NCBI GenBank assembly: GCA_021604505.1
Contig: BQJC01000001.1
Coordinates: 62,001-126,000, forward strand
Direction of reading: 5' to 3'
Origin: Nitrospinaceae bacterium
GTDB lineage: Bacteria; Nitrospinota; Nitrospinia; Nitrospinales; VA-1
Length of the DNA stretch: 64,000 bases
Shown here: positions 1-64,000 of the stretch, piece after piece
Numbering within the stretch: position 1 is the first letter of the stretch
Layout of the letters: the number at the start of each line of letters is the position of its first letter
Position numbers and translations under genes: made by a program
The notes under the pieces: generated by a model
Databases searched by the model: none
Told to the model about the DNA's origin: nothing
The model's input: only the letters and a program-made list of their open reading frames with translations

Positions 1-290
1 TGTTCCAGAGCCATCAGGTTGCTGTGATCCATTGCCAGAATGAGATCGAGCTGCTTAAAATCCGAGGTTTGAAATTGCTGTCCGCGAGAGTTCAATTGCA
101 CGTTATATTTGTTGGCGGTCTTTTGCATTCTTTCGTCCGGCGGCGACCCGATGTGCCAGTTTCCCGTGCCGGCGGAGGAGATGAGGATCTTGTCATCAAG
201 CCCCTCTTTGGCGACCAGTTTTTCAAACACCCCCTGGGCGAGGGGCGAGCGGCAAATGTTTCCCAGACAAACAAAACAGACTTCGATCAT
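1..290 (-). CDS. Low-molecular-weight protein tyrosine phosphatase (truncated by window edge)
   Basis: Translating the minus strand from the ATG at 290 gives a protein that begins MIEVCFVCLGNICRSP. This holds the CX5R(S/T) P-loop (Cys8 to Arg14) of low-molecular-weight phosphotyrosine phosphatases, followed by the SSAGTGNWH segment typical of the family. Members dephosphorylate tyrosine on bacterial tyrosine kinases of exopolysaccharide systems, or on other targets. About 96 residues are present. The C-terminal part, including the usual DP(Y/W) general-acid loop, lies outside the window. It is divergently oriented to purB, with about 130 bases between them. The arsenate reductase branch shares this fold and cannot be excluded without the C-terminus. 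Confidence 0.85.
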   Translation of the reverse strand, partial: MIEVCFVCLGNICRSPLAQGVFEKLVAKEGLDDKILISSAGTGNWHIGSPPDERMQKTANKYNVQLNSRGQQFQTSDFKQLDLILAMDHSNLMALE

Positions 291-422
291 CGTATAATCT
301 CTTGATTGATTTAGAGTGCGATTGCGTTTAAGATTGGCGCGTCACCATCGATCCATCCATTTTATAAAACTGACCGGACCCCATCAACTTTATATCGGTT
401 TAAAAAACGTGAGGAGATTGAT

Positions 423-1715
423 TTGATCGAACGCTACACGCTCCCGGAAATGGCCGCTATCTGGGAGCCAGAAAATAAATTCGATATCTGGCTGAAAATC
501 GAAATTCTCGCCTGCGAAGCCCTGGCAAACCGCAAGGAAATCCCCAGATCCGCCGTCGAGGAAATCAAAAAGAAGGCCCGGTTCGATATTCCCCGCATCG
601 ATGAGATCGAACGCGAAGTCAAGCACGACGTCATCGCCTTTTTAACCTGCGTATCCGAAAACGTCGGGGAATCCGCCCGTTACATGCATCTCGGGCTGAC
701 CTCCTCCGACGTGCTGGACACGGCCTTCGCCGTGCAGTTGAAGCAGGCCGCAACACTGATCCTCAAGGGCGCTGTGGGGCTTCAGGAAGCGGTGAAAAAA
801 CAAGCGCTTCTGCATAAAAACACGGCGATGATCGGGCGTTCACACGGGATTCACGGCGAGCCTATCACCTTCGGGTTCAAACTGGCCATCTGGTACGAGG
901 AACTGGGGCGCAATATTGAGCGATTAAAACAGGCCAGGCGGAGGGTCGCGTACGGACAGATTTCCGGCGCTATGGGGACGTTTGCCAGCGTGGACCCGGA
1001 TGTGGAGGAATATGTCTGCAAGAAGCTGGGGTTGAAGCCGGCGCCCGTGTCCAGTCAGATCATCCAGCGCGACCGGCACGCCGAGTATTTCAGCACCCTG
1101 GCGATTCTGGCAGGCACGCTGGACAAGATCGCCGTGGAAATCCGTCATTTGCAACGGACGGAGGTTCTGGAAGCCGAGGAGTTTTTCTCGAGCGGGCAAA
1201 AAGGCTCCTCCGCCATGCCGCATAAGAGAAATCCCGTGGTGTCCGAGCAGATGTCCGGTCTCGCCCGGGTGATCCGCGCCAACGCCCAGGCGGCGCTGGA
1301 AAACATGGCCCTCTGGCACGAGCGCGACATCAGCCATTCGTCCGTCGAGCGGGTGATCGGACCGGACAGCACCATCCTTCTGCATTATATGTTGAACCGC
1401 ATGACCCGCATGATCGACCGCTTGATGGTCTACCCCAAAAACATGATGAAGAATCTGGAAATCACCCGAGGATTGGTGTTTTCGCAAAGCGTTCTCCTGG
1501 CGCTGGTGCAAAAAGGCGTGACCCGGGAAGATGCCTACCGCATGGTGCAGAAAAACGCCATGCAGGTCTGGGAAAAGGGCAAGGAGTTTCTTCCGCTTTT
1601 GAATAAAGATAAGGACATCAAGAAATTTCTGTCCGATAAGGAACTGGAAAAAGCGTTTCAATTGGAATCGCAATTCAAAAACATCGACCGGATTTATAAA
1701 CGGGTTTTTAAATAA
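423..1715 (+). CDS. purB: Adenylosuccinate lyase
   Basis: PurB cleaves SAICAR to AICAR plus fumarate, and adenylosuccinate to AMP plus fumarate, in de novo purine synthesis. The 430-residue length is normal. The fumarase/aspartase superfamily signature GSSAMPHKRNP is present near residues 260-270, and TSSDVLDTA lies near residue 92. The start is a TTG at 423 with a good Shine-Dalgarno GAGGAG at 411-416, six bases upstream. purC follows 114 bases downstream on the same strand, so the two may be co-transcribed. The gap holds a strong hairpin that could reduce read-through. Confidence 0.97.
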   Translation: MIERYTLPEMAAIWEPENKFDIWLKIEILACEALANRKEIPRSAVEEIKKKARFDIPRIDEIEREVKHDVIAFLTCVSENVGESARYMHLGLTSSDVLDTAFAVQLKQAATLILKGAVGLQEAVKKQALLHKNTAMIGRSHGIHGEPITFGFKLAIWYEELGRNIERLKQARRRVAYGQISGAMGTFASVDPDVEEYVCKKLGLKPAPVSSQIIQRDRHAEYFSTLAILAGTLDKIAVEIRHLQRTEVLEAEEFFSSGQKGSSAMPHKRNPVVSEQMSGLARVIRANAQAALENMALWHERDISHSSVERVIGPDSTILLHYMLNRMTRMIDRLMVYPKNMMKNLEITRGLVFSQSVLLALVQKGVTREDAYRMVQKNAMQVWEKGKEFLPLLNKDKDIKKFLSDKELEKAFQLESQFKNIDRIYKRVFK

Positions 1716-1724
1716 AGTCATATG

Positions 1725-1798
1725 GTAAACCTCTCCCGGAGCATGAGAATTGTCCTCTCCCCCCGTGGGGGGCGAGGATTCAGGTGAGGGGGGAGATT
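1725..1798. repeat. GC-rich hairpin / possible dispersed intergenic repeat
   Basis: The purB-purC gap holds an inverted repeat, with left arm 1754-1764 (CCTCTCCCCCC) and right arm 1767-1777 (GGGGGGCGAGG), paired apart from one T/C mismatch and a very short loop. It is flanked by further CCTCTCC and GGTGAGGGGGGAG blocks. This look is typical of short repeats scattered between genes in many bacterial genomes. That it is dispersed is inferred, because no second clear copy was seen in this window. There is no T-run on the plus side, so a classical terminator is unlikely. Confidence 0.45.
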
Positions 1799-1829
1799 TC
1801 TTCTTTAAATTATTGAATCGGAAATATTC

Positions 1830-2534
1830 ATGAAACAACAAGAAAAATTATACGAAGGCAAAGCCAAGATTATTTATTCCACAGAGAATCCCGATCTTGT
1901 GATCCAGTATTTCAAAGACGACGCCACCGCATTTGACGGCATCAAAAAAGGCACGATTGTCGACAAGGGCGTTATCAACAATCACGTGTCCACCCGGATC
2001 TTTCAGTATCTGGAGGAGAATGGCGTGAAGACGCATTTTGTCGAAGCGTTGAGCGACCGGGAGATGCTGGTGAAAAACCTGGAGATCATTCCGGTGGAAG
2101 TGGTGTTTAGAAACGTGGCGGCGGGCAGTTTATGCAAGCGGCTGGGCATCGAAGAGGCCAAGCCGCTCGACCCTCCGATACAAGAATTTTTTTACAAAAG
2201 CGATCCCCTGCACGATCCGATGATCAACGAATCGCACATTAAAACTTTCGAATGGGCCACGGAAAACGAGGTCCAGTTGCTCAAATCCGAAGGGGCGAAA
2301 GTCAATCAGTTGATGTCTGATTTTTTTAAGGAACGCGGCATCCGGCTGGTGGATTTCAAACTGGAATTCGGCAGACATAAAGGCGAAGTCTTGCTCGGCG
2401 ATGAAATCAGCCCCGACGGTTGCCGCCTGTGGGACTGGGAAACGGGAGAAAAAATGGACAAGGACCGCTTCCGTTTCAGCCTCGGAAGCGTGGAAGAAAA
2501 GTATCAGGAAGTTTACAAGCTGGTGTGCGGGTAG
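1830..2534 (+). CDS. purC: Phosphoribosylaminoimidazole-succinocarboxamide synthase (SAICAR synthetase)
   Basis: PurC ligates aspartate to CAIR using ATP, giving SAICAR, the substrate of the neighbouring PurB. The 234-residue length is the bacterial single-domain norm. The N-terminus (LYEGKAKIIY) and the VEVVFRNVAAGSLCKRLG signature near residues 88-105 are diagnostic. So is the late segment DFKLEFGRHKGEVLLGDEIS. The start is the ATG at 1830; its ribosome binding site is weak. The clustering of purB and purC fits a purine operon, while purH sits alone at 21.3 kb. Confidence 0.97.
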   Translation: MKQQEKLYEGKAKIIYSTENPDLVIQYFKDDATAFDGIKKGTIVDKGVINNHVSTRIFQYLEENGVKTHFVEALSDREMLVKNLEIIPVEVVFRNVAAGSLCKRLGIEEAKPLDPPIQEFFYKSDPLHDPMINESHIKTFEWATENEVQLLKSEGAKVNQLMSDFFKERGIRLVDFKLEFGRHKGEVLLGDEISPDGCRLWDWETGEKMDKDRFRFSLGSVEEKYQEVYKLVCG

Positions 2535-2632
2535 GGGGAATGAGGAATAAGTGGGTTTTGATGGTTATCGGGTTTTGATGATTAAATTGGAAAACCTGGT
2601 CCCATCACCTCAATTAAGTTAGAAACCAAATT

Positions 2633-3574
2633 ATGAAAATAGGGGTTATCGGTTGCGGTCTTGTGGGATCCGCCTGTGCCAACGCGTGTGTGTTGCGCGG
2701 GGTAGGCACCGAAATTATTTTCATAGATAAAAAACCGGACTTAGCGCTTGCCCAGGCAGAAGATATTTTACATGCGACCCCTTTTGCTTTTCCCATCTCA
2801 TGTCGAGCAGGAAACTACGATGATTTAGAAAATGCAGGCATTGTCATCATAGCCGCAGGGGTTAGCCAGAAACCAGGTGAAACCCGGTTGGATTTGCTGA
2901 AAAGAAATGCAAATGTATTTGCCGACATCATCCCAAAAATTTTAAAACATTCAAGCGATGCAATTTTACTGATAGCAACCAATCCAGTCGATGTTATGAC
3001 GCATTTGGCTGCTAAAATTTCCGCCAACCACAGCGATCATAATCCCCGCCGGATTATTGGTTCTGGAACCATTTTAGATACTGCCCGGTTTAGATCATTA
3101 CTGGGGCAATACTTGGGGGTTTCCAGCCATTCGGTACATGGTCATGTTCTCGGCGAACATGGCGATTCAGAAGTCTTAAATTGGTCAGGCACAACTGTCA
3201 GCAGCATGCCGCTCATGCGATTCGCCACTCAGGCGGGTGCTCCTATTACAAAAAAAATACAAATGCAAATCGACGATAATGTGCGCCGAGCGGCTTACCG
3301 CATTATCCAAGGCAAAGGAGCTACCTGGTATGGAATTGCCGCTGGTGTTACACGTATTGCTCAAGCGATTGTGAATGACGAACACACGGTTCTGACATGT
3401 TCAGCTCTCACTCCAAAAATTGAAAATGTGTCTGAGGTGAGCCTTTCTATACCGCGTATCATTTCTGCTCAGGGTATTAAACGAACTATTTATCCAGCGT
3501 TGAACAAGGAAGAAAGTAAGGCGCTTCGTGCTAGCGCCGAAATTTTAAAGGAAGCTATTGAGCAACTCGAATAA
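2633..3574 (+). CDS. ldh: L-lactate dehydrogenase-type 2-hydroxyacid dehydrogenase (LDH/MDH family)
   Basis: This NAD-dependent enzyme interconverts a 2-oxoacid and a 2-hydroxyacid. The Rossmann motif GCGLVGSA is at residues 7-14, the catalytic His176 lies in GEHGDSE, and Asp149/Arg152 lie in LDTARF. The substrate-loop residue is Gln79 in QKPGETR, where malate dehydrogenases carry Arg; this points to lactate/pyruvate. The length (313) is normal. The gene is visibly richer in A/T and in AAA/ATT-type codons than purB and purC, which may reflect lateral acquisition. No lactate permease or other fermentation gene is adjacent. Malate specificity is possible but less likely. Confidence 0.88.
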   Translation: MKIGVIGCGLVGSACANACVLRGVGTEIIFIDKKPDLALAQAEDILHATPFAFPISCRAGNYDDLENAGIVIIAAGVSQKPGETRLDLLKRNANVFADIIPKILKHSSDAILLIATNPVDVMTHLAAKISANHSDHNPRRIIGSGTILDTARFRSLLGQYLGVSSHSVHGHVLGEHGDSEVLNWSGTTVSSMPLMRFATQAGAPITKKIQMQIDDNVRRAAYRIIQGKGATWYGIAAGVTRIAQAIVNDEHTVLTCSALTPKIENVSEVSLSIPRIISAQGIKRTIYPALNKEESKALRASAEILKEAIEQLE

Positions 3575-3717
3575 TAAGTCGGATTTTTTTAGTGCTTTTT
3601 GTTACGCATTTTTTGAATTGACGTAAAATTCTTTGTTTTTTGCTTGGGTGGTAAGAATAGCAAAGGAGGACGAGAATAGAGGGGATTGTTCTAGTTGGGA
3701 AGGTGAACGGGTATCCC

Positions 3718-3987
3718 CTAAAGGTCCTTGCACTGCATGGACTTTGCTTTTCTCGACTGGCATTCGATGTTTTCGGTCATGCCGTTGGCGGCGCCGCCAC
3801 ATGCGGTGGTGATGGCGACCATCATGGTTTCTTCCTTTTGCACACCTTTGACCGTCTGGCAAACTTCAATGTCTTTATAGACAATACAGGCATGGCACTC
3901 GTATTTGTTTCCCGTCCAGATCAGGGAAAAAGAAAGGTAGCTGATGAAAAGCAGAAAAACGATGGTTAGAATCGCGCCTTTGGACAT
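3718..3987 (-). CDS. Small membrane-anchored cysteine-containing protein, unknown
   Basis: The 89-residue protein has one N-terminal hydrophobic segment (about residues 5-24) and a short exported or cytoplasmic tail with six cysteines, including YECHAC, EVCQ and TACGG. No family is recognised. The ATG at 3987 lies just 6 bases after the orn stop, so the gene probably belongs to the same minus-strand transcript. The many cysteines in a short tail suggest metal binding or disulfides. That is only a guess. Confidence 0.6.
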   Translation of the reverse strand: MSKGAILTIVFLLFISYLSFSLIWTGNKYECHACIVYKDIEVCQTVKGVQKEETMMVAITTACGGAANGMTENIECQSRKAKSMQCKDL

Positions 3988-3993
3988 GAGTTT

Positions 3994-4578
3994 TCAGGAG
4001 CCTTTGGGATCGGTGAGAATGGCTTGATCGTTTAAGGAAAAATAATGCTTGCGGTAAAAAATCAGTTCTTCCAGGGATTCGCGCACGTCAATATCCGCCG
4101 AATGCACCTGGCTTTTCTTTGGAAATTTGGGGCCCTGAGGAAACCAGCGTTTGACCAGTTCCTTGACGGAGGTGACGTCGATACTGCGGTAATGGAAATA
4201 ATCGTGAAGCTCGCGCATGTATTTGATCAGAAACCGTCTGTCCTGGGCGATGGAATTGCCGCAGAGCGGTGAGGTTTCAGGCGGACAGTATTGCTTGATG
4301 AAATCAAGGGTGATCCGCTCCGCTTCCTGATCGGTGATGGTGGATTCCATCACGCGGTTGGTCAACCCGGACGCGCCGTGCGTTGTGGTGTTCCAGGCGT
4401 CCATCCGCGAAAGAATCGCGTTGCTCTGGTTGATCGCCAGACAGGGACCTTCTTCTAATATATTCAAATCGCTGTCCGTGACCAGGGTGGCGATTTCGAT
4501 GATCAATTCTTTGTCCGGGTCCAGACCGGTCATTTCCAGATCCATCCACACCAGGTTGCTTGACGATTGTTTGCTCAT
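3994..4578 (-). CDS. orn: Oligoribonuclease
   Basis: Orn is a DEDDh 3'-5' exonuclease that degrades di- to pentaribonucleotides, including pGpG from c-di-GMP breakdown. The first motif WMDLEMTGLD (Asp13, Glu15) is at residues 11-20. The middle Asp lies in SIAQDRRFL, and HSADIDVRESLEEL gives the final His and Asp. The length (194) fits closely. A ribosome binding site AAGGAA sits just before the ATG at 4578. A c-di-GMP-style regulatory module lies elsewhere in the window (47-51 kb), but no link is visible. Confidence 0.95.
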   Translation of the reverse strand: MSKQSSSNLVWMDLEMTGLDPDKELIIEIATLVTDSDLNILEEGPCLAINQSNAILSRMDAWNTTTHGASGLTNRVMESTITDQEAERITLDFIKQYCPPETSPLCGNSIAQDRRFLIKYMRELHDYFHYRSIDVTSVKELVKRWFPQGPKFPKKSQVHSADIDVRESLEELIFYRKHYFSLNDQAILTDPKGS

Positions 4579-4638
4579 GGTTCCTTTCAGTTTGAGTGCA
4601 TGATTTAGCGGCTTGTGGCAAGATGCGGCCAGCTCGAC

Positions 4639-5151
4639 TCATTGGTTTTTTTCAATGATCTTTCCCACCGATTGATTCTTCATCAATTCCTGGATTTTAG
4701 GGTCCGTACCGACTCGATTCAGGTTTCCCTGCTGGATGGCCTCCATGAGTTCTCTGTCCTGAAGGATTTCCTGCACCGAGGGATCATTTTGAAGCTGTTG
4801 TATGAGTTGTACGGTTTCAGGATCGCTCAGCATCTCCTGTTGTAACCGGTCGATTTGCTGGGAGCTTTGCGTTGACTGCGTTTCATCCTGCGATGAAGCC
4901 CCGGCGTTCGAATCACCTGCGGGATGAATCGCCCTGATTTTACTCTCGGGCAGGGAAATGGTGCCCAATACATCCGAGTTGATTTGATAGACCCCTTGAG
5001 AATAGGACAGGATGCTTCCCTGGATAACACTGCCATCCTTTAACTCAAACCGATTCAGGGAGTTGGCTAAGGCCAGGGACCCTGAAAAAAGGACGGCGAA
5101 TAAAAAAACCTGTCCGGAAGCAATTATTTTTCCTTGGGGTAGCGTGGTCAT
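4639..5151 (-). CDS. Exported protein with N-terminal beta module and STI1-like C-terminal repeat
   Basis: The 170-residue protein has a signal-peptide-like N-terminus ending near residue 29 (SLALANS). A short beta-rich module follows at about 34-75 (FELKDGSVIQG ... GTISLPESKIRAI). After a Ser/Gln linker comes a helical region at about 104-168, with Asp-Pro steps at 110-111, 123-124 and 150-151 and the pattern DPxxQxLxxxxDPSVQEIL. This resembles STI1/DP co-chaperone domains, which in other proteins bind hydrophobic helices of clients. The gene lies 60 bases upstream of orn on the same strand. A chaperone-like envelope role is inference. Confidence 0.65.
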   Translation of the reverse strand: MTTLPQGKIIASGQVFLFAVLFSGSLALANSLNRFELKDGSVIQGSILSYSQGVYQINSDVLGTISLPESKIRAIHPAGDSNAGASSQDETQSTQSSQQIDRLQQEMLSDPETVQLIQQLQNDPSVQEILQDRELMEAIQQGNLNRVGTDPKIQELMKNQSVGKIIEKNQ

Positions 5152-5292
5152 AAGGAGGTTTGAAGTGAAGGCGCCTGAGAAAACCCGGAACTCTTGTTGA
5201 TAAAATACGTTATCGGGCTTTTGGGTGAAGATTTTAACCCAAATTCGCCCAAATATGAACCTAAATCGAAAAAACGGTGGAAGAAGTGACCG

Positions 5293-6165
5293 TTATTTGG
5301 ACCCCACAGCCAGAGGAATCTCGTCTTCTTTGTTTCCACTGCGTTTTTCCTCAGTGCCCTGATTGAGTTCCAGGGTCAGGCATTTGTTGGCCCCTCCCGC
5401 CTTCAGGAACTCCGTCACCGGTTTGATAAAAACTGCGTAGCCAGCCTTTTCCAATTGATTTTTAAGGTCATTTCCCGCGTGATTCAGGATGATGTTTTTT
5501 CCCGCCAGGACCGCATTGCAAACGAAGTTAAGGCCGTCGTTTTCCGACACCAGAATCCGGTTTTCAGGAGCCGTGTGTTGTTCAATCAATCTCAACGATT
5601 CTTGATCGAAAGCCGGAGGATAGTACATGACCCTGCCATCGAGTAAAGGACAGAAGCAGGTGTCCAGATGATAAAACCGGGAATCCACCAGTTTGAGGGA
5701 AATCACCTGCATTTGGAGTTCATCAGCCAGGATCGCATGTGCCTTGAGATCGGTTCGAAAGCCATGAGCTGCCCAAAGCAGGCTTTTCCCAGGTTGTAGC
5801 AGGGCGTCTCCAGCTCCCTCAAAATAAACCGATTTTGGCCACTCCACCACCTCATATCCATGAGATTGAAACCAGTCCTGGAAAAAAGGTTCTTCGTCGC
5901 GCCTTTCATTGTGCCGAAAACGGCTCGGAATAAACTTGTTCTTCAGGATCAGTCCGGCGTTGGCGGTAAAGACCAGATCGGGAACATGCCGTTGGGGTTT
6001 GATGAGTTTGACTTCGGCAAATTGCGTCAGGGTGGAGAAAAAATCTTCCCATTGCCGGGTAGCCAGGCTCGTGTCCACTTTTCCAATTTGGCCTGTCATC
6101 CAGGGGTTGATCGAATAGTGGACCTCGAAATAATCTGGAGAGCACATTAAAAAACGCTGAGTCAT
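5293..6165 (-). CDS. Amidinotransferase-fold hydrolase, dimethylarginine dimethylaminohydrolase (DDAH)-like
   Basis: Members of this pentein-fold family hydrolyse dimethylarginine or arginine to citrulline, or transfer amidino groups. The 290 residues include DLVFTANAG (63-71), FEGAGD (115-120, substrate acid), the His in FYHLDTCF (His166) and the C-terminal nucleophile Cys262 in GGANKCLTLEL. That arrangement matches DDAH and related N-omega-arginine hydrolases better than arginine deiminase, which is about 400 residues long. An AGGAGG lies 10 bases before the ATG. The C-terminal tail is basic/acidic and runs past the core. The exact substrate cannot be read from sequence; ornithine- or citrulline-forming variants are alternatives. 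Confidence 0.85.
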   Translation of the reverse strand: MTQRFLMCSPDYFEVHYSINPWMTGQIGKVDTSLATRQWEDFFSTLTQFAEVKLIKPQRHVPDLVFTANAGLILKNKFIPSRFRHNERRDEEPFFQDWFQSHGYEVVEWPKSVYFEGAGDALLQPGKSLLWAAHGFRTDLKAHAILADELQMQVISLKLVDSRFYHLDTCFCPLLDGRVMYYPPAFDQESLRLIEQHTAPENRILVSENDGLNFVCNAVLAGKNIILNHAGNDLKNQLEKAGYAVFIKPVTEFLKAGGANKCLTLELNQGTEEKRSGNKEDEIPLAVGSK

Positions 6166-6309
6166 GCCTCAAAGCCTCCTGTTCTTCAAAGGTTTCATAC
6201 TACTATTATAAAGGGTTTGCCCATGGAATGGAGATCGTTTTTAATTTCAAACGGCTGGCAAACAAAAAAATTGAAAATCCGGAAGTTTCAAAAGGGGGTG
6301 AGGAGGAGG

Positions 6310-6344
6310 GGGGGCGGGCCGATCGTGGCATCGAACCCGCCCCC
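6310..6344. repeat. GC-rich perfect inverted repeat with nested inner stem
   Basis: The arms GGGGGCGGG (6310-6318) and CCCGCCCCC (6336-6344) pair perfectly over nine bases. Inside the 17-base loop, CGAT (6320-6323) and ATCG (6330-6333) can pair again. No T-run follows on the minus strand in the expected place, so it is either a Rho-independent-like barrier, an mRNA-stabilising 3' structure for the TPR gene, or a repeat element. Confidence 0.6.
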
Positions 6345-6441
6345 ACAAAAAGGAGAAGAAAAAGTAATAAATCCATTATAAATTTATTGAATTAAAAAGG
6401 TATTAACGCAAAATTAAATAATTTTAATCTCTTAAACCGCA

Positions 6442-6470
6442 AAAGCCCATCCGTTTTTCCTGATGGCTTT
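6442..6470 (-). terminator. Probable terminator of the TPR/glnD transcript
   Basis: Read on the minus strand, AAAGCC plus ATC-type pairs form a nine-pair stem with one bulged base and a ten-base loop, followed by TTTT. It lies about 50 bases past the stop of the TPR gene, where a terminator would be expected. Confidence 0.5.
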
Positions 6471-6520
6471 ATTTTAAATGGAAAGGGTGATTCAGGGAGA
6501 ATGGAAAGGAAGCGTGGAAA

Positions 6521-7243
6521 TTATTTGTTAAATTCCTCCAACTCAAAGACAGCTTTTTCATAGGTTTTACGGACGAGTTCCAGATTGTTTTCCAGCCACA
6601 GGTCGGAAAAATCGGGGGGGTAAATAGCAAAGCCTTTGATTTGTTGCACCATGATTCTTGAATCGCGGTACCAGGAGATATTCTTTTTCTTTTTAAATAT
6701 TTTTTTGGCCGTTTGCAATTGCTTTGTCGCCGCGTCCGGTTGCCGGTTCCCGAAAAGGGCCAGAGCCAGCGCGACATTGCCCAGACCTTCATCGGGTCGA
6801 AGCTCAACCGCTTTTTTAAAAGCTTCGATCGCTTCAGGATAATTTTTTACTTTTGCCAGAGCATTTCCCAGGTGAAATTGGGCATCAAAATGATCCGGTT
6901 CCGAGTTGGTGAGCTGTTTGAGTATTTCAACGGCTTTGAAAGGCTCGGCCAACTTTAAGTAGGTGCTGGAAAGCTTGAGCGTGCTGGGAGTTTGGAACGG
7001 TTTCCCAGGATTGGATTTAAGCAGTTGTTCCCAAGTTTGTACCGCCTCGCCATAAAACCCTTCTTTATCCAGTTGGGTGGCTTTTTGATAGAGTTCATCG
7101 GCGGTTTCCGCTTTCACCGGGGAAGTGGAGAAAACAATCATCGCCATCAAATTTAAGGCTAGAACGAATAAACGGCCCATGGTCCTGGTGGATTCCGAGA
7201 GATTAAAGGGTTTCCTGTAAAACGAAAATAGTTTTTGAGCCAT
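6521..7243 (-). CDS. Exported TPR-repeat protein
   Basis: The 240-residue protein has an N-terminal hydrophobic segment at about 21-45 ending in SPVKAETADE, which looks like a signal peptide. Tetratricopeptide repeats follow at about 45-170; the clearest is HFDAQFHLGNALAKVKNYPE with its continuation. The C-terminal 70 residues are basic/aromatic and do not match TPRs. The ATG overlaps the stop of glnD in the arrangement TAATG, so translation is probably coupled. TPRs mediate protein contacts; the partner is unknown. The link to glnD suggests co-expression, not a shared pathway. Confidence 0.8.
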   Translation of the reverse strand: MAQKLFSFYRKPFNLSESTRTMGRLFVLALNLMAMIVFSTSPVKAETADELYQKATQLDKEGFYGEAVQTWEQLLKSNPGKPFQTPSTLKLSSTYLKLAEPFKAVEILKQLTNSEPDHFDAQFHLGNALAKVKNYPEAIEAFKKAVELRPDEGLGNVALALALFGNRQPDAATKQLQTAKKIFKKKKNISWYRDSRIMVQQIKGFAIYPPDFSDLWLENNLELVRKTYEKAVFELEEFNK

Positions 7244-9954
7244 TAGATGGGTTCTCCGGTTAAAACCGATTCCGATTCAATCAACGGCTTAAGAGCTTTT
7301 TTGAGCAGTTGTAAAAATTGCTCCTTCTCCTGAATGATCTCCTGAACATCCTCAGGGCGGATATAAAAAATGTTCGACGCGGTTCCCTGATAAGTATGCA
7401 CCACCGCCCTTTGAATTACCATATTGAGTTTGGCAAATACCTTGGTTTCCATCATGAAGACACCGGCAAGATCAGGGGTGGACACCGTGACGGTTCGGCC
7501 AATGATCTTTACCTTGAGTTTGATATCGTTATAGGGATTTTTATTCTGCAGTATGCCCTCGCCACGGGTCTTGAAAAGAGAGGAGATGGGTTCCTTATCC
7601 ACGAAGATCGACCGCAGATCTTCCAGAACTTGTTTCTGAACGAAAAAAAATCCGGAATGGTCGATGGGATCTCCTGAGGAAGTGACGACCTTGAAAACAT
7701 CGAAAGCATTGTCGTTCATGGTTTGAATATTGGCTTCCGCAATGCTCAGCTGGTTGAAGGCCAGCACCGTTGCGACCTGGTAGAGAAATTTTTTCTGGTC
7801 CTTGGCGCATACGACCAAGTCCGACGCCTGGCCCGGTTGAAACGTAAATTCGGCCCGGAATTTTTCTTTTGATTTTAAAAAGCCATTGTAAGTTTCCAAT
7901 TGCGATCGAAGATCTCTGGGAAGCCGGATCATTTGTAAAAATTCCAACTTGACGTCTTCCGGGACGTCTTCATGTTTTTTATGATGCAGGGTGTATTGAT
8001 AAAACATCTTCAACTGTTCGATCTGAGAAGCCGACATTTTCATTTTTGTTCCCGCGCGGTCCGCATAGGTGAGGAGAACCAGCATCTTCAACCGTTCTTT
8101 GTCATGGGTCACCAGATCCCACACCATTTCAAAAGTATCGTCCTCCTCCGGGTCGAGAAGCATCAAATCGTACATGGTCAAATGTTTTTCAACCAGAAAG
8201 GCAACGTCCTTCACCCGTTTGGCTTTTGATGTGTACCCCAGGTGCTCCAGAATGCCTGGAATCATCCGTGCTCCCACGACCTCTTCGATTTCGTTTTCTT
8301 TCCTTGCGCCTTTGCCGATATCGTGTAAAACCACCGCCAGTTTCAACGCCGTTTTATCCTTCAAAGAATGGTAAAGGTCGATGAGAAAGGGGTCGGCTTC
8401 CATCCGCACTTCCAGAAGATTGAGAGCGTCGAGAGCCGATAAAATGTGCATGTCCGTCGGAAACTTGTGAACATAAATGTCCTGAAGCTGACCGCAGATA
8501 TTTTTAAAGTCGGGGATATAATAATCGCTCAACAACCCAAATTCATGCAGTAACCTGAGGGCTTTGGCGAAATGACTGCCACGGATGATTCTTTTAAAGT
8601 AGGTTTGTATCTCGGCTTTCTTGCCTTCATCAGAAACCCTGAAGAAAGGCGCCGTTTGATTCAAATGGTCTTCGATGGATCGGATGATGGGATAGGAAAG
8701 GTGATAGTTTTCTTCCGCCACCAGGGCAAAAACCTCAAAAATCCACAGAGGGATTTCGGCGGATAATTTATCCGGATCCTTATTGAAAATGATCTGGTCT
8801 TCCGCATTGAGCGCAAAATTTTCAGTCAGATCGCTGACCTTTTGTGTGTCAAAAGACATGCTTTCCCAGAACAGATTGCGGCTGTAGCGTTTCAAAGGCA
8901 GTCCCGCATGATAGAAATAGGCCTTATAGAATGCTTTGAGTTCAAAGCCCATTTCGCCGGCGATCTTCTCTCTCACCTCGAAGCTTAAAACATCGCGGTG
9001 GGATCCCCCCTGGCATGCATGCAGAAGCAAACGCACCTTGGACAGGAAATTGAGAGCGTTTTGCATATTTTTATAGGCGATGACGCTTAAAATATCCTTG
9101 CGCAACAGTTCGTTCAGAATCTCGAACTGGTTCTGCGAGTCCAGGTTCTGGCGAATCCGCACCATCGTCAACGCCCAGTAAAGTCGTCTCAGCTCTTCCT
9201 TGACGTTGGGTTCCTGTTGAAAAACGGTGTTCTGAACGTCGTAATAAATCCTGTGCTTGAAGCAGTATTTTAAGATTTCATCCTTATGCATCAAGCTGGC
9301 TGTTTTTATGGAACTTGTGAATTCCGCGTACACCAGAGGATCGCCGGCAACAAACCGGTGCTCCATCATCGAAAAAAAATCCGGAAGTTTATCAGGGTCC
9401 AGTGCTTCCTCCATCCCCGTCGATTCCGAATGACAGGAACTGCTGGCTGTATGGAAAATGTCTTGAAAAACAAAAAGGTATTCAAAATGCTTGATGATTC
9501 CCTGGGCAAGATCCAAGGTGTTCTTGTCCTGAGAAGATTTGGACACGATCAGCAAATCCACGTCGGAGCGAAAATGCATTTCCTCCCGTCCATAGCCTCC
9601 CCTCGCTACGATGGCCACGGGAATTTCGTTCTCATCGAGATTGCTTCGCATCTGGTAGCTGTGAAACCAGACAGCCGTTTGCAGGGCGGCTTGCACGATG
9701 GTGTCGATAAGAGCGGTGCGTTTCAACAACAGCAAATGGCAATTGTTCGACTTCAGCGTTTCATCCTGCAGTTTTCTGGTTTCTTCATCAACGATTTTCA
9801 GGGTTCTTTTTTTGAATTCCAGGTAAAGTTTTTGTGGGTCCGTGATGTCAGAATTGGCAAACGATTTCGGAGCAAGCAACGGCAGGCATTTTTCCTGCAA
9901 CTCGGTTTGATAGCGCGAGCAAACCGTTCTGTTGGACTGATAAAAATCGTTCAT
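7243..9954 (-). CDS. glnD: Bifunctional uridylyltransferase/uridylyl-removing enzyme (PII modifying)
   Basis: GlnD senses glutamine and adds UMP to, or removes it from, PII, controlling nitrogen assimilation. The nucleotidyltransferase motif RGGYGREEMHFRSDVDLL is near residue 120. A GlnD-type central domain follows, then the HD motif VVLHDIGKGARK near 540. Two ACT domains lie at roughly 700-770 and 810-890, the glutamine sensors. The ATG at 9954 gives MNDFYQ and 903 residues, normal for the family. A GTG at 10098 would add 48 unconserved-looking residues; neither start has a convincing ribosome binding site. The DAHP synthase gene is 174 bases upstream. Confidence 0.93.
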   Translation of the reverse strand: MNDFYQSNRTVCSRYQTELQEKCLPLLAPKSFANSDITDPQKLYLEFKKRTLKIVDEETRKLQDETLKSNNCHLLLLKRTALIDTIVQAALQTAVWFHSYQMRSNLDENEIPVAIVARGGYGREEMHFRSDVDLLIVSKSSQDKNTLDLAQGIIKHFEYLFVFQDIFHTASSSCHSESTGMEEALDPDKLPDFFSMMEHRFVAGDPLVYAEFTSSIKTASLMHKDEILKYCFKHRIYYDVQNTVFQQEPNVKEELRRLYWALTMVRIRQNLDSQNQFEILNELLRKDILSVIAYKNMQNALNFLSKVRLLLHACQGGSHRDVLSFEVREKIAGEMGFELKAFYKAYFYHAGLPLKRYSRNLFWESMSFDTQKVSDLTENFALNAEDQIIFNKDPDKLSAEIPLWIFEVFALVAEENYHLSYPIIRSIEDHLNQTAPFFRVSDEGKKAEIQTYFKRIIRGSHFAKALRLLHEFGLLSDYYIPDFKNICGQLQDIYVHKFPTDMHILSALDALNLLEVRMEADPFLIDLYHSLKDKTALKLAVVLHDIGKGARKENEIEEVVGARMIPGILEHLGYTSKAKRVKDVAFLVEKHLTMYDLMLLDPEEDDTFEMVWDLVTHDKERLKMLVLLTYADRAGTKMKMSASQIEQLKMFYQYTLHHKKHEDVPEDVKLEFLQMIRLPRDLRSQLETYNGFLKSKEKFRAEFTFQPGQASDLVVCAKDQKKFLYQVATVLAFNQLSIAEANIQTMNDNAFDVFKVVTSSGDPIDHSGFFFVQKQVLEDLRSIFVDKEPISSLFKTRGEGILQNKNPYNDIKLKVKIIGRTVTVSTPDLAGVFMMETKVFAKLNMVIQRAVVHTYQGTASNIFYIRPEDVQEIIQEKEQFLQLLKKALKPLIESESVLTGEPI

Positions 9955-10128
9955 GGGAAGGTTTTTAATGGGTCTAGAACCCTTTAAAAAGTTGCCGGGT
10001 GCCACCGGAAGAACCGGGATTGAGCCTGTAAGAAAAGGATAAACCGATTCCTCAGGAGATTCAAGGAAAGTCGATGCGACGAGGTGCAAAGGGCACACAT
10101 TTTGGCTGCCGGCTGGGGGAGGGTGGGG

Positions 10129-11148
10129 TCAGTTGAGGGTGCGCCCCATCAATTCGATGAAGGGCCTGAGAGTTTTGACCAGTTTGGCGAATTTTTCCGG
10201 TTTGAGGGATTGCGGGCCGTCAGAAAACGCGTGGACCGGATCGGGATGAACTTCAATCATCAGGCCGTCGGCTCCGGCGGCGATGGAAGCGCGGGCCATG
10301 GAATCGACATAGTCCCAGTGCCCGGTTCCGTGGCTGGGATCGATAATAACGGGCAGATGCGTTTCCTGTTTGAGAACGGGAATACAACTCAAATCCAGAG
10401 TGTTGCGGGTGGCCGTCTCGAAGGTGCGGATACCCCGCTCACAGAGAATGACACTGCGGTTGCCTTCGGACAGGATATATTCCGCGGACATCAAGAATTC
10501 CTTGATGGTGGTCATCATGCCGCGTTTGAGCAAAATCGGTTTTTTAATTTTGCCGAGCTCTTTTAAAAGAGAAAAATTCTGTACATTCCGCGCTCCCACC
10601 TGCATGAGGTCAGCGTACTTGGCGACCATGTCCACTTCCCGCGGGTTCATGACCTCGGTGACAATGGGCAGACCGGTTTCCTTCTTGGCTTCCATCAAGA
10701 GCTTCAGCCCTTCTTCTTCCAATCCTTGAAAACTATAGGGGGAGGTCCTGGGTTTAAAGGCTCCGCCACGCATTATGTTGGCTCCGGCCTCTTTAACCAG
10801 CCGGGCGGTGGTGCAGATTTGTTCCCTGCTTTCCACAGAACAGGGGCCGGCCATGATGGTGATCTGTTTTCCGCCAATGAGAACGCCGTCGACTTCGAAA
10901 ACCGAATCTTGCGGCTGGGCTTCGCGGCTGGCCAGTTTGTAAGGTTTCAGGATGGGAAAAACAGATTCCACCCCAGCCATCGACTCGATCATTTGCAACC
11001 GGTCTTTTCCCCGTTCATCACCGATGGCGCCAATAACCTTACGCTCCACGCCTACGATTTCGTGGGGTTTATACCCCAGCTCTTCAATTTGTTTTTCGAC
11101 GGCTTCAATTTGTTCCGAAGTTGCCTCCGGCTGCATGACAATAATCAT
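10129..11148 (-). CDS. aroF: 3-deoxy-7-phosphoheptulonate synthase (DAHP synthase, type I beta)
   Basis: This enzyme condenses phosphoenolpyruvate and erythrose 4-phosphate, the first step of the shikimate pathway. The 339 residues comprise an N-terminal ferredoxin-like/ACT-type domain (about 1-70, starting [10 protein letters not shown]) and the catalytic barrel. Barrel motifs include AGPCSVES near 100, [16 protein letters not shown] near 127, and [11 protein letters not shown] near 277. This Thermotoga-type layout usually confers feedback inhibition by tyrosine or phenylalanine through the N-terminal domain. The gene is divergent from dnaN. Confidence 0.95.
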
Positions 11149-11351
11149 TGAATTTTTTTTCAGCGCTTGATTAGGTTAGGTAAGGATTTCACCCTATCAC
11201 AGCCATAATTCATCGTCAAGACAACCGGAGACAAAGCGCAACCGTTCACTGAATGGGAAGCGTTGTCCAGGTTTCTGGCGACTGAGTTGAGTTAAATTTC
11301 TGATGCGGCATGCATCCTTTCAGTTTCATTTTTTTGTTACGGCGATTAGCT

Positions 11352-11379
11352 TTGACAGCGTCGGGTAATGTATGATACT
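11352..11379 (+). promoter_or_regulatory. Sigma-70-type promoter for dnaN
   Basis: A perfect -35 TTGACA (11352-11357) and a -10-like GATACT (11374-11379) are 16 bases apart, ending 44 bases before the dnaN ATG. The -10 matches four of six consensus positions. No strong promoter was picked out for the divergent DAHP synthase gene. Confidence 0.55.
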
Positions 11380-11423
11380 AAAAATTTAAAATTAAACCTT
11401 ATGCGATTTTGGAGAAAGCGCGA

Positions 11424-12533
11424 ATGGAAGTCAGGATTAGCAGGGATGTGTTTTTACACGGGGTACAAAAGGTGCAGGGGATTGTGGAAACCAAAGGGGC
11501 GATGCCCATTCTATCCCATCTGCTGATCCGTACTGAAAATGAGGGCGTCACGATTGAAGCCACCGATCTCGAAATCGGGACGCGGGCTTTTTACCCGGCG
11601 AATGTCGTTTCCCAGGGAGCGGTCACTCTGAATGCCCGGAAACTGTATGACATCCTCCGGGAACTTCCGGACCTGGAAATCCACATGGTGAAGGAGGACA
11701 ACGATTGGGTGACATTAAAGTGCGGCAATTCCAAGTTTCGCCTTCCCGGCCTGCCTGCCGCGGATTTTCCCGCTCTCCCGGAGTACAGTTCCGAAAGTCT
11801 GATGGAGTTCAGTTGCCTGCTTCTTAGAGAAATGATCCGCAAAACTTTTTTCGCGGTGTCGCCGGATGAAACCCGGCAGGCCCTGAATGGTCTGCTGTTG
11901 GAAAAAGAAAACAGTCAAGCGAACCTGGTGGGAACCGATGGCCATCGGCTGGCGCTGATCGCCCGCCCTGTTTTAAAATCCACTTTGCCAGAGGGTGAAA
12001 AAACAAGCTATCTTCTTCCCAAGAAGGCTCTGTCCGAGCTTTTGAAATTGATGGAGGATGATGAATCCACATTTTCTTTTTCCGAGAAAGGCAATCACCT
12101 GGCTTTTATTCAGGGCAAGCAGGTGATCATTTCCAGAAAGATCGATGGCAAGTTTCCCAACTACCGCCAGGTCCTGCCTCCCGATAACAATTTAAAGATC
12201 AAGGTCAACCGTGAGGATTTAAACCATGCGTTAAAGCGGGTGGCTTTGCTGGCGGATGAAAAATCCAAAATGGTGCGGTTCGATATTCAGAAGGGAACTT
12301 TAACGTTGGTGTCGGACAACTCCGACCTGGGCGCTGCAAGAGAAGAAGTTCCTATTGTCTATGACGGAGAGGACGTATCCGTGGGGCTCAATGCAAAATA
12401 CGTTCTCGATGTTTTGAATGTGGTGGAAGACCAGGAGATCGTCCTCAATCTCAAAGACCAGAACCATTCCTGCCTGATCACCCTCGAAAATGACAAAGAC
12501 TATATGAGTATCGTGATGCCCATGCGGATTTAA
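11424..12533 (+). CDS. dnaN: DNA polymerase III beta subunit (sliding clamp)
   Basis: The clamp encircles DNA and tethers polymerase III. The 369-residue product shows the three-fold clamp repeat, with GTDGHRLALIARPV near 175-190 and the C-terminal end VMPMRI, the typical clamp tail. The ATG at 11424 is chosen because GGAGA at 11411-11415 lies eight bases upstream and homologues start MEVxIxRD. A TTG at 11409 is in frame but overlaps that site. dnaA, recF and gyrB are not beside it, unlike the classical origin cluster. Confidence 0.95.
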   Translation: MEVRISRDVFLHGVQKVQGIVETKGAMPILSHLLIRTENEGVTIEATDLEIGTRAFYPANVVSQGAVTLNARKLYDILRELPDLEIHMVKEDNDWVTLKCGNSKFRLPGLPAADFPALPEYSSESLMEFSCLLLREMIRKTFFAVSPDETRQALNGLLLEKENSQANLVGTDGHRLALIARPVLKSTLPEGEKTSYLLPKKALSELLKLMEDDESTFSFSEKGNHLAFIQGKQVIISRKIDGKFPNYRQVLPPDNNLKIKVNREDLNHALKRVALLADEKSKMVRFDIQKGTLTLVSDNSDLGAAREEVPIVYDGEDVSVGLNAKYVLDVLNVVEDQEIVLNLKDQNHSCLITLENDKDYMSIVMPMRI

Positions 12534-12547
12534 ACGGGCAGTTGGCT

Positions 12548-13642
12548 TTACAGATCAAAAAATTGATCCAGTTTTTTATCGCTCCTCGGCATTTTCCCCG
12601 TCACTCCCTCCCAGACCTCTTTGGTTTCCATGCAGAGGTAGATATTTAAATCCCGCGAATGTTTTTGTATATACCCTCTCACGGTTTCGTAGGCCGTATT
12701 TCTTAAAGATCTGAGGTAGCGGTATTTCCCGTCCTTGCTGGGCACGTGTTCGCCGGTGAAGAGGCGGGTATCTTGGTGCCGGTCCTTGATGACCTGTTTT
12801 AACCGCGAACGGTACCGGAAACTCCCCAGGCTGATCCATTCGATCCCGGAGGGAGGAATGGTGCAAAACAGTTCCTCGATCAGGTCTTTATAGTTCCGTT
12901 CCCACCCCGGATGCAGGATGATCGGATCAAAATGAAACCCGACCCGGTATCCCTTCTCCCGGCACAAGCGCGCGGCTTCCAACCGTTTGTGAAGTTGCGG
13001 GGTCCCCTTTTCTTCCTGCTCGATAATATTTGGAGGATTGAGAGACCAGGACACGATGACGTTTTTGGGGCTTTCCTGTTTTAATAATTCCCCCACATTG
13101 TCGGATTTGGTTTTAAGCTCGAGGACGGCATTTTCCTTTTTGTTGAAAAAAGGGATCAGTTGATCAGCATAGGGGACCACGTCCTCCAACGCCAGGCTGT
13201 CTGTAAGTTCTCCCGTTCCCACCCGGAACATCCGGTCGGGATGATCGCGAAATACTGCGTCCAGCTCTGCGATCAAATCCTCCACGTTGACATAGGCCAC
13301 CATCAGCGGGTTGTTCTCTAAAAACCCCTGCAGGAAGCAATACGAGCAATCGTAGATGCAATTTTTCATGAGATTGACCACGTAATAATTGCAACACACC
13401 ATTCCCGGACTGATTCCAGGGCATTTTTTCAGGAAGGATCCTTTGAAGCGCGACAGCACCAGTTGTTTTTTCCCTGCACCAAAAACATCCGAAGAGGTTT
13501 TTTTGATCTCCTCGGTGACCGAATGGCCCGCCGCAATCCGGTGCACGGGAGTCTGGGGGAAGCGGGAAACGATGCTCTGAGTGAGTGAAAACTCCCCTGC
13601 GCCCTCTTCAATGTATATGGCTTCCGGCTCGAAAATCATCAT
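12548..13642 (-). CDS. Spore photoproduct lyase-like radical SAM protein
   Basis: The protein carries CIYDCSYC (about residues 95-102), the CX3CX2C cluster motif of radical SAM enzymes, set in the CNYYVVNLMKN context shared with SplB homologues. SplB repairs the thymine dimer of spores; homologues in non-sporulating bacteria are of uncertain substrate. The 364-residue length is typical. ATGs at 13642 and 13639 follow a GGGAG, the second at better spacing. The gene converges with dnaN across 14 bases. No sporulation gene is present, so a broader DNA-repair or other radical role is inferred. Confidence 0.8.
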   Translation of the reverse strand: MMIFEPEAIYIEEGAGEFSLTQSIVSRFPQTPVHRIAAGHSVTEEIKKTSSDVFGAGKKQLVLSRFKGSFLKKCPGISPGMVCCNYYVVNLMKNCIYDCSYCFLQGFLENNPLMVAYVNVEDLIAELDAVFRDHPDRMFRVGTGELTDSLALEDVVPYADQLIPFFNKKENAVLELKTKSDNVGELLKQESPKNVIVSWSLNPPNIIEQEEKGTPQLHKRLEAARLCREKGYRVGFHFDPIILHPGWERNYKDLIEELFCTIPPSGIEWISLGSFRYRSRLKQVIKDRHQDTRLFTGEHVPSKDGKYRYLRSLRNTAYETVRGYIQKHSRDLNIYLCMETKEVWEGVTGKMPRSDKKLDQFFDL

Positions 13643-13969
13643 AACTCCCAAAAAATCAAAAAGAACGGGTTGTGCTGATCGCCCTTATCTGCGATAATCG
13701 AAAGGTCAGATTTTAGTATGAAAACAGGAAATGAACAAGGAAACTGTGTTTTTCCTGAAATTGAACTCTTGTTCCCCACAGCAATTTCTCTTTGTCCCGA
13801 TAGTAAAAAACCGGAATGCATTGATAAAACCGAACTCACGTTAAATTATTTACCGGATAGTAAATGGATTCGATGGAGTACGGAAAGGTTTGTAGGACAG
13901 AGACGGATCAATTCAATAACTTACTTATCGGCTGCCATTTTCCGCTATTAACCCTTTGAGGAAGATACC
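13643..13969. other. Gene-free stretch between divergent genes
   Basis: About 327 bases separate the divergent SPL-like and M23 genes. One frame (13718-13951, plus) is open for 77 codons, but it lacks a suitably spaced ribosome binding site and resembles no known protein. A good site, GAGGAAG at 13959-13965, belongs to the M23 gene. No promoter stood out. Confidence 0.4.
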
Positions 13970-15202
13970 ATGGACATCCCTCCCTATCTGGAAGATAGAC
14001 GATTTTCACCAAAAAAGCGGGTTCCGGCGAAAATCATTTTTAACCTCATTTTTATTCTTTCTTTGGGGTTGAATATTTATTTCATCAGCTTTCAGCCAAA
14101 TTCAAATTTTATTTGGTCCGAAAACGGCGAATCTCTGATTCCGGAGACCGAGGGTGTATCGAATGATGAACCAGCCGGACCAGATCCGATTGTGCCTGAC
14201 GCAATCGACCCGGCTGATGCCGAACCTGTTCAGGCGGAATCCGGTCAGAAAAATGTCGATCCGGTCAAGTTCAAGATAAATCCTCAGCAGAAAAATCAGA
14301 GGATCGCATCCTCCGTTGCCATCACCCCCGCTTCGTATGTCGTTCCGCAAGCCGCAAACCAGACGGAAAATCTGACTGAAAACCATCAAGAGGTCTTTAC
14401 CCTTCAATTAAAAATTCGCAACTCTTTGACCTACAGTACTTGCCAGGCCATGACGCGGGAAGAAGGGTGTGAAATGATGTCTGCCTATATGAGCCGGTTG
14501 CTTTCCTGGTTTTTGGATATCAATAAAAGCCTGCGCAAAGGCGATTCCCTCGACGTGATTTATGAAAAGACTCCGGATAAAAACCGGTTTCGTATTTTAA
14601 AACTGGTTTTCGACAGCCAGTTGTATAAAGAAACCTTCGAAGCCAATTTTTTCAAAAAAGGGAATGATGGTTTTGGTTCTTACTACAGTCCCGAAGGAGT
14701 GGAGATTGCCAAGCGTATGGTCGATCGATTCGCCCCGGTCAGAGACTATAAGGAGATCACGTCATTGCCAGGAGATTTTCGTAAGGGGCCCGTCGGCCAT
14801 GAAGGCACGGACTTTAAAACGGAAGTCGGCACAGAAGTGTATTCCAGCTTCGAGGGAAGGGTGACCCGAACCAATTGGAATGTCAGGGCGAATGGATATT
14901 GCGTGGAGCTGGACCATCCCCGGGAAGGAGTAAAAACCCTTTATCTGCACCTGAGCCGGGTGTTCGTCAAACCGGGGCAGTTTGTCAAGCAGGGCGAGAA
15001 AATCGCCGAGACGGGAAATACCGGCAGGACCTTTGCCCCCCACCTGCATTACGAAATTAAAAGCCGCGGAAAGAAGAAAGTTGTATATAATCCATTCAAC
15101 TTTAAACACATCAAATCCTTCTATCAAGAGGTTCCCAAAGAAGAGCGGGAAAGCTTTCAAGAAACCGTGAACTGGTACGATTCGATTCTTAAGCAGGGAT
15201 GA
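13970..15202 (+). CDS. Membrane-anchored M23 family metallopeptidase
   Basis: M23 enzymes cut peptidoglycan cross-bridges or regulate amidases. Residues about 18-43 form one membrane segment (IIFNLIFILSLGLNIYFIS). A low-complexity Pro/Ala/Asp linker runs to about 120, then a mixed domain, and the LytM/M23 domain at about 270-390. The zinc motif GHEGTDF (His near 277, Asp near 281) and HLHYE (near 358) are intact, so it is probably catalytically active. The ribosome binding site GAGGAAG precedes the ATG. mtgA follows 70 bases later, a wall-remodelling pair. Confidence 0.88.
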   Translation: MDIPPYLEDRRFSPKKRVPAKIIFNLIFILSLGLNIYFISFQPNSNFIWSENGESLIPETEGVSNDEPAGPDPIVPDAIDPADAEPVQAESGQKNVDPVKFKINPQQKNQRIASSVAITPASYVVPQAANQTENLTENHQEVFTLQLKIRNSLTYSTCQAMTREEGCEMMSAYMSRLLSWFLDINKSLRKGDSLDVIYEKTPDKNRFRILKLVFDSQLYKETFEANFFKKGNDGFGSYYSPEGVEIAKRMVDRFAPVRDYKEITSLPGDFRKGPVGHEGTDFKTEVGTEVYSSFEGRVTRTNWNVRANGYCVELDHPREGVKTLYLHLSRVFVKPGQFVKQGEKIAETGNTGRTFAPHLHYEIKSRGKKKVVYNPFNFKHIKSFYQEVPKEERESFQETVNWYDSILKQG

Positions 15203-15272
15203 AAGTTTTCCGTTGAGGATTTCTGGAGCTTTCCAATTTCTTGCCCTTGAGGATCCGGACACCGCATAAACG

Positions 15273-16004
15273 ATGTCGCTTGTGCCCAAATTACCCAAAA
15301 GGTCAGGGAAAAAGAAAGTCTTCCGGATTCGTTTGGGAAAAATTCTTTTTGACCTGTTTTTGGCCTTCCTCACCCTCACCCTGGTTCCCGTTTTAATTTA
15401 CAGTGCGGCCAATCCCCAAACCACGCCGCTTTTATGGATCCGGTGGCTTGAGAACGATCAGAATGAGCAATACACCCGGGTTATCAAGCGTTGGGTTCCT
15501 TTGGAACGCATCTCACCTCACCTGATCAAAGCGGTCATCACCGCCGAGGATCAGAAGTTTTTCCAGCACCGGGGGTTTGACTGGCAGGCGATAGAATCCG
15601 CCATAAAGGTCAACCTCACTTCCAACAGAACCCTGGGCGCCAGCACCATATCCATGCAAACTTCCCGCAACGTATTTTTGTGGCAGGGGCGCAATCTATT
15701 CAGAAAAGGTTTGGAATCCTATTTCACGGTTCTGGTGGAAAATCTTTGGTCGAAAAAACGGATCCTGGAAGTTTATTTAAACGTCATCGAATGGGGAAAA
15801 GGAGTTTATGGTTGTGACGCCGCGTCACAGCACTATTTCAATCATTCCTGCGCAACTCTGTCGCCTGTCGAAGCGGCCTGGTTGGCGGCCATTCTTCCCA
15901 ATCCCCGGAGTTGGTCGATTCACCGTCCGCAACGCCATGTCGAAAAACGGCAGGCCCGGATACTGAATTCCATGGTGAAGGTTCGACTGCCGCGCCTCAG
16001 TTGA
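15273..16004 (+). CDS. mtgA: Monofunctional biosynthetic peptidoglycan transglycosylase
   Basis: MtgA polymerises lipid II into glycan strands. The 243-residue protein has an N-terminal membrane segment (about 29-48) and the GT51 motifs AVITAEDQKFFQHRGFDW (catalytic Glu near 91), GASTISMQ and the late EVYLNVIEWGKGVYG. No transpeptidase domain follows, which distinguishes it from class A penicillin-binding proteins. It lies between the M23 peptidase and the RlmI-type gene on the same strand. Confidence 0.95.
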   Translation: MSLVPKLPKRSGKKKVFRIRLGKILFDLFLAFLTLTLVPVLIYSAANPQTTPLLWIRWLENDQNEQYTRVIKRWVPLERISPHLIKAVITAEDQKFFQHRGFDWQAIESAIKVNLTSNRTLGASTISMQTSRNVFLWQGRNLFRKGLESYFTVLVENLWSKKRILEVYLNVIEWGKGVYGCDAASQHYFNHSCATLSPVEAAWLAAILPNPRSWSIHRPQRHVEKRQARILNSMVKVRLPRLS

Positions 16005-16068
16005 TTTATCCGTCTAAAGTTTGCGCCTCTAGAAACTCTTCCCGTTCTATCACACCAGGTTTTGAAAT

Positions 16069-17301
16069 ATGAAAGTTGTCAAGCTTCAGGTTTCCAAAAC
16101 AGTGCAGGACAAAATCCTGAAGGGCTATCCCTGGGTGTTCGATTATCAGGTTCAGAACTCTCCTTCAGGAGGGAAGCCGGGAGACCTGGGCGTGATTTAC
16201 AATTCAAAAAATAAACTCCTTGCCCTTGGTTTGTACGATCCGTTTTCCGAGATTCGGTTACGCATTCTACAAACAGGCTCCTCACGGGAAATAGACGCCG
16301 CATTTTTCGCGGAGCGCCTCAAAAAAGCCATTGTCCATCGATCTTCACTAGAAGAGGAAGGAACCAGCGGGTACCGGGTGGTCAATGGCGAGAACGACGG
16401 GTTTCCAGGAATGGTCCTCGACCGGTATGAAGACACCGCAGTCATGAAGTTTTATACCGCCGCCTGGGTTCCTTTTCTCAATCCTCTCCTGGCATTGTTG
16501 CAAGAACACCTGTCGGTAGAACGATGCGTTCTCCGCCTGAGCCGCAACACCCAAAACCTCGTGGAAGAAACCAGCGCGTACCGGGAAGGCCAGATCGTTT
16601 TCGGTCCTCCATTGACGTCGCCGGTGTGCTTTAGAGAAAACGGTCTGTATTTTGAAGTGGATGTGCTGCAAGGCCAGAAGACGGGTTTCTTTTTGGATCA
16701 AAGAGAGAACCGGCAACACATTCGAATGAGGTCAAAAGATAAATCCGTTTTGAATGTTTTCAGTTATACAGGCGGATTTTCTGTGTATGCGTTCGCAGGC
16801 GGGGCACGCTCGGTCTGGGAAATAGACTCCAGCCCTCATGCACTGAAAACTTCAAGAGAAATATTTGCATTGAATTTCCCCCACAGGCAGGCTGAGACCG
16901 ATAGCTTTCAACAAATCCAGGAAGATGCGTTTCTTGTTTTAAAGCAATTGATATCCAGCAAAAAAACTTTTGATCTTGTCATTCTCGACCCCCCGGCATT
17001 GGCGGTCAAGAAGAAACAAAAATCCAAAGCACTGGATACCTATCGCAGACTCGCCGAATCTGGAGCCCGGCTAACGAGCTCAAACGGGCTTTTATTTGCG
17101 GCATCGTGTTCCAGGCACGTTTCGGCAAAAGATTTTTTTCGGGAAGTGGAGCAAGGGGTCAAATCAGCCGGGAAACTATATGAAGAAATCCAGCGAACCG
17201 GGCACGCTGTCGATCACCCGGTGTCCTTTAGGGAAGGGGAATACTTAAAGGGGATCTATTTAAAAATTTCAGGCGGGAAACGGAAAGGGACTTATCGGTA
17301 A
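16069..17301 (+). CDS. rlmI: Class I rRNA (cytosine-C5) methyltransferase, RlmI-like
   Basis: The 410-residue protein has an N-terminal PUA-like RNA-binding domain (about 1-80, GYPWVFDYQV) and a Rossmann methyltransferase domain. The SAM motif SVLNVFSYTGGFSVYAF is near 226 and the catalytic-loop motif DLVILDPPALAVKK near 304. This matches the COG1092/RlmI group, which methylates cytosine 1962 of 23S rRNA in E. coli; related members act on other sites, so the exact target is inferred. It is preceded by mtgA with a 64-base gap. Confidence 0.88.
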   Translation: MKVVKLQVSKTVQDKILKGYPWVFDYQVQNSPSGGKPGDLGVIYNSKNKLLALGLYDPFSEIRLRILQTGSSREIDAAFFAERLKKAIVHRSSLEEEGTSGYRVVNGENDGFPGMVLDRYEDTAVMKFYTAAWVPFLNPLLALLQEHLSVERCVLRLSRNTQNLVEETSAYREGQIVFGPPLTSPVCFRENGLYFEVDVLQGQKTGFFLDQRENRQHIRMRSKDKSVLNVFSYTGGFSVYAFAGGARSVWEIDSSPHALKTSREIFALNFPHRQAETDSFQQIQEDAFLVLKQLISSKKTFDLVILDPPALAVKKKQKSKALDTYRRLAESGARLTSSNGLLFAASCSRHVSAKDFFREVEQGVKSAGKLYEEIQRTGHAVDHPVSFREGEYLKGIYLKISGGKRKGTYR

Positions 17302-17306
17302 AAAAA

Positions 17307-17326
17307 ATCCCTCCACGGGGAGGGAT
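17307..17326. terminator. Rho-independent terminator, best read on the minus strand
   Basis: The arms ATCCCTCC (17307-17314) and GGAGGGAT (17319-17326) close a four-base loop. On the minus strand the stem is followed by seven T residues, so it ends the transcript of the histone-like gene about 130 bases upstream. It also sits directly behind the rlmI stop and may act on both strands. Confidence 0.8.
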
Positions 17327-17458
17327 CATTATCTCTTTGAAAAAAAAGGTTTTTTGAGCGCTGAAACAAAAAAAACCGAACTGGGAATTTGTTTTATTGT
17401 AATTTGAATAACAAATGAAACTAAACTGCCACTAGAAAGCTCACAGCCAGCTTTTTGC

Positions 17459-17704
17459 TTACGCTCGCTTTTTAGCTCTCTTTTTGGTTGTTTTCTTTTT
17501 AGCCGTTTTTTTCTTAGCTACTTTTTTCTTAGCTACTTTTTTCTTTGCAACTTTTCTTTTAGCCGTTTTTTTCTTAGCTACTTTTTTCTTTGCAACTTTC
17601 TTCTTTGCTACTTTTCTTTTAGCTACTTTTTTCTTGGTCGTTTTTTTCTTTGCTACTTTTCTTTTAGCTGTTTTTTTCTTTGCTGCTTTTTTCTTGGTTG
17701 CCAT
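17459..17704 (-). CDS. Histone H1-like lysine/alanine-rich repeat protein
   Basis: The 81-residue protein is almost entirely a pentapeptide repeat of the form K-(V/T/A)-(A/T)-K-(K/R), with about 15 units. A longer 20-residue block, KTAKRKVAKKKVAKKKVAKK, recurs imperfectly. Such proteins (HC1/AlgP/H1 C-terminal tail type) bind and compact DNA. The start is the ATG at 17704, with AGGAG at proper spacing; a TTG codon before it is not needed. A strong promoter lies upstream at 17774-17801. At DNA level the gene is a minisatellite, so its length may vary between strains. Confidence 0.85.
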   Translation of the reverse strand: MATKKKAAKKKTAKRKVAKKKTTKKKVAKRKVAKKKVAKKKVAKKKTAKRKVAKKKVAKKKVAKKKTAKKKTTKKRAKKRA

Positions 17705-17773
17705 CAAGATCTCCTTTTTGCCTTAATTTTCCCAATAAGGCATTTGCTCCAGCGCTCAAAAGAATATGTAAAT

Positions 17774-17801
17774 ATTTTATTCCATATAGGCATAAAGTCA
17801 A
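17774..17801 (-). promoter_or_regulatory. Sigma-70-type promoter for the histone-like gene
   Basis: On the minus strand, -35 TTGACT (17801-17796) and -10 TAAAAT (17779-17774) are 16 bases apart; each matches five of six consensus positions. It lies 70 bases before the ATG at 17704. A plus-strand TTGACA at 17809-17814 lies back to back with it and could drive pgeF, though its -10 is weak. Confidence 0.65.
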
Positions 17802-17885
17802 GAAAATATTGACATTAAATGATATTGCATGTAGTGAAACCGGGTCGTTTTTCAACGCGGGAAAATGTTGTCAAAGTCTACGAAA

Positions 17886-17998
17886 TTTTAGGAGACGGCG
17901 GAAAGCCGCACGGTTTCAGGCTAAAAGGAAGAATGAAAAAAAGTCGATGCATTGAGGTAAAATAAAACTGCAATGCGAGGGTTTTGCAGTAAATATTT
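17886..17998 (+). promoter_or_regulatory. Candidate structured leader RNA with terminator/antiterminator upstream of pgeF
   Basis: Nested pairings are visible: TTTTAG (17886-17891) with CTAAAA (17921-17926), GAGAC (17892-17896) with GTTTC (17913-17917), and GGC (17897-17899) with GCC (17905-17907) around GGAAA. Downstream, ACTGCAA (17967-17973) pairs with TTGCAGT (17984-17990), followed by a T-rich run, like an intrinsic terminator placed 25 bases before the pgeF start. GCATTG (17949-17954) could instead pair with CAATGC (17971-17976), excluding that terminator. This is the layout of a transcription attenuator or riboswitch. No known class was matched by eye. Confidence 0.45.
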
Positions 17999-18015
17999 TT
18001 TTATTTTAAATAGAA

Positions 18016-18792
18016 ATGATTCATCATCCGTTCACAATAAACTTTCTAAATACACAAGAGGGTCTGATCCATGCGTTCAGTCCAAAATCCTTTGAGTCAG
18101 AAGATGGCACGGAGAAGGAATTAAATTTTGGAACATGGGATCAAGGCCAAAAAATGGCGCACCACAGGCAATGGTTTTTGCGGTCCGTCGGCATTGATAA
18201 TGATGAAGTCTATCGCGTCCGGCAGGTTCATGGAAACCGCATATTTGAATTGCAGGAACCCTTGAAATCCGTTGAAAAAGTGGCGGCTATCGCCTCCGAC
18301 GCCATTGTGACCCGCCTGGTCAACCAGCCCATTGCGGTGTTGACGGCCGATTGTGTGCCGGTAGTGATTTATGATTCCCGGCGTCATGCTGCGGGGGTGG
18401 TCCATGCCGGAAGAAAGGGGACATCGCAAAATATCCTGTTCGAAACCATTGCGACTCTTAAGAAAGCTTATGGGAGCCATCCGGAAGACATTCTGGTGGG
18501 AATGGGGCCGGGTATCGGGGGATGCTGTTACGAAGTGGATGCCCCCTGCATCGACCCTTTTAAAGAAAATTACCCCGATTGGGCCCAATTCATAAGTAAA
18601 TCACCTTCCGGGAAATACATGCTGGATTTGTTTGCGGCCAACACTGCGGACGCCAAAAGAGCCGGGCTGCTTCCCCAAAATATCTATAAAACCGGGTTAT
18701 GCACTTATTGTGAACCCAACCGGTTTTTTTCTTATCGGCGGGACAAAACCACCGGCCGGATGATGACCGTGGCTATGCTGTCCCCACTTTGA
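18016..18792 (+). CDS. pgeF: YfiH/PgeF family peptidoglycan editing factor (laccase-domain purine nucleoside phosphorylase)
   Basis: The family cleaves purine nucleosides or acts as a multicopper oxidase in vitro; in E. coli PgeF removes mis-incorporated L-Ser from peptidoglycan precursors. The 258-residue product has QVHGNRIFEL near 72, TADCVPVVIYD near 114, GVVHAGRKGTSQN near 129 and GPGIGGCCYEVD near 163. These supply the conserved His/Cys metal-ligand set. CTYCEPNRFFSYRRDK is the typical end. The leader of this gene looks like an attenuator. Confidence 0.9.
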   Translation: MIHHPFTINFLNTQEGLIHAFSPKSFESEDGTEKELNFGTWDQGQKMAHHRQWFLRSVGIDNDEVYRVRQVHGNRIFELQEPLKSVEKVAAIASDAIVTRLVNQPIAVLTADCVPVVIYDSRRHAAGVVHAGRKGTSQNILFETIATLKKAYGSHPEDILVGMGPGIGGCCYEVDAPCIDPFKENYPDWAQFISKSPSGKYMLDLFAANTADAKRAGLLPQNIYKTGLCTYCEPNRFFSYRRDKTTGRMMTVAMLSPL

Positions 18793-18894
18793 TTTTCATT
18801 GTTTTATGGCTGGTTAGTTGAATGAATACGGGATTGGCATTATAATTTTGCTGGACCCCTGTTAAATGTTGAAGAAAATTTCGTCGGCCGTTCC

Positions 18895-18966
18895 ATGAGC
18901 CGCTTTTATAAACTTACCCGTGAATGGATCTGGAAGCGACCCTTTCATGACGAAATTAAAAAGTAA
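18895..18966 (+). CDS. Possible 23-residue leader peptide
   Basis: A reading frame of 23 codons (MSRFYKLTREWIWKRPFHDE and three more residues) ends nine bases before the start of the next gene. Its composition is protein-like, with aromatic and basic residues, and the frame stays open for 18 codons upstream without a start codon. No ribosome binding site precedes the ATG. It could be a leader peptide, a remnant of an upstream gene, or chance. Confidence 0.2.
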   Translation: MSRFYKLTREWIWKRPFHDEIKK

Positions 18967-18975
18967 AGGGTGCAA

Positions 18976-20754
18976 ATGACCAACGGAATCGAAAAACACG
19001 CGTTCGGCAAATTGCCATTTCCTGTGGATTGGATTTCGCGAAAACCTGGGGAAGTGGAAAAAATGTTGGCGCAAATGTCCATTGAGGATCAGGCCCGCTG
19101 TGTTTTGCAATGCCCGGCGGATCAGAAGCAGAACCTTTTGCTCCTTTCTGACAAAGCAAAGGAAGTGGTAGACGCTCTGCCTGCGGAAGAGGTTTACCAT
19201 ATGGTCAAGGTCCTCGGGGAAGGCGATGCATTGCCCGTCTTGTCTCTGACGAACAGCGATCAAATACAATTCATATTTGACCTGGAGTGGTGGATTGGCG
19301 ACAAGTTTCAACCCAAACGCGCTTTGGATTGGATGGTCCTGCTGGACAAATGCGATCAGCCCAAGGCGCTCGAATGGTTCATGACCGAGGAGTTCGACCA
19401 GAAAGTGATGCTGATGCAGGCTCTCATCAAGGTTTATAAACAAGATGAAATGACCGACTCTTATGAAGGCGCCGAGGGGTTGGAGCATTTTTCTGCGGAC
19501 GGTGTGTACGATATTTTTTTTAAAATCCAGGAAACCGGCGCCATTAAAAAACTGCTTTTACTTTTACGGTCGAATTTCCCTTCAGTGTTTAATTCTTTGA
19601 TGGAAGCCGTTATCTGGTACCCGTTGACGGCAACGGTTGAACAAGCGTATCACTGGCGAATGACCCGTGTCGCCGAGAAAGGGTTTCCGGAAATTGAAGA
19701 GGCGTTGCAGGTCTACAGTCCGATGGACCCGGAATTCATCAAGCTTAAAGTTTCTCACGGGGATGATTTTGGCGATGAAGAAAAACCTCAGATTCCACCT
19801 CGCTACCCACTGGCCGAGGCGGATGCGTCCATGTTTTTTAGGCAATGCATGGATCAATTGGAGGACAAAAAACGTTTGGATGCCATTCAATGGGAGCTGG
19901 TGAGCCTGGCAAACAAAGTCATGGTTGCAGATAGAGAGGACCCTGCAGATATCGAACGCCGGGAAAAAGTGATTCACAAGGTTCTTGGTTATATCAATAT
20001 CGGGTTGGACCTCGCCGCTGAAGGCGATCCGGTAAAGGGTAAAAAACTCCTCGAGCGTTCGTGGATGCAGGTGTTTTTCCAGGCGGGTTATCATCGACTG
20101 ATCGGCTTGAAATGGCAGGCGGAAAGTTTCCTCAAAGATCATGGAAAATATTTAGATTCCCTTTTGACCGCGTTTGAAAAGGAGCAGTTGACAGCCTTGA
20201 TCCATCGGTTCCCTCAGATCCATGATTTGACGGAGGCGGAGAAAACCATTCAGGTACGGGATTTTAAGGCCGTTGCCGATATTCTTGCCATCGATGCGCT
20301 ATTGAATCGCTGGGCGTTTATGGTTCGCTTTTGTAAGCAGTGTCTTGATCTTACAGAAGACGAGATGCATCGGTTGTCAATGGAAAGCGATCTCCCGGAG
20401 GACCCCTCCAGCATGGATTTTATAACTTGCATGACGACCGCTTTGGCGCGCTTTTCCTTATTCAGCGAAGTCTCCTGCGAGCCTCTCCCCGAAGCCGCGG
20501 CTAAAAGTTTTCTTGACATTATATTTCTTCCCAAAGTTTTTAATGAAGAAGGCAAGGTTTGCCACGAAGATATCGTGGCGTCGTTTCACAACAGGATGTT
20601 AGAAACTCCCCTTGCCTGGACCGAAGAAAATCGCGCCATTTTGGAAAGTTTTATCCGGCGTTGTGTTCAAAATCTGGAACAACAATTTGGCCGCATCGAT
20701 CTCAAAAGCAAAATTGACTGGCGGTACACGCACGGTCTTTTGATCAAATTTTGA
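18976..20754 (+). CDS. Large uncharacterised protein, resembling the DUF6178 group
   Basis: The 592-residue protein is soluble-looking and mostly alpha-helical, without signal peptide or membrane segments. Repeated blocks of the form WM(V)LLDKCDQPKALEWF and a Trp/Glu-rich helix pattern run through the first 250 residues. The overall character recalls uncharacterised proteins I know from deltaproteobacterial-type genomes (DUF6178 from memory, not checked). The ATG at 18976 has AAAGGG five bases upstream; a GTG at 18970 is in frame but less well placed. No catalytic motif was recognised. A weak terminator follows at 20861-20880. Confidence 0.7.
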   Translation: MTNGIEKHAFGKLPFPVDWISRKPGEVEKMLAQMSIEDQARCVLQCPADQKQNLLLLSDKAKEVVDALPAEEVYHMVKVLGEGDALPVLSLTNSDQIQFIFDLEWWIGDKFQPKRALDWMVLLDKCDQPKALEWFMTEEFDQKVMLMQALIKVYKQDEMTDSYEGAEGLEHFSADGVYDIFFKIQETGAIKKLLLLLRSNFPSVFNSLMEAVIWYPLTATVEQAYHWRMTRVAEKGFPEIEEALQVYSPMDPEFIKLKVSHGDDFGDEEKPQIPPRYPLAEADASMFFRQCMDQLEDKKRLDAIQWELVSLANKVMVADREDPADIERREKVIHKVLGYINIGLDLAAEGDPVKGKKLLERSWMQVFFQAGYHRLIGLKWQAESFLKDHGKYLDSLLTAFEKEQLTALIHRFPQIHDLTEAEKTIQVRDFKAVADILAIDALLNRWAFMVRFCKQCLDLTEDEMHRLSMESDLPEDPSSMDFITCMTTALARFSLFSEVSCEPLPEAAAKSFLDIIFLPKVFNEEGKVCHEDIVASFHNRMLETPLAWTEENRAILESFIRRCVQNLEQQFGRIDLKSKIDWRYTHGLLIKF

Positions 20755-20860
20755 TCCCCCTGGCCGGTTATAGGCTAAGTTCGGAAGAGGGAATATGCAA
20801 GGGACGCCGGCAGGATTGCAGGCGTTTACCCGGCAGTCCAGACATCCATTAATAAAAGTG

Positions 20861-20880
20861 AATCCAGTTTTGGATTTTTA
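20861..20880 (+). terminator. Weak terminator-like hairpin
   Basis: AATCCA (20861-20866) pairs with TGGATT (20871-20876) around a four-base loop, followed by TTTATTT. The stem is short and AT-rich. It lies 107 bases past the stop of the large uncharacterised gene. Confidence 0.4.
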
Positions 20881-20984
20881 TTTAAATTTGGGATGAAAAA
20901 TAGTATTATTTCGCAACTCAAAACTTGTTAATCTAGTAAGGGTTGGCTTAAAAAACCTGCACGTTTGAATCCCTGAGGAATTCC

Positions 20985-21161
20985 ATGAATAAAGAAAACC
21001 AGCCAAGAAGGAAAGCCGTTTCCCCCCAGCAAAACAGGGGACCAGGATTGTTCGACACCATAGGGTCGTTTCCCGTTTGGCTGCTCAGAATCATCGAAGC
21101 GCTCACCCCTGATTCCTTGATCCGTAAAACCCCTGCCAAGAAGAAAAAGGTTAGAATCTAA
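20985..21161 (+). CDS. 58-residue basic small protein, unknown
   Basis: The ATG at 20985 is preceded by GAGGAA (20975-20980), four bases away, a good ribosome binding site. The product has a basic, Gln/Pro-rich N-terminus (MNKENQPRRK), a central amphipathic or hydrophobic stretch FPVWLLRIIEALTPDSLI and a basic tail KTPAKKKKVRI. No family is recognised. The combination of a hydrophobic helix and positive ends suggests membrane-surface or nucleic-acid binding. It stands alone between the large unknown gene and purH. Confidence 0.5.
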   Translation: MNKENQPRRKAVSPQQNRGPGLFDTIGSFPVWLLRIIEALTPDSLIRKTPAKKKKVRI

Positions 21162-21331
21162 TACTTTTTGGGTGCCTGGAAAAGTTCAGCTGGAATGAGT
21201 CAACCCCTTGACATACAGGGAGGCGCAGGCCGGAAAACTCCTGATTAAATGTAAACGGGTGAATTCACGAAAACCCATCGAATGAAAATATTCAGTCCAG
21301 CATTACGCTGGTCAATTTTAAGAGGTCCTCT

Positions 21332-22888
21332 TTGAAACCGATAAAAAGAGCATTGATCAGCGTTTCCGATAAGAACGGAGTGGTGGAGTTTGCCCAAAAG
21401 CTCCATGGCTTTGGTGTAAAGATTTTATCCACTGGAGGGACGGCGGGGTTACTGAAAGAAAATGGCATCCCGGTTTTGTTGGTTTCCGATTATACGGGTT
21501 TCCCGGAAATGATGGACGGCAGGATCAAGACCCTGCATCCCAAAGTTCACGGCGGCATTCTGGGACGCCGGGATGTGGAGGCGCATCTTAAATCCATGAG
21601 CGAACATGGAATTGAACCCATCGATCTGGTAGCGATCAACTTGTATCCGTTCGAGAGCACCATTGCAAAAGAAAATTGCAGTCTCGATGACGCCGTGGAA
21701 AATATAGATATCGGCGGACCGGCGATGGTGCGGTCGGCGGCAAAAAACTTTAACGATGTCACGGTGGTCGTGGACCCCAGAGAATATGAAACGGTTTTAA
21801 AAGAAATGGCTGCGTATGAGGGATCCGTCACGCAGAAAACCAGAATGCGGTTGAGTCGGGATGCCTACACGCATACTTCCCGTTACGACTCCATGATCTC
21901 CAGGTATTTAACGGATCAGGTTGATGATGGGTGCCGGTTTCCCACGGTATTGCAAAATTCTTTTCAGAAAGTTCAAGACCTGCGCTACGGGGAAAACCCT
22001 CATCAGTCAGCCGCGTTGTACCGTCACAATGACGCCGGGCTGTCCGATATTGTTTCCGCCCGGCAGCTTCAGGGAAAAGAGCTGTCGTTCAACAACCTCC
22101 TTGATCTGAATGCCGCCTGGGAATTGGTGGTCGAATTTGAATCCAGCGCCGCGGTCATCATCAAACACACCAACCCTTGCGGTGTGGCTTTAGGTGAGGA
22201 TCAGGTGGAGACATTCATCAAAGCCAGGGAATCCGATCCGGTCTCGGCTTTTGGGGGGATTTTGAGCTTCAACCGTCCGGTTGGAGAAAACACCGCCAAG
22301 GAAATTCTAAAAAATTTCGTAGAAGCCATTGTTGCCCCCGGATACGAACAGAAAGCTTTGGAATTGCTGGCGTCCAAAAAAAATATCCGCCTGATGGAAA
22401 TGCCGGCAACGGTTTCGTCCCGGTCGGGAAGAGAGACCGATGTGAAGCGTATCGGCGGCGGTCGCCTGGTTCAGGATCTGGATACGGTCACCTACGATTC
22501 TTCGCAATTAAAAGTTGTGACAAAAAAACAGCCTTCCGAAAAAGAAATGGAAGATTTAAAGTTTGCCTGGGTGGTCGCCAAGCATGTAAAATCAAATGCC
22601 ATTGTTTATGCGCGCAACCAGGAGACCATCGGCTTGGGCGCAGGTCAGATGAGCCGGGTCGACTCCGCCCGATTGGCTGTCGAAAAAGCCCAGAAACCGC
22701 TCAAGGGAAGCGTCATGGCATCAGACGCTTTTTTCCCGTTCAGAGATTCCGTGGATGCGGCGGCAAAAAGCGGGGTCGCAGCCATCATTCAACCCGGCGG
22801 GTCCATTCGCGATGAGGAAGTGATCCAGGCGGCCAATGAGGCGGACATCGCCATGGTTTTTACGGGTATCCGCCATTTCAAACATTGA
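21332..22888 (+). CDS. purH: Bifunctional AICAR transformylase / IMP cyclohydrolase
   Basis: PurH performs the last two steps of IMP synthesis. The N-terminal cyclohydrolase has ISVSDKNGVVEFA, STGGTAGLL and GRIKTLHPKVHGGIL (residues about 10-75). The C-terminal transformylase has KHTNPCGVALG near 280 (the catalytic Lys-His pair) and the closing DAFFPFRDSVDAAAKSGV and AMVFTGIRHFKH. The length of 518 is normal. The start is a TTG at 21332 with AGAGG upstream. It is separate from purB/purC at the start of the window. Confidence 0.97.
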   Translation: MKPIKRALISVSDKNGVVEFAQKLHGFGVKILSTGGTAGLLKENGIPVLLVSDYTGFPEMMDGRIKTLHPKVHGGILGRRDVEAHLKSMSEHGIEPIDLVAINLYPFESTIAKENCSLDDAVENIDIGGPAMVRSAAKNFNDVTVVVDPREYETVLKEMAAYEGSVTQKTRMRLSRDAYTHTSRYDSMISRYLTDQVDDGCRFPTVLQNSFQKVQDLRYGENPHQSAALYRHNDAGLSDIVSARQLQGKELSFNNLLDLNAAWELVVEFESSAAVIIKHTNPCGVALGEDQVETFIKARESDPVSAFGGILSFNRPVGENTAKEILKNFVEAIVAPGYEQKALELLASKKNIRLMEMPATVSSRSGRETDVKRIGGGRLVQDLDTVTYDSSQLKVVTKKQPSEKEMEDLKFAWVVAKHVKSNAIVYARNQETIGLGAGQMSRVDSARLAVEKAQKPLKGSVMASDAFFPFRDSVDAAAKSGVAAIIQPGGSIRDEEVIQAANEADIAMVFTGIRHFKH

Positions 22889-23063
22889 TGGTTCACAGAA
22901 AAAAACCCCTTCTTAATTTGTTCACATTGATCCCGCAACCGGCAGGGTCGTCTTTGATTCTTACTTTTTAATTCCGTTTTGGGTATTGTTTTTCTCCCTC
23001 AGTGTCGATCAGGTTTCAGGGCATCAATAAAGTCCCATTTGTGTTTTTAGAAGATCCTCTGAT

Positions 23064-23831
23064 ATGAAAAAACCCAGCCGCACAAAAAAGCTAGCCGTCC
23101 CGTTGATTTTATTATTGATAGGCGTTGGGGCGGTTTGGGCAATAAAAATAGCCCCGGTGATGGCCGAATTGAAGGATCGAGATCCTGGAAAATTTGCGAC
23201 CATGATTGCTATGGTGAAATCATTGGACTTTGAAGGAGCGAAGAAAAACTATAGCGAATTGGACGGCATGACGTACGAAGATATCCTCACCGTTCGTTAC
23301 AATTCTTTGAAAAAGAAAAGACAAGAGGATGATGGTTTCCGGGAAAGGCAATGGGAAAGCGAGTGGGAATCGAGAGAGGACGCGAAGGCGCTGAGAAAAG
23401 AGGAACGTCAAAACCAGTTAAAGGATTTGATTCGGTTGTCTGAAGAGAGACCGGAAAGTGCTCTTTTAATGGATTGGAAAAAATCGGGAGCCTGGGAAAA
23501 AGGTCTTTTGTTGCGCGAAAAATGCATCAAATACCTCAAATTGGAGAGAGGCGGAAACCGCTGGCAAAGGGGAATTCATAAGCTCCCAAAGTCAGCCCCG
23601 CTCATCGACCGACCCAGAGAATCGTCGTTGACCCTGCCGGAAATTTGTGAAGCATGGATTCCTATTTCACACGACGAGACGCAGGTGGCGCGTTCCCTTG
23701 AAAATATTAAAAATAATATGGATTACTTTTTCTTTGTACAATTGCTCGATGAAATTGGAGTTCCACGCCAGGAGGTTTTTTCCTTCCCCACACAGCTGGA
23801 CCGGATGACCGGAGGAGTTGCCGGGTCCTGA
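23064..23831 (+). CDS. Membrane-anchored charged protein, unknown
   Basis: The 255-residue protein has one N-terminal hydrophobic segment (about 11-30: VPLILLLIGVGAVWAI) and then a strongly charged, helical region rich in Glu, Lys and Arg (about 90-145), possibly coiled coil. The C-terminal 90 residues are mixed. No family is recognised and no catalytic motif seen. It lies 175 bases after purH and converges with the HAMP gene. A scaffold or envelope role is a guess. Confidence 0.7.
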   Translation: MKKPSRTKKLAVPLILLLIGVGAVWAIKIAPVMAELKDRDPGKFATMIAMVKSLDFEGAKKNYSELDGMTYEDILTVRYNSLKKKRQEDDGFRERQWESEWESREDAKALRKEERQNQLKDLIRLSEERPESALLMDWKKSGAWEKGLLLREKCIKYLKLERGGNRWQRGIHKLPKSAPLIDRPRESSLTLPEICEAWIPISHDETQVARSLENIKNNMDYFFFVQLLDEIGVPRQEVFSFPTQLDRMTGGVAGS

Positions 23832-23871
23832 CATTGCAGGCCATTTTTTGAGCGCTTCAATTAACGAAGTA

Positions 23872-24366
23872 TCAGGTCTGGCTTTTTGACGTGGAGTTTT
23901 CCGAATCGATTTTGGATGAAGAGGGGGTGAGCCGGGAGAATCGCTCTGTGATGGCGGTCGCCAGTTGCTTGATCTCGGTATTGGTTTTGAATTCCGGAAG
24001 GGTGGTGGTGCCATTTTTTTCTGTGTACTCAATTATTTTACGAAGCGGACGGACCACCATGTTGATCGTATAAATGCCACCAATGATGGACACCAGGCTT
24101 CCTAAAATGGCAAGGCCGACGATTTCATTGCGCAGTTGGTTGGTGTTTCGGGTCATGCGGTTTTTTAACAACTGGATCTGTTCCGGATTTTGCGTGTCCA
24201 CATTGATGGTGTTGACGATGCGTTCCAGTTGGCCCATCTGAATAAAAATGTAAAACGCGGCGTAGCCCAGGCACGAAATAGTGACGATGTATCCTGTCAT
24301 TAAAAGATTGACGATACTTTTTTTCTCCCCTGGAAGCTCTTCCCTGAAGATTCCGGTCTTCTTCAT
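23872..24366 (-). CDS. Two-helix membrane protein with HAMP domain and no output domain
   Basis: The 164 residues give a short cytoplasmic N-terminus, TM1 (about 21-41), a small external loop with a helix (QLERIVNTINVDTQNPEQIQ), TM2 (about 80-102) and a HAMP domain (about 103-150, VVRPLRKIIEYTEKN ... TEIKQLATAI). The protein ends soon after, in a Ser/Lys-rich tail. HAMP domains normally relay signals to kinases, cyclases or methyl-accepting regions; here none is attached. Its ATG overlaps the stop of the M48 peptidase gene by four bases (ATGA), so the two are translationally coupled. Confidence 0.75.
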   Translation of the reverse strand: MKKTGIFREELPGEKKSIVNLLMTGYIVTISCLGYAAFYIFIQMGQLERIVNTINVDTQNPEQIQLLKNRMTRNTNQLRNEIVGLAILGSLVSIIGGIYTINMVVRPLRKIIEYTEKNGTTTLPEFKTNTEIKQLATAITERFSRLTPSSSKIDSENSTSKSQT

Positions 24367-25364
24367 AATTGCCCCTGGACGGTTGTTTTATAGCGCTTAG
24401 AAAGGACCGGGTATAGGGCAAATCCCTTATATTGCGGCAACAGCCCGATGAGCTGTTGAAACCGTGATGCCGGGCTGGGGTGAGTGCTGAGAAAGATTGA
24501 CGATTCCCGCCTTTGAGATTTCCCAAGAATTTTCAGAAAATTCTTTAGCCCTTCCGGGTGATAGCCCATTCGATAGGCGTATTCCATTCCGAATTTATCC
24601 GCTTCAAACTCGAGGTCCTTATCCAGCCCCCGGGTGAAAAGAACTTCGGAAACCTCATTGATGATCTGATCGAATAAATTATTGTCCTGATCCATAGCGG
24701 CCATGGTCAAACCACTCAACCCGGAAAGGACTTTTCCGCGCTGGAGGGTCTGCAACGCATGTTTATGAGTTATGTGTGCGATTTCGTGGCCTAAAACACC
24801 AGCCAATTGGGCCTCATTATTAAGGAGGCGCAGAAGGCCCGCGCTGATGAAAACATAACCGCCCGGAGTGGCGAAGGCGTTGGGAGCATCCGTGTTCAGC
24901 ACGGCAAAGTGGTAATCGATTTCGGGTCGGTCGGAAACCTCTGCCACCGATTTCCCTACGAGATTGACATAATTTTGTAGAACCGGGTTTTTATAGGGTC
25001 CGCCAAATTTGTTGAAAACTTCCACGGCCAGCGACCCGCCAATGGCTTTCTCTTCTTCCAGTCCGATGGGTTGAAAAGCCTGCAGAGTGCCGACGCTCTG
25101 TTTCAGGATATTCGAAGTTTTTTTGTCGAAAACCCCCAGCGATTCCCCAAGACCGATCAGGCCGCCGCCACCTTGTTGCTGTTCCGGTTGTTTGGGTTGA
25201 TTTTGAGGGGCGGCTTTCGCAGGTTCCTGACTGGTTTGTTGTTTAGGTTCAGGCGGTGGTTTTGTCACTTCCTCCAGAAACTTGTCCAGCCGGAAGGAGT
25301 ATGAGGATTGGGCCGATAGCAAAATCACAGCCATGAGGGCTAGGAACAAAATTGTTTTTTTCAT
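24363..25364 (-). CDS. Exported M48 family metallopeptidase (BepA/LoiP-type)
   Basis: M48 peptidases of this kind act as periplasmic quality-control proteases for outer-membrane proteins. The 333-residue product starts with a cleavable signal peptide (to about residue 23, SSYSF) and a Gln/Pro-rich linker. The zinc motif GVLGHEIAHITHKHA lies near 190-202, with the third ligand Glu in LEFEADKFGMEYA near 253. There is no lipobox. It is followed by the coupled HAMP gene and preceded by the SH3-domain gene, 47 bases away. Confidence 0.9.
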   Translation of the reverse strand: MKKTILFLALMAVILLSAQSSYSFRLDKFLEEVTKPPPEPKQQTSQEPAKAAPQNQPKQPEQQQGGGGLIGLGESLGVFDKKTSNILKQSVGTLQAFQPIGLEEEKAIGGSLAVEVFNKFGGPYKNPVLQNYVNLVGKSVAEVSDRPEIDYHFAVLNTDAPNAFATPGGYVFISAGLLRLLNNEAQLAGVLGHEIAHITHKHALQTLQRGKVLSGLSGLTMAAMDQDNNLFDQIINEVSEVLFTRGLDKDLEFEADKFGMEYAYRMGYHPEGLKNFLKILGKSQRRESSIFLSTHPSPASRFQQLIGLLPQYKGFALYPVLSKRYKTTVQGQL

Positions 25365-25411
25365 TTAGAATGCCACCGATATCATGGGTGAAGAGGAAAG
25401 GTATTTGGACT

Positions 25412-25945
25412 TTATTGCCCGTATTCTCCTAATTTGCCTTCCTTAAGAAATTTATCCAATTCCTTGGGGTCGATACGAAAGGCTTCCATTTGTTTCACGG
25501 CCTTAATATCTGTTTCTGAGATGCCTTTCTTTTTTGCGTGTTTTTCAGCAATGGGGCTCAAACCTCGGATGCTCGATCCGGAAGAGGCCTCCTTGGCGGC
25601 AATTTTTTGCCTGCCGCCTAATGCCCCCAATAGGCCCGCGTCACCGCCGGATTTTTGCGGAGCCGTGGCGCTCAGTCTGAATTTGAAGACCCAGCCCGTT
25701 TTGCCTCCCGCGGATACTTGGTAAAATCGTTTACCCTTTTTGACCACTTGGACCGGCGTCCCCTGATTTAAGGTCGTGAGCACCTGGGATCTCGCCGATT
25801 CAGAAGCCTGGAGTTTAGTTCCTGACTTCTTAACATATAAAGTTTGTGCGGAAATTTTACTGGCAAACCCCAGTCCAAACAAAAGGAGAGTCAGAAGAGG
25901 AATCAAAAGAGGCGAGCGCCGGGAAATAGTGTTATTAGAGGTCAT
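25412..25945 (-). CDS. Exported SH3b-domain protein
   Basis: The 177-residue protein has an N-terminal hydrophobic signal (about 12-33) and a bacterial SH3 domain at about 35-92 (TLYVKKSGTKLQAS, VVKKGKRFYQVSAGGKTGWV). A Ser/Gly linker and a basic helical C-terminus follow, including EKHAKKKGISETDIKAVKQM and DPKELDKFLKEGKLGEYG. SH3b domains often bind peptidoglycan peptides. Closeness to the M48 peptidase gene suggests an envelope-maintenance pair; this is inferred. Confidence 0.8.
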   Translation of the reverse strand: MTSNNTISRRSPLLIPLLTLLLFGLGFASKISAQTLYVKKSGTKLQASESARSQVLTTLNQGTPVQVVKKGKRFYQVSAGGKTGWVFKFRLSATAPQKSGGDAGLLGALGGRQKIAAKEASSGSSIRGLSPIAEKHAKKKGISETDIKAVKQMEAFRIDPKELDKFLKEGKLGEYGQ

Positions 25946-26061
25946 AGTTTAATAAATTTTGGAATAGATGTATTAAGGCTATCCCCAAACAGGGAGCAAG
26001 GTCAACCCCTTTTTGTGAGCCTAAGGCGGGGCGAAGCCATCTCGCGGGTTGTAAAGGACTT

Positions 26062-27009
26062 TTAAACCTTTTTCGTTTTCTTAGAGGCATTTAAAAACGC
26101 TTTTCGTAACCGCGACCAGTTGAAGGCGGAACCGGGGTCATATTTCGGCTTGAGGTTGGAGGAGGTTCCTTCTTGTATGTGACAGTGTCCAAGAAACCCT
26201 GAAAACCTGGAAAAATTCCGGACCCGGTCAAGGGGGATGCGATGCGTTTTATTGTCATAAGGCACGTTGAGCTTGACTTTGGGAAGCAATTGGTTGATCC
26301 CCAGGCACAGTTTGATCACTGCCTGATACTGCTCTTCGGTGAAATCCCACATCCGAACCATTCGACCATTGATCCGCCGGCTGAAATACCCCCGCGTTTT
26401 ATGCGCCCGCGCCGGGATGGCTTTAAAATCCCGGATTCTCATTTTGTTTAGGCAGGTTTCCGGCAATATCAACTGCCACTTCCCTTTTATTTTCCGGTAT
26501 TGATCACGGGGCACCTTATAAAGATCAGATTCCTCTTTTAAGGCTTCCCAGGACAGGTTGGCCATTTCAACATGCACGGACCGTTCGTTTCCTATTCTGT
26601 CATCAGCGGGTCCGGTGTTTGTTTTCCAGTACAGGTCACAGGTCTGATAAATGGTTCCGTCCAGATCAAGGTAAAATTGGCTTCCTTTAAAGGTGCTGTC
26701 TTTCATGAGCTCATGGCATTGCCAGGAACAATAGCAGACGTCGTAATGCAGGATGAATTGATAAACGGTTTGTTTTAATTCTTCGTATGCGGAAAGCGGA
26801 TCTTTGATTAGATATTCGCAGTCATCCAGGGTGGGTTGGTCGTTCAACACCGGGTCGTGTTGACTGCAGTCCTGGCGCCCCCGCTTGTTGGGGCAGACGT
26901 AACCGTGTTTATCCGTCCATAGAATCACGGGCGTTCCGATATCTACGCTCTGACCGCAGGCGATGATGCTTTGATTGAGGGCGGAGGAATCACCGGAGAC
27001 GGATGTCAT
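26062..27009 (-). CDS. Amidase_2/PGRP-like N-acetylmuramoyl-L-alanine amidase domain protein, cysteine-rich
   Basis: The 315-residue protein shows the amidase_2 fold landmarks: FILHYDVCYCSW (first His ligand, near 88-99), FYLDLDGTIYQTCDLYWKT, HVEMANL, and the late GHCHIQEGTS ... KYDPGSAFNW block (second and third ligand region). The family normally cleaves the muramyl-alanine bond. It lacks a recognisable signal peptide and has about eleven cysteines, unusual for the family. An N-terminal extension (about 80 residues) contains CGQSVDIGTPVILWTDKHGY. The ATG at 27009 is used; no good ribosome binding site is seen. Function on intact wall, on recycled muropeptides, or on another substrate is open. 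Confidence 0.7.
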   Translation of the reverse strand: MTSVSGDSSALNQSIIACGQSVDIGTPVILWTDKHGYVCPNKRGRQDCSQHDPVLNDQPTLDDCEYLIKDPLSAYEELKQTVYQFILHYDVCYCSWQCHELMKDSTFKGSQFYLDLDGTIYQTCDLYWKTNTGPADDRIGNERSVHVEMANLSWEALKEESDLYKVPRDQYRKIKGKWQLILPETCLNKMRIRDFKAIPARAHKTRGYFSRRINGRMVRMWDFTEEQYQAVIKLCLGINQLLPKVKLNVPYDNKTHRIPLDRVRNFSRFSGFLGHCHIQEGTSSNLKPKYDPGSAFNWSRLRKAFLNASKKTKKV

Positions 27010-27039
27010 CAAGGGAATAGTATAAAATAAGGTAAGGGA

Positions 27040-27912
27040 TTATGACTTAATGTTATCTGCATTACTGCCCCAATGCAGTTTCTTTCGCAGAATTTGATAA
27101 TAGTTTTTGCCGGGAGCCTGGATCAGTTTGATGGTGGTCTGGGTTTTTTTTACTTCCAGCACATCGCCCTGGACCATATCACAACCTTCCTGGCCGTCCA
27201 AGGTCACCCGCACATTTTCATTTTCCGTCGCAAGTGCTACCTGAATGTGCGATTGATCGGGAATCACGATCGAACGGTTGGTCAGGGTGAACGGGCAAAT
27301 GGGGCTTAAAACCAGGGCGTTCATGCTGGGATGCATGATCGGTCCGCCCGCAGAAAGAGAATAGGCGGTCGAGCCGGTGGGGGTGGCGATGATGAGGCCG
27401 TCGGCCCGGTAGGACGTCATGTATTGGTTGTTGACCCGGACTTCCAGATTGACAATTCGGGCTAATACCCCTTTGTTGATGACAACATCATTCAGGACAT
27501 GATACTCCTCCACCTTTTGACCGTTTCTCCATAAGCAGGCGTATAGAAGCATTCGCGGTTCAAAATCAAACTGCCCGTTTAAAACCTTTTCAAGAACCTC
27601 ATAAAGGTCTGGCAGCGTGACTTCGGTGAGAAACCCCAGACTGCCCAGATTCACAGCCAGAATCGGAACATTAAATGGATGGGCGATTCGGGCGACGCTC
27701 AATAAGGTTCCATCGCCGCCGAGCACGATGATGAGATCGGCATGTGCCGGGATTTCGCTCCTTTGATAAGATGAATCTTGACCCACGATGGAAGCGGTGT
27801 CCGCATCCATGATCACCTGGCGGTCTTTTTTGTTGAGCCAGTGGGTCAGTTCAGTCAAGACTTCCTGGCCCACAGGAATTTTTGGTTTGCAGAAGATACC
27901 TATGTTTTTCAC
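27040..27912 (-). CDS. nadK: NAD kinase
   Basis: NadK phosphorylates NAD to NADP. The GGDGT nucleotide-binding motif (DLIIVLGGDGTLLSVAR) is near residue 70. NxGxLGFLTE (NLGSLGFLTEV), DGLIIATPTGSTAYSLSAGGP near 175-195 and the C-terminal region complete the signature. The length (290) is normal. The gene is in a minus-strand run with the amidase-like gene; the gap of 30 bases suggests a shared transcript. Confidence 0.96.
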   Translation of the reverse strand: MKNIGIFCKPKIPVGQEVLTELTHWLNKKDRQVIMDADTASIVGQDSSYQRSEIPAHADLIIVLGGDGTLLSVARIAHPFNVPILAVNLGSLGFLTEVTLPDLYEVLEKVLNGQFDFEPRMLLYACLWRNGQKVEEYHVLNDVVINKGVLARIVNLEVRVNNQYMTSYRADGLIIATPTGSTAYSLSAGGPIMHPSMNALVLSPICPFTLTNRSIVIPDQSHIQVALATENENVRVTLDGQEGCDMVQGDVLEVKKTQTTIKLIQAPGKNYYQILRKKLHWGSNADNIKS

Positions 27913-28071
27913 AAAGAACTCTTGTAAAAATTTTAGGAAAAAAGGAGATAGAGAAATTGATACACTAAAGTCTGTCGTCGAAACATGTGAAAGACATCGT
28001 GCTTAAAAATTCAAAATCAAGTATAGAAGAAAATTTTAAGGGGGGAACAAAAAGTTTGGCAATCCGCGCTT

Positions 28072-28560
28072 TTATTCTTTGCCGAAATCCTGAGGCTTGA
28101 TATTTTGCAGCCAGTCTTTCCATTGCTGTTTTTCGTCCGCCTTGTTGGTTTCGGTGTCCGGAAGATCCAGACTCTTAGCGGCTTCGATCACCTTTTCTTC
28201 CACATAAATCGGCGACTTGGTTCTGAGCGCCAAAGCAATGGCATCGCTGGGGCGGGAATCGATGGACACGGTGTTGCCATCACAAACAAGCGAGATCACC
28301 GCGTAAAAGGTGTTGTCTTTTAATTCCGAGACGAGGATATGGTTGATCTTGGCTTTCATGGTCTGAATGAGATTTCTCAAAAGATCGTGGGTCATGGGCC
28401 GCGGAGTGGTGATTTTTTCAATTTCTAGAGCGATGGCGTTGGCCTCAAAATACCCCACCCAGATAGGAAGCGCCTTAGACCCCGAAGAGTCTTTTAAAAT
28501 AATAATAGGCATGTTCGTGAGAGGATCTAACGTCAATCCTTCAACCTTCATTTCAACCAT
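28072..28560 (-). CDS. Bifunctional nuclease (BFN/DUF151) domain protein
   Basis: The 162-residue protein begins MVEMKVEGLTLDP and carries VSIDSRPSDAIALALRTKSPIYV, the hallmark of the DUF151 family. Members act as nucleases in plants and some bacteria, and appear to bind an unidentified small molecule. The C-terminal 40 residues are charged. A clean promoter lies at 28668-28696. The gene is the 5' end of a minus-strand block before nadK. Confidence 0.9.
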   Translation of the reverse strand: MVEMKVEGLTLDPLTNMPIIILKDSSGSKALPIWVGYFEANAIALEIEKITTPRPMTHDLLRNLIQTMKAKINHILVSELKDNTFYAVISLVCDGNTVSIDSRPSDAIALALRTKSPIYVEEKVIEAAKSLDLPDTETNKADEKQQWKDWLQNIKPQDFGKE

Positions 28561-28667
28561 GAGGGAACCTTTTAAAATTCTGCTAAATTAATGGGGAAAG
28601 CTCGGTTTCTTTTTGACCCTTAAAGCCGGGATCAGAGCTGAATTTTCTTAAATAACCCCTGATATCG

Positions 28668-28696
28668 ACTATAGTTAAACTCCATAAATTTGTCAA
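28668..28696 (-). promoter_or_regulatory. Strong sigma-70 promoter for the bifunctional nuclease gene
   Basis: Read on the minus strand, -35 TTGACA (28696-28691, perfect) and -10 TATAGT (28673-28668, five of six) are separated by exactly 17 bases. The leader to the ATG at 28560 is about 100 bases. Confidence 0.8.
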
Positions 28697-28768
28697 CGGC
28701 TGTATTCCGAACCCATCGAAAACCGCTGAAAACTGTCGACATCAACGCCATCAAGTAAGAGAGGAAGT

Positions 28769-29011
28769 TTATCCTTTTTTCCGCGCGTTTTGGGTGACAA
28801 ACTCCTTCAGCTTAACCTGCACCACTTCCGGAATTTCGACTTTGCGGATAGTTTCCCGGCACAGGTTTGTCGAAGTTTTGAATGTGTTTAAAAAGGCGAT
28901 GCATGGAGGGCAGTCTTGAAAGTGTTCTTCAAGGGAAGAGCTGGTTTGCGGGTCCAGTTCTCCATCCAGGTAATCGGATAACAAGTCGAGGCATTCTTTG
29001 CAGCAAATCAT
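28769..29011 (-). CDS. Soluble zinc-finger anti-sigma factor (ZAS family)
   Basis: The 80-residue protein has MICCKECLDLLSDYLDGEL followed by the HX3CX2C motif HFQDCPPC (His30, Cys34, Cys37). This is the zinc-binding anti-sigma domain of the RsrA/ChrR type. It has no membrane segment, so it would hold its sigma factor in the cytoplasm, possibly releasing it on oxidation. Its ATG overlaps the stop of the ECF sigma gene by four bases, which makes that sigma factor its probable target. Confidence 0.85.
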   Translation of the reverse strand: MICCKECLDLLSDYLDGELDPQTSSSLEEHFQDCPPCIAFLNTFKTSTNLCRETIRKVEIPEVVQVKLKEFVTQNARKKG

Positions 29012-29637
29012 TTTTTCTCTCTCTGGGATTGATATTCTTCAAAATAAGGCGAAAGTTTTTTTCTTAAAAATAATCTTGCCCGGTGCAATCTGGATTTTAC
29101 TGCTGGAACAGTAAGATCCAGGATCTCACTGACTTTTTCGGTCGATAATCCCTCTCCATCGCGGAGTAAAAAAACAACTTTTTCTTTTTCCGGCAACTGG
29201 TCTACGGCCTTTTGAATGACTTCCCGGGTTTCATTCGCGAACAATAAGGACTCCGTGTTTTCTGACCAATCCTGTATTTTATCTTGCTGATAGCCCGATG
29301 TATTGTATGCAGGAAGCAGTTCCTCCAATGAAACATTGGGTTCTTTTTTCTTGCTCCTCAATTTCATATAGGTCGCGTTCAGGGTGATGCGGTAGACCCA
29401 GCTGGAAAAGGCGGATTTTCCTTTAAACGTATTCACCTTTTTAAAAAGGGTCAGCAGAACCTCTTGCGTCACATCCTGCGCGTCCATCGGATTGCGGGTC
29501 AAATTGAAACTGAGGGCATAAATTTTCTTTTGGTATATCTCCGCAATTTTATCGTAAGCTTCCAAATTCCCTGCTTGAAATTCCCTGACAAGGGCTTCTT
29601 CAGCTTCTCTGGTTTCTTTATTTTGAGTAAACGACAT
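29008..29637 (-). CDS. ECF-type RNA polymerase sigma factor
   Basis: The 209-residue product has sigma region 2 (about 23-100: YDKIAEIYQKKIYALSFNL, NPMDAQDVTQEVLL, FSSWVYRITLNATY) and region 4 (about 145-195: LPEKEKVVFLLRDGEG, VSEILDLTVPAVKSRLHRAR). A charged linker of about 40 residues is a little long for the family. It is coupled to the anti-sigma gene. No matching target promoter in the window was identified by eye; auto-regulation is usual for this class. Confidence 0.93.
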   Translation of the reverse strand: MSFTQNKETREAEEALVREFQAGNLEAYDKIAEIYQKKIYALSFNLTRNPMDAQDVTQEVLLTLFKKVNTFKGKSAFSSWVYRITLNATYMKLRSKKKEPNVSLEELLPAYNTSGYQQDKIQDWSENTESLLFANETREVIQKAVDQLPEKEKVVFLLRDGEGLSTEKVSEILDLTVPAVKSRLHRARLFLRKKLSPYFEEYQSQREKK

Positions 29638-29865
29638 AACCTGTTTTCCCCATTAAGGGGCTGTTTTCTTGAATTTTTCCTCTTCATCCTGCAAAAGCGC
29701 ACAAAAGAATGGGAAAAACCTCGCTTACCCTTTATATATAGATGCTTTTGGATTGAAAGCGATGCAATGAATTAAGGGTTTTGCGATAAAAATAGGCATA
29801 AAAAGGATACTTTCACGGGTTTACAGATAGCCTTGAAGTTCGGTCTCGAAGGAAGGAAGTCGAAA

Positions 29866-30144
29866 TTACTTTGCCAGCGGTTCCTGGGACGATGGGTCCG
29901 CCTCCTTGGTGGGTTCTGGTTCTCCTTCTCCATCCTCTATTTCGCCTTTGGCCGGACCGTTTTCATCGAGGGCCTCAGTCGCACCTGCTTCATCATTTTC
30001 CTCTTCCGCCTCTTTCATGGATCTTTTAAAATTTTTGATGCTGTTTCCAAAGGCATTTCCAATTTCGGGAAGCTTGCCAGCACCAAATATGATCATGATA
30101 ATCACCAGGATGATCATCAACTCTGGAAAACCTATACCCATCAT
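29866..30144 (-). CDS. tatA: Sec-independent translocase protein TatA/TatE
   Basis: The product starts [32 protein letters not shown], which holds the single membrane helix, the FGAGKLPE hinge and the amphipathic helix of TatA family proteins. TatA forms the variable channel that exports folded proteins carrying twin-arginine signals. The tail (residues 50-92) is highly acidic, Glu/Pro-rich and probably disordered. tatB and tatC are not adjacent. The TatA/TatE versus TatB assignment rests on the short length. Confidence 0.9.
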
Positions 30145-30330
30145 GAGAAAAACGCCATATTAAAATTTTTTAGAGACGAAGCAGTATAACACCTTGAAAA
30201 ATTGTTGGCAAACTAATAAACTTCTGGAAATAATGGTATTCTATGGTAAAATTCCAACCCAATATTAATCTTGGCCCGCAGTTCAACCCCATTTCTATTA
30301 ATTTATTCCAAATAATTGTGATTTGCAAAA

Positions 30331-30942
30331 ATGATGAAAATAGCTAAATCCCTCTTCGGATTCGTTTTGTTCATGGTTATAGCGGCTTCGCCTGTTACAG
30401 GGGAAGACACTCACTTTGCCGGTCAATTTAAAAAAGGTTCTGATTCGTTTGGACTTCAGGTTGGGTTGGGCTATACCGAAGATCTCCCCTCAGGGTTGGA
30501 CCGGACAGACATCACCTATCTGTTTTTTTTCCCAAACTATCAATACAACCTCACCGGATTGATGGGGAGTTCATGGTATCAGGGGGCCTGGAACTGGCAC
30601 TTGGAAGCTGGTGTGGCTTCCATATTGAACCATGATGGCGAATATTTGTTGGGCGCCTCTCCGTTGCTCTTTCAATATAAATTCCTGGACCCGAAAAGAC
30701 GATGGGCGCCCAATGTTTTGATCGGCGCGGGAGTTTCCCATACCAACTGGGATGAAGTTGCAGATCGCGAATTGGGAGGCAGCTTTCAATTCCTTCTGCA
30801 TGGAGGGGTGGGGTTGGAATATTTTTTAGATAATTGGTCCTATTCGATTAATTATCGCATGTTGCATATTTCCAATGCGGGCACGCAAAATCCAAATATA
30901 GGTCTGAACGGGCATACGTTCGCCCTCGGGATTCAGTTTTAA
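30331..30942 (+). CDS. Acyloxyacyl hydrolase / lipid A 3-O-deacylase (PagL) family outer-membrane protein
   Basis: The 203-residue protein has a signal peptide (to about residue 24, PVTGED) and alternating beta-barrel strands ending in a C-terminal Phe, typical of outer-membrane proteins. The PagL motif RMLHISNAGTQNPNIGLN includes His179 and Ser181, equivalent to the catalytic His and Ser of PagL. The position corresponding to the catalytic Glu is Asn193, a substitution I recall in many family members. Lipid A 3-O-deacylation is therefore possible but not assured. Confidence 0.75.
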   Translation: MMKIAKSLFGFVLFMVIAASPVTGEDTHFAGQFKKGSDSFGLQVGLGYTEDLPSGLDRTDITYLFFFPNYQYNLTGLMGSSWYQGAWNWHLEAGVASILNHDGEYLLGASPLLFQYKFLDPKRRWAPNVLIGAGVSHTNWDEVADRELGGSFQFLLHGGVGLEYFLDNWSYSINYRMLHISNAGTQNPNIGLNGHTFALGIQF

Positions 30943-31159
30943 GAAGCCATCGTCGCCCCAACCTGTGGAGATTTATTTTCCATGTGCCTGGGGGGGCTAT
31001 AATTATTTTATCGATGTTGAACTTAATTTGCGATTTTCCGGGAACAGGTCAATCCTGTTCTGCAATGATGGAAATCAGCGTGTCTGCCTGTCAAGCGTCG
31101 GCATGATGAAATCCTGAGGTGCCCAGCTTTTTTCCTCATGCAATCGGGATTTTTCCATA

Positions 31160-33901
31160 ATGCCGCAGAAACTTGCAAAAGATAGCAAGAAATCCCTTCG
31201 TCCAAAAACCATTCTGGACCGGTTATTCTCCCGCATAGAGCACTTTGCCTATACCCATTCCTTCTCCGTCATTTTAGTTTCTCTGGTTGTGGCGGGCGCT
31301 TCCCTTTGGGTCACACTGGAACGTTTGACATTTAAAACAGGAAGAGGAGATCTTGTCGCCAAGAACCTTCCTTATGTCGAGCGTCACGAAAAGTTCCGAG
31401 ATGAGTTTCAGGATTTCGATGGAATGATCGTGGTGGTTGAGGGGGAGGAACCCGAGCAGAAAAAAAACTTTGTCGAAGCACTGGCTGACAAGATCAAATC
31501 CCACCCTGCTGTTTTCTCCGACGTTTTTTACAAAGTTGACACCGCTTATTTCAAGGACAAGGCCCTTCTTTTCCTGTCCCAACAAGATCTTGTCGATCTG
31601 GTGGGGAAAATCGAAGAGCATAAGCAGTTTTTAGACGATGTGAATGCATCGCCCGGTCTGAACCAGCTTTTGCGGAGCATCAATTCGGAGATAAGTTCCG
31701 GCATGGTCGATACTCTGATGTCTGGTTTTATCGGGACGGACGATGAACAAAAAGACGAAACCGCGGGCCTCAGTTTATTAACCGCTCTTTTAAAGCAGAT
31801 GGTGGCTCACCTCAAGGAAGGGGCTTTTTACCGATCTCCCTGGAGTTCGTTTTTTGCCGGTGAGCAAGATTCGCTGAAGGAAGAAGGGTATCTGGTTTCA
31901 GGTGAAAACGACCTGATGTTCATTTTGGTGACTCCGAGAGAAGATGAGACGGTCTTCACCGGATACAGAGAATCCATTGAATTTGCCAGGAAGCTGGTCA
32001 ATGAAACTCTAGAGAACCACCCTCAAATCCGGGTGGGTATCACTGGCGAAGATGTGATTGCGTCCGACGAGATGATTACCACCCAGGTCGATGTCAAGAA
32101 AGCAACCTTGATGGCCCTCATAGGAGTCTCCCTGCTTTTTATAGTGGCGTTTCGCGGCATCGTGAAACCTTTGATGGCTGTTTTCTGTCTGGTGGTTGCC
32201 ATAGGATGGTCGATGGGGTTCACCACGTTGACGGTGGGTCACTTGAATATTCTTTCCGTGGTGTTCACGACCATACTGATTGGCCTGGGAATCGATTTTG
32301 GCATCCACATCCTTGAACGATACAAAGAAGAACGCCAGGCGGGGAGAGACATCCCTTCCTCTTTGCAGATAACGGTGGAGGGAACCGGAAGAGGCAATTT
32401 TGCCGGGGCCATCACCACCGCCATGGCTTTTGGCGCGATGACCTTGACGGATTTCATCGGAATTTCTGAATTGGGGTGGATTGCCGCCTGGGGCATTTTG
32501 TTTTGTATGATCGCCATGATTCTATTGCTTCCAGCGCTGCTCGCGGTGGAGGAAAAGTGGCGGAAGACAGAATACGACCGGCCAACGCACCCTGTGGAAA
32601 ATAAACAATGGATGAAGAATCTGTACGATCACTACTACATCATTATTTTTATATCGTTTTTTCTGGTGGGCCTTTCCGCGCTTTCCTTGCGCGATTTAGC
32701 TTTCGATTACAACCTTCTCAAGCTTCAGGCAAAGAATACGGAAGCGGTGGAATATGAAATAAAAATCCTGGAAAGCGCCAAGCGTTCCGCCTGGTCGGCG
32801 GCTATGATCGCGGATACCATAGAGGAAGCGCAAAAAAAGCTCACGGCGGTAAAAGCCCTGCCTACCGTGGGCGAAGCGGAAAGTATCCTTTCTTTAATCC
32901 CCAAAAACCAGCAAGAGAAAATAGATTTTATTCAAAACGCTTCCCCCGTTTTTGCGGACCTTCAAGTGGACGAAGCCGAGCCCGCATTTTTTCTAAAATC
33001 TCTTGTAAGGACCATGAAAAAAATCCAGTTTAAAATACGCAGTAAAGAAGAGGACGGAAAACCAGCCGATGCCGTTCAAGAAGCCGGCCTCTGGGTGAAA
33101 AATTTCATGGATCAGCTTTCAACCGTCGAGCCCAAGACAGCCCAGAAGAGACTCAAGCATTTCTCTGAAAAATTATTTGCCGATTATAGAACTAAGATTG
33201 CCGACCTTAGAAACAGCGCCAATCCCTCGCCCGTTAAAATTAAAGAACTCCCTCAGGAAATGCAGGAACGGTTCATCAGCAACAAAGGGAGGTTTCTAAT
33301 CTCTATTTTTCCTAACGTCGATATCTGGGACCTGGAGCAAAGAGAGCAATTTTTGAGTCAATTGAGGCAAGTCGATCCTGATGTGGTCGGCAATGCGGTT
33401 CATATGTTTGAATCGAGCCGCCTCATGAAAGATGGATATGTCCATGGCGGAATTTATGCCATGGCGGCGATCATCGTTTTTGTTCTCCTGAGTTTCAGAA
33501 ATTTAAAGACCACCCTGTTTATTTTTCTCCCTGTGATTGTAGGTTCTTTTTGGACCATCGGCATCATGGACCTGTTGGAGGTGCAATTCAATCTTGCCAA
33601 CCTGGTGATCCTGCCTCTCATCCTGGGAATTGGCGTGGTCAACGGAATTCACATCATCCACCGTTTCCGGGAGGAGGAGGATAAAAGTGTCCCCGTGCTC
33701 TCAAAAAGTACCGGGCAGGCCGTTATTCTAAGTTCTTTGACCACTATGGTGGGTTTCGGCAGTATGATGGTTGCGGATCACCAGGGTATATTCAGCCTGG
33801 GCCTGGTATTGACTTTAGGAGTGGGAAGTTGCCTGGTGGCATCCATCACCATTGTTCCTGCTTTTTTGAGGCTCGCCAGTGTGAAAGGCTGGAAAATCTA
33901 A
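31160..33901 (+). CDS. hpnN: RND-superfamily transporter, HpnN-like (hopanoid export)
   Basis: The 913-residue protein has the MMPL/RND architecture: TM1 (about 38-58), a large periplasmic loop with helical content to about 310, and a block of membrane helices (about 315-465, LIGVSLLFIVAFRG, LIGLGIDFGIHILERY). A second half follows: TM near 495, loop, and helices to about 905, ending GIGVVNGIHIIHRFREEE and STGQAVILSSLTTMVGFGS. The DFGIHILERY/NGIHIIHR pair and length match HpnN, which moves hopanoids to the outer membrane. The specific substrate is inferred; no hopanoid biosynthesis gene lies in this window. Confidence 0.8.
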   Translation: MPQKLAKDSKKSLRPKTILDRLFSRIEHFAYTHSFSVILVSLVVAGASLWVTLERLTFKTGRGDLVAKNLPYVERHEKFRDEFQDFDGMIVVVEGEEPEQKKNFVEALADKIKSHPAVFSDVFYKVDTAYFKDKALLFLSQQDLVDLVGKIEEHKQFLDDVNASPGLNQLLRSINSEISSGMVDTLMSGFIGTDDEQKDETAGLSLLTALLKQMVAHLKEGAFYRSPWSSFFAGEQDSLKEEGYLVSGENDLMFILVTPREDETVFTGYRESIEFARKLVNETLENHPQIRVGITGEDVIASDEMITTQVDVKKATLMALIGVSLLFIVAFRGIVKPLMAVFCLVVAIGWSMGFTTLTVGHLNILSVVFTTILIGLGIDFGIHILERYKEERQAGRDIPSSLQITVEGTGRGNFAGAITTAMAFGAMTLTDFIGISELGWIAAWGILFCMIAMILLLPALLAVEEKWRKTEYDRPTHPVENKQWMKNLYDHYYIIIFISFFLVGLSALSLRDLAFDYNLLKLQAKNTEAVEYEIKILESAKRSAWSAAMIADTIEEAQKKLTAVKALPTVGEAESILSLIPKNQQEKIDFIQNASPVFADLQVDEAEPAFFLKSLVRTMKKIQFKIRSKEEDGKPADAVQEAGLWVKNFMDQLSTVEPKTAQKRLKHFSEKLFADYRTKIADLRNSANPSPVKIKELPQEMQERFISNKGRFLISIFPNVDIWDLEQREQFLSQLRQVDPDVVGNAVHMFESSRLMKDGYVHGGIYAMAAIIVFVLLSFRNLKTTLFIFLPVIVGSFWTIGIMDLLEVQFNLANLVILPLILGIGVVNGIHIIHRFREEEDKSVPVLSKSTGQAVILSSLTTMVGFGSMMVADHQGIFSLGLVLTLGVGSCLVASITIVPAFLRLASVKGWKI

Positions 33902-34086
33902 AGGGAAAGCCTTGAAAGTTTAGACACAACCCAGTTTTAAAACACCGGATCCGATGAAACTTCCTCCGAAAATTAGAAGGCGCATTTCATACGACCTGGG
34001 GCGGTCAATGCCAAAACTTAGCCCTTAACGACTATTTTCTGCTAAAATCCTTATTTTATTTTCTGATTTAGGGACGATTCACGTTC

Positions 34087-36516
34087 ATGAGTGAAACTCA
34101 GGAAAAGATCGAATCCAAGATCAAGGTTTCTCGTTCCCAGTGGGGAGAAAAGCTTCGGCAATTTCAGGAATGGCAAATCGACCCAAAGGCCGTCAGCAAG
34201 CCTGATTTTACCAATTTGGACTTGCGGTTCGCCGATCTGTCCTCGCAAAATCTGTATGAAGTTGATTTTTCCGGGTCGGACTTGTCCCGCTGTAATTTAA
34301 TGAGCGCTGATCTCACCGGCGCAAAATTCACAGGAAGCAAGCTGACAGGCGCTTTTTTCAACGGCGCGGTATTGAAAGGAGCAGATTTTTCAGGGGCGGA
34401 TTTGGAGGAAACCCTTTGGGATGGGGCCAGGGCAAAGGGAGTGAATTTTTCCAAAGCAATTATAAACCGTGTCAATTTTCAAAACGCCGACCTTTCGGAG
34501 TCTAAATTTTCGCAAACCGTTTTAAGAGACACCAACCTTAAAGAAGCCAAATTGGTCAAGTCGGATTTTTCCGCGGCAACATTAATTCAAACCGATATCG
34601 AAAAGGCGGATTTGACCGAAGCAGATTTTTCCGGAGCGAACCTTACCAAGACGATTTTCCGCATGGCCCGATTGGTGAAAGCGGACTTTAAGGATAGCAA
34701 TCTGTCAGAGGCGGATTGCCAGGGAGCCGATTTCCTGGAAGCCCGTTTGGTGCAGGCAAATCTTTTCAAAGCCAATCTCCCGCATGCCATCCTGACAGGC
34801 GCCAACCTGCAAAAATCCAACCTCGACGATGCTAATTTGGAGGGCGCCCTTCTAAGCGGGGCAAACCTTCGCGAGGCGTCCTTAAAGAACAGCCGGCTGG
34901 AAGACGCCGATCTGTCCCGCTGCGATCTGACCCGTGCGGATCTTTCCCGTACCCGAATTGAGGAGGGGGTGCCGGGAAGAGTGAATTTGACCCAGGCGGA
35001 TTTGACCGATGCCTGCCTCGTGGATGTCGATTTGAGGAACGCGGACCTTTCCGATGCAAAACTGAATAATGCGGTTTTAACCCGTGCGCTGTTGTCCGGA
35101 GCAAAAAGCGCGGGGATGAATCTGGCGGCAGCGGATGTGACCAACGCCGAACTGCCGGAGGACTTAAAACGGTTCCCCGTTCTCGAAGCCATTGCCGAAG
35201 CATCAAAAATGGCCCGTAAGCTTTATGCCTGGTTGCTCGCCGGGATGGTTTTATCGGGGTTGACCCTGGTTGCCACAAGGGATGATGAGCTGCTGGCCAA
35301 TGCCGCGGTGTCGCCCCTGCCTGTGATCCAGACCTTGATCCCCGTTGTGGGGCTTTATCTCGCAGTCCCTGCGATATTGTTGGTATTGTACCTGTACTTT
35401 CATTTACAACTTCAACACCAGTGGCGGTTGATTTCCAGGCTTCCAGGAGTGTTTCCGGATGGTACGCCTCTGGATGAAAAAATCTACCCGTGGATTCTCA
35501 ACTCCTGGGTTCGTAAATTTTCATCGCCAAAACCACCGGGCACAGGCTTTTTTACCGAGAGTCAGGACAGGTTCCTAATGGAAAGAATGGTCTCTGCTCT
35601 GAAAAATTTTTTGGTGGTGACGATGGCCTGGTATTCCATCCCTCTCCTGATGATCTTTTTTTGGGGTGGTTACCTGATTCGACACGACTGGATGGGATCG
35701 CGGCTTCACATAGTGTTTTTGGTTTTATCGATCATTGCATCTCTTTCTTTTCACCTTTTGGCCAGGCACACCTTGCGGAATCAAACGTTGTCTTTACTGA
35801 AAACGGGATTTTTTTCGCTCGTCTTCGTGGTTCCTGTTTTGTTGGTAACTTCCAGCCTGACGTTTAAAGCCATTGAGGGAAATCTGGAAAACCCCGTTCT
35901 GGAAATCCGTGTGCTTCCCTGGGAAATAAAATCGGCGCAGTCGAATGTCCTTTTTGAAATTCCGCTTGAAGATAAAATAAGACGGGCCCTGGATCCCTGG
36001 ATGAAGGCCGACATTTCCGGAAAAGCAGTTTCCAGCTGGCCTGATAACTACGATCCGCAAGATTCCAAACAAATCCGCTGGGTCCGGGGCGCCCGTCTCA
36101 ATGGCGCCAATCTAAATTATGCCAATGCCTCGGAAGCGTTTCTAACCAAAGCCCAACTCAAGGGAGCGTCTTTGGTGGGGATCAATCTTTACCAGGCGGA
36201 GCTTCGAAATGCGATGTTGCAAAAAGCAGATCTCCGAGGCGCCGATTTGAGGTTTGCCGACCTGTCAAATGCCGATCTTTCAAATGCCGATCTGTCAAAC
36301 GCCGACCTTCGCGAGGCGAACCTTGTGATGGCCAACCTTTCGGGGGCAAAACTCACAGGGACGGACTTGACCAATGCCGATATCTCCAACAGCATTTTTT
36401 ACGATGTGGAAGGCTTGACCGCCGGGCAGGTCCAGCTTTCCATCCATTCGAGGGAGGGCCATTTTGAAAGCGACCTGCAGAAAGATCTCAAAATTTTTGA
36501 CCCCGGTTCAAACTGA
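34087..36516 (+). CDS. Pentapeptide-repeat protein with central membrane domain
   Basis: The 809-residue protein starts with a short charged helix, then runs of A(D/N)LxX pentapeptide repeats (about 39-345) that would form a right-handed quadrilateral beta-helix. A membrane domain of about five helices follows (about 378-592), then a mixed segment. A second repeat block at about 667-775 holds the almost perfect DLSNADLSNADLSNADL. The repeats are expected on one side of the membrane at each end. Similar proteins are known in cyanobacteria and other lineages, but function is unknown. It stands alone after the HpnN-like gene. Confidence 0.9.
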   Translation: MSETQEKIESKIKVSRSQWGEKLRQFQEWQIDPKAVSKPDFTNLDLRFADLSSQNLYEVDFSGSDLSRCNLMSADLTGAKFTGSKLTGAFFNGAVLKGADFSGADLEETLWDGARAKGVNFSKAIINRVNFQNADLSESKFSQTVLRDTNLKEAKLVKSDFSAATLIQTDIEKADLTEADFSGANLTKTIFRMARLVKADFKDSNLSEADCQGADFLEARLVQANLFKANLPHAILTGANLQKSNLDDANLEGALLSGANLREASLKNSRLEDADLSRCDLTRADLSRTRIEEGVPGRVNLTQADLTDACLVDVDLRNADLSDAKLNNAVLTRALLSGAKSAGMNLAAADVTNAELPEDLKRFPVLEAIAEASKMARKLYAWLLAGMVLSGLTLVATRDDELLANAAVSPLPVIQTLIPVVGLYLAVPAILLVLYLYFHLQLQHQWRLISRLPGVFPDGTPLDEKIYPWILNSWVRKFSSPKPPGTGFFTESQDRFLMERMVSALKNFLVVTMAWYSIPLLMIFFWGGYLIRHDWMGSRLHIVFLVLSIIASLSFHLLARHTLRNQTLSLLKTGFFSLVFVVPVLLVTSSLTFKAIEGNLENPVLEIRVLPWEIKSAQSNVLFEIPLEDKIRRALDPWMKADISGKAVSSWPDNYDPQDSKQIRWVRGARLNGANLNYANASEAFLTKAQLKGASLVGINLYQAELRNAMLQKADLRGADLRFADLSNADLSNADLSNADLREANLVMANLSGAKLTGTDLTNADISNSIFYDVEGLTAGQVQLSIHSREGHFESDLQKDLKIFDPGSN

Positions 36517-36547
36517 GACGAAATTAAAATCGGAATTCTTCAGCGGT

Positions 36548-36871
36548 TTAGATTTCGATGTATAACCCGTCTTCCTTCTCCTGGACCTTGTAGGTGGGTA
36601 GGACCGAACTGCGGTCGAATTTGCAATATCCCTTTTGGATGTTCCATAGGCATTCCTGGTTTGAGCAGATGGCAAACTTGCCGCGCAAAACCCCATGGCC
36701 CAGGCTTCCGGCACACTTGGTGCACTTATCCGTGATTACAAAATACTTCCCTTCCGCTTTAAACAGGGCAAGATCGTATTTAAATAAAGTGTAAGGGTGC
36801 TCCAGATGAATGGTTTTTCCACTTTCATCTTCGGGAGCCTCTGAATAGTCGGAAATTTTTACTAAAGACAT
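36548..36871 (-). CDS. Rieske-fold-like protein with all-cysteine cluster ligands
   Basis: The 107-residue protein resembles NirD/ferredoxin-type Rieske proteins: a beta-strand N-terminus, then KCTKCAGSLGHGVLRGKFAI and CSNQECLWNIQKGYCKFD. In a normal Rieske the ligands are CXH...CX2H. Here the corresponding positions read Cys50-X2-Cys53 and Cys69-X4-Cys74, with a further Cys83, and neither ligand His remains. It could bind a [2Fe-2S] cluster through four cysteines, or zinc. It is coupled to the small gene upstream, with two bases between stop and start. Cellular role unknown. Confidence 0.7.
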   Translation of the reverse strand: MSLVKISDYSEAPEDESGKTIHLEHPYTLFKYDLALFKAEGKYFVITDKCTKCAGSLGHGVLRGKFAICSNQECLWNIQKGYCKFDRSSVLPTYKVQEKEDGLYIEI

Positions 36872-36873
36872 TT

Positions 36874-37152
36874 TTATGGTTCATCTTTGGGAAGATAGGG
36901 ACCGAATCGCTCCCGGTAGTATTTCTCCAAATCCCAGCGAAACCGGCCTTTCAGATGAGGAAGCATTTCGGCGGCCTCATGGTCGAACTTGACGTATTCA
37001 ACAGACTTTTTTTCAAGATCCTCCGGCCTTGTTATCTTGGGGTCCAGGTAGGAATCTCCCATGGCCGACCCGGCGACAATCAAACCTTGTCCCATTTTTA
37101 TCCATTTTCCTAAAAGCAATCTTTCTTCCTCAGATCCTTTTTCTACTGCCAT
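36874..37152 (-). CDS. Small soluble protein upstream of the Rieske-like gene, unknown
   Basis: The 92-residue product is charged, without signal or membrane segment and without cysteine. It contains KWIKMGQGLIVAGSAMGDSY near the centre-left and a basic/aromatic tail RWDLEKYYRERFGPYLPKDE. No family is recognised. The near-contiguous arrangement with the Rieske-like gene suggests they are expressed together and may form a complex. That is inference from context. Confidence 0.65.
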   Translation of the reverse strand: MAVEKGSEEERLLLGKWIKMGQGLIVAGSAMGDSYLDPKITRPEDLEKKSVEYVKFDHEAAEMLPHLKGRFRWDLEKYYRERFGPYLPKDEP

Positions 37153-37393
37153 GATTTAACTTGCTGCTCCTTAAAAATTAAATTTCGAATGTTGGCCAGA
37201 GGCAAAACGGGCAGGCCGAATTCATTATTCCGAAGAATCGAACGCCTGCTGAGAATCAGGAATTCAAAAAAATTTCCCAATAATTAGGCTGGGTTGTTGA
37301 AATTTGATCCTTCGATAAGGTAGCATAGTTCGCAATCCGTTTTCAATTATGACTCTCTGAACTCCTGATATTAGGAATAGATAAGGAAAAACC

Positions 37394-37924
37394 ATGTCAT
37401 CCGAACCTTCATCCACCAAAAATGCCGAAGAATGGTTTCAAGAAGGATTGGCCGCCGGCCGCTTAAGCGATCACGCCGCCGCCTTGGAAGCATATAAACA
37501 AGCGGTCAAAATCGATCCGGACCATTTCATGGCACAGTTTAATTTGGGCATCCGATATGGCAAACTGCGCATGAATCTGGATGCCGCCAAATGCTTCCGT
37601 GAAGCCTTGCGTCTGAAGCCCGAATCCCCGATGGTCCATTACAGTCTGGCCGTAGTCAGCAACCTGATTGGCGAAACCGATGAAGCCTTTCAGCATTATA
37701 AGGAAGCCATCCGAATCAACCCCGAATTTGGCAAGGCGCACAGCAACCTGGCGATGCTGTACTATTCGATCAAGAGGGGCCGTGATACGATCCATCACTT
37801 GCTAAAGGCGCGGGAAATGTTTCAGAAAACCGGCGACGAGTTCATGGCTAAAAATGCCATCGACCTTCTTAGAGAATGTTGCAAGGAATTCAAACTGACG
37901 GAAGAAGAGTGCAAGAACCTCTGA
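37394..37924 (+). CDS. TPR-repeat protein
   Basis: The 176-residue protein holds about four tetratricopeptide repeats between residues 12 and 150, for example HAAALEAYKQAVKIDPDHF, DAAKCFREALRLKPESP and EAFQHYKEAIRINPEFGKAH. There is no signal peptide. The start at 37394 follows AAGGAA. A dehydrogenase gene follows 31 bases later on the same strand. TPRs act in protein binding; the partner is unknown. Confidence 0.85.
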   Translation: MSSEPSSTKNAEEWFQEGLAAGRLSDHAAALEAYKQAVKIDPDHFMAQFNLGIRYGKLRMNLDAAKCFREALRLKPESPMVHYSLAVVSNLIGETDEAFQHYKEAIRINPEFGKAHSNLAMLYYSIKRGRDTIHHLLKAREMFQKTGDEFMAKNAIDLLRECCKEFKLTEEECKNL

Positions 37925-37955
37925 TTTTTCCTCCCGCAAAAAGGGGTCACGGTTG

Positions 37956-39329
37956 ATGGACTACGACGTGGTGGTGATTGGGGGTGGCTCTGCGGGTTAT
38001 GCGGCGGCCCGGACCGCTCAGGAATCCGGAGCAAACGTAGCAATTGTGGACCATGGGCCGCTGGGCGGATTGTGTATTCTAAGAGGATGCATGCCCACCA
38101 AAACCATCCTCCGATCCTCCGATGTGATGTCCCTCTTCGGGCGTGCCAAAGAATTTGGGATCAAGCCCGTCCAGGCCATGGCTGACCTTGGTGCCATTAA
38201 CGACCGCAAAAGCCGGATCATAGCTGATTTTGCCCGGTACCGCGCCGAACAATTGCAGGATCCAAAGTTTACCCTGATTGAAGAAGCCGCCTCATTCATT
38301 TCTCCCCACGAAGTGCAGGCAGGAACAAGCACCCTTCGCGCAAAAAACTTCATCATTGCGACCGGTTCCAAGATCGCCCAATTTCCCATTCCCGGTCTGG
38401 AAGAAGCGGGGTATGTCACCAGCGACGATGTGCTGGAAATGCGTGAAGCGCCGAAATCCATGATCGTGCTTGGCGCCGGACCCGTAGCCGTCGAACTCGC
38501 CCAGTTTTTTTCCCGCATCGGCGTCAAAGTCGACTTGATCCAGCGCAGTCATCACATATTGTCCAGCGGCGACGAAGATCTAGCCCGTCCCGTGGAAGGC
38601 CGGCTCCGCGAAGAAGGGATGCAAATTTATACTGGAACCAGGCTTCTGGATGTTTCCAGAAATGGAGAAGAGCGTATCGTTAAATTTGTGCACCAAGGCA
38701 AGGAGAAAAGCGTTCGGGCCGAGCAAATTTTACAGGCCCTGGGCCGCCTCCCCAACATGGAGGGGCTTAATTTGCAAGCCGCCGGGGTGGAAATCGGAAA
38801 AAAAGGCATTGCAGTGAACGCCGAGATGCGTACCAATCAACCGCATATTTTTGCCGTTGGCGATGTCAACGGACTGCATGAGATCGTTCACATCGCCATC
38901 GAACAGGGCGAAATCGCGGCGCATAACGCCGTTCAACCCGACGAACCGCGGCGCATGGACGACAGGCTGAAAGCCAATGTCGTGTTCACGGACCCCGCTG
39001 TGGCCGGCGTGGGCCTCACCGAAAAAGAATGCAAGGCGCAGGAAACCCCTTATCTTGTAGCTTCGTATCCATTCGACGATCATGGAAAATCCATCTGCAT
39101 GGGCGAAACCCACGGCCATGTGAAACTATTATGTGATCCCTCAACGGGTGAGCTCATTGGCGCCCATATCGTCGGACCCGAAGCTGGAGAATTGATCCAC
39201 CAACTCATCACCCTCATGCACTATCACGGAACCGTTCACGACCTTATGAAAATCCCTCACTATCATCCCACCCTCTCTGAAATCATCACCTACCCCGCCG
39301 AAGAACTCATTGACCAATTGAGTGAATAG
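37956..39329 (+). CDS. lpd: Dihydrolipoamide dehydrogenase-like pyridine nucleotide-disulfide oxidoreductase
   Basis: The flavoprotein oxidises dihydrolipoamide, or a related dithiol, with NAD. The FAD motif VVVIGGGSAGYAAA is at the N-terminus. The redox-active pair lies in GGLCILRGCMPTK (CX4C), and a second GxGxxA nucleotide motif in VLGAGPVAVELAQFF. The C-terminal HYHPTLSEII carries the His of the active-site His-Glu pair. Length is 457. The ATG at 37956 follows AAGGGG; a TTG three bases earlier is also possible. The gcv genes nearby, which need an L-protein, support the lipoamide assignment, but mercuric or glutathione reductase-like roles remain possible. Confidence 0.85.
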   Translation: MDYDVVVIGGGSAGYAAARTAQESGANVAIVDHGPLGGLCILRGCMPTKTILRSSDVMSLFGRAKEFGIKPVQAMADLGAINDRKSRIIADFARYRAEQLQDPKFTLIEEAASFISPHEVQAGTSTLRAKNFIIATGSKIAQFPIPGLEEAGYVTSDDVLEMREAPKSMIVLGAGPVAVELAQFFSRIGVKVDLIQRSHHILSSGDEDLARPVEGRLREEGMQIYTGTRLLDVSRNGEERIVKFVHQGKEKSVRAEQILQALGRLPNMEGLNLQAAGVEIGKKGIAVNAEMRTNQPHIFAVGDVNGLHEIVHIAIEQGEIAAHNAVQPDEPRRMDDRLKANVVFTDPAVAGVGLTEKECKAQETPYLVASYPFDDHGKSICMGETHGHVKLLCDPSTGELIGAHIVGPEAGELIHQLITLMHYHGTVHDLMKIPHYHPTLSEIITYPAEELIDQLSE

Positions 39330-39491
39330 CATAAATATCCTGATTTTCCAGATCAATCAACGGGGGATCAGTTTTTTGACGAAAAGCAGTTTGAAGTTTA
39401 TCGTGAATTGGGGTATCAGATTGCTCAACAGATGATTACTTCAGAACAAGTTTTGAACAATGAATTGACTCGCAAAATGTTTGAGGTTTGA
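39330..39491 (+). pseudogene. Remnant of a patatin-like phospholipase C-terminus
   Basis: Directly after the lpd stop, the same frame stays open for about 53 codons and reads FPDQSTGDQFFDEKQFEVYR and onward, ending in TGA at 39491. There is no start codon or ribosome binding site. The motif FP-x-ST-x-DQFFDE-x-QFE-x-YR-x-LG matches, from memory, the C-terminal end of many patatin-like phospholipases. It is therefore read as the 3' stub of a gene whose 5' part was lost, perhaps when lpd arrived. An alternative is chance similarity. Confidence 0.5.
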
Positions 39492-39530
39492 ATTAACCTA
39501 TGTCCCCAATTTTGCTGGAAGCTGAGATGT

Positions 39531-40880
39531 TCACATCCCTTCCAGTTTTTCGGCGAGGCGGTCCATTTCTTCCTGAGTGTTGAGCTCGGTGGCGCACAGA
39601 AGCAGGCTGTTTTCAAGCTCGGGGTAGTAGGTGGCAAGCGGAACTCCGGCGAGAATGTTTGCCTCCTGCATCAGGGAGTCGCGCATCTCTTCGGCGGGTT
39701 TGGGGCATTCGAGGACGAATTCGTTGAAGGTGTCGGCATCAAAGCGGATGCTGAACCCTTTGATCTTTCGCAAGCGGTTTTTCAGATAATCGGCTTTTCT
39801 CACATTTAACAGGGCCACCTCTCGTAACCCCTGTTTGCCCATGGTGGCGAGATAAACGGTCGCGGCCAGGGCGCACAACCCCTGGTTGGTGCAGATGTTG
39901 GAGGTCGCCCGCTCTCTTCGAATATGCTGTTCCCGGGTGGATAGGGTGAGAACGTAAGACCGACGGCCTTCCCGGTCGATGGTTTCCCCGACCAGGCGGC
40001 CTGGGGTTTGCCGCAGAAACTTGTCCTGAGTGGCGAAAAACCCGACATAGGGCCCGCCATAGGATAGGGACAGCCCAAAGGATTGACCTTCTCCGACGAC
40101 AATATCGGCGCCCCGCTCTCCCGGTGGTTTTAAAATACCCAGCGAAAGCGCCTCTGCGACCACCACGATCAGAAGAACTCCACGGTCTGCCAGTTGTTTT
40201 TTCAACCCCGCGTACTGTTCGATGACACCGAAAAAATTCGGGCTCTGCAAAACCACTGCTGAGGTTTGTTCGTTCAATCGGTTCGCTATGGAATCCACAT
40301 CGGTTTTTCCGTTGGCCGCAAAGGGGATTTCGATGAGTTCGATTGCGTTGCTTTGTGTATAGGTTTCGACCACTTGCCGGTATTCGGGATGTACGGTACG
40401 GGAAATCAGAATTTCATTTTTGTCATTGATCCGGTTTGCCATGACCACGGCCTCAGCGAGGGCGGACGCTCCGTCGTACATGGAGGCGTTGGCGATCTCC
40501 ATGCCGGTGAGCATGGAGATCAGGGTTTGGAATTCAAAAATGGCCTGCAGGGTTCCCTGGCTCACTTCGGGTTGATAGGGGGTGTAGCTGGTGGCAAACT
40601 CTCCCCGCGAAATCAAATGGTCGATCAACGCGGGACTGAAGTGGCGGTAGGCTCCTGCTCCCAGGAAAAGAGACATGTCCTGGGCATTGGCGTTGCGATT
40701 TTGCATTCGGCCCAGAAAAGCCGTCAATTCCGCTTCTGCCAGACTGCCGGGTAAACCGAGCGGCTGTTCCCCGAGACGCAACGGTTCAGGAATGCTTTCA
40801 AAAAGTTCTTCTACATTCTTCACGCCGATTCTGGCGAGCATTTCCTGAATGTCTTTTTCTGTATGAGGAATGTACCGCAT
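39531..40880 (-). CDS. gcvPA: Glycine dehydrogenase (decarboxylating) subunit 1
   Basis: This is the first half of the split P-protein, a PLP enzyme that decarboxylates glycine and passes the aminomethyl group to GcvH. The 449 residues begin MRYIPHTEKDIQEMLARIG and include AYTP-type (TSYTPYQPEVSQGTLQAIFE) and ANASMYDGASALAEA segments typical of subunit 1. The PLP lysine lies in subunit 2, which is not here. It is the last gene of the gcvT-gcvH-gcvPA run; the 217-base gap before it holds repeats. Confidence 0.95.
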   Translation of the reverse strand: MRYIPHTEKDIQEMLARIGVKNVEELFESIPEPLRLGEQPLGLPGSLAEAELTAFLGRMQNRNANAQDMSLFLGAGAYRHFSPALIDHLISRGEFATSYTPYQPEVSQGTLQAIFEFQTLISMLTGMEIANASMYDGASALAEAVVMANRINDKNEILISRTVHPEYRQVVETYTQSNAIELIEIPFAANGKTDVDSIANRLNEQTSAVVLQSPNFFGVIEQYAGLKKQLADRGVLLIVVVAEALSLGILKPPGERGADIVVGEGQSFGLSLSYGGPYVGFFATQDKFLRQTPGRLVGETIDREGRRSYVLTLSTREQHIRRERATSNICTNQGLCALAATVYLATMGKQGLREVALLNVRKADYLKNRLRKIKGFSIRFDADTFNEFVLECPKPAEEMRDSLMQEANILAGVPLATYYPELENSLLLCATELNTQEEMDRLAEKLEGM

Positions 40881-40929
40881 CGAGTGGAGAACCTTTTGGC
40901 GTTATCAGTCTAAATGGTGGAAAATTTAA

Positions 40930-41040
40930 CCTTCACACGCTGTTACCCTGAGCGCCACTCTGCGAGTGTTCCGAGGAAGAGGGGGACAAACCTTTTTTGC
41001 GGCTCGCGAGTGAAGCTTACCCCCCTGGGGCATGAAGGCA
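40930..41040. repeat. Intergenic hairpin/repeat-like segment between gcvH and gcvPA
   Basis: The segment contains CACTC-TGC-GAGTG (about 40957-40970), later CTCGCGAG with GAGTG again, and the blocks CCCTGAGC and CCGAGGAAGAGGGGG. Such strings resemble dispersed intergenic repeats in many genomes. No coding potential or T-rich terminator was seen. Whether it recurs elsewhere cannot be judged from one window. Confidence 0.35.
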
Positions 41041-41097
41041 GCGGATAGGATATCACAAGTTTCTGTCGTGAATTCGCTCTTCGCGGAGGAGGTGGCG

Positions 41098-41484
41098 TCA
41101 CTGCTCTTTTTCGCATTGTTCTATATATTGCTCGGGCGACAGAAGGCTGTCAATTTCTTTGGGATCGGAAAGCTCGATTTCTATCATCCACCCTTTGCCA
41201 TAGGAGTCGCTGTTGACCAGTTCCGGTTGGGATTCCAGGTCTGGGTTGGCGGCGGTCACTTTGCCACTGACCGGGGCATAGAGGTCGGAAACGGTTTTGA
41301 CCGATTCCACGACTCCGAAGGTGCTTTCCTTGCTAACTTGAGAATCGGGTTTCGGCAATTCTACAAACACAACGTCTCCCAGCTGATCCTGGGCAAATTG
41401 GGTGATGCCGATCACCCCTTTATTGCCATTGATGCGGATCCATTCGTGTTCAATTGTGTAACGAAGATCTTTTGGGACCTCCAT
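41098..41484 (-). CDS. gcvH: Glycine cleavage system H protein
   Basis: GcvH is the lipoyl carrier of the glycine cleavage system. The 128-residue protein has the lipoylation motif GVVESVKTVSDLYAPVSG, with the modified Lys in ESVK near residue 63, and the usual N-terminus (LRYTIEHEWIRI). It is followed by gcvPA and preceded by gcvT, all on the minus strand. Confidence 0.97.
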   Translation of the reverse strand: MEVPKDLRYTIEHEWIRINGNKGVIGITQFAQDQLGDVVFVELPKPDSQVSKESTFGVVESVKTVSDLYAPVSGKVTAANPDLESQPELVNSDSYGKGWMIEIELSDPKEIDSLLSPEQYIEQCEKEQ

Positions 41485-41545
41485 GTCTCCTCCATGAAAT
41501 AAAATTAAGTGAGTTTGGGTCTCTAAAAATAGTTAAGAATGGCGA

Positions 41546-42664
41546 TTATTTTTTTACCCCGGTGGGTACAAAAGGCGGTTTGACGATTTCCGCAGGCACT
41601 TTCTGGTTTCTGATCCCGACGCTCACACGCGACCCCACGGTCGCGCGCTCCGTAGATAAATAGCACAATCCGATCCCTACATTCAAGGAAGGAGAAAATG
41701 TTCCACTGGTCAGCTCGCCCACGACCTCATCCTCTGAATACACCGGGTAATGCGGTCTGGGGACGCCTCTGTCCAATAACTTGATTCCTGCCAGCTTCCT
41801 TGTCAAACCGGTTTCCTTTTGATTTTTAAGACGTTCCCTGCCGACAAAATCTTCTTTGTCAAGTTTGACCACCCATCCCAGACCGGCTTCCAGAGGAGAA
41901 GTATCTGAGGTGATGTCATTTCCGTAGAGCGCATACCCCATCTCCAGGCGCAAGGTATCGCGGGCCGCAAGGCCGATGGGCTGAATATCGAAGGATTTCC
42001 CCGCATCGAGAATCATTTGAAACAACGATTCTGCCTGATTGAAGGAGAGATATATTTCGAAACCGTCTTCTCCCGTGTAACCGGTGCGTGAAATTAAACA
42101 ATCATTATGGTGGATTTTTACTTTTTTAAAGTGGTAATATTCCACATCACTCAGGGGCGCGTCGCATAATTTTTGCAACAACGGCTCGGCATCTTTTCCT
42201 TGAATGGCCAGTTGCGCGATTTCAGAACTGATGTCGCGGACCTCGACGTTGTAGGGCGCGGCAATTTTTTGCACCCATTGGAAATCCTTCTCAGAGTTTC
42301 CGGCATTGACGCACAGGAAATAGTGGTCTTCTGAATATCGGTGGACCAAAAGGTCGTCCACGATGCCGCCATTCTCATAGCACATGACGGTGTAGAGGAT
42401 AGAGTGGTCCGACATTTTTTCAATATCGTTGGTGATCAGTTTTTGCAGTAGTTTTTTGGATTCTTTTCCCCGGATGTCAATTTCCCCCATATGACTGACG
42501 TCGAAGATACCGACCCCGTTACGAACGCATAGGTGTTCCTGAATGACACCTGCATACTGGATGGGCATGTGCCAGCCGGCAAAAGGCGCCAGTTTTGCCC
42601 CTAATTTCTTGTGGGTTTCAAAAAGGGGTGTGGTTTTCAGGGCTGTGGAAGGTTCTTGAGACAT
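41546..42664 (-). CDS. gcvT: Glycine cleavage system T protein (aminomethyltransferase)
   Basis: GcvT transfers the methylene group to tetrahydrofolate and releases ammonia. Residues 1-30 read MSQEPSTALKTTPLFETHKK. The folate-binding motif GWHMPIQYAGVIQEH and GIFDVSHMGEIDI follow, then GYTGEDGFEIYL and the C-terminal barrel. The ATG at 42664 is chosen by homology; an upstream in-frame ATG at 42760 would add 32 residues and overlap the divergent gene. The length (372) is typical. Confidence 0.95.
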   Translation of the reverse strand: MSQEPSTALKTTPLFETHKKLGAKLAPFAGWHMPIQYAGVIQEHLCVRNGVGIFDVSHMGEIDIRGKESKKLLQKLITNDIEKMSDHSILYTVMCYENGGIVDDLLVHRYSEDHYFLCVNAGNSEKDFQWVQKIAAPYNVEVRDISSEIAQLAIQGKDAEPLLQKLCDAPLSDVEYYHFKKVKIHHNDCLISRTGYTGEDGFEIYLSFNQAESLFQMILDAGKSFDIQPIGLAARDTLRLEMGYALYGNDITSDTSPLEAGLGWVVKLDKEDFVGRERLKNQKETGLTRKLAGIKLLDRGVPRPHYPVYSEDEVVGELTSGTFSPSLNVGIGLCYLSTERATVGSRVSVGIRNQKVPAEIVKPPFVPTGVKK

Positions 42665-42824
42665 GAATGGGGAATCTGTTATCTTGGAATATAGCGTAGG
42701 TTTGGTATAACCAATTTTCCCTGAGAGTTCAAGGAAAGAAAAAATGGTTTCCGCCTGCAAGGTGGGTTCTGGATATCCGGGGATACGATTTCCCGGTAAG
42801 AAAGGGTGGGTTCAGAAATTTCAT

Positions 42825-43808
42825 ATGAATTTGACACAGACCGGAAAAAAGTTTGATGCAATCCTGGTAGCCGGAGAAGGAGAATCGAGCTACAAGGTTT
42901 ATCATCAACACAAGGCGTTTCTCAAAATAAACGATAGGTGCATCATCAACTACGTGGTGGATGCGCTGCAAAAGGTGAATTCCATAGGTGAGATTTATAT
43001 TGTCGGTCTTCAAGACAGATTGAAGGAGGTCGTGAATGGCGAAGAGATGGATTTCGAATACCTCAAACCCATCCATTTTTTTCCGCAACGCAGCAACCTT
43101 TACGAAAATATCTGGCATACGTTTCTGGAAACCATTCCTGGTAGTGAAAAAGTCGAGGATTTGAAAAATTCTGCCTATGCAGACAAGGCTGTTTTGATCG
43201 TCCCCTGTGATTCCCCTTTGCTCACGTCCCATGAAGTGGAGTATTTTATCAATCACAGCGATATCGAAAATCAGGACCATGTCTTAGGACTCACTTCCCG
43301 GCAGAATCTGGAGTATTTTTATCCCAAAGACGGCAAGCCAGGGATAAAAATGTCCTATCTGCACTTGAAGGAGAACAGTTATCGGATCAACAACCTGCAT
43401 TTGGTGAAACCCATCCGAATCGAAAACCGGGCTTACATTCAAAAAATGTATCAGTACCGTTATCAGAGAAATTTTAAAAATCTGGTTCTCTTTGGGTTGT
43501 CCCTGTTGGGAAAGGACAAGGCCAAACATTATCAATATTACTTTGGTCTGCAGATGTGTCTATTATTTGCCAGTCTGGGAATTGATTCCATGGTGGAAGT
43601 GTTCCGATCGCTCACTCCGAAAACGGCTTTGGAGAAAAGTATCTCCACCATTTTAAAAACCCGGTTCAAAAGCCTGGAAGTTCCCTTTCCCGGAGCGGCC
43701 CTGGATATTGATAACGATAAGGATTATGAAGCCATGAAAATGCGTTTTAATGAATGGCGGGAATATTTGAGCCATCCGGAAAATACTCTCCTTCCCTTAT
43801 CCCAGTGA
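42825..43808 (+). CDS. MobA-like NTP transferase domain protein
   Basis: The 327-residue product begins MNLTQTGKKFDAILVAGEG and resembles nucleotidyltransferases of the MobA/IspD/GlmU type, with KAFLKINDRCIINYVVDAL as the second core motif and LIVPCDSPLLTSHEV as the metal-binding Asp motif. The C-terminal 140 residues (from about 190) are aromatic and not recognised. The ATG at 42825 is the likely start by motif position; an upstream ATG at 42744 would also overlap the gcvT leader. The substrate is unknown; molybdopterin or sugar nucleotides are candidates. Confidence 0.75.
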   Translation: MNLTQTGKKFDAILVAGEGESSYKVYHQHKAFLKINDRCIINYVVDALQKVNSIGEIYIVGLQDRLKEVVNGEEMDFEYLKPIHFFPQRSNLYENIWHTFLETIPGSEKVEDLKNSAYADKAVLIVPCDSPLLTSHEVEYFINHSDIENQDHVLGLTSRQNLEYFYPKDGKPGIKMSYLHLKENSYRINNLHLVKPIRIENRAYIQKMYQYRYQRNFKNLVLFGLSLLGKDKAKHYQYYFGLQMCLLFASLGIDSMVEVFRSLTPKTALEKSISTILKTRFKSLEVPFPGAALDIDNDKDYEAMKMRFNEWREYLSHPENTLLPLSQ

Positions 43809-43905
43809 GAAACATTTGATAAAGTACATCTCATGTGACCGGGTTCGATAAAATTGCCATTCCCGGACTGAGCCAACCCGTGCATGTGTCCAGAATAAAA
43901 AATTT

Positions 43906-45708
43906 ATGAATCAAGACAACCTCAGAAACTTTTCAATCATTGCCCATATTGATCATGGCAAGTCGACTCTTGCGGACAAACTGATCCTGGCTACAGGCGG
44001 CCTTCAAAAACGAGAGATGAAGGATCAGGTTCTCGATAATATGGATCTGGAGCGCGAACGAGGCATCACCATCAAGGCGCAAACCGTGTGTTTGACATAT
44101 AAAAACGCCAAAGGGGAAGAATACACCTTCAACATGATCGACACCCCAGGCCATGTGGATTTTACCTATGAAGTGTCCCGGAGTCTGGCCGCCTGCGAGG
44201 GCGTTTTACTGGTGGTCGATGCCACCCAGGGAATTCAGGCCCAGACTCTGGCCAATTTAAATTTGGCCATGCAGCACGATCTTCACATCATCCCGGTCAT
44301 CAATAAAATCGATCTTCCCAGCGCCGATCCGGACAACGTCAAAGAACAATTGGAGGATATTTGTCAAATTGAAGCCGACGAAGCGGTTTTGGTGAGCGCT
44401 AAAGAAGGCATTGGCATCGAAGCCCTGATGGACATGGTTGTGGCTCATATTCCTCCCCCGTCTGGCGATTTGAAAGCTCCGTTGAGAGGTCTCCTTTTCG
44501 ATGCCTGGTACGATGCTTACCGAGGAGTGATTGTTCTCATAAAAGTTAAAGAAGGCGCCATTCAAGTGGGAGATGAGATCATATTGATGGCGGCAGGCGG
44601 CCGGTTTGAAGTGGAAGATCTGGGAGTGTTTGCGCCCGCGCCTCAGGGAAGAAAACAACTGCAGGCCGGGGAAGTCGGTTACATGGTGGCTAACATCAAA
44701 GCGCTTGATCAAACCAAAATTGGCGACACCGTCACTCATTTTCGCGAACCAGCGGCAGAACCTTTAGCCGGGTATAAAGAAGTCAAGCCGATGGTCTTTA
44801 GTGGGTTGTATCCGATAAGCGGTGAGCAATACGAGGTTTTGCGCGATGCCCTCAAGAAATTGCGGCTGAACGATGCTTCCTTCACCTACGAAGCGGAAAC
44901 GTCCACCGCATTGGGTTTTGGTTTTCGTTGCGGGTTTCTGGGGCTACTCCACATGGAGATCGTGCGCGAACGGCTGGAGAGAGAATACAACGTAAACCTT
45001 TTAACCACAGCGCCGACCGTTGTTTATAAAATTTACACCACGGATGGTGAGGTTGTCCAGATAGACAACCCGGTCAAGTTGAATGAGTTTAGAAATATAG
45101 ACCATCTCGAAGAACCCTATGTTTTGGGAACCATTATTGTCCCCGAAGAGTTTATCGGTACGATCATGTCACTCACCCGTGACCGGCGTGGGAATCAGGT
45201 GAAAATGGAATACCTGAACCCCGGCACGGTGCTGTTGCAATATGAATTGCCTTTCAACGAAATCGTTCTGGATTTTTATGACCGGTTGAAATCATCGACC
45301 AAAGGGTTTGCCTCGTTCGATTACGAATTTATAGATTTCAGAGCTTCAAATCTGGTAAAGTTGGATATTCTGCTCAACGGAGAGGTGGTCGATGCCCTTT
45401 CCATGATTGCGCATAAGGACAAGGTTTACTATCAAGGTCGCGATCTGGTGAAAAAGCTGAAAGAGCAGATTCCCCGGCAGATGTACGAAGTTGCAATTCA
45501 AGCCGCAGTGGGAAGCAAAGTCATTGCGCGAGAAACCATCAAGGCTCTCAGGAAAAATGTGCTCGCCAAATGTTACGGGGGAGACATCACCCGGAAAAGA
45601 AAACTGCTCGAGAAACAAAAAGAGGGTAAGAAGAAAATGAAATTGATCGGGAAAGTGGAAATCCCACAGGAAGCCTTTCTGGCAGTACTGAGGACCGATG
45701 GGAAATAA
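43906..45708 (+). CDS. lepA: Translation elongation factor 4 (back-translocase)
   Basis: The 600-residue GTPase has the P-loop [14 protein letters not shown] (10-23), the G2 region [13 protein letters not shown]3 DTPGHVDF and G4 NKIDLPSAD. LepA-specific C-terminal motifs include [17 protein letters not shown], and [16 protein letters not shown] near the end. It rescues stalled ribosomes or aids initiation. Its last 11 bases overlap lepB, the classical lepA-lepB pair. Confidence 0.98.
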
Positions 45709-46375
45709 AACGATCGACTCCGCTTCCGATTCCGGGGTTCAGAAAAAACAAAAAGGCATCATCCGGGAATATGTCGAGGCCATTTTAATTGCGCTTCTTC
45801 TGGCTCTGTTTATCCGTACGTTTGTATTGCAGGCGTTTAAAATTCCCTCCGGTTCCATGGAACCCACCCTTTTGATCGGGGACCATATTCTGGTTTCCAA
45901 ATTTGCTTATGGCATTCATATCCCCAACGAAATTCCCTTCATCAATGTAAAACTGTTTCCAGATATTATTTTATTCCCCGAGTTGCCCGAGCGAGGGGAC
46001 ATCATCGTCTTTAAATTTCCCAAGGATGAAAGCCGTGACTTCATAAAACGGGTGATCGGGTTGCCAGGCGACCGGCTGGAGGTCAAACAGCAAAAAGTTT
46101 TCATCAACGATAAACCCTACGAAGATCCGCATGCCTACCATAGGGAAATTCCAGGGCCGGACCCCTTGATGCCGAGGGATGATTTTGGCCCCGTCCTGAT
46201 TCCAGAAGGTTATCTGTTTGTCATGGGAGACAACCGCGAAAACAGTCAGGACAGCCGCTATTGGGGGTTTTTGGATTTTAAAAAGGTGAAGGGAAAAGCT
46301 CTGGTGATCTACTGGTCCTGGAACGCTCTCGACGATTGGGTGCGATTCGATCGTTTCGGCCAGGTTTTGGAATAA
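45698..46375 (+). CDS. lepB: Signal peptidase I
   Basis: LepB removes signal peptides in the periplasm. The 225-residue protein has a membrane segment (about 25-43), catalytic Ser53 in [14 protein letters not shown], and catalytic Lys117 in [11 protein letters not shown]. Box E ([14 protein letters not shown]) is near the end. The GTG/ATG choice gives the start at 45698, overlapping lepA by 11 bases. Hydrolase gene follows 18 bases later. Confidence 0.96.
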
Positions 46376-46393
46376 TTATAACTTCAACGTTCC

Positions 46394-47107
46394 GTGTCTA
46401 AAATCAGTTCCCCTGAAAACCTGAAAAAACTCCGCTCCCTTCTCAAAAGGTGCCAGGGGGTCATTCTTGATTTCGACGGTCTGCTCGCCGATTCCGAACC
46501 TTTTCACTACCGGGCCTACAACGACGTGTTTAAACGGTACGGCCATACCCTGGATCCAGACGAATATTGGGTGGAATGGACTTCCAAAGGCAAAGGGATT
46601 GCAGGCGAAATTGCACGGCACAATCTCAAAATGGGTGTGGACCCTAAGGAATTACGCCAACAGAAATTTGAAGTGTATTCGCGTTTTTGCAGGAATGGAG
46701 ATATAAAATTATTTCCCGAGACGGTGGGGTTTGCAAAAATTTTAGCCACTTCGCATCAACTGGCCATCGCTTCCGGTTCCTGGAAAAAAGATATTTGCTC
46801 GATCCTGGAAAACGCAGGTGCTCTTCCCCTGTTTCCCGTCATTTTAGGTAAAGAGTCGGCCCCGCGTGAAAAACCACATCCCGATATATTTTTAAAAGCG
46901 GCCCAAACGCTTGGACTCCCTCCAGAGTCGTGTCTGGTTGTGGAGGATGCCCTGAAGGGCCTGGCCGCAGCTAGCCAGGCTGGAATGCCCTGCCTTATCA
47001 TAAAGAACCGCCTCAATCAGAACATTGATTTCGAGGGGGCCGAATTGATATATTCCAACTTGGAAGAATTGGTTTCCCATTGTGAAGCCTTGTCCTCTCC
47101 CTCTTAA
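46394..47107 (+). CDS. HAD-superfamily phosphatase, beta-phosphoglucomutase-like
   Basis: The 237-residue protein has HAD motif I DFDGLLADSE (near 27-36), a C1 cap domain, motif II Ser in LAIASGSWKK, Lys in KESAPREKPHPDIF, and motif IV VVEDALKGLAAASQAGM. These match sugar-phosphate phosphatases or phosphoglucomutases. The start is a GTG at 46394, 18 bases after lepB; the precise substrate is unknown. It probably belongs to the lepA-lepB transcript. Confidence 0.85.
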   Translation: MSKISSPENLKKLRSLLKRCQGVILDFDGLLADSEPFHYRAYNDVFKRYGHTLDPDEYWVEWTSKGKGIAGEIARHNLKMGVDPKELRQQKFEVYSRFCRNGDIKLFPETVGFAKILATSHQLAIASGSWKKDICSILENAGALPLFPVILGKESAPREKPHPDIFLKAAQTLGLPPESCLVVEDALKGLAAASQAGMPCLIIKNRLNQNIDFEGAELIYSNLEELVSHCEALSSPS

Positions 47108-47338
47108 AGTCGAATAACCCCCACTAGGTTTGTCACTAAATCCGCTCAGCCCTCTGTGGGGTTTGTGCGGATATTCTCTTGCCGGTAATCCTTTCGCGTT
47201 TGAAAACATAGAAATCCCTTGAATTTCCGGGGAAAAAATAACACGGCGCCTTCCTTCGCATTTGGCAATCATTTTGCTTAAGTGTCAGCATCAAGCTCTT
47301 TGTTAAGAGTTCTATTTTTTACTTTCGGGATTGATTTG

Positions 47339-47677
47339 ATGGTGGTCAGTGTAAGAACTTCTGATTTGAAGCCGGGTATGGTGGTCGCGCGCGATGTTAA
47401 AGATCTGCATGGCCGTCTCCTGGTTCCAGCCGGCGTGAAAGCCTCTGCCAAGCATTTGAAAGTTTTTAAAATCTGGGGCGTTCCCGAGGTTTTCATAGAA
47501 GGCAAAACAAACGCCCGTATAGAATCAGACCCTCTGGAAGTCGTCGATCCCAAAAAGAAAAAAGCGATTGAAGGAAAAGTGAAAGCTTTATTTAGCCGAA
47601 ATGATCTAAAGCACCCCTTCATTCAGGAACTCGTGAGTATTTGCATCCATCGGGAATTGAAAGCGTCTTCAAAATGA
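47339..47677 (+). CDS. Small protein resembling the N-terminal module of HD-GYP/HDOD signalling proteins
   Basis: Starting at the ATG at 47339 (GGGA upstream) the protein has 112 residues: MVVSVRTSDLKPGMVVARDV, GRLLVPAGVKASAKHLKVF and WGVPEVFIEG. This segment normally precedes HD-GYP or related domains in c-di-GMP signalling proteins, here as an independent protein. An in-frame ATG-like start at 47282 is less likely. The HDOD gene follows 10 bases later, so they are presumably one operon. A regulatory or adaptor role is inferred. Confidence 0.65.
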   Translation: MVVSVRTSDLKPGMVVARDVKDLHGRLLVPAGVKASAKHLKVFKIWGVPEVFIEGKTNARIESDPLEVVDPKKKKAIEGKVKALFSRNDLKHPFIQELVSICIHRELKASSK

Positions 47678-47687
47678 GCATCAAAGG

Positions 47688-48539
47688 ATGAAGCAAGACA
47701 TCGAAAGTATTTTGAATCAATCGAACCAGGCCAGCTCGTTGCCGCCGCTGTTTAACAAAATTAATGATGCCGTTGAAGATCCGGAATGCTCGTTCATGGA
47801 AATAGCCAGGTTAATCAGCGGAGATTCCGTTCTTTCCGCGCATTTGTTGAAACTGGCGAACAGTTCTTTTTTTGGTTTTCCTTCGCAGATTGAAACCATC
47901 ACCCACGCGGTAACGGTTATTGGCATGGCTCAGATTCGCGATTTAGTACTGGCCATGACCGTTACCGACCGTTTCAAAAACATATGTCCAAAATTGATCG
48001 ATATGCAAGCCTTCTGGTTCCACAGTGTCGCCTGCGGACTTGCAGCAAGGGTCATCGCGACTTTTCGACATGAAGCCAATGTCGAGCGTTATTACGTACT
48101 GGGAATGTTTCACGATCTTGGGCGTCTCATTTTCCTATTGCAATTTGGCGAATCTGTCCAGGAGATCTTTGCTCAGGTGAAGGAAGCGAAAAAATCCCTG
48201 CCGCTATTGGAGCGGGACATCATCGGGTGCGATCACGCTGAATTGGGTGGCGGCCTTCTGAAAAAATGGGGGCTTCCTGAAAGCCTGAGTGAGGCGGTCT
48301 CCTTTCATAGCAGCCCCGCCCGAGCGTCTCAATATGCAATGGAAACGGCGATTCTTCATATCGCAGATATCATCGCTCATGGTTTGAGCCTGGGGTACAG
48401 CGGAAACCCGTATGTGCCGGAAATGGATCCTGTGGCCTGGGAAAAGATAGATCTTCCGGTAAGTTTATTGCCGGCGATTGTGAAACAGATTGACCGCCTG
48501 TTCCCGGACACGGCGCAAATGTTTTTGCCAGAGGAGTGA
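47688..48539 (+). CDS. HDOD domain signalling protein
   Basis: The 283-residue protein is nearly all HDOD domain (about 14-210). It has SSLPPLFNKINDAVEDPE, ISGDSVLSAHLLKLANSSFFG, ITHAVTVIGMAQIRDLVLA and YYVLGMFHDLGRLIF. The catalytic His-Asp pair of HD hydrolases is partly present (FHDLGR) as in other HDOD members, which usually lack confirmed enzymatic activity. It lies immediately before a hybrid histidine kinase, with three bases between. Confidence 0.9.
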   Translation: MKQDIESILNQSNQASSLPPLFNKINDAVEDPECSFMEIARLISGDSVLSAHLLKLANSSFFGFPSQIETITHAVTVIGMAQIRDLVLAMTVTDRFKNICPKLIDMQAFWFHSVACGLAARVIATFRHEANVERYYVLGMFHDLGRLIFLLQFGESVQEIFAQVKEAKKSLPLLERDIIGCDHAELGGGLLKKWGLPESLSEAVSFHSSPARASQYAMETAILHIADIIAHGLSLGYSGNPYVPEMDPVAWEKIDLPVSLLPAIVKQIDRLFPDTAQMFLPEE

Positions 48540-48542
48540 TTT

Positions 48543-50849
48543 ATGGAAACGGACCCTCAAGGAATCACGACCGAGGATCAGATGCGGCGGCGCATCGAAT
48601 ATCTGGAAAAACGGTCCATCCGCCAGCTGTTCGGCTTGGATTGGCTGGTTGAACTTGGAGATTTTCAACGGCAAAGCTGTTTGGATCTGGACAGCCACAG
48701 CATTCTGGAAATGGCCCGCCAGCACTTGAAGCGGTTGGCGAATTTCAAAGTCGCGGCGTTTTATTTGATGGATGAAGAAAGTTTTGACTTTGTCTTGAGC
48801 CATGTAGAGCCTGATGAGGAGACGGAACGCTTTCAGCGGGAGTTCAATTTTCAGGTAGAAAATGGGACGATTGCCTGGGCTCTGAATCAAAACCGGCCCG
48901 TGATCGTAACATCAAGGGAGTTTGACCAGAAAATAATCTTTCACACCCTGGCCACGCGAACCTCCGTTCAGGGATTGTTTGCGGGAGTGGTTTCAGGCGC
49001 CGATTCCTACGAGAATGAAGGCTCCAATTATTTGTTGACCATTTTGTTGCAACACACCGCCAACACTCTGGAAAGTTCTTCATTATATAAACGGATTTCC
49101 CAACAGAATCAAAATCTCGAACAAACGGTCCGAAACCGCACCAGGGAACTGGAGGAACAAACCGTTTTGTTGAAAGAGGAGATTGCCGAGCGCCAACGGG
49201 CCATACGCGCCTGGGAATCAAGTGAAACAAAAATGCAAACAATCGTGGACAATGTGGCGGCCGGGATCATCACCGTCGATGAAAGCGGGCGAATTAAATC
49301 CTATAACCCCATGTCTGAAAAAATATTTGGCTACAACGAGTCCGAAGCTTTGGGTCAGCCAATAAAGATGCTGATTCCGGAATGGAATAAAAAAAACGAC
49401 GATGCGTTCATGCGGAACAATCTTCCCTTGAGTGGTTTTTCCGAGTTAGGTTTTGCAAGCGAGGTGGTCGGTTTGTGCAGAGACGGGTCTGAAGTTCCAC
49501 TGGATCTTTCCATCAGTAAGATGTCTGTAGAGGAAAAGTGCCTGTTCACGGGGATCTTCAGGGATATTACCGAACGAAAAATCGCCGAGGCGGAAATCGT
49601 CCAGGCCAAAGTGGAAGCGGACCGGGCCAATCAGGCCAAAAGCGATTTTCTCGCCAATATGAGCCATGAAATTCGAACGCCAATGAATTCTATTATCGGC
49701 ATGGCCGACCTGTTGGCGGAATCCTCTCTTTCCTCAGAGCAAAGACAATACATTCACCTTTTTCGATCTGCGGGGGAAAGTCTGTTGATGCTGATCAACG
49801 ATATATTGGATCTTTCCAAAATTGAGTCCGGGGGCTTTGAACTGGAAAGCGTTCCATTTTTTATACGTGAGCTGATTGAAAAAATCATTCATATCATGAA
49901 TGTTCGTGCGCAGGAAAGACGCATTTCCCTGATTTGGCAGGTGAACCCGGATGTTCCCAATTGTGTGATGGGCGATCCCTATAGACTACGTCAAATTTTG
50001 ACCAATTTGATAGGAAACGCCATTAAGTTTACGGAACGTGGATCGGTTCTCGTTCATATCGAGAGTAAATCGGAAAATGAAAAGGAAGCCTCACTGAGAT
50101 TTTCAGTAACGGACACCGGAATTGGAATTCCTGAGGACAAACTGGAATCAATTTTTTTAAGCTTCAGCCAGGCGGAACCGAACACAACCCGCAAATTTGG
50201 AGGGACAGGTTTGGGGCTCAGCATCACCAGGGAACTCGTGGAAAAAATGAAAGGAACCCTGGGGGTCGAAAGTCAGTTGAATCAGGGAAGTACCTTTTTC
50301 ATCTCGATACAATTTGAAAAAGCGGGAAATTACGAAAAATCCGTGGCTCTGTCAAACAGCGTTAATTTTTCCGGCGGTGAGGGGACCGAACAAGTAAGTA
50401 AAACGAAATCCCAACCGACGGCAAATGGCGAGAAGGAAAAAGCATTGAAAATTCTGCTCACTGAGGATTCACCGGATAATCAATTGCTGATTCAGCTGTA
50501 TCTCAAAAAAACCGGCCATGAACTGGACATTGCAGAGAACGGGGAACTTGCCGTGAATAAATTCATTTCCGGAAATTACGACTTGATTCTCATGGACATC
50601 CAAATGCCGGTCATGGATGGTTATACAGCCTCCAAAAAAATCCGTGAATGGGAAAGGGAGAACCGTCTTATAGAGGTGCCCATTCTCGCGTTGACCGCCC
50701 ACGCCTTGAAGGGGGAAGAGGAACGGTGTCTGCACGCCGGTTGTTCCGGTTATATGACCAAACCGATCAAGAAAGAAAAACTGCTGAACCTTCTTGAAGG
50801 TTACGCAGAGAGAAAATCAGAAAAGCAAAAAGACAAAGTCCCGAATTAA
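48543..50849 (+). CDS. Hybrid sensor histidine kinase (GAF-PAS-HisKA-HATPase-REC)
   Basis: The 768-residue cytoplasmic protein has a GAF-like sensor domain (about 30-180), a coiled coil (about 185-225), a PAS domain (about 228-345), HisKA with the phospho-accepting His near 375 (FLANMSHEIRTPMNSIIGMA), HATPase with NLIGNAIKFTERG and GTGLGLSITREL, and a C-terminal receiver with Asp near 686 (DLILMDIQMPVMDGYTA). No membrane segment is present, so the signal is internal or passed by partners. The HDOD protein upstream is the likely partner. A histidine phosphotransfer protein is not adjacent. Confidence 0.95.
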   Translation: METDPQGITTEDQMRRRIEYLEKRSIRQLFGLDWLVELGDFQRQSCLDLDSHSILEMARQHLKRLANFKVAAFYLMDEESFDFVLSHVEPDEETERFQREFNFQVENGTIAWALNQNRPVIVTSREFDQKIIFHTLATRTSVQGLFAGVVSGADSYENEGSNYLLTILLQHTANTLESSSLYKRISQQNQNLEQTVRNRTRELEEQTVLLKEEIAERQRAIRAWESSETKMQTIVDNVAAGIITVDESGRIKSYNPMSEKIFGYNESEALGQPIKMLIPEWNKKNDDAFMRNNLPLSGFSELGFASEVVGLCRDGSEVPLDLSISKMSVEEKCLFTGIFRDITERKIAEAEIVQAKVEADRANQAKSDFLANMSHEIRTPMNSIIGMADLLAESSLSSEQRQYIHLFRSAGESLLMLINDILDLSKIESGGFELESVPFFIRELIEKIIHIMNVRAQERRISLIWQVNPDVPNCVMGDPYRLRQILTNLIGNAIKFTERGSVLVHIESKSENEKEASLRFSVTDTGIGIPEDKLESIFLSFSQAEPNTTRKFGGTGLGLSITRELVEKMKGTLGVESQLNQGSTFFISIQFEKAGNYEKSVALSNSVNFSGGEGTEQVSKTKSQPTANGEKEKALKILLTEDSPDNQLLIQLYLKKTGHELDIAENGELAVNKFISGNYDLILMDIQMPVMDGYTASKKIREWERENRLIEVPILALTAHALKGEEERCLHAGCSGYMTKPIKKEKLLNLLEGYAERKSEKQKDKVPN

Positions 50850-50881
50850 AACCCCATTTCCTTAACATTAAAGCAGCAGGG

Positions 50882-51823
50882 TCAGGAGGAGGATGGGTGG
50901 TCATTTTCCAGATTCGCTTTAAAATCTGCAAATATTTTCTGGATGGGAGGGATGAGTTTTTCTTTAAGTTCTTCCGGAACCCAATTGATTTTTTCCACCG
51001 GCCAGTTTTTCATGTCCCGGATATCCAGCCCTGCTTTTTTATAGGGTGTTTGCAGAGCTTCCTCGTATCCATAAATCAAGGCATTGTGGAAAACCTTGAG
51101 ATAAAGTTCCTGAATCAAAGCAGGGTCGTTGAGCCCTTTCATAAAGTGACCCATCAATTCCTGGATGATGGGTTCAGCGTGCTCGAGAAAATCTTCCGAG
51201 CAAGCGCCTTCAAGGGTCCGGTAGATGATGATGATGTCCTGTAAAAGATATTTTAGCTCCTGAGGTTCTTTGACCACCGGTCCGCGGTCAAGGTCGAAAA
51301 ATTCCTTGTACTCTTTAAGAATTCTTGCCACGTCGTGGATCACAGATTCTTCCCACGGTACATGGTTCCAAACGAAAAAGGTCCGCAACCATCGGACCTG
51401 TTGCCGGGAGTCTTCCATGTGCATGGTGATGCTGGGTTTCTGGCTGTTGCTGTAAGGCAGTTTTCCGCCCCACATTTTCAGTTTTAGATCCAGATGATAG
51501 GGTTTGAAAGCGTTAATAAATCCATCGGAATAACAGCTGATCAAGCGTTCCAGGTTTTCGTGTTTATCCAACGGACTGTGTTGCGGCAGGTTGATCAGAC
51601 AATAAAGGCGCCAGATTCGTCGCCTCGATTTACCATACTTGTTGGCGATGAGGTAGGTGCCTCCCCAGATTCCAGAGGTGATGGGAATTTCAAATTGATA
51701 AACTTCTTTAAGGCGGTCGGATACTCTCAGCGCGAGGTTGCCGTAAAGTTCGTTGAGATGGTACAGATTAATCAAATGGTCGTCCGTAAAAACCGGTCCG
51801 GATGACAAATCGTGCTCTGGCAT
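50882..51823 (-). CDS. Uncharacterised 313-residue protein
   Basis: The product has no signal peptide or membrane helix and no recognised motif. It is acidic/aromatic, with EIPITSGIWGGTYLIANKYG and CYSDGFINAFKPYHLDLKLK as the most distinctive segments, and a helical, charged C-terminal half. It is convergent with the hybrid kinase, 33 bases between stops. It may be lineage-specific. Function unknown. Confidence 0.6.
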   Translation of the reverse strand: MPEHDLSSGPVFTDDHLINLYHLNELYGNLALRVSDRLKEVYQFEIPITSGIWGGTYLIANKYGKSRRRIWRLYCLINLPQHSPLDKHENLERLISCYSDGFINAFKPYHLDLKLKMWGGKLPYSNSQKPSITMHMEDSRQQVRWLRTFFVWNHVPWEESVIHDVARILKEYKEFFDLDRGPVVKEPQELKYLLQDIIIIYRTLEGACSEDFLEHAEPIIQELMGHFMKGLNDPALIQELYLKVFHNALIYGYEEALQTPYKKAGLDIRDMKNWPVEKINWVPEELKEKLIPPIQKIFADFKANLENDHPSSS

Positions 51824-51887
51824 TGGGTCCTGGAGGCTGAATAAATTTAATACAAAAGGAATTTGCCATTCTAACTGTCGGCAAAAA

Positions 51888-51918
51888 AAATTCCATCCCT
51901 GATTTAGGGATGGAATTT
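51888..51918 (-). terminator. Strong intrinsic terminator of the lipoprotein gene
   Basis: A 13-pair stem (ATTCCATCCCT core, 51890-51900 with 51906-51916, plus two A-T pairs) closes a five-base loop. On the minus strand a run of T residues follows. It lies about 80 bases past the lipoprotein stop and before the start of the uncharacterised 313-residue gene, so it separates the two. Confidence 0.85.
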
Positions 51919-51996
51919 CAATATACGTTTCTCAGGGAATCGGATTTAGCCTGGCAGTCGCTCCTTTTCTGTGCTTAAAAAACTCAGAAAAAGTTG

Positions 51997-52185
51997 CTAC
52001 CTGGTCCCTGTTTCTTGGACTCCGATTCGCTTATAATCTTCTTCGGTCAGCATTTTCCCGTCATTCCCTCCACTGCTGGTCACGGTACTGCTTCCAGCAG
52101 AGGCTCCGCTTCCGCCCTGTGTCGTCACACACCCGGTAAGGGCCAGGGAAAATACCAAAATCAATAATAGACTCATGGTTTTCAT
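51997..52185 (-). CDS. Small lipoprotein
   Basis: The 62-residue product has a signal peptide with lipobox LTGC (Cys19), followed by a Gly/Ser/Thr-rich linker and a short C-terminal motif MLTEEDYKRIGVQETG. It would be lipidated and probably sorted to the outer membrane; the residue after the Cys is Val. No family is recognised. The terminator after it shows it is a separate transcript. Confidence 0.75.
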   Translation of the reverse strand: MKTMSLLLILVFSLALTGCVTTQGGSGASAGSSTVTSSGGNDGKMLTEEDYKRIGVQETGTR

Positions 52186-52616
52186 AGATTCTCCTTATTG
52201 TGCATTAAAAATTTTTCTAAAATATTAAACCATTTAGTAAAAAACTCAGGGGTCGGAAATCCTACCAAAGACAAAAAAACCCTCTGGATAAATTTGTTAG
52301 GGAACAATGGGATTTATTATGGACTAAAACTTGTTTAAAATCAATCATGGAAGGGAAAAAAATCACCCTGCGGAATGATTTTTGATTGGGGAATGAGCTT
52401 GAAATATCGTTTTTTTGAAGGATAAAAAGACCCGTCGAGGGTACTCTTGAAAAGAGTGGGTAGAAATGATAATTTTTTTATTGCACCATGTGAGGCAGTT
52501 TGGGCAACGCATCGCTCATTCGTCTTGTGAATGGATCAAGGTTTCGGTCCCAGGCGGGTACACGGCATTTGTCCGGCCGGCGGGGTTGTAATCAATTTGA
52601 AATTAAGGAAATAACC
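52186..52616. other. Gene-free 431-base stretch with two hairpins
   Basis: No credible gene was found. A hairpin AAAAATCA/TGATTTTT (52358-52365 with 52376-52383) around a GC-rich loop and a smaller one ACTCTT/AAGAGT (52443-52448 with 52452-52457) are present. Runs of A and T surround them. The second half carries the leader of the phosphodiester glycosidase gene. A small RNA is possible but not shown; nothing else stood out. Confidence 0.45.
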
Positions 52617-53477
52617 TTGAATCGAAGCGTTCTCTTGCTAGGGGCGGCCTTCTGGGCTGCCCTCATATCGTCGTTCCCTTCCCCTCTGGAAAGTAACTCG
52701 CGTGTTCTTCCCAAGAATCTCTGGCAGACGCTCGAGCCGGGTCTGGAATTGGGGAGTTTTGTCCCTTCCAGGAAATCGCAATTGGGGGATTCCGTTGTCC
52801 GTATTCTCCGCGTCGACCTAAAGTTTTTCGAACTGCGATTGTTAAATGCATCCGCTAAAACCCAAGGACAGCGAAAGTCGGTTAAAGAATGGGTGATTGC
52901 GAACGGCCTCGTTGCCGCGATCAACGCCAGTATGTATCAAAAGGATAATTTAACCAGCGTTTCCTATATGAAGACGGGAGATCATGTCAACAGTTCCTGG
53001 CTTTCCAAAGACCGGACCTTTCTGGCTTTTGATCCAAAAGATAAATCCCTTCCCTCAGGAAAAATCATTGATCGCGACTGTGATGATTTAGAAAAAGTCC
53101 GCCAGCAATACCGGTCGCTGATCCAGAGTATCCGCATGGTTTCGTGCAAGAGAAAAAATGTGTGGGCGCCTCAGCAAAAAAAGTGGAGCACCGCCGCCAT
53201 TGGAATGGATTCCAAAGGACGCATGCTGTTCATTCACGTCCGTTCCCCTTATTCCACGCATGACTTCATCAATGTTCTTTTAGACCTTCCCATCGACCTC
53301 ATGCGCGCCATGTATGTGGAAGGCGGGAAAGACGCCCAGCTATATATCAATACAGCCAAAGACGAGTTTGAATTTTTGGGCAACTATTCGACCGGCGTGG
53401 AAAATGCCGACAGCAATACATTCGCCTGGCCGGTGCCCAATGTCGTTGGAATCGCCAGGGTTCCCCGAAAAAAATGA
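52617..53477 (+). CDS. Exported phosphodiester glycosidase (NAGPA)-domain protein
   Basis: The product of 286 residues begins LNRSVLLLGAAFWAALISSF, a signal peptide; TTG at 52617 has AAGGAA six bases upstream. The C-terminal two thirds carries the family pattern: GLVAAINASMYQKDN, AIGMDSKGRMLFIHVRS and MYVEGGKDAQLYI. NAGPA-domain enzymes cleave GlcNAc-1-phosphodiesters or act in wall or polysaccharide trimming; the bacterial substrates are mostly unknown. The ModE-like gene follows 25 bases later. Confidence 0.8.
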   Translation: MNRSVLLLGAAFWAALISSFPSPLESNSRVLPKNLWQTLEPGLELGSFVPSRKSQLGDSVVRILRVDLKFFELRLLNASAKTQGQRKSVKEWVIANGLVAAINASMYQKDNLTSVSYMKTGDHVNSSWLSKDRTFLAFDPKDKSLPSGKIIDRDCDDLEKVRQQYRSLIQSIRMVSCKRKNVWAPQQKKWSTAAIGMDSKGRMLFIHVRSPYSTHDFINVLLDLPIDLMRAMYVEGGKDAQLYINTAKDEFEFLGNYSTGVENADSNTFAWPVPNVVGIARVPRKK

Positions 53478-53502
53478 TTCCTCTATATCATAGCCCGCCA
53501 AT

Positions 53503-53883
53503 ATGAAAGTCCAGAAGAACAAACCCTTTCTTTGCAAACCCAGATTCAGAATTATGGCGGAGGATTTGATCGCCCTGGGACCGGGAAAAATCGACCTGCT
53601 GGAAGCCATTCGCCGCAAGGGGTCGATTTCCAAAGCGGCGAAGGAAATCAAACTGAGCTATCGAAGAGCCTGGGACATGGTTGACACCATGAACCGGTGT
53701 TTTAAGAAACCTCTGGTGTCCAGTTCCACAGGCGGGAAGGGCGGTGGCGGAGCTCTTTTGACGCCACTCGGGGAGCGCATGATTCACCTTTACCGGACCA
53801 TGGAAACAGCCGCGGAAAAGTCCGCCCAGGCCGAATGGAAAGCCATCAAACCTTTTTTGAAGCGGCCGTCTGGTTCTTCTTAA
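53503..53883 (+). CDS. ModE-family winged-helix regulator (DNA-binding domain only)
   Basis: The 126-residue protein has the ModE N-terminal winged-helix: FRIMAEDLIALGPGKIDLLE, AIRRKGSISKAAKEIKLSYRRAW and MVDTMN. The Gly-rich wing (TGGKGGGGALLTPLG) is characteristic. No molybdate-binding Mop domain follows, so ligand sensing, if any, is by another means. Single-domain members regulate molybdenum or related metabolism in several bacteria. It is just downstream of the NAGPA gene, but its targets cannot be identified here. Confidence 0.85.
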   Translation: MKVQKNKPFLCKPRFRIMAEDLIALGPGKIDLLEAIRRKGSISKAAKEIKLSYRRAWDMVDTMNRCFKKPLVSSSTGGKGGGGALLTPLGERMIHLYRTMETAAEKSAQAEWKAIKPFLKRPSGSS

Positions 53884-54034
53884 GGCTGCAAGTGGCCACA
53901 AGCGGACATTGGGTTGAGGAAAGTTTAACAGAAGGTATCTTTTAAACCTTTACCTCATAGGTTCCACTTTTAGCTGACTTCAAACAGGTGGAGCGGACGG
54001 GGTTTTGTGACATTTCACTTACGAACAAGCCTTG

Positions 54035-55213
54035 CTAAGCAACCAGTTCATCAAGGTCTGGCTTCCATAGCATCGGGGCATAAATCAAAATAAAAAACGC
54101 AAAACAAAGTATCCAAAGTGTAGCGGAACCTATAATCCACCCACTGCTATAGTCCGGCGCAATCATCATGCCAAATACGCGCATAAAAGCGGCGCCCTGC
54201 ATCAGGAAAAAGCTTAATTTTGTCAGATTTGTTGCGGTCTTGTCGCGTCCGGTATGGCCCAGTGTCACGCGGCACATCATCCCGAGCGTCATGGAACCAA
54301 TCGCCCCCGAGGTAAAGGTATGCAATGCAATAGAGAAAGGAAGCAAGCCCAGTGCAGAGACAGTCGTGAAAAACAACCCTAGAATGACCCAGCTATAACC
54401 GGCATGAAGAATCCAGACCATTGGATCACCCAATATTCTGCGCGTATGATAACGTCGCAGGCGTAAAATATGAATGATAGCGCTTATAAAGGCAGTTCCT
54501 GCGAGTATAGCTCCCTCCAGTCCAATAAATGTCAGAATCAGGATAATCAAAGCCAGCGATAAAAGCGCCATGATATCCAGCTTTTCCTGCGGTGTCTGCT
54601 TGGCTTTCTCCCCGCGCCCATGTAAAGCCACCACCGTAAAAGCCGGAATAATTCGTCCGCCAATCAGAGAAATCATGGCGACAATAATCATCACGGCAAC
54701 ATAAAGTGATTTGCGTTCTTGCGTGATAAAAAAAGTCATATCACAAACCAACAAAATGCTCAGCAACACCAGGAATACGAAATTGCGTTTGCTCCATTTT
54801 TTAAGAAGCGGGATAGACAGGCTAAAGGCCAGCACGAGGATAAAAGCTCCGTCTATAACGGTAACCGCAATCTCCGGCAGGCCCAGATCAAAATTCATAA
54901 CCAGGCGCCCGGCCAGCCAGAGTGCGCACAGACCCAGCAGATGAATTTTCCGCAACGGTTTACTATCTGTCCAGTTCGCCACAGCCGTCAGCAAAAATCC
55001 CGCAACAATTGCCATGGTGAAACCATAGATCATTTCATGCGCATGCCACGATACAGGATCAATCATGAATAAAGGCGGCGTGACATACCCGGCATAAAAT
55101 CCGCCCCATATCAGCAAACTGATAATGCTATAGAGCGCGCCTAAAAGGAAGAAGGGGCGAAACCCGAATCCGAGAACTGGATGGTCAAATACGCCCCTGG
55201 ATGGTTCTGGCAT
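54035..55213 (-). CDS. nnrS: NnrS family membrane protein
   Basis: NnrS is a haem- and copper-containing membrane protein linked to nitric oxide tolerance or denitrification. The 392-residue product has about 12 membrane segments. The family landmarks include FRPFFLLGALYSI near 18, SWHAHEMIYGFTMAIVAGFLLTA near 56-78, and a late histidine region (ALHTFTSGAIGSMTLGMMCRVTLGHTGR). The ATG at 55213 has AGGAGG five bases upstream, so an in-frame ATG at 55276 is not needed. A small cysteine-containing protein is encoded immediately upstream. Confidence 0.93.
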   Translation of the reverse strand: MPEPSRGVFDHPVLGFGFRPFFLLGALYSIISLLIWGGFYAGYVTPPLFMIDPVSWHAHEMIYGFTMAIVAGFLLTAVANWTDSKPLRKIHLLGLCALWLAGRLVMNFDLGLPEIAVTVIDGAFILVLAFSLSIPLLKKWSKRNFVFLVLLSILLVCDMTFFITQERKSLYVAVMIIVAMISLIGGRIIPAFTVVALHGRGEKAKQTPQEKLDIMALLSLALIILILTFIGLEGAILAGTAFISAIIHILRLRRYHTRRILGDPMVWILHAGYSWVILGLFFTTVSALGLLPFSIALHTFTSGAIGSMTLGMMCRVTLGHTGRDKTATNLTKLSFFLMQGAAFMRVFGMMIAPDYSSGWIIGSATLWILCFAFFILIYAPMLWKPDLDELVA

Positions 55214-55322
55214 GCTGGCCTCCTGCGGTTGGGAATAAACATCAAAATAAGCGACCGCCACACCAGTAAAGGCCACTTCTTAACTATGTGTCCACATATT
55301 CCGGCGGAAGTTCATTTCGCGT

Positions 55323-55580
55323 TTATGGACGGTTACTATTCCCAGTGCCTAATTGTCTAAGATACTCATCCACCAGCGCCTGAACAATAGCGGCGGAATC
55401 GGAAACACACGGACATACCTTGGACTGTACAAGTTTTTCGGCACATTCACGGAGGGTTTCTTTACTATGGATATCTTTGCACGCATTCATATCCGCCTTG
55501 GCTAACGCCACAAGTTCATCCCAGGGAATGGCCTCTGAGTAGCTATCATAAAAATCTGGCGAATTCGTATTTTTTTTCAT
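55323..55580 (-). CDS. Small cysteine-containing protein upstream of nnrS
   Basis: Starting at ATG 55580 (GGAGG at proper spacing) the product has 85 residues. It contains SEAIPWDELVALAKADMNAC and four cysteines, including the CPC pair in KVCPCVSDS. No signal or membrane segment. It precedes nnrS by 110 bases on the same strand and may be co-expressed with it. Metal or haem handling is possible but not shown; unknown family. Confidence 0.7.
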   Translation of the reverse strand: MKKNTNSPDFYDSYSEAIPWDELVALAKADMNACKDIHSKETLRECAEKLVQSKVCPCVSDSAAIVQALVDEYLRQLGTGNSNRP

Positions 55581-55881
55581 TGCGTCCTCCATATTATGTT
55601 GTGAGTTTAACAATCTTTTTCCTAATCAGCTTGCACCTTGATGGTTGTATGTCTTCAAACGAATGTGGACCAAAGGAGAGTTTAAGCTAGAGACACAAAT
55701 TTTATAGATCATCAGTATTGATTTTACAAAACAAAGTTAAGCGACCGAGAATTTGAGATTATATTTTCCTCTCATCTCTAGGGTTTTCAATTTATCTGGT
55801 CTCTTTGGGTCAGTTTTTCAAGTTGCCTTCAAAAGAGTTTGATAAAGGTCTCCTTTGGGCTGCGCCGTCCACTGGTCACCT
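55581..55881. other. Upstream region of the nnrS cluster
   Basis: About 300 bases without a gene. A partial palindrome ATCA-N4-TGAT (55711-55722) lies in an AT-rich section and could be an operator, but it does not match the FNR half-sites (TTGAT) in orientation. No clear -35/-10 pair was picked out. Confidence 0.35.
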
Positions 55882-56997
55882 TCACTTTTCCGCGGCGATC
55901 TCAAACCCCAAAAAATCGATGGAGATGTCGTCGCCGGGAAACTGACTGTACGCATCGGTTTCATCGTGATATTTATTGAAATCAAAATGCGTGACCTTAA
56001 AGCCCGCCTGTTTCGTATCGCTGACCAAGGTTTCGCAAAAGTCCCCTTCGATCGACACCAGAGTTTCGAGATAGCCGGGAATTAGCTTTCCTTTAAAGTC
56101 CTTGTTTTTTCCTTTTTGTAAAATCCGATGTTCCAGGTCGGTGTCAAGAATTTGTAAATTGCCCCCAGGGGCAAGGCCCTTGACCGCCCATCGTAAAAAC
56201 TGTTGGCGTTCGTGACGCTTCAAATGATGCAGAAATTTATTGACCCAGATTCCACCGAGTGCAGGAACCTCAGGCCCCTCAGCTCCGAAATCCACTTTAA
56301 GAATTTCGATGTTCCTTTTCTTTGCCAGGTTTTTAAAATGGGTCAAGCCTTCGACGATGAACGGCATATTGTCCGTCAAAAAAAGAGTTGGGTGATCCTC
56401 AGGCCAGAGATGGATGATATTGAACCCGGTCAATCCGGTGGCGATGTCCATCAAGGGACGCTTCAATTTTAGCGGGAGCGTGGGGAGAGCTTCGTCCCAG
56501 GGAAAATTGCCGGTTTGAAAAATGTAATAACTGTAACTTTCGCTCAACAGCCGGATGATTTCCGGATCTTCACAAAACCGGACATTTTTTTTAAGCGTTT
56601 TCGTCAACTGCAGAAACAACGCTTCCATTTTTCCATTCAACTCCGGTAGAAGGTCAAAATCGATCGACCGCTCCCTTCTCAGGTTGATGTTGATGTGGTC
56701 GAAGTTCAGAAAAACCGCCGGGCGTTCATGCTGGACGTAAATCAGATCGGCGAGATCCAGCATCAATTCCGGGTAAGCGGCGCGCAACAGTAAATTGAAA
56801 CAATCCTGCGCTTCTTTTCCTTCGGGCGTTGGCAAAAATCCTAATGTTCGATTCAAGTGTGCAAAAAACTGCCGCACCCGCTCGACCAGTTCCGGTGAGC
56901 TGGAATGTTGCAAGCCTAAAAAGGCGCTTCCATGATCCGTTAGCAAAGGAAGCCGGTCCGGGGCGGTGGTGAATGCGGAGGGTGAAGCGTCATTCAT
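55882..56997 (-). CDS. Class I SAM methyltransferase-like protein coupled to hutH
   Basis: The 371-residue protein has an N-terminal helical domain of about 170 residues and a C-terminal Rossmann methyltransferase domain. SAM motif I is degenerate: LMDIATGLTGFNIIHLW near 186. The motif LAPGGNLQILDTDLEHRIL near 283 is typical of post-motif strands. Substrate unknown. Its ATG overlaps the hutH stop by four bases (ATGA), which implies coupled translation and a shared pathway. The degenerate motif I leaves open whether it is an active enzyme. Confidence 0.65.
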   Translation of the reverse strand: MNDASPSAFTTAPDRLPLLTDHGSAFLGLQHSSSPELVERVRQFFAHLNRTLGFLPTPEGKEAQDCFNLLLRAAYPELMLDLADLIYVQHERPAVFLNFDHININLRRERSIDFDLLPELNGKMEALFLQLTKTLKKNVRFCEDPEIIRLLSESYSYYIFQTGNFPWDEALPTLPLKLKRPLMDIATGLTGFNIIHLWPEDHPTLFLTDNMPFIVEGLTHFKNLAKKRNIEILKVDFGAEGPEVPALGGIWVNKFLHHLKRHERQQFLRWAVKGLAPGGNLQILDTDLEHRILQKGKNKDFKGKLIPGYLETLVSIEGDFCETLVSDTKQAGFKVTHFDFNKYHDETDAYSQFPGDDISIDFLGFEIAAEK

Positions 56998-58520
56998 AGC
57001 AACTTTCCACAGGCCCTTTCCACCGAGTCGAGGATGTTCCCATTGTCCAGGATCTTTACAATGGCTTCGATATCCGGAGACAGCTCCCTGTCTTTTTTCA
57101 TATGCCTCACGTGTTTCCTGATCACCTCATAAGCCGCGAGAGTGCCCTTGCCCGGTTTCAGATTAGTGAGAAGATCCAGTCCCTGCGCCGCTAAAAGCAG
57201 TTCGATGGCGATCACATGTTTTAAATTTCCCAGAATCTCCTTCGCCTTCCGCGCAGAAATAGTCCCCATGCTCACGTGGTCTTCCTTATTGGCGGAGGTG
57301 GGAATGGAATCCACCGAAGCGGGATGCGCGAGCACCTTGTTTTCCGAAACCAGGGCCGCCGCCGTGTACTGCGCGATCATGAATCCGGAATTCAGCCCGC
57401 CCTCTTCGACAAGAAACGAGGGCAGGCCGCTGAGATTGGGATTGACCATGCGCTCGATGCGTCGCTCCGATATGCCGGCCAGTTCCGCGAGAGCAACCGC
57501 GAGATGATCCATCGCCAGAGCGATGGGTTGTCCGTGAAAATTGCCGCCCGACAGAATTTGCCCGTCTGGAAACACCAGTGGGTTTTCGGTGGCCGAATTG
57601 ATTTCCGTTTCAACGGCCTGATAAGCAAATTGAATCGTGTCGCGGCTGGCGCCGTGCACCTGCGGAGAGCAGCGCAGAGAATACGCATCCTGAATACGCT
57701 TATAGTCTTTATGTGAAGTGATGATCCCGCTGGCATTAGTGATTTGCCGCATATTGGCGGCGGATTGAATCTGGCCCTTGTGAGGGCGGATGTGATGGAT
57801 TCTTTTGTGTAATTGAGTGTTGGTCCCGAGCAGGACCTCGAGGCTCATGGAAGCCGCGATATCGGCGATTTTAGCCAGTTGTGTTGCCTGATGGAGCGTC
57901 CATGCGCCGATGGCGGTCATCACCTGCGTGCCGTTAATGAGTGCCAGTCCTTCGCCCTCCGCGAGGACCACCGGGGCAATTTTTGCCCGTTTTAGGGCGA
58001 GCCTGCCGGAAATCCAACGTCCCTTGGAAAGCGCCTGGCCGCGCCCGATCAGCACTAAAGACAAATGCGCCATGGGCGCTAAATCGCCGCTCGCTCCCAC
58101 CGATCCCTTTTCAGGGACTCTGGGGATGATCCTGCTGTTGAACACATCGACCAGAGTTTTTAGCGTGGTCCAGCGCAACCCGGAATATCCTTTGGCTTTG
58201 CTGTTGATCATCAACGCCAGGGTCAGCCGGACGATTTCATCGGGGAGCGGATTGCCGACGCCTGCGGCGTGGCTCATCAGGATATTTTTTTGCAGTTGCT
58301 TGCCTTTGTCCCTGGAAATAAATACTTCGCTTAAGGCGCCGAACCCGGTGGTGATCCCATACACCTGTTTTTTACCGCGAATTGCATTTTCGATGGCCTC
58401 GCGCGATTTCTGCACTTTTTCCTTGCAGGATGGGGCCACCCGGATTTGTGTGGCAGGATCGGCGGCCCTGGCCAAAATTTCCAACGTCAGGCTTTCGCCA
58501 TCAAGGACAAGTTTTTTCAT
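56994..58520 (-). CDS. hutH: Histidine ammonia-lyase
   Basis: HAL converts histidine to urocanate and ammonia. The 508-residue product has YGITTGFGAL near 58, the MIO-forming Ala-Ser-Gly in GSVGASGDLAPMAHL near 144, and the specificity pair SH in LMSHAAGVG, matching histidine rather than tyrosine or phenylalanine lyases. LAHPASVDSIPTSANKEDHVSMG near 385-410 is also HAL-like. The ATG at 58520 is preferred. No hutU, hutI, hutG or hutF is next to it. Confidence 0.92.
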   Translation of the reverse strand: MKKLVLDGESLTLEILARAADPATQIRVAPSCKEKVQKSREAIENAIRGKKQVYGITTGFGALSEVFISRDKGKQLQKNILMSHAAGVGNPLPDEIVRLTLALMINSKAKGYSGLRWTTLKTLVDVFNSRIIPRVPEKGSVGASGDLAPMAHLSLVLIGRGQALSKGRWISGRLALKRAKIAPVVLAEGEGLALINGTQVMTAIGAWTLHQATQLAKIADIAASMSLEVLLGTNTQLHKRIHHIRPHKGQIQSAANMRQITNASGIITSHKDYKRIQDAYSLRCSPQVHGASRDTIQFAYQAVETEINSATENPLVFPDGQILSGGNFHGQPIALAMDHLAVALAELAGISERRIERMVNPNLSGLPSFLVEEGGLNSGFMIAQYTAAALVSENKVLAHPASVDSIPTSANKEDHVSMGTISARKAKEILGNLKHVIAIELLLAAQGLDLLTNLKPGKGTLAAYEVIRKHVRHMKKDRELSPDIEAIVKILDNGNILDSVERACGKLL

Positions 58521-58559
58521 GAGCAAAATTTATAGGAGTAAAACAACTCCCGGTTTCAT

Positions 58560-58877
58560 TTAAGGCCAATCCCAGCCTGCCCGCCCGAGAAGATAAAACG
58601 TCAAAATAAAACAGGGTAGAAAATAGGGGACCACCGGCAAATAATCTCCACCGATAATCAGACTCAATGAGCCTATAAAACGCAGGCCGGATAAAACCGC
58701 CAGAGTTTTTATCCATGCGAGCCGTCGATCCAGAATTTGTTTGGTCAGAAATAAAATCAGAACCAGAACCAAAGGCCAGAATATCGCCTTGGGAAACTCC
58801 GGCACAAAAGGCGGCATGAAATTCCAGGCCAGGAGGACATAAACCGAACTCAATCCCAAAAATCCGTATCCTGCCAC
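58560..58877 (-). CDS. Small multi-span membrane protein in the hutH operon
   Basis: The 105-residue protein has about three to four membrane segments (about 4-22, 30-48, 55-80, 84-98) and a short hydrophilic linker KQILDRRLAWIK. No family was recognised. It precedes hutH by 39 bases on the same strand, so it is probably the first gene of that operon. A transporter or membrane anchor role is a guess. Confidence 0.6.
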   Translation of the reverse strand: MAGYGFLGLSSVYVLLAWNFMPPFVPEFPKAIFWPLVLVLILFLTKQILDRRLAWIKTLAVLSGLRFIGSLSLIIGGDYLPVVPYFLPCFILTFYLLGRAGWDWP

Positions 58878-59100
58878 CTGATATTTTTTCTGCCGTCTGA
58901 CCGTATTTAAGTTCTCTTCCGCGATTCGGTTTATTTTACAGACCCTTTCAAATCAAACGATGCCGAAGGCCTCCCCGCCTTGCAGTTTCCGTTCGGGTAT
59001 GATATTCAAAACGCTACGATTTAAAGACAGCAGAATGTTTTCCAGTCCGCTGATTCCCTGAACCCGACATTTCTCACAATGCCGTTCCCACTATTCTAAG

Positions 59101-60312
59101 ATGATTTCCGTCCAGGACCAGTTGAAAATAATACGCCGCGGAGCGACTGAAATCATTGATGAAAAAGAGCTCACGGAACAATTGGAGACATCCATTAAAA
59201 CAGGCAGGTCCCTTCGAGTCAAGGCGGGCTTTGACCCCACGGCGCCCGATTTACACCTCGGGCACACGGTCTTGCTTCACAAGATGCGGCAGTTTCAGAG
59301 CCTCGGTCACGAGGTGATCTTTTTGATCGGCGATTTCACCGGCATGATCGGCGATCCGACCGGCAAGTCAGAAACTCGAAAAAGCCTCACTCCAGAAGAA
59401 GTCAAAGTCAATGCCCAGACCTATCTGGATCAGGTGTACAAGATCCTGGATGAGAAAAAAACCACCGTGGCCTACAACAGCGAATGGATGGCAAAGTTCA
59501 CATCGCAGGACATGATTGGCCTCGCCGCCCGTTACACAGTCGCCCGCATGCTGGAGCGCGACGATTTTCAAAAACGCATGGCAAACAACCTGCCGATTTC
59601 CATCCATGAACTGTTTTATCCTTTGATTCAGGGATACGATTCGGTGGCGTTAAAGGCTGATGTGGAATTGGGAGGCACCGATCAAAAGTTCAACCTGCTG
59701 GTGGGACGCGACATGCAGCGGTCCTATTCAGTGGCCCCGCAAACCGTGCTCACCATGCCGCTTCTGGAAGGAACCGACGGCGTTCAGAAAATGAGCAAGA
59801 GTCTGGGAAACAGCATCGGTGTGCTGGACTCGCCGGGAGAAATGTTCGGTAAGATCATGTCGATATCCGACGATTTGATGTGGCGGTATTACGAACTGTT
59901 GAGCGATATCCCGGATGCAGAACTTGAAAAGCTTCGGGGACAAGCGAAATCCGGTGAGCTCAATCCGAAAAACGCCAAGGTGAGCCTGGCCAAAGAAATC
60001 GTGGGCCGCTATCATTCTCCAGACCTGGCGGACCACGCGGCCCATGAATTTGAAAACGTATTTAAGAAAAAGGAAGTCCCGGATGAAATTCCCGAAGCGA
60101 AAACCTGGGGCCATGAGGCACGGTGGATTTGCAAAGTCTTAGCGGAGCATTCCCTGGTGGACAGCACTTCCGCAGCTCAGAGGTTGATCAAGCAGGGAGC
60201 GGTTTCAGTGAACGGTCAAAAGATTGCCGACAAGGATCTGCAACTGGAGGGAAACCAGGAATACCTCATCAAGGTCGGCAAGAAACGATTTCTTAAAATC
60301 ACCGTTAGTTGA
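59101..60312 (+). CDS. tyrS: Tyrosyl-tRNA synthetase
   Basis: TyrRS charges tRNA-Tyr. The 403-residue product has [19 protein letters not shown], with the HIGH motif at 52-55, [17 protein letters not shown] for the tyrosine pocket, KMSKSLGN near 230, and a C-terminal S4 RNA-binding domain from about 340. The KMSKS form and lengths point to the TyrZ-type bacterial clade. It converges with the OmpA-domain gene, overlapping by 8 bases at the stop codons. Confidence 0.97.
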
Positions 60313-61957
60313 CCGGCAGGTTCGATCCTCGGGCCTCAAAATGCACCCTTCGATTCTCGCGCCAGCAGGTGACGTTGCTTGCATGGCAGAAGGGTTTTTC
60401 TTCTCCATAGCTGATCAGGTGCAACCGGCTTTCCGGGATGCCCTGCGTCATCAAAAAAGTTTTGACCGCCTGTGCGCGGCGCTCTCCAAGAGCCAGATTG
60501 TAGTTGTTGGTTCCGCGTTCATCGCAATGGCCTTCGATCTGGATTTCAACATTTGGATGGTTTTGCAAATACTCGACGTTGGCCATTAAAGTTTGCTGGG
60601 AGATTTCATCCAGCCCATATTGATCGAACTTGAAATGAACATCCGACAATTCCTGTGTCGGCGAAAAAGCCAGCAACTGTGGATCTTCCACGGTCCCCTC
60701 TTCAATCAGATCCGCTTCCAAATCCGCGAAGGGTTCCTCGATAGCCGGGGATTCAATGATGTGCTCCACCGGAATTTCATTGACTACAGGTTGGTCATAG
60801 GCAGGCGCATTTTGCAACGAAGCTACATTTTCCAGAGGAGGAGACACGATTTCCACGGGTTTATAGCGAACCTTGGTTCCCAGCGAAATAGCGTCATCGC
60901 CCGAAATCACGATGGCAGTGGACGTTTCCTTTTGAGTCTCCAACACTTGTACTTCAGCGACCACATGGGGAATCATGGGAATCACCTTGTTAGGATGCAA
61001 TTGATACCATTCTTTTTCCTTTTGGGTTGGAGTGACGTAAACTTCAAAGCGGTCACCTGGCATTACTTTATCATTGCTCCCGCGGTCGATATAAACGATC
61101 TCGTTCAGAGCGGTTATATAATGTTCCCGTTTAAAAGCGATCACGTAGGCTTCCAGGTTTTCTTCGCCTTTAGCTTCCGGAAGGCGGGGAGGGTGATCCA
61201 GTTTTTCAAAAGGGTTGACAAAATCGCCGTTCTTGATGGGATCGTAGGATTCCTTAACAATCGCTTTCGACGACCCATTAGTGGACTCCAGGATTTCCAG
61301 GGTGCCAAGCGGATGCACCAGATGCCCCATTCTTTTCCCTGCGCGGGTAAAAAAAGTGGGATGGGGCTCTCCCAGAGGCCTCTCATAATCGGGAATGCCT
61401 TCGCGTTTGTTTCCTTTGAGAACAGGATGCATAATGGGCCTGACCTTGGAAAAGATGGTGAACACATTGCCCTGGGTCACCCCTTGTTCCGATCCAATAT
61501 CGAGATAAACAATTTCACCGATACCAAACGAATGGTGTTCGCCCAGATTTTTTATGATGGTGCCCATCGGAACGGTTTCCGGAAGGATAAAGCCCGCTTG
61601 CTTGAGTTTGTTTGCGGTGAACTGCAGCCGGCTTTCCTGGTCATCCACAGGTCCACCCTCCAGTACCTGTACGCGGCCAGGGGAAAGTTGAGCGATTTCA
61701 ATGGGGTCAAAAGAGGAGTCGATAAAAGTCGCATGAGCCTGATCGGGATGAGCGCCTTTCGGCATTGCTATTTTTTCAAAAGAAGTTCCCTTTCGAGCTT
61801 CCAAAGACCATGCGGGGGTTCCGTTATTCAAGACAAAACCACAAAAAACCAGTAACCCAAAAAGAAACAAAGATTTCTTTTCAATGATCTGCTGACAGGT
61901 GCTTGGAAACCTTGATACGAATGCTTTTTTAAACAAGCTTGGCTTTGAATCCCTCAT
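60305..61957 (-). CDS. OmpA/Pal-type outer-membrane-anchored protein with duplicated module
   Basis: The 550-residue protein has an internal signal-type hydrophobic segment (about 27-50, [20 protein letters not shown]). Two similar modules follow, centred on [20 protein letters not shown] (about 156) and [20 protein letters not shown] (about 296), each followed by an ILE.../VLE... strand block. The C-terminus (about 430-545) is an OmpA domain with [20 protein letters not shown], which binds peptidoglycan. The duplicated modules resemble flagellar or LysM-adjacent beta domains. A structural role tying the envelope to peptidoglycan is inferred. Confidence 0.8.
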
Positions 61958-62274
61958 ACTACCCCCAAAATGATTAAGGCATTAATTCTAAGTATTTTAC
62001 ACCAGAATTGTCTTTTTTTATAACGAAATTTAGCCGATGGACAGAGACTTTTGGCCCCACCTCGAAAATACTCTAAAAATGGACACATTTTTTCACAGTG
62101 ACAATTTTGAGCGAACTCCGGCATGGCAGAAAATATTGCGAAATCCCACTTGACAAGAACCAGGGTGGGTGGAATAATCCCGATAGGAATTTCCCTTATA
62201 GGAAGGCTCGTGGGCTCGATAATAATCCATTGAAATTCAATGGTTTTCCACTTTAAAATTAGAGAAGAGATGTT
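61958..62274. other. Divergent promoter region between the OmpA-domain gene and rpmH
   Basis: This 317-base region contains a strong plus-strand promoter (62150-62178) and otherwise no gene. There is no DnaA-box-like TTATCCACA cluster visible, so an origin is not supported here. Confidence 0.6.
62150..62178 (+). promoter_or_regulatory. Sigma-70 promoter of the rpmH operon
   Basis: Perfect -35 TTGACA (62150-62155) and -10 AATAAT (62173-62178, five of six) are separated by 17 bases. The leader to the rpmH ATG is about 90 bases. Confidence 0.8.
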
Positions 62275-62409
62275 ATGAAGCGAACGTATCAACCGAAAAA
62301 CATTCGCAGGAAGCGGACGCACGGGTTCAGGAAGAGGAACTCCACCGTGGGGGGACGGAAAGTATTGGCCAACCGAAGGAGAAAGGGGCGGAAAAGATTA
62401 GCCGTCTAG
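62275..62409 (+). CDS. rpmH: 50S ribosomal protein L34
   Basis: The 44-residue protein reads [20 protein letters not shown] and ends [18 protein letters not shown], the standard bL34 sequence. It starts the conserved rpmH-rnpA-yidD-yidC operon. It is short but unmistakable. Confidence 0.98.
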
Positions 62410-62412
62410 CCG

Positions 62413-62757
62413 ATGGGCCATTATTCTTTTCACAAAACCGAAAGATTGGCCAAACGGCACCAGTTTGAAAGGGTGATGTCCAAGGGCCGCAAACAGCGGG
62501 TCGGGACGTATTGCACCCTTTTTATTTTTCCCAACGAGTTGGACAAAAAAAGACTTGGTATTATCGCCTCCCGGAAAATTGGCAATGCCGTTGCCCGCAA
62601 TCGGGCGAAGCGAAAAATTCGAGAAGCGTTTCGCCGTATAAAAGACAACATTTCTCCGGCGTTGGATGTCGTGATCATTTCTGGAAAGGATTTAATCTCC
62701 CTTCCTGTCCATGTTCTTGAAAAAAAGATATCCAAACCTCTTTTAACCCAGCGATAG
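62413..62757 (+). CDS. rnpA: Ribonuclease P protein component
   Basis: RnpA is the protein subunit of RNase P, which trims tRNA 5' ends. The 114-residue protein has RLAKRHQFERVMSKGRKQRV and the RNR motif ASRKIGNAVARNRAKRKIRE near 51-70. The ATG lies three bases after the rpmH stop. Closely spaced genes point to one transcript. Confidence 0.97.
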   Translation: MGHYSFHKTERLAKRHQFERVMSKGRKQRVGTYCTLFIFPNELDKKRLGIIASRKIGNAVARNRAKRKIREAFRRIKDNISPALDVVIISGKDLISLPVHVLEKKISKPLLTQR

Positions 62758-62802
62758 TTTTTGCAGTCCTTTCCCGCCTCGTTGATAAACCCGAGAGTGT
62801 TG

Positions 62803-63015
62803 ATGATAAACTGGCTTCTTATCAGGACCATTAGGATCTATCAAAAATGCCTGTCCCCATTTTTGATTCCTTCCTGCAGATTCTATCCGACCTGCTCAGA
62901 ATATTCGGCGCAGGCGTTGGACCGGTTTCCCATTTATAAGGCATTGGGCCGAATCGTGGTTCGCTTACTTAAATGTCATCCCTATCATGAAGGGGGGAAG
63001 GACCCTCTGAAATGA
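62803..63015 (+). CDS. yidD: Membrane protein insertion efficiency factor
   Basis: The 70-residue product begins [20 protein letters not shown] and holds the family core [15 protein letters not shown]. The ATG at 62803 has GAGAG upstream and matches usual length; a TTG at 62761 would add 14 residues. It lies between rnpA and yidC, the standard order. Confidence 0.92.
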
Positions 63016-63041
63016 CAGACCCAAAATTCGGAGATTGATCT

Positions 63042-64000
63042 TTGGAGAATAGAGTATTACTGGCTTTCGTGTTGTCCCTGGTGGTTTTCGTGGGCTGGGG
63101 TTATTTCCTCGCCGTGGTCAAGGGACCGCCTCCTGAAGGAGTTCCTCAAAAACAGGCCGGGAAAGTTCAACCGGCGCCGCCTAGCGCTCTACCGCCGGCA
63201 GGAACGACGGTTCCGTCCGCACCTGCCCCAGGTGGAACAGCATCAGGTGCGACTCCGCCGATGCCTGGAAACGTTCAGTTTCCCGGCACGGAAGTCATTG
63301 TGAAAGTTCACAACGGCCGGGCCGATATGGAGTTTTCCAATCGCGGCGGAACGCTTAGAAAATTTCTTTTGCCGGAATACCACAGTGATCAGGGCGAGAT
63401 CGTCAATCTCGTGGATCACGAAGGCGGAGACAAATGGCCGCTTTCCCTGGAATCGTCCGACCCTGGAATTTCAAATATTCTGCAAAACGCCTTTTATGAA
63501 GTTTCACCTCAATCGCTGGTGCTGACAGAGTCCAATCCGACTGGAAAACTGACGTTTCGTCTCAAGCACGAATCCGGACTGGAAGTGACCCGTGTGCTCA
63601 CCTTTCAGCACAAAAGTTTCCTGATTGAAATGCAGACCCAGATCAGCGCCGCTCCGTTCGCCAGTCAAAATCTGCAATACAGCGTGTTGTGGGGACCGTC
63701 GATGGGAGGCAAAGTTCAATCTCAGACCGACTATTTCGTTTTTTCCGGCCCCACCACCTTCGCGAATAACGAACGTATAGAAACACCTGCCGACGAATTT
63801 GCCGATGTTGTCCGTTACCGGGGGGATGTGAAATGGACAGCGTTTCAGAATAAATATTTCGGCGCCGCCCTCGTCCCACTGAGCGGCACCAAATCCTCAC
63901 TGGTAAAAAAAGAAGGGGATCGTCTTTATGTCGGGCTGGATTTTGAATCCGTGCAATCCGCGGTTTCATCTTCCCATCTTTTGTACGCCGGCACCAAGCA
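63042..64000 (+). CDS. yidC: Membrane protein insertase YidC (truncated by window end)
   Basis: YidC inserts proteins into the inner membrane. The TTG start at 63042 follows GGAG (63030-63033) at eight bases; the product begins LENRVLLAFVLSLVVFVGWG, with the leading TTG read as Met, which is the family N-terminal helix. A Pro/Ala-rich linker and the large periplasmic beta domain follow. About 319 residues are present; the conserved membrane core lies beyond the window. An unusual feature is the TTG start, shared with purB and purH here. Confidence 0.95.
   Translation, partial: MENRVLLAFVLSLVVFVGWGYFLAVVKGPPPEGVPQKQAGKVQPAPPSALPPAGTTVPSAPAPGGTASGATPPMPGNVQFPGTEVIVKVHNGRADMEFSNRGGTLRKFLLPEYHSDQGEIVNLVDHEGGDKWPLSLESSDPGISNILQNAFYEVSPQSLVLTESNPTGKLTFRLKHESGLEVTRVLTFQHKSFLIEMQTQISAAPFASQNLQYSVLWGPSMGGKVQSQTDYFVFSGPTTFANNERIETPADEFADVVRYRGDVKWTAFQNKYFGAALVPLSGTKSSLVKKEGDRLYVGLDFESVQSAVSSSHLLYAGTK

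Follow-up and report, generated by a model that had tools for sequence, protein, structure and literature searches.

The window, a 64,000-nucleotide stretch of a Nitrospinaceae genome, contains two adjacent genes, B and A, and we lean towards the interpretation that A encodes a natural protein built on the Rieske scaffold with one putative CX2C...CX4(C/H) metal site in place of a Rieske [2Fe-2S] cluster. What would be new is this variant, candidate metal site on a known Rieske fold (predicted for A), set in an order-specific gene pair. The pair and its conserved divergent neighbours are the following:

36548..36871, minus strand: gene A, 107-aa protein of predicted Rieske fold, ATG start (open reading frame, orthologues, predicted fold and Foldseek)
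36874..37152, minus strand: gene B, 92-aa protein of unknown family, ATG start (open reading frame, orthologues)
37394..37924, plus strand: TPR protein, 176 aa, divergent from B-A, part of a conserved neighbourhood
37953..39329, plus strand: dihydrolipoyl-dehydrogenase/mercuric-reductase-like flavoprotein, 458 aa, second gene of the divergent pair

Both minus-strand reading frames proposed by the first-pass annotation were confirmed at these coordinates, as were the five cysteines of A (positions 50, 53, 69, 74 and 83). B is the first gene of the pair, with 2 bp between its stop codon and the start of A. Of 52 loci, 51 have a B-to-A spacing between -8 and +17 bp, and the remaining one has 117 bp. 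Both genes are under strong purifying selection (dN/dS ~0.04-0.11 in pairs with measurable dS). B is the better conserved, its orthologues displaying 55-88% identity to the window protein, compared with 40-82% for A. A GTDB-wide scan of 84,980 species with the B profile yielded 56 loci, all belonging to the Nitrospinota order of the window and nearly always continuing with A. With three exceptions, the corresponding records carry the name Nitrospinota, Nitrospinae, Nitrospinia, Nitrospinaceae or Nitrospina. The exceptions (L085, L124 and L130), which go under Nitrospirae or Nitrospirota, appear to come from genomes of the same order (G013, G051 and G053). A and B occur across the whole order and co-occur almost perfectly in the 60 related genomes. 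Both are absent from all five genomes representing other families of the class, and over the 77 genomes of the phylum that were covered for A, it is confined to the order. Furthermore, the A and B profiles have no relatives on viral contigs, and no plasmid carries A. B is predicted to be helical (model pLDDT 83) and contains no cysteine. No Pfam or NCBIfam family matches it, and sequence and fold searches of the PDB gave nothing significant. A and B are probably co-transcribed and probably act as a complex in which A would be a metal-stabilised module; our guess is that this complex is cytosolic and belongs to the core physiology of the order.

The kinship of A with NirD and Rieske ferredoxins, proposed in the first-pass annotation, turned out to be real but remote. 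As a single sequence, A does not exceed the cut-off of any curated family in Pfam or NCBIfam: it scores 13.4 bits (E 0.076) against Pfam Rieske PF00355, for which the cut-off is 20.3, and 23.9 bits (3.4e-5) against the NCBIfam NirD family TIGR02378, for which it is 74.65, and the match to the NCBIfam HcaC-type ferredoxin (2.3e-7) is likewise below cut-off. The profile of 47 A orthologues, by contrast, matches solved Rieske ferredoxins at 1.4e-6. Moreover, the AlphaFold model of A (pLDDT 94.4) was matched by Foldseek to solved Rieske ferredoxins with TM values of 0.75-0.85, the best by E-value being 1fqt and the closest superposition being with 2qpz (TM 0.85, 1.7 A rmsd); NirD structures 3c0d and 4aiv are among the matches (TM ~0.76). 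The predicted fold of A is thus that of Rieske proteins, as had been anticipated, and descent from Rieske-type ferredoxins is the best explanation of its origin. The four remaining Rieske domains encoded in the same genome all keep the C-x-H...C-x2-H motif, indicating that the change of ligands is specific to A. One canonical Rieske domain arrangement is common to two families of the order, a fusion to an apparent glutamate-synthase-type FMN domain (L169:1492-3105, on G000:C2, and L133:10477-12084).

The residues of A that bear on the site are encoded as follows:

36797-36799, minus strand: His25 codon, invariant in 48/48 orthologues
36722..36724, minus strand: Cys50 codon, first Rieske Cys, invariant in 48/48
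36713..36715, minus strand: Cys53 codon, invariant in 48/48, equivalent of the engineered K45C in Sulfolobus ARF
36665..36667, minus strand: Cys69 codon, second Rieske Cys, invariant in 48/48
36650..36652, minus strand: Cys74 codon, Cys in 34 orthologues, His in 13 and Thr in 1, equivalent of bovine Rieske Ser163

The register of A was taken from profile alignments to Rieske ferredoxins and to canonical Rieske proteins of the same order. In the window, the two loops of A read CTKC and CSNQEC, and in ungapped register with C-x-H...C-x2-H the canonical His positions are occupied by Lys52 and Gln72. Both ligand histidines are therefore missing, as first noted, and the cysteines said to lie at or near their places are near but not at them, Cys53 being one residue past the first His position and Cys74 two past the second. 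Among the 48 distinct orthologues, position 52 displays ten residue types, with His in two, and Glu and Asp predominate at position 72, with His in one; none has His at both positions. Cys50, Cys53 and Cys69, in turn, show no variation and make up three of the ten fully invariant columns in an alignment of 47 sequences with a mean column identity of 66%; further invariant residues are H25, T28, Y32, G81 and Y94. Given the low dN/dS values, the invariant Cys columns point to conservation beyond chance. His25 falls in a seven-residue insertion that the order's other Rieske domains lack.

Position 74 is the exception to the four-cysteine invariance that the annotation had proposed to check, which holds for the other three. 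All members of the window's own family have Cys there, the sister families have His, and a single deep genome has Thr, so that the all-cysteine ligation suggested at first does not extend to the whole family; Cys83, listed as an additional candidate, lies outside the conserved set (38/48). When columns 74 and 83 are left out of the tree, the residues found at position 74 can be explained on it with the minimum possible number of changes, and Cys and His fall in separate clades. The change between them happened once or twice and thus counts as one event, not as many independent ones. In the family with Thr74 (L133/L069), no more than three of the proposed ligands are certain, and Asp72 or Asp73 might take over as the fourth. 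The Cys pattern of A is a conserved set of putative ligands with one ligand exchange rather than the free variation that would have spoken against it. Two loci of genus g13 (L063 and L071) have CKHC as the first loop, with the canonical first His beside Cys53, and may represent a transitional state from the Rieske ligands to the new ones.

We propose that the Cys2His2 [2Fe-2S] site of the ancestor was exchanged in A for a single-metal site at the scaffold's tip, with a topology as in rubredoxin or a zinc ribbon. Its ligands would be the two old cysteines, C50 and C69, the new C53 by the first lost His, and the Cys or His at position 74, five residues past the second Cys. The metal is probably Zn2+ in a structural role, since in zinc sites the fourth ligand often alternates between Cys and His; otherwise it is possibly Fe, which would make A a rubredoxin-like electron carrier. 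By the established Cys158/His161 ligand numbering, Ser163 and Tyr165 of the bc1 Rieske protein lie five and seven residues past the second Cys. A has Cys74 (or His) and Trp76 at these places, and the organism's own bc-type Rieske protein has Ser at the first of these positions (CPCHGS). In bc1, a hydrogen bond joins Ser163 to a cluster sulphide, and another joins Tyr165 to the first Cys ligand (PMC12445004), which by analogy would make positions 74 and 76 of A face the pocket. All four predicted ligands would then be at positions known to reach or face the pocket. The cluster-binding loops of Rieske proteins are geometrically similar to those of rubredoxin and zinc ribbons (PMC2946596).

An all-cysteine site had been expected to shift the redox potential strongly or to indicate zinc, and it is possible, if rather unlikely and less probable than a mononuclear site, that A holds a [2Fe-2S] cluster with shifted potential. 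Clusters with three Cys and one His ligands exist elsewhere, as in mitoNEET, and such a reading would suit both the predicted Rieske scaffold and the flavoprotein encoded divergently next door. However, in the Rieske protein of Sulfolobus, Cys introduced precisely in place of both His residues largely impaired the assembly of the cluster, and the ARF variant H44C, with Cys at the first His position, assembled no cluster (PMC2946596). By contrast, the variant H44I/K45C/H64C of Iwasaki, Kounosu and Tao (2005) gave Fe(Cys)4, as that work is described in PMC2946596. The loss of the first His with a Cys placed beside it, found in A, is the feature by which this design, in the same description, produced a mononuclear site. 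The offset pattern of cysteines is easier to reconcile with a mononuclear site of the rubredoxin or zinc type than with a [2Fe-2S] cluster in which Cys replaces His.

The genomic neighbourhood bears on the same question. The TPR protein and the flavoprotein are encoded divergently upstream of B-A in nearly all loci, but A and B persist in G017 (97% complete), from which the flavoprotein gene is missing (contig G017:C8), and in G024, where this gene is split into two frames (G024:C9:36860-38454). The flavoprotein is therefore a conserved yet dispensable neighbour, which weakens the support that its presence lends to a cluster. Both genomes (95-97% complete) keep gcvP. In genus g15 (L123:4200-5199 in G047 and L127 in G045), B is kept, and A and the flavoprotein gene are missing together at the locus; the TPR gene is retained in G047.

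These observations also touch on a less probable reading, in which A would be a metal-free scaffold subunit of Rieske fold and its cysteines disulfides or thiol-redox sites, perhaps working with the lipoamide-dehydrogenase-like flavoprotein. Cluster-less Rieske-fold proteins such as E. coli-type NirD are known, the neighbouring flavoprotein keeps a CX4C redox disulfide in its sequence, and the joint absence of A and flavoprotein in g15, with B still there, as is the TPR gene in G047, is consistent with such a link. Yet the g15 genomes are only 71-79% complete, and A is retained without an intact flavoprotein gene in G017 and G024. Moreover, 13 of the 48 orthologues have His at position 74 beside the three fixed cysteines, an exchange that would not keep a disulfide and is the behaviour of a metal ligand. 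A Rieske-like cluster with its lost histidines supplied by other residues, for instance the invariant His25 in the insertion peculiar to A, is very improbable and would leave the invariant Cys53 unexplained.

A pathway shared by the neighbouring genes was also sought. Glycine cleavage is not favoured: gcvP also occurs where A and B are both absent (in other families of the class), where A and the flavoprotein are absent (g15) and where only the flavoprotein is (G017), and in families f3 and f4 the gcv genes lie elsewhere in the genome. Lipoate genes downstream of A were rejected as well, the genes that recur there being another disulfide reductase and, by sequence reading, a molybdopterin oxidoreductase-like and a formylglycine-generating-enzyme-like gene. 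In several families the latter two overlap and are convergent with A (L126:8858-10230 and L133:6610-7940). In the window itself, the gene convergent with A (34087-36516, plus strand) encodes a protein of 809 aa in which pentapeptide repeats occupy part of the N-terminal half and recur close to the C-terminus, separated by a hydrophobic stretch.

Returning to the mononuclear site, the sequences suggest that it was re-laid in the manner of a published protein design, and not made by putting Cys in place of His. Whether evolution has here carried out the Rieske-to-rubredoxin conversion otherwise achieved by designers and, with the order-specific partner, provided a new complex of the order's core biology is in our judgement evenly balanced. 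Fixed Cys2His2 ligation is the textbook feature of Rieske proteins, and the arguments for relating them to rubredoxin and zinc ribbons have come from loop geometry and protein engineering. If our interpretation is correct, A represents a natural in-between family, with Cys or His as the fourth ligand depending on the clade, and makes this kinship testable in real proteins. In addition, A and B constitute a conserved, apparently unstudied two-gene unit of Nitrospinota, which include major marine nitrite oxidisers.

Among known systems, the Rieske-type ferredoxins of ring-hydroxylating dioxygenases and NirD (PF00355, PF13806, TIGR02378, NF007422) share with A the length, the predicted fold, the two Cys ligand positions, L57, Gly81 and an aromatic residue seven past the second Cys. 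A differs from them in lacking the canonical His pair, in having Cys one past the first His position and Cys or His five past the second Cys, and in the seven-residue insertion with an invariant H-x2-T-x3-Y. E. coli-type NirD, which has the Rieske fold without a cluster, resembles A in departing from the canonical ligand set. However, it is a subunit of NADH nitrite reductase, whereas A has its own conserved Cys set and is not linked to nirB, its recurring neighbours being B, the TPR protein and the flavoprotein. Rubredoxin and zinc-ribbon proteins have in common with A a CX2C knuckle followed by a second two-ligand loop. Unlike the four Cys in two CX2C loops of rubredoxin, the second loop of A is CX4C or CX4H, and in place of a zinc ribbon with two zinc knuckles A has a full Rieske beta fold (predicted); it matches neither family. 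A search of the open literature brought up no description of a natural zinc or mononuclear protein with the Rieske fold, although one may exist. The closest counterpart is the engineered ARF H44I/K45C/H64C, which, as described in PMC2946596, combines the Rieske scaffold with a CX2C first loop, as A does, and binds one metal through four thiols, as A putatively would in its C74 form; A is natural, and its second loop is CX4C/H, compared with CX2C in the engineered protein.
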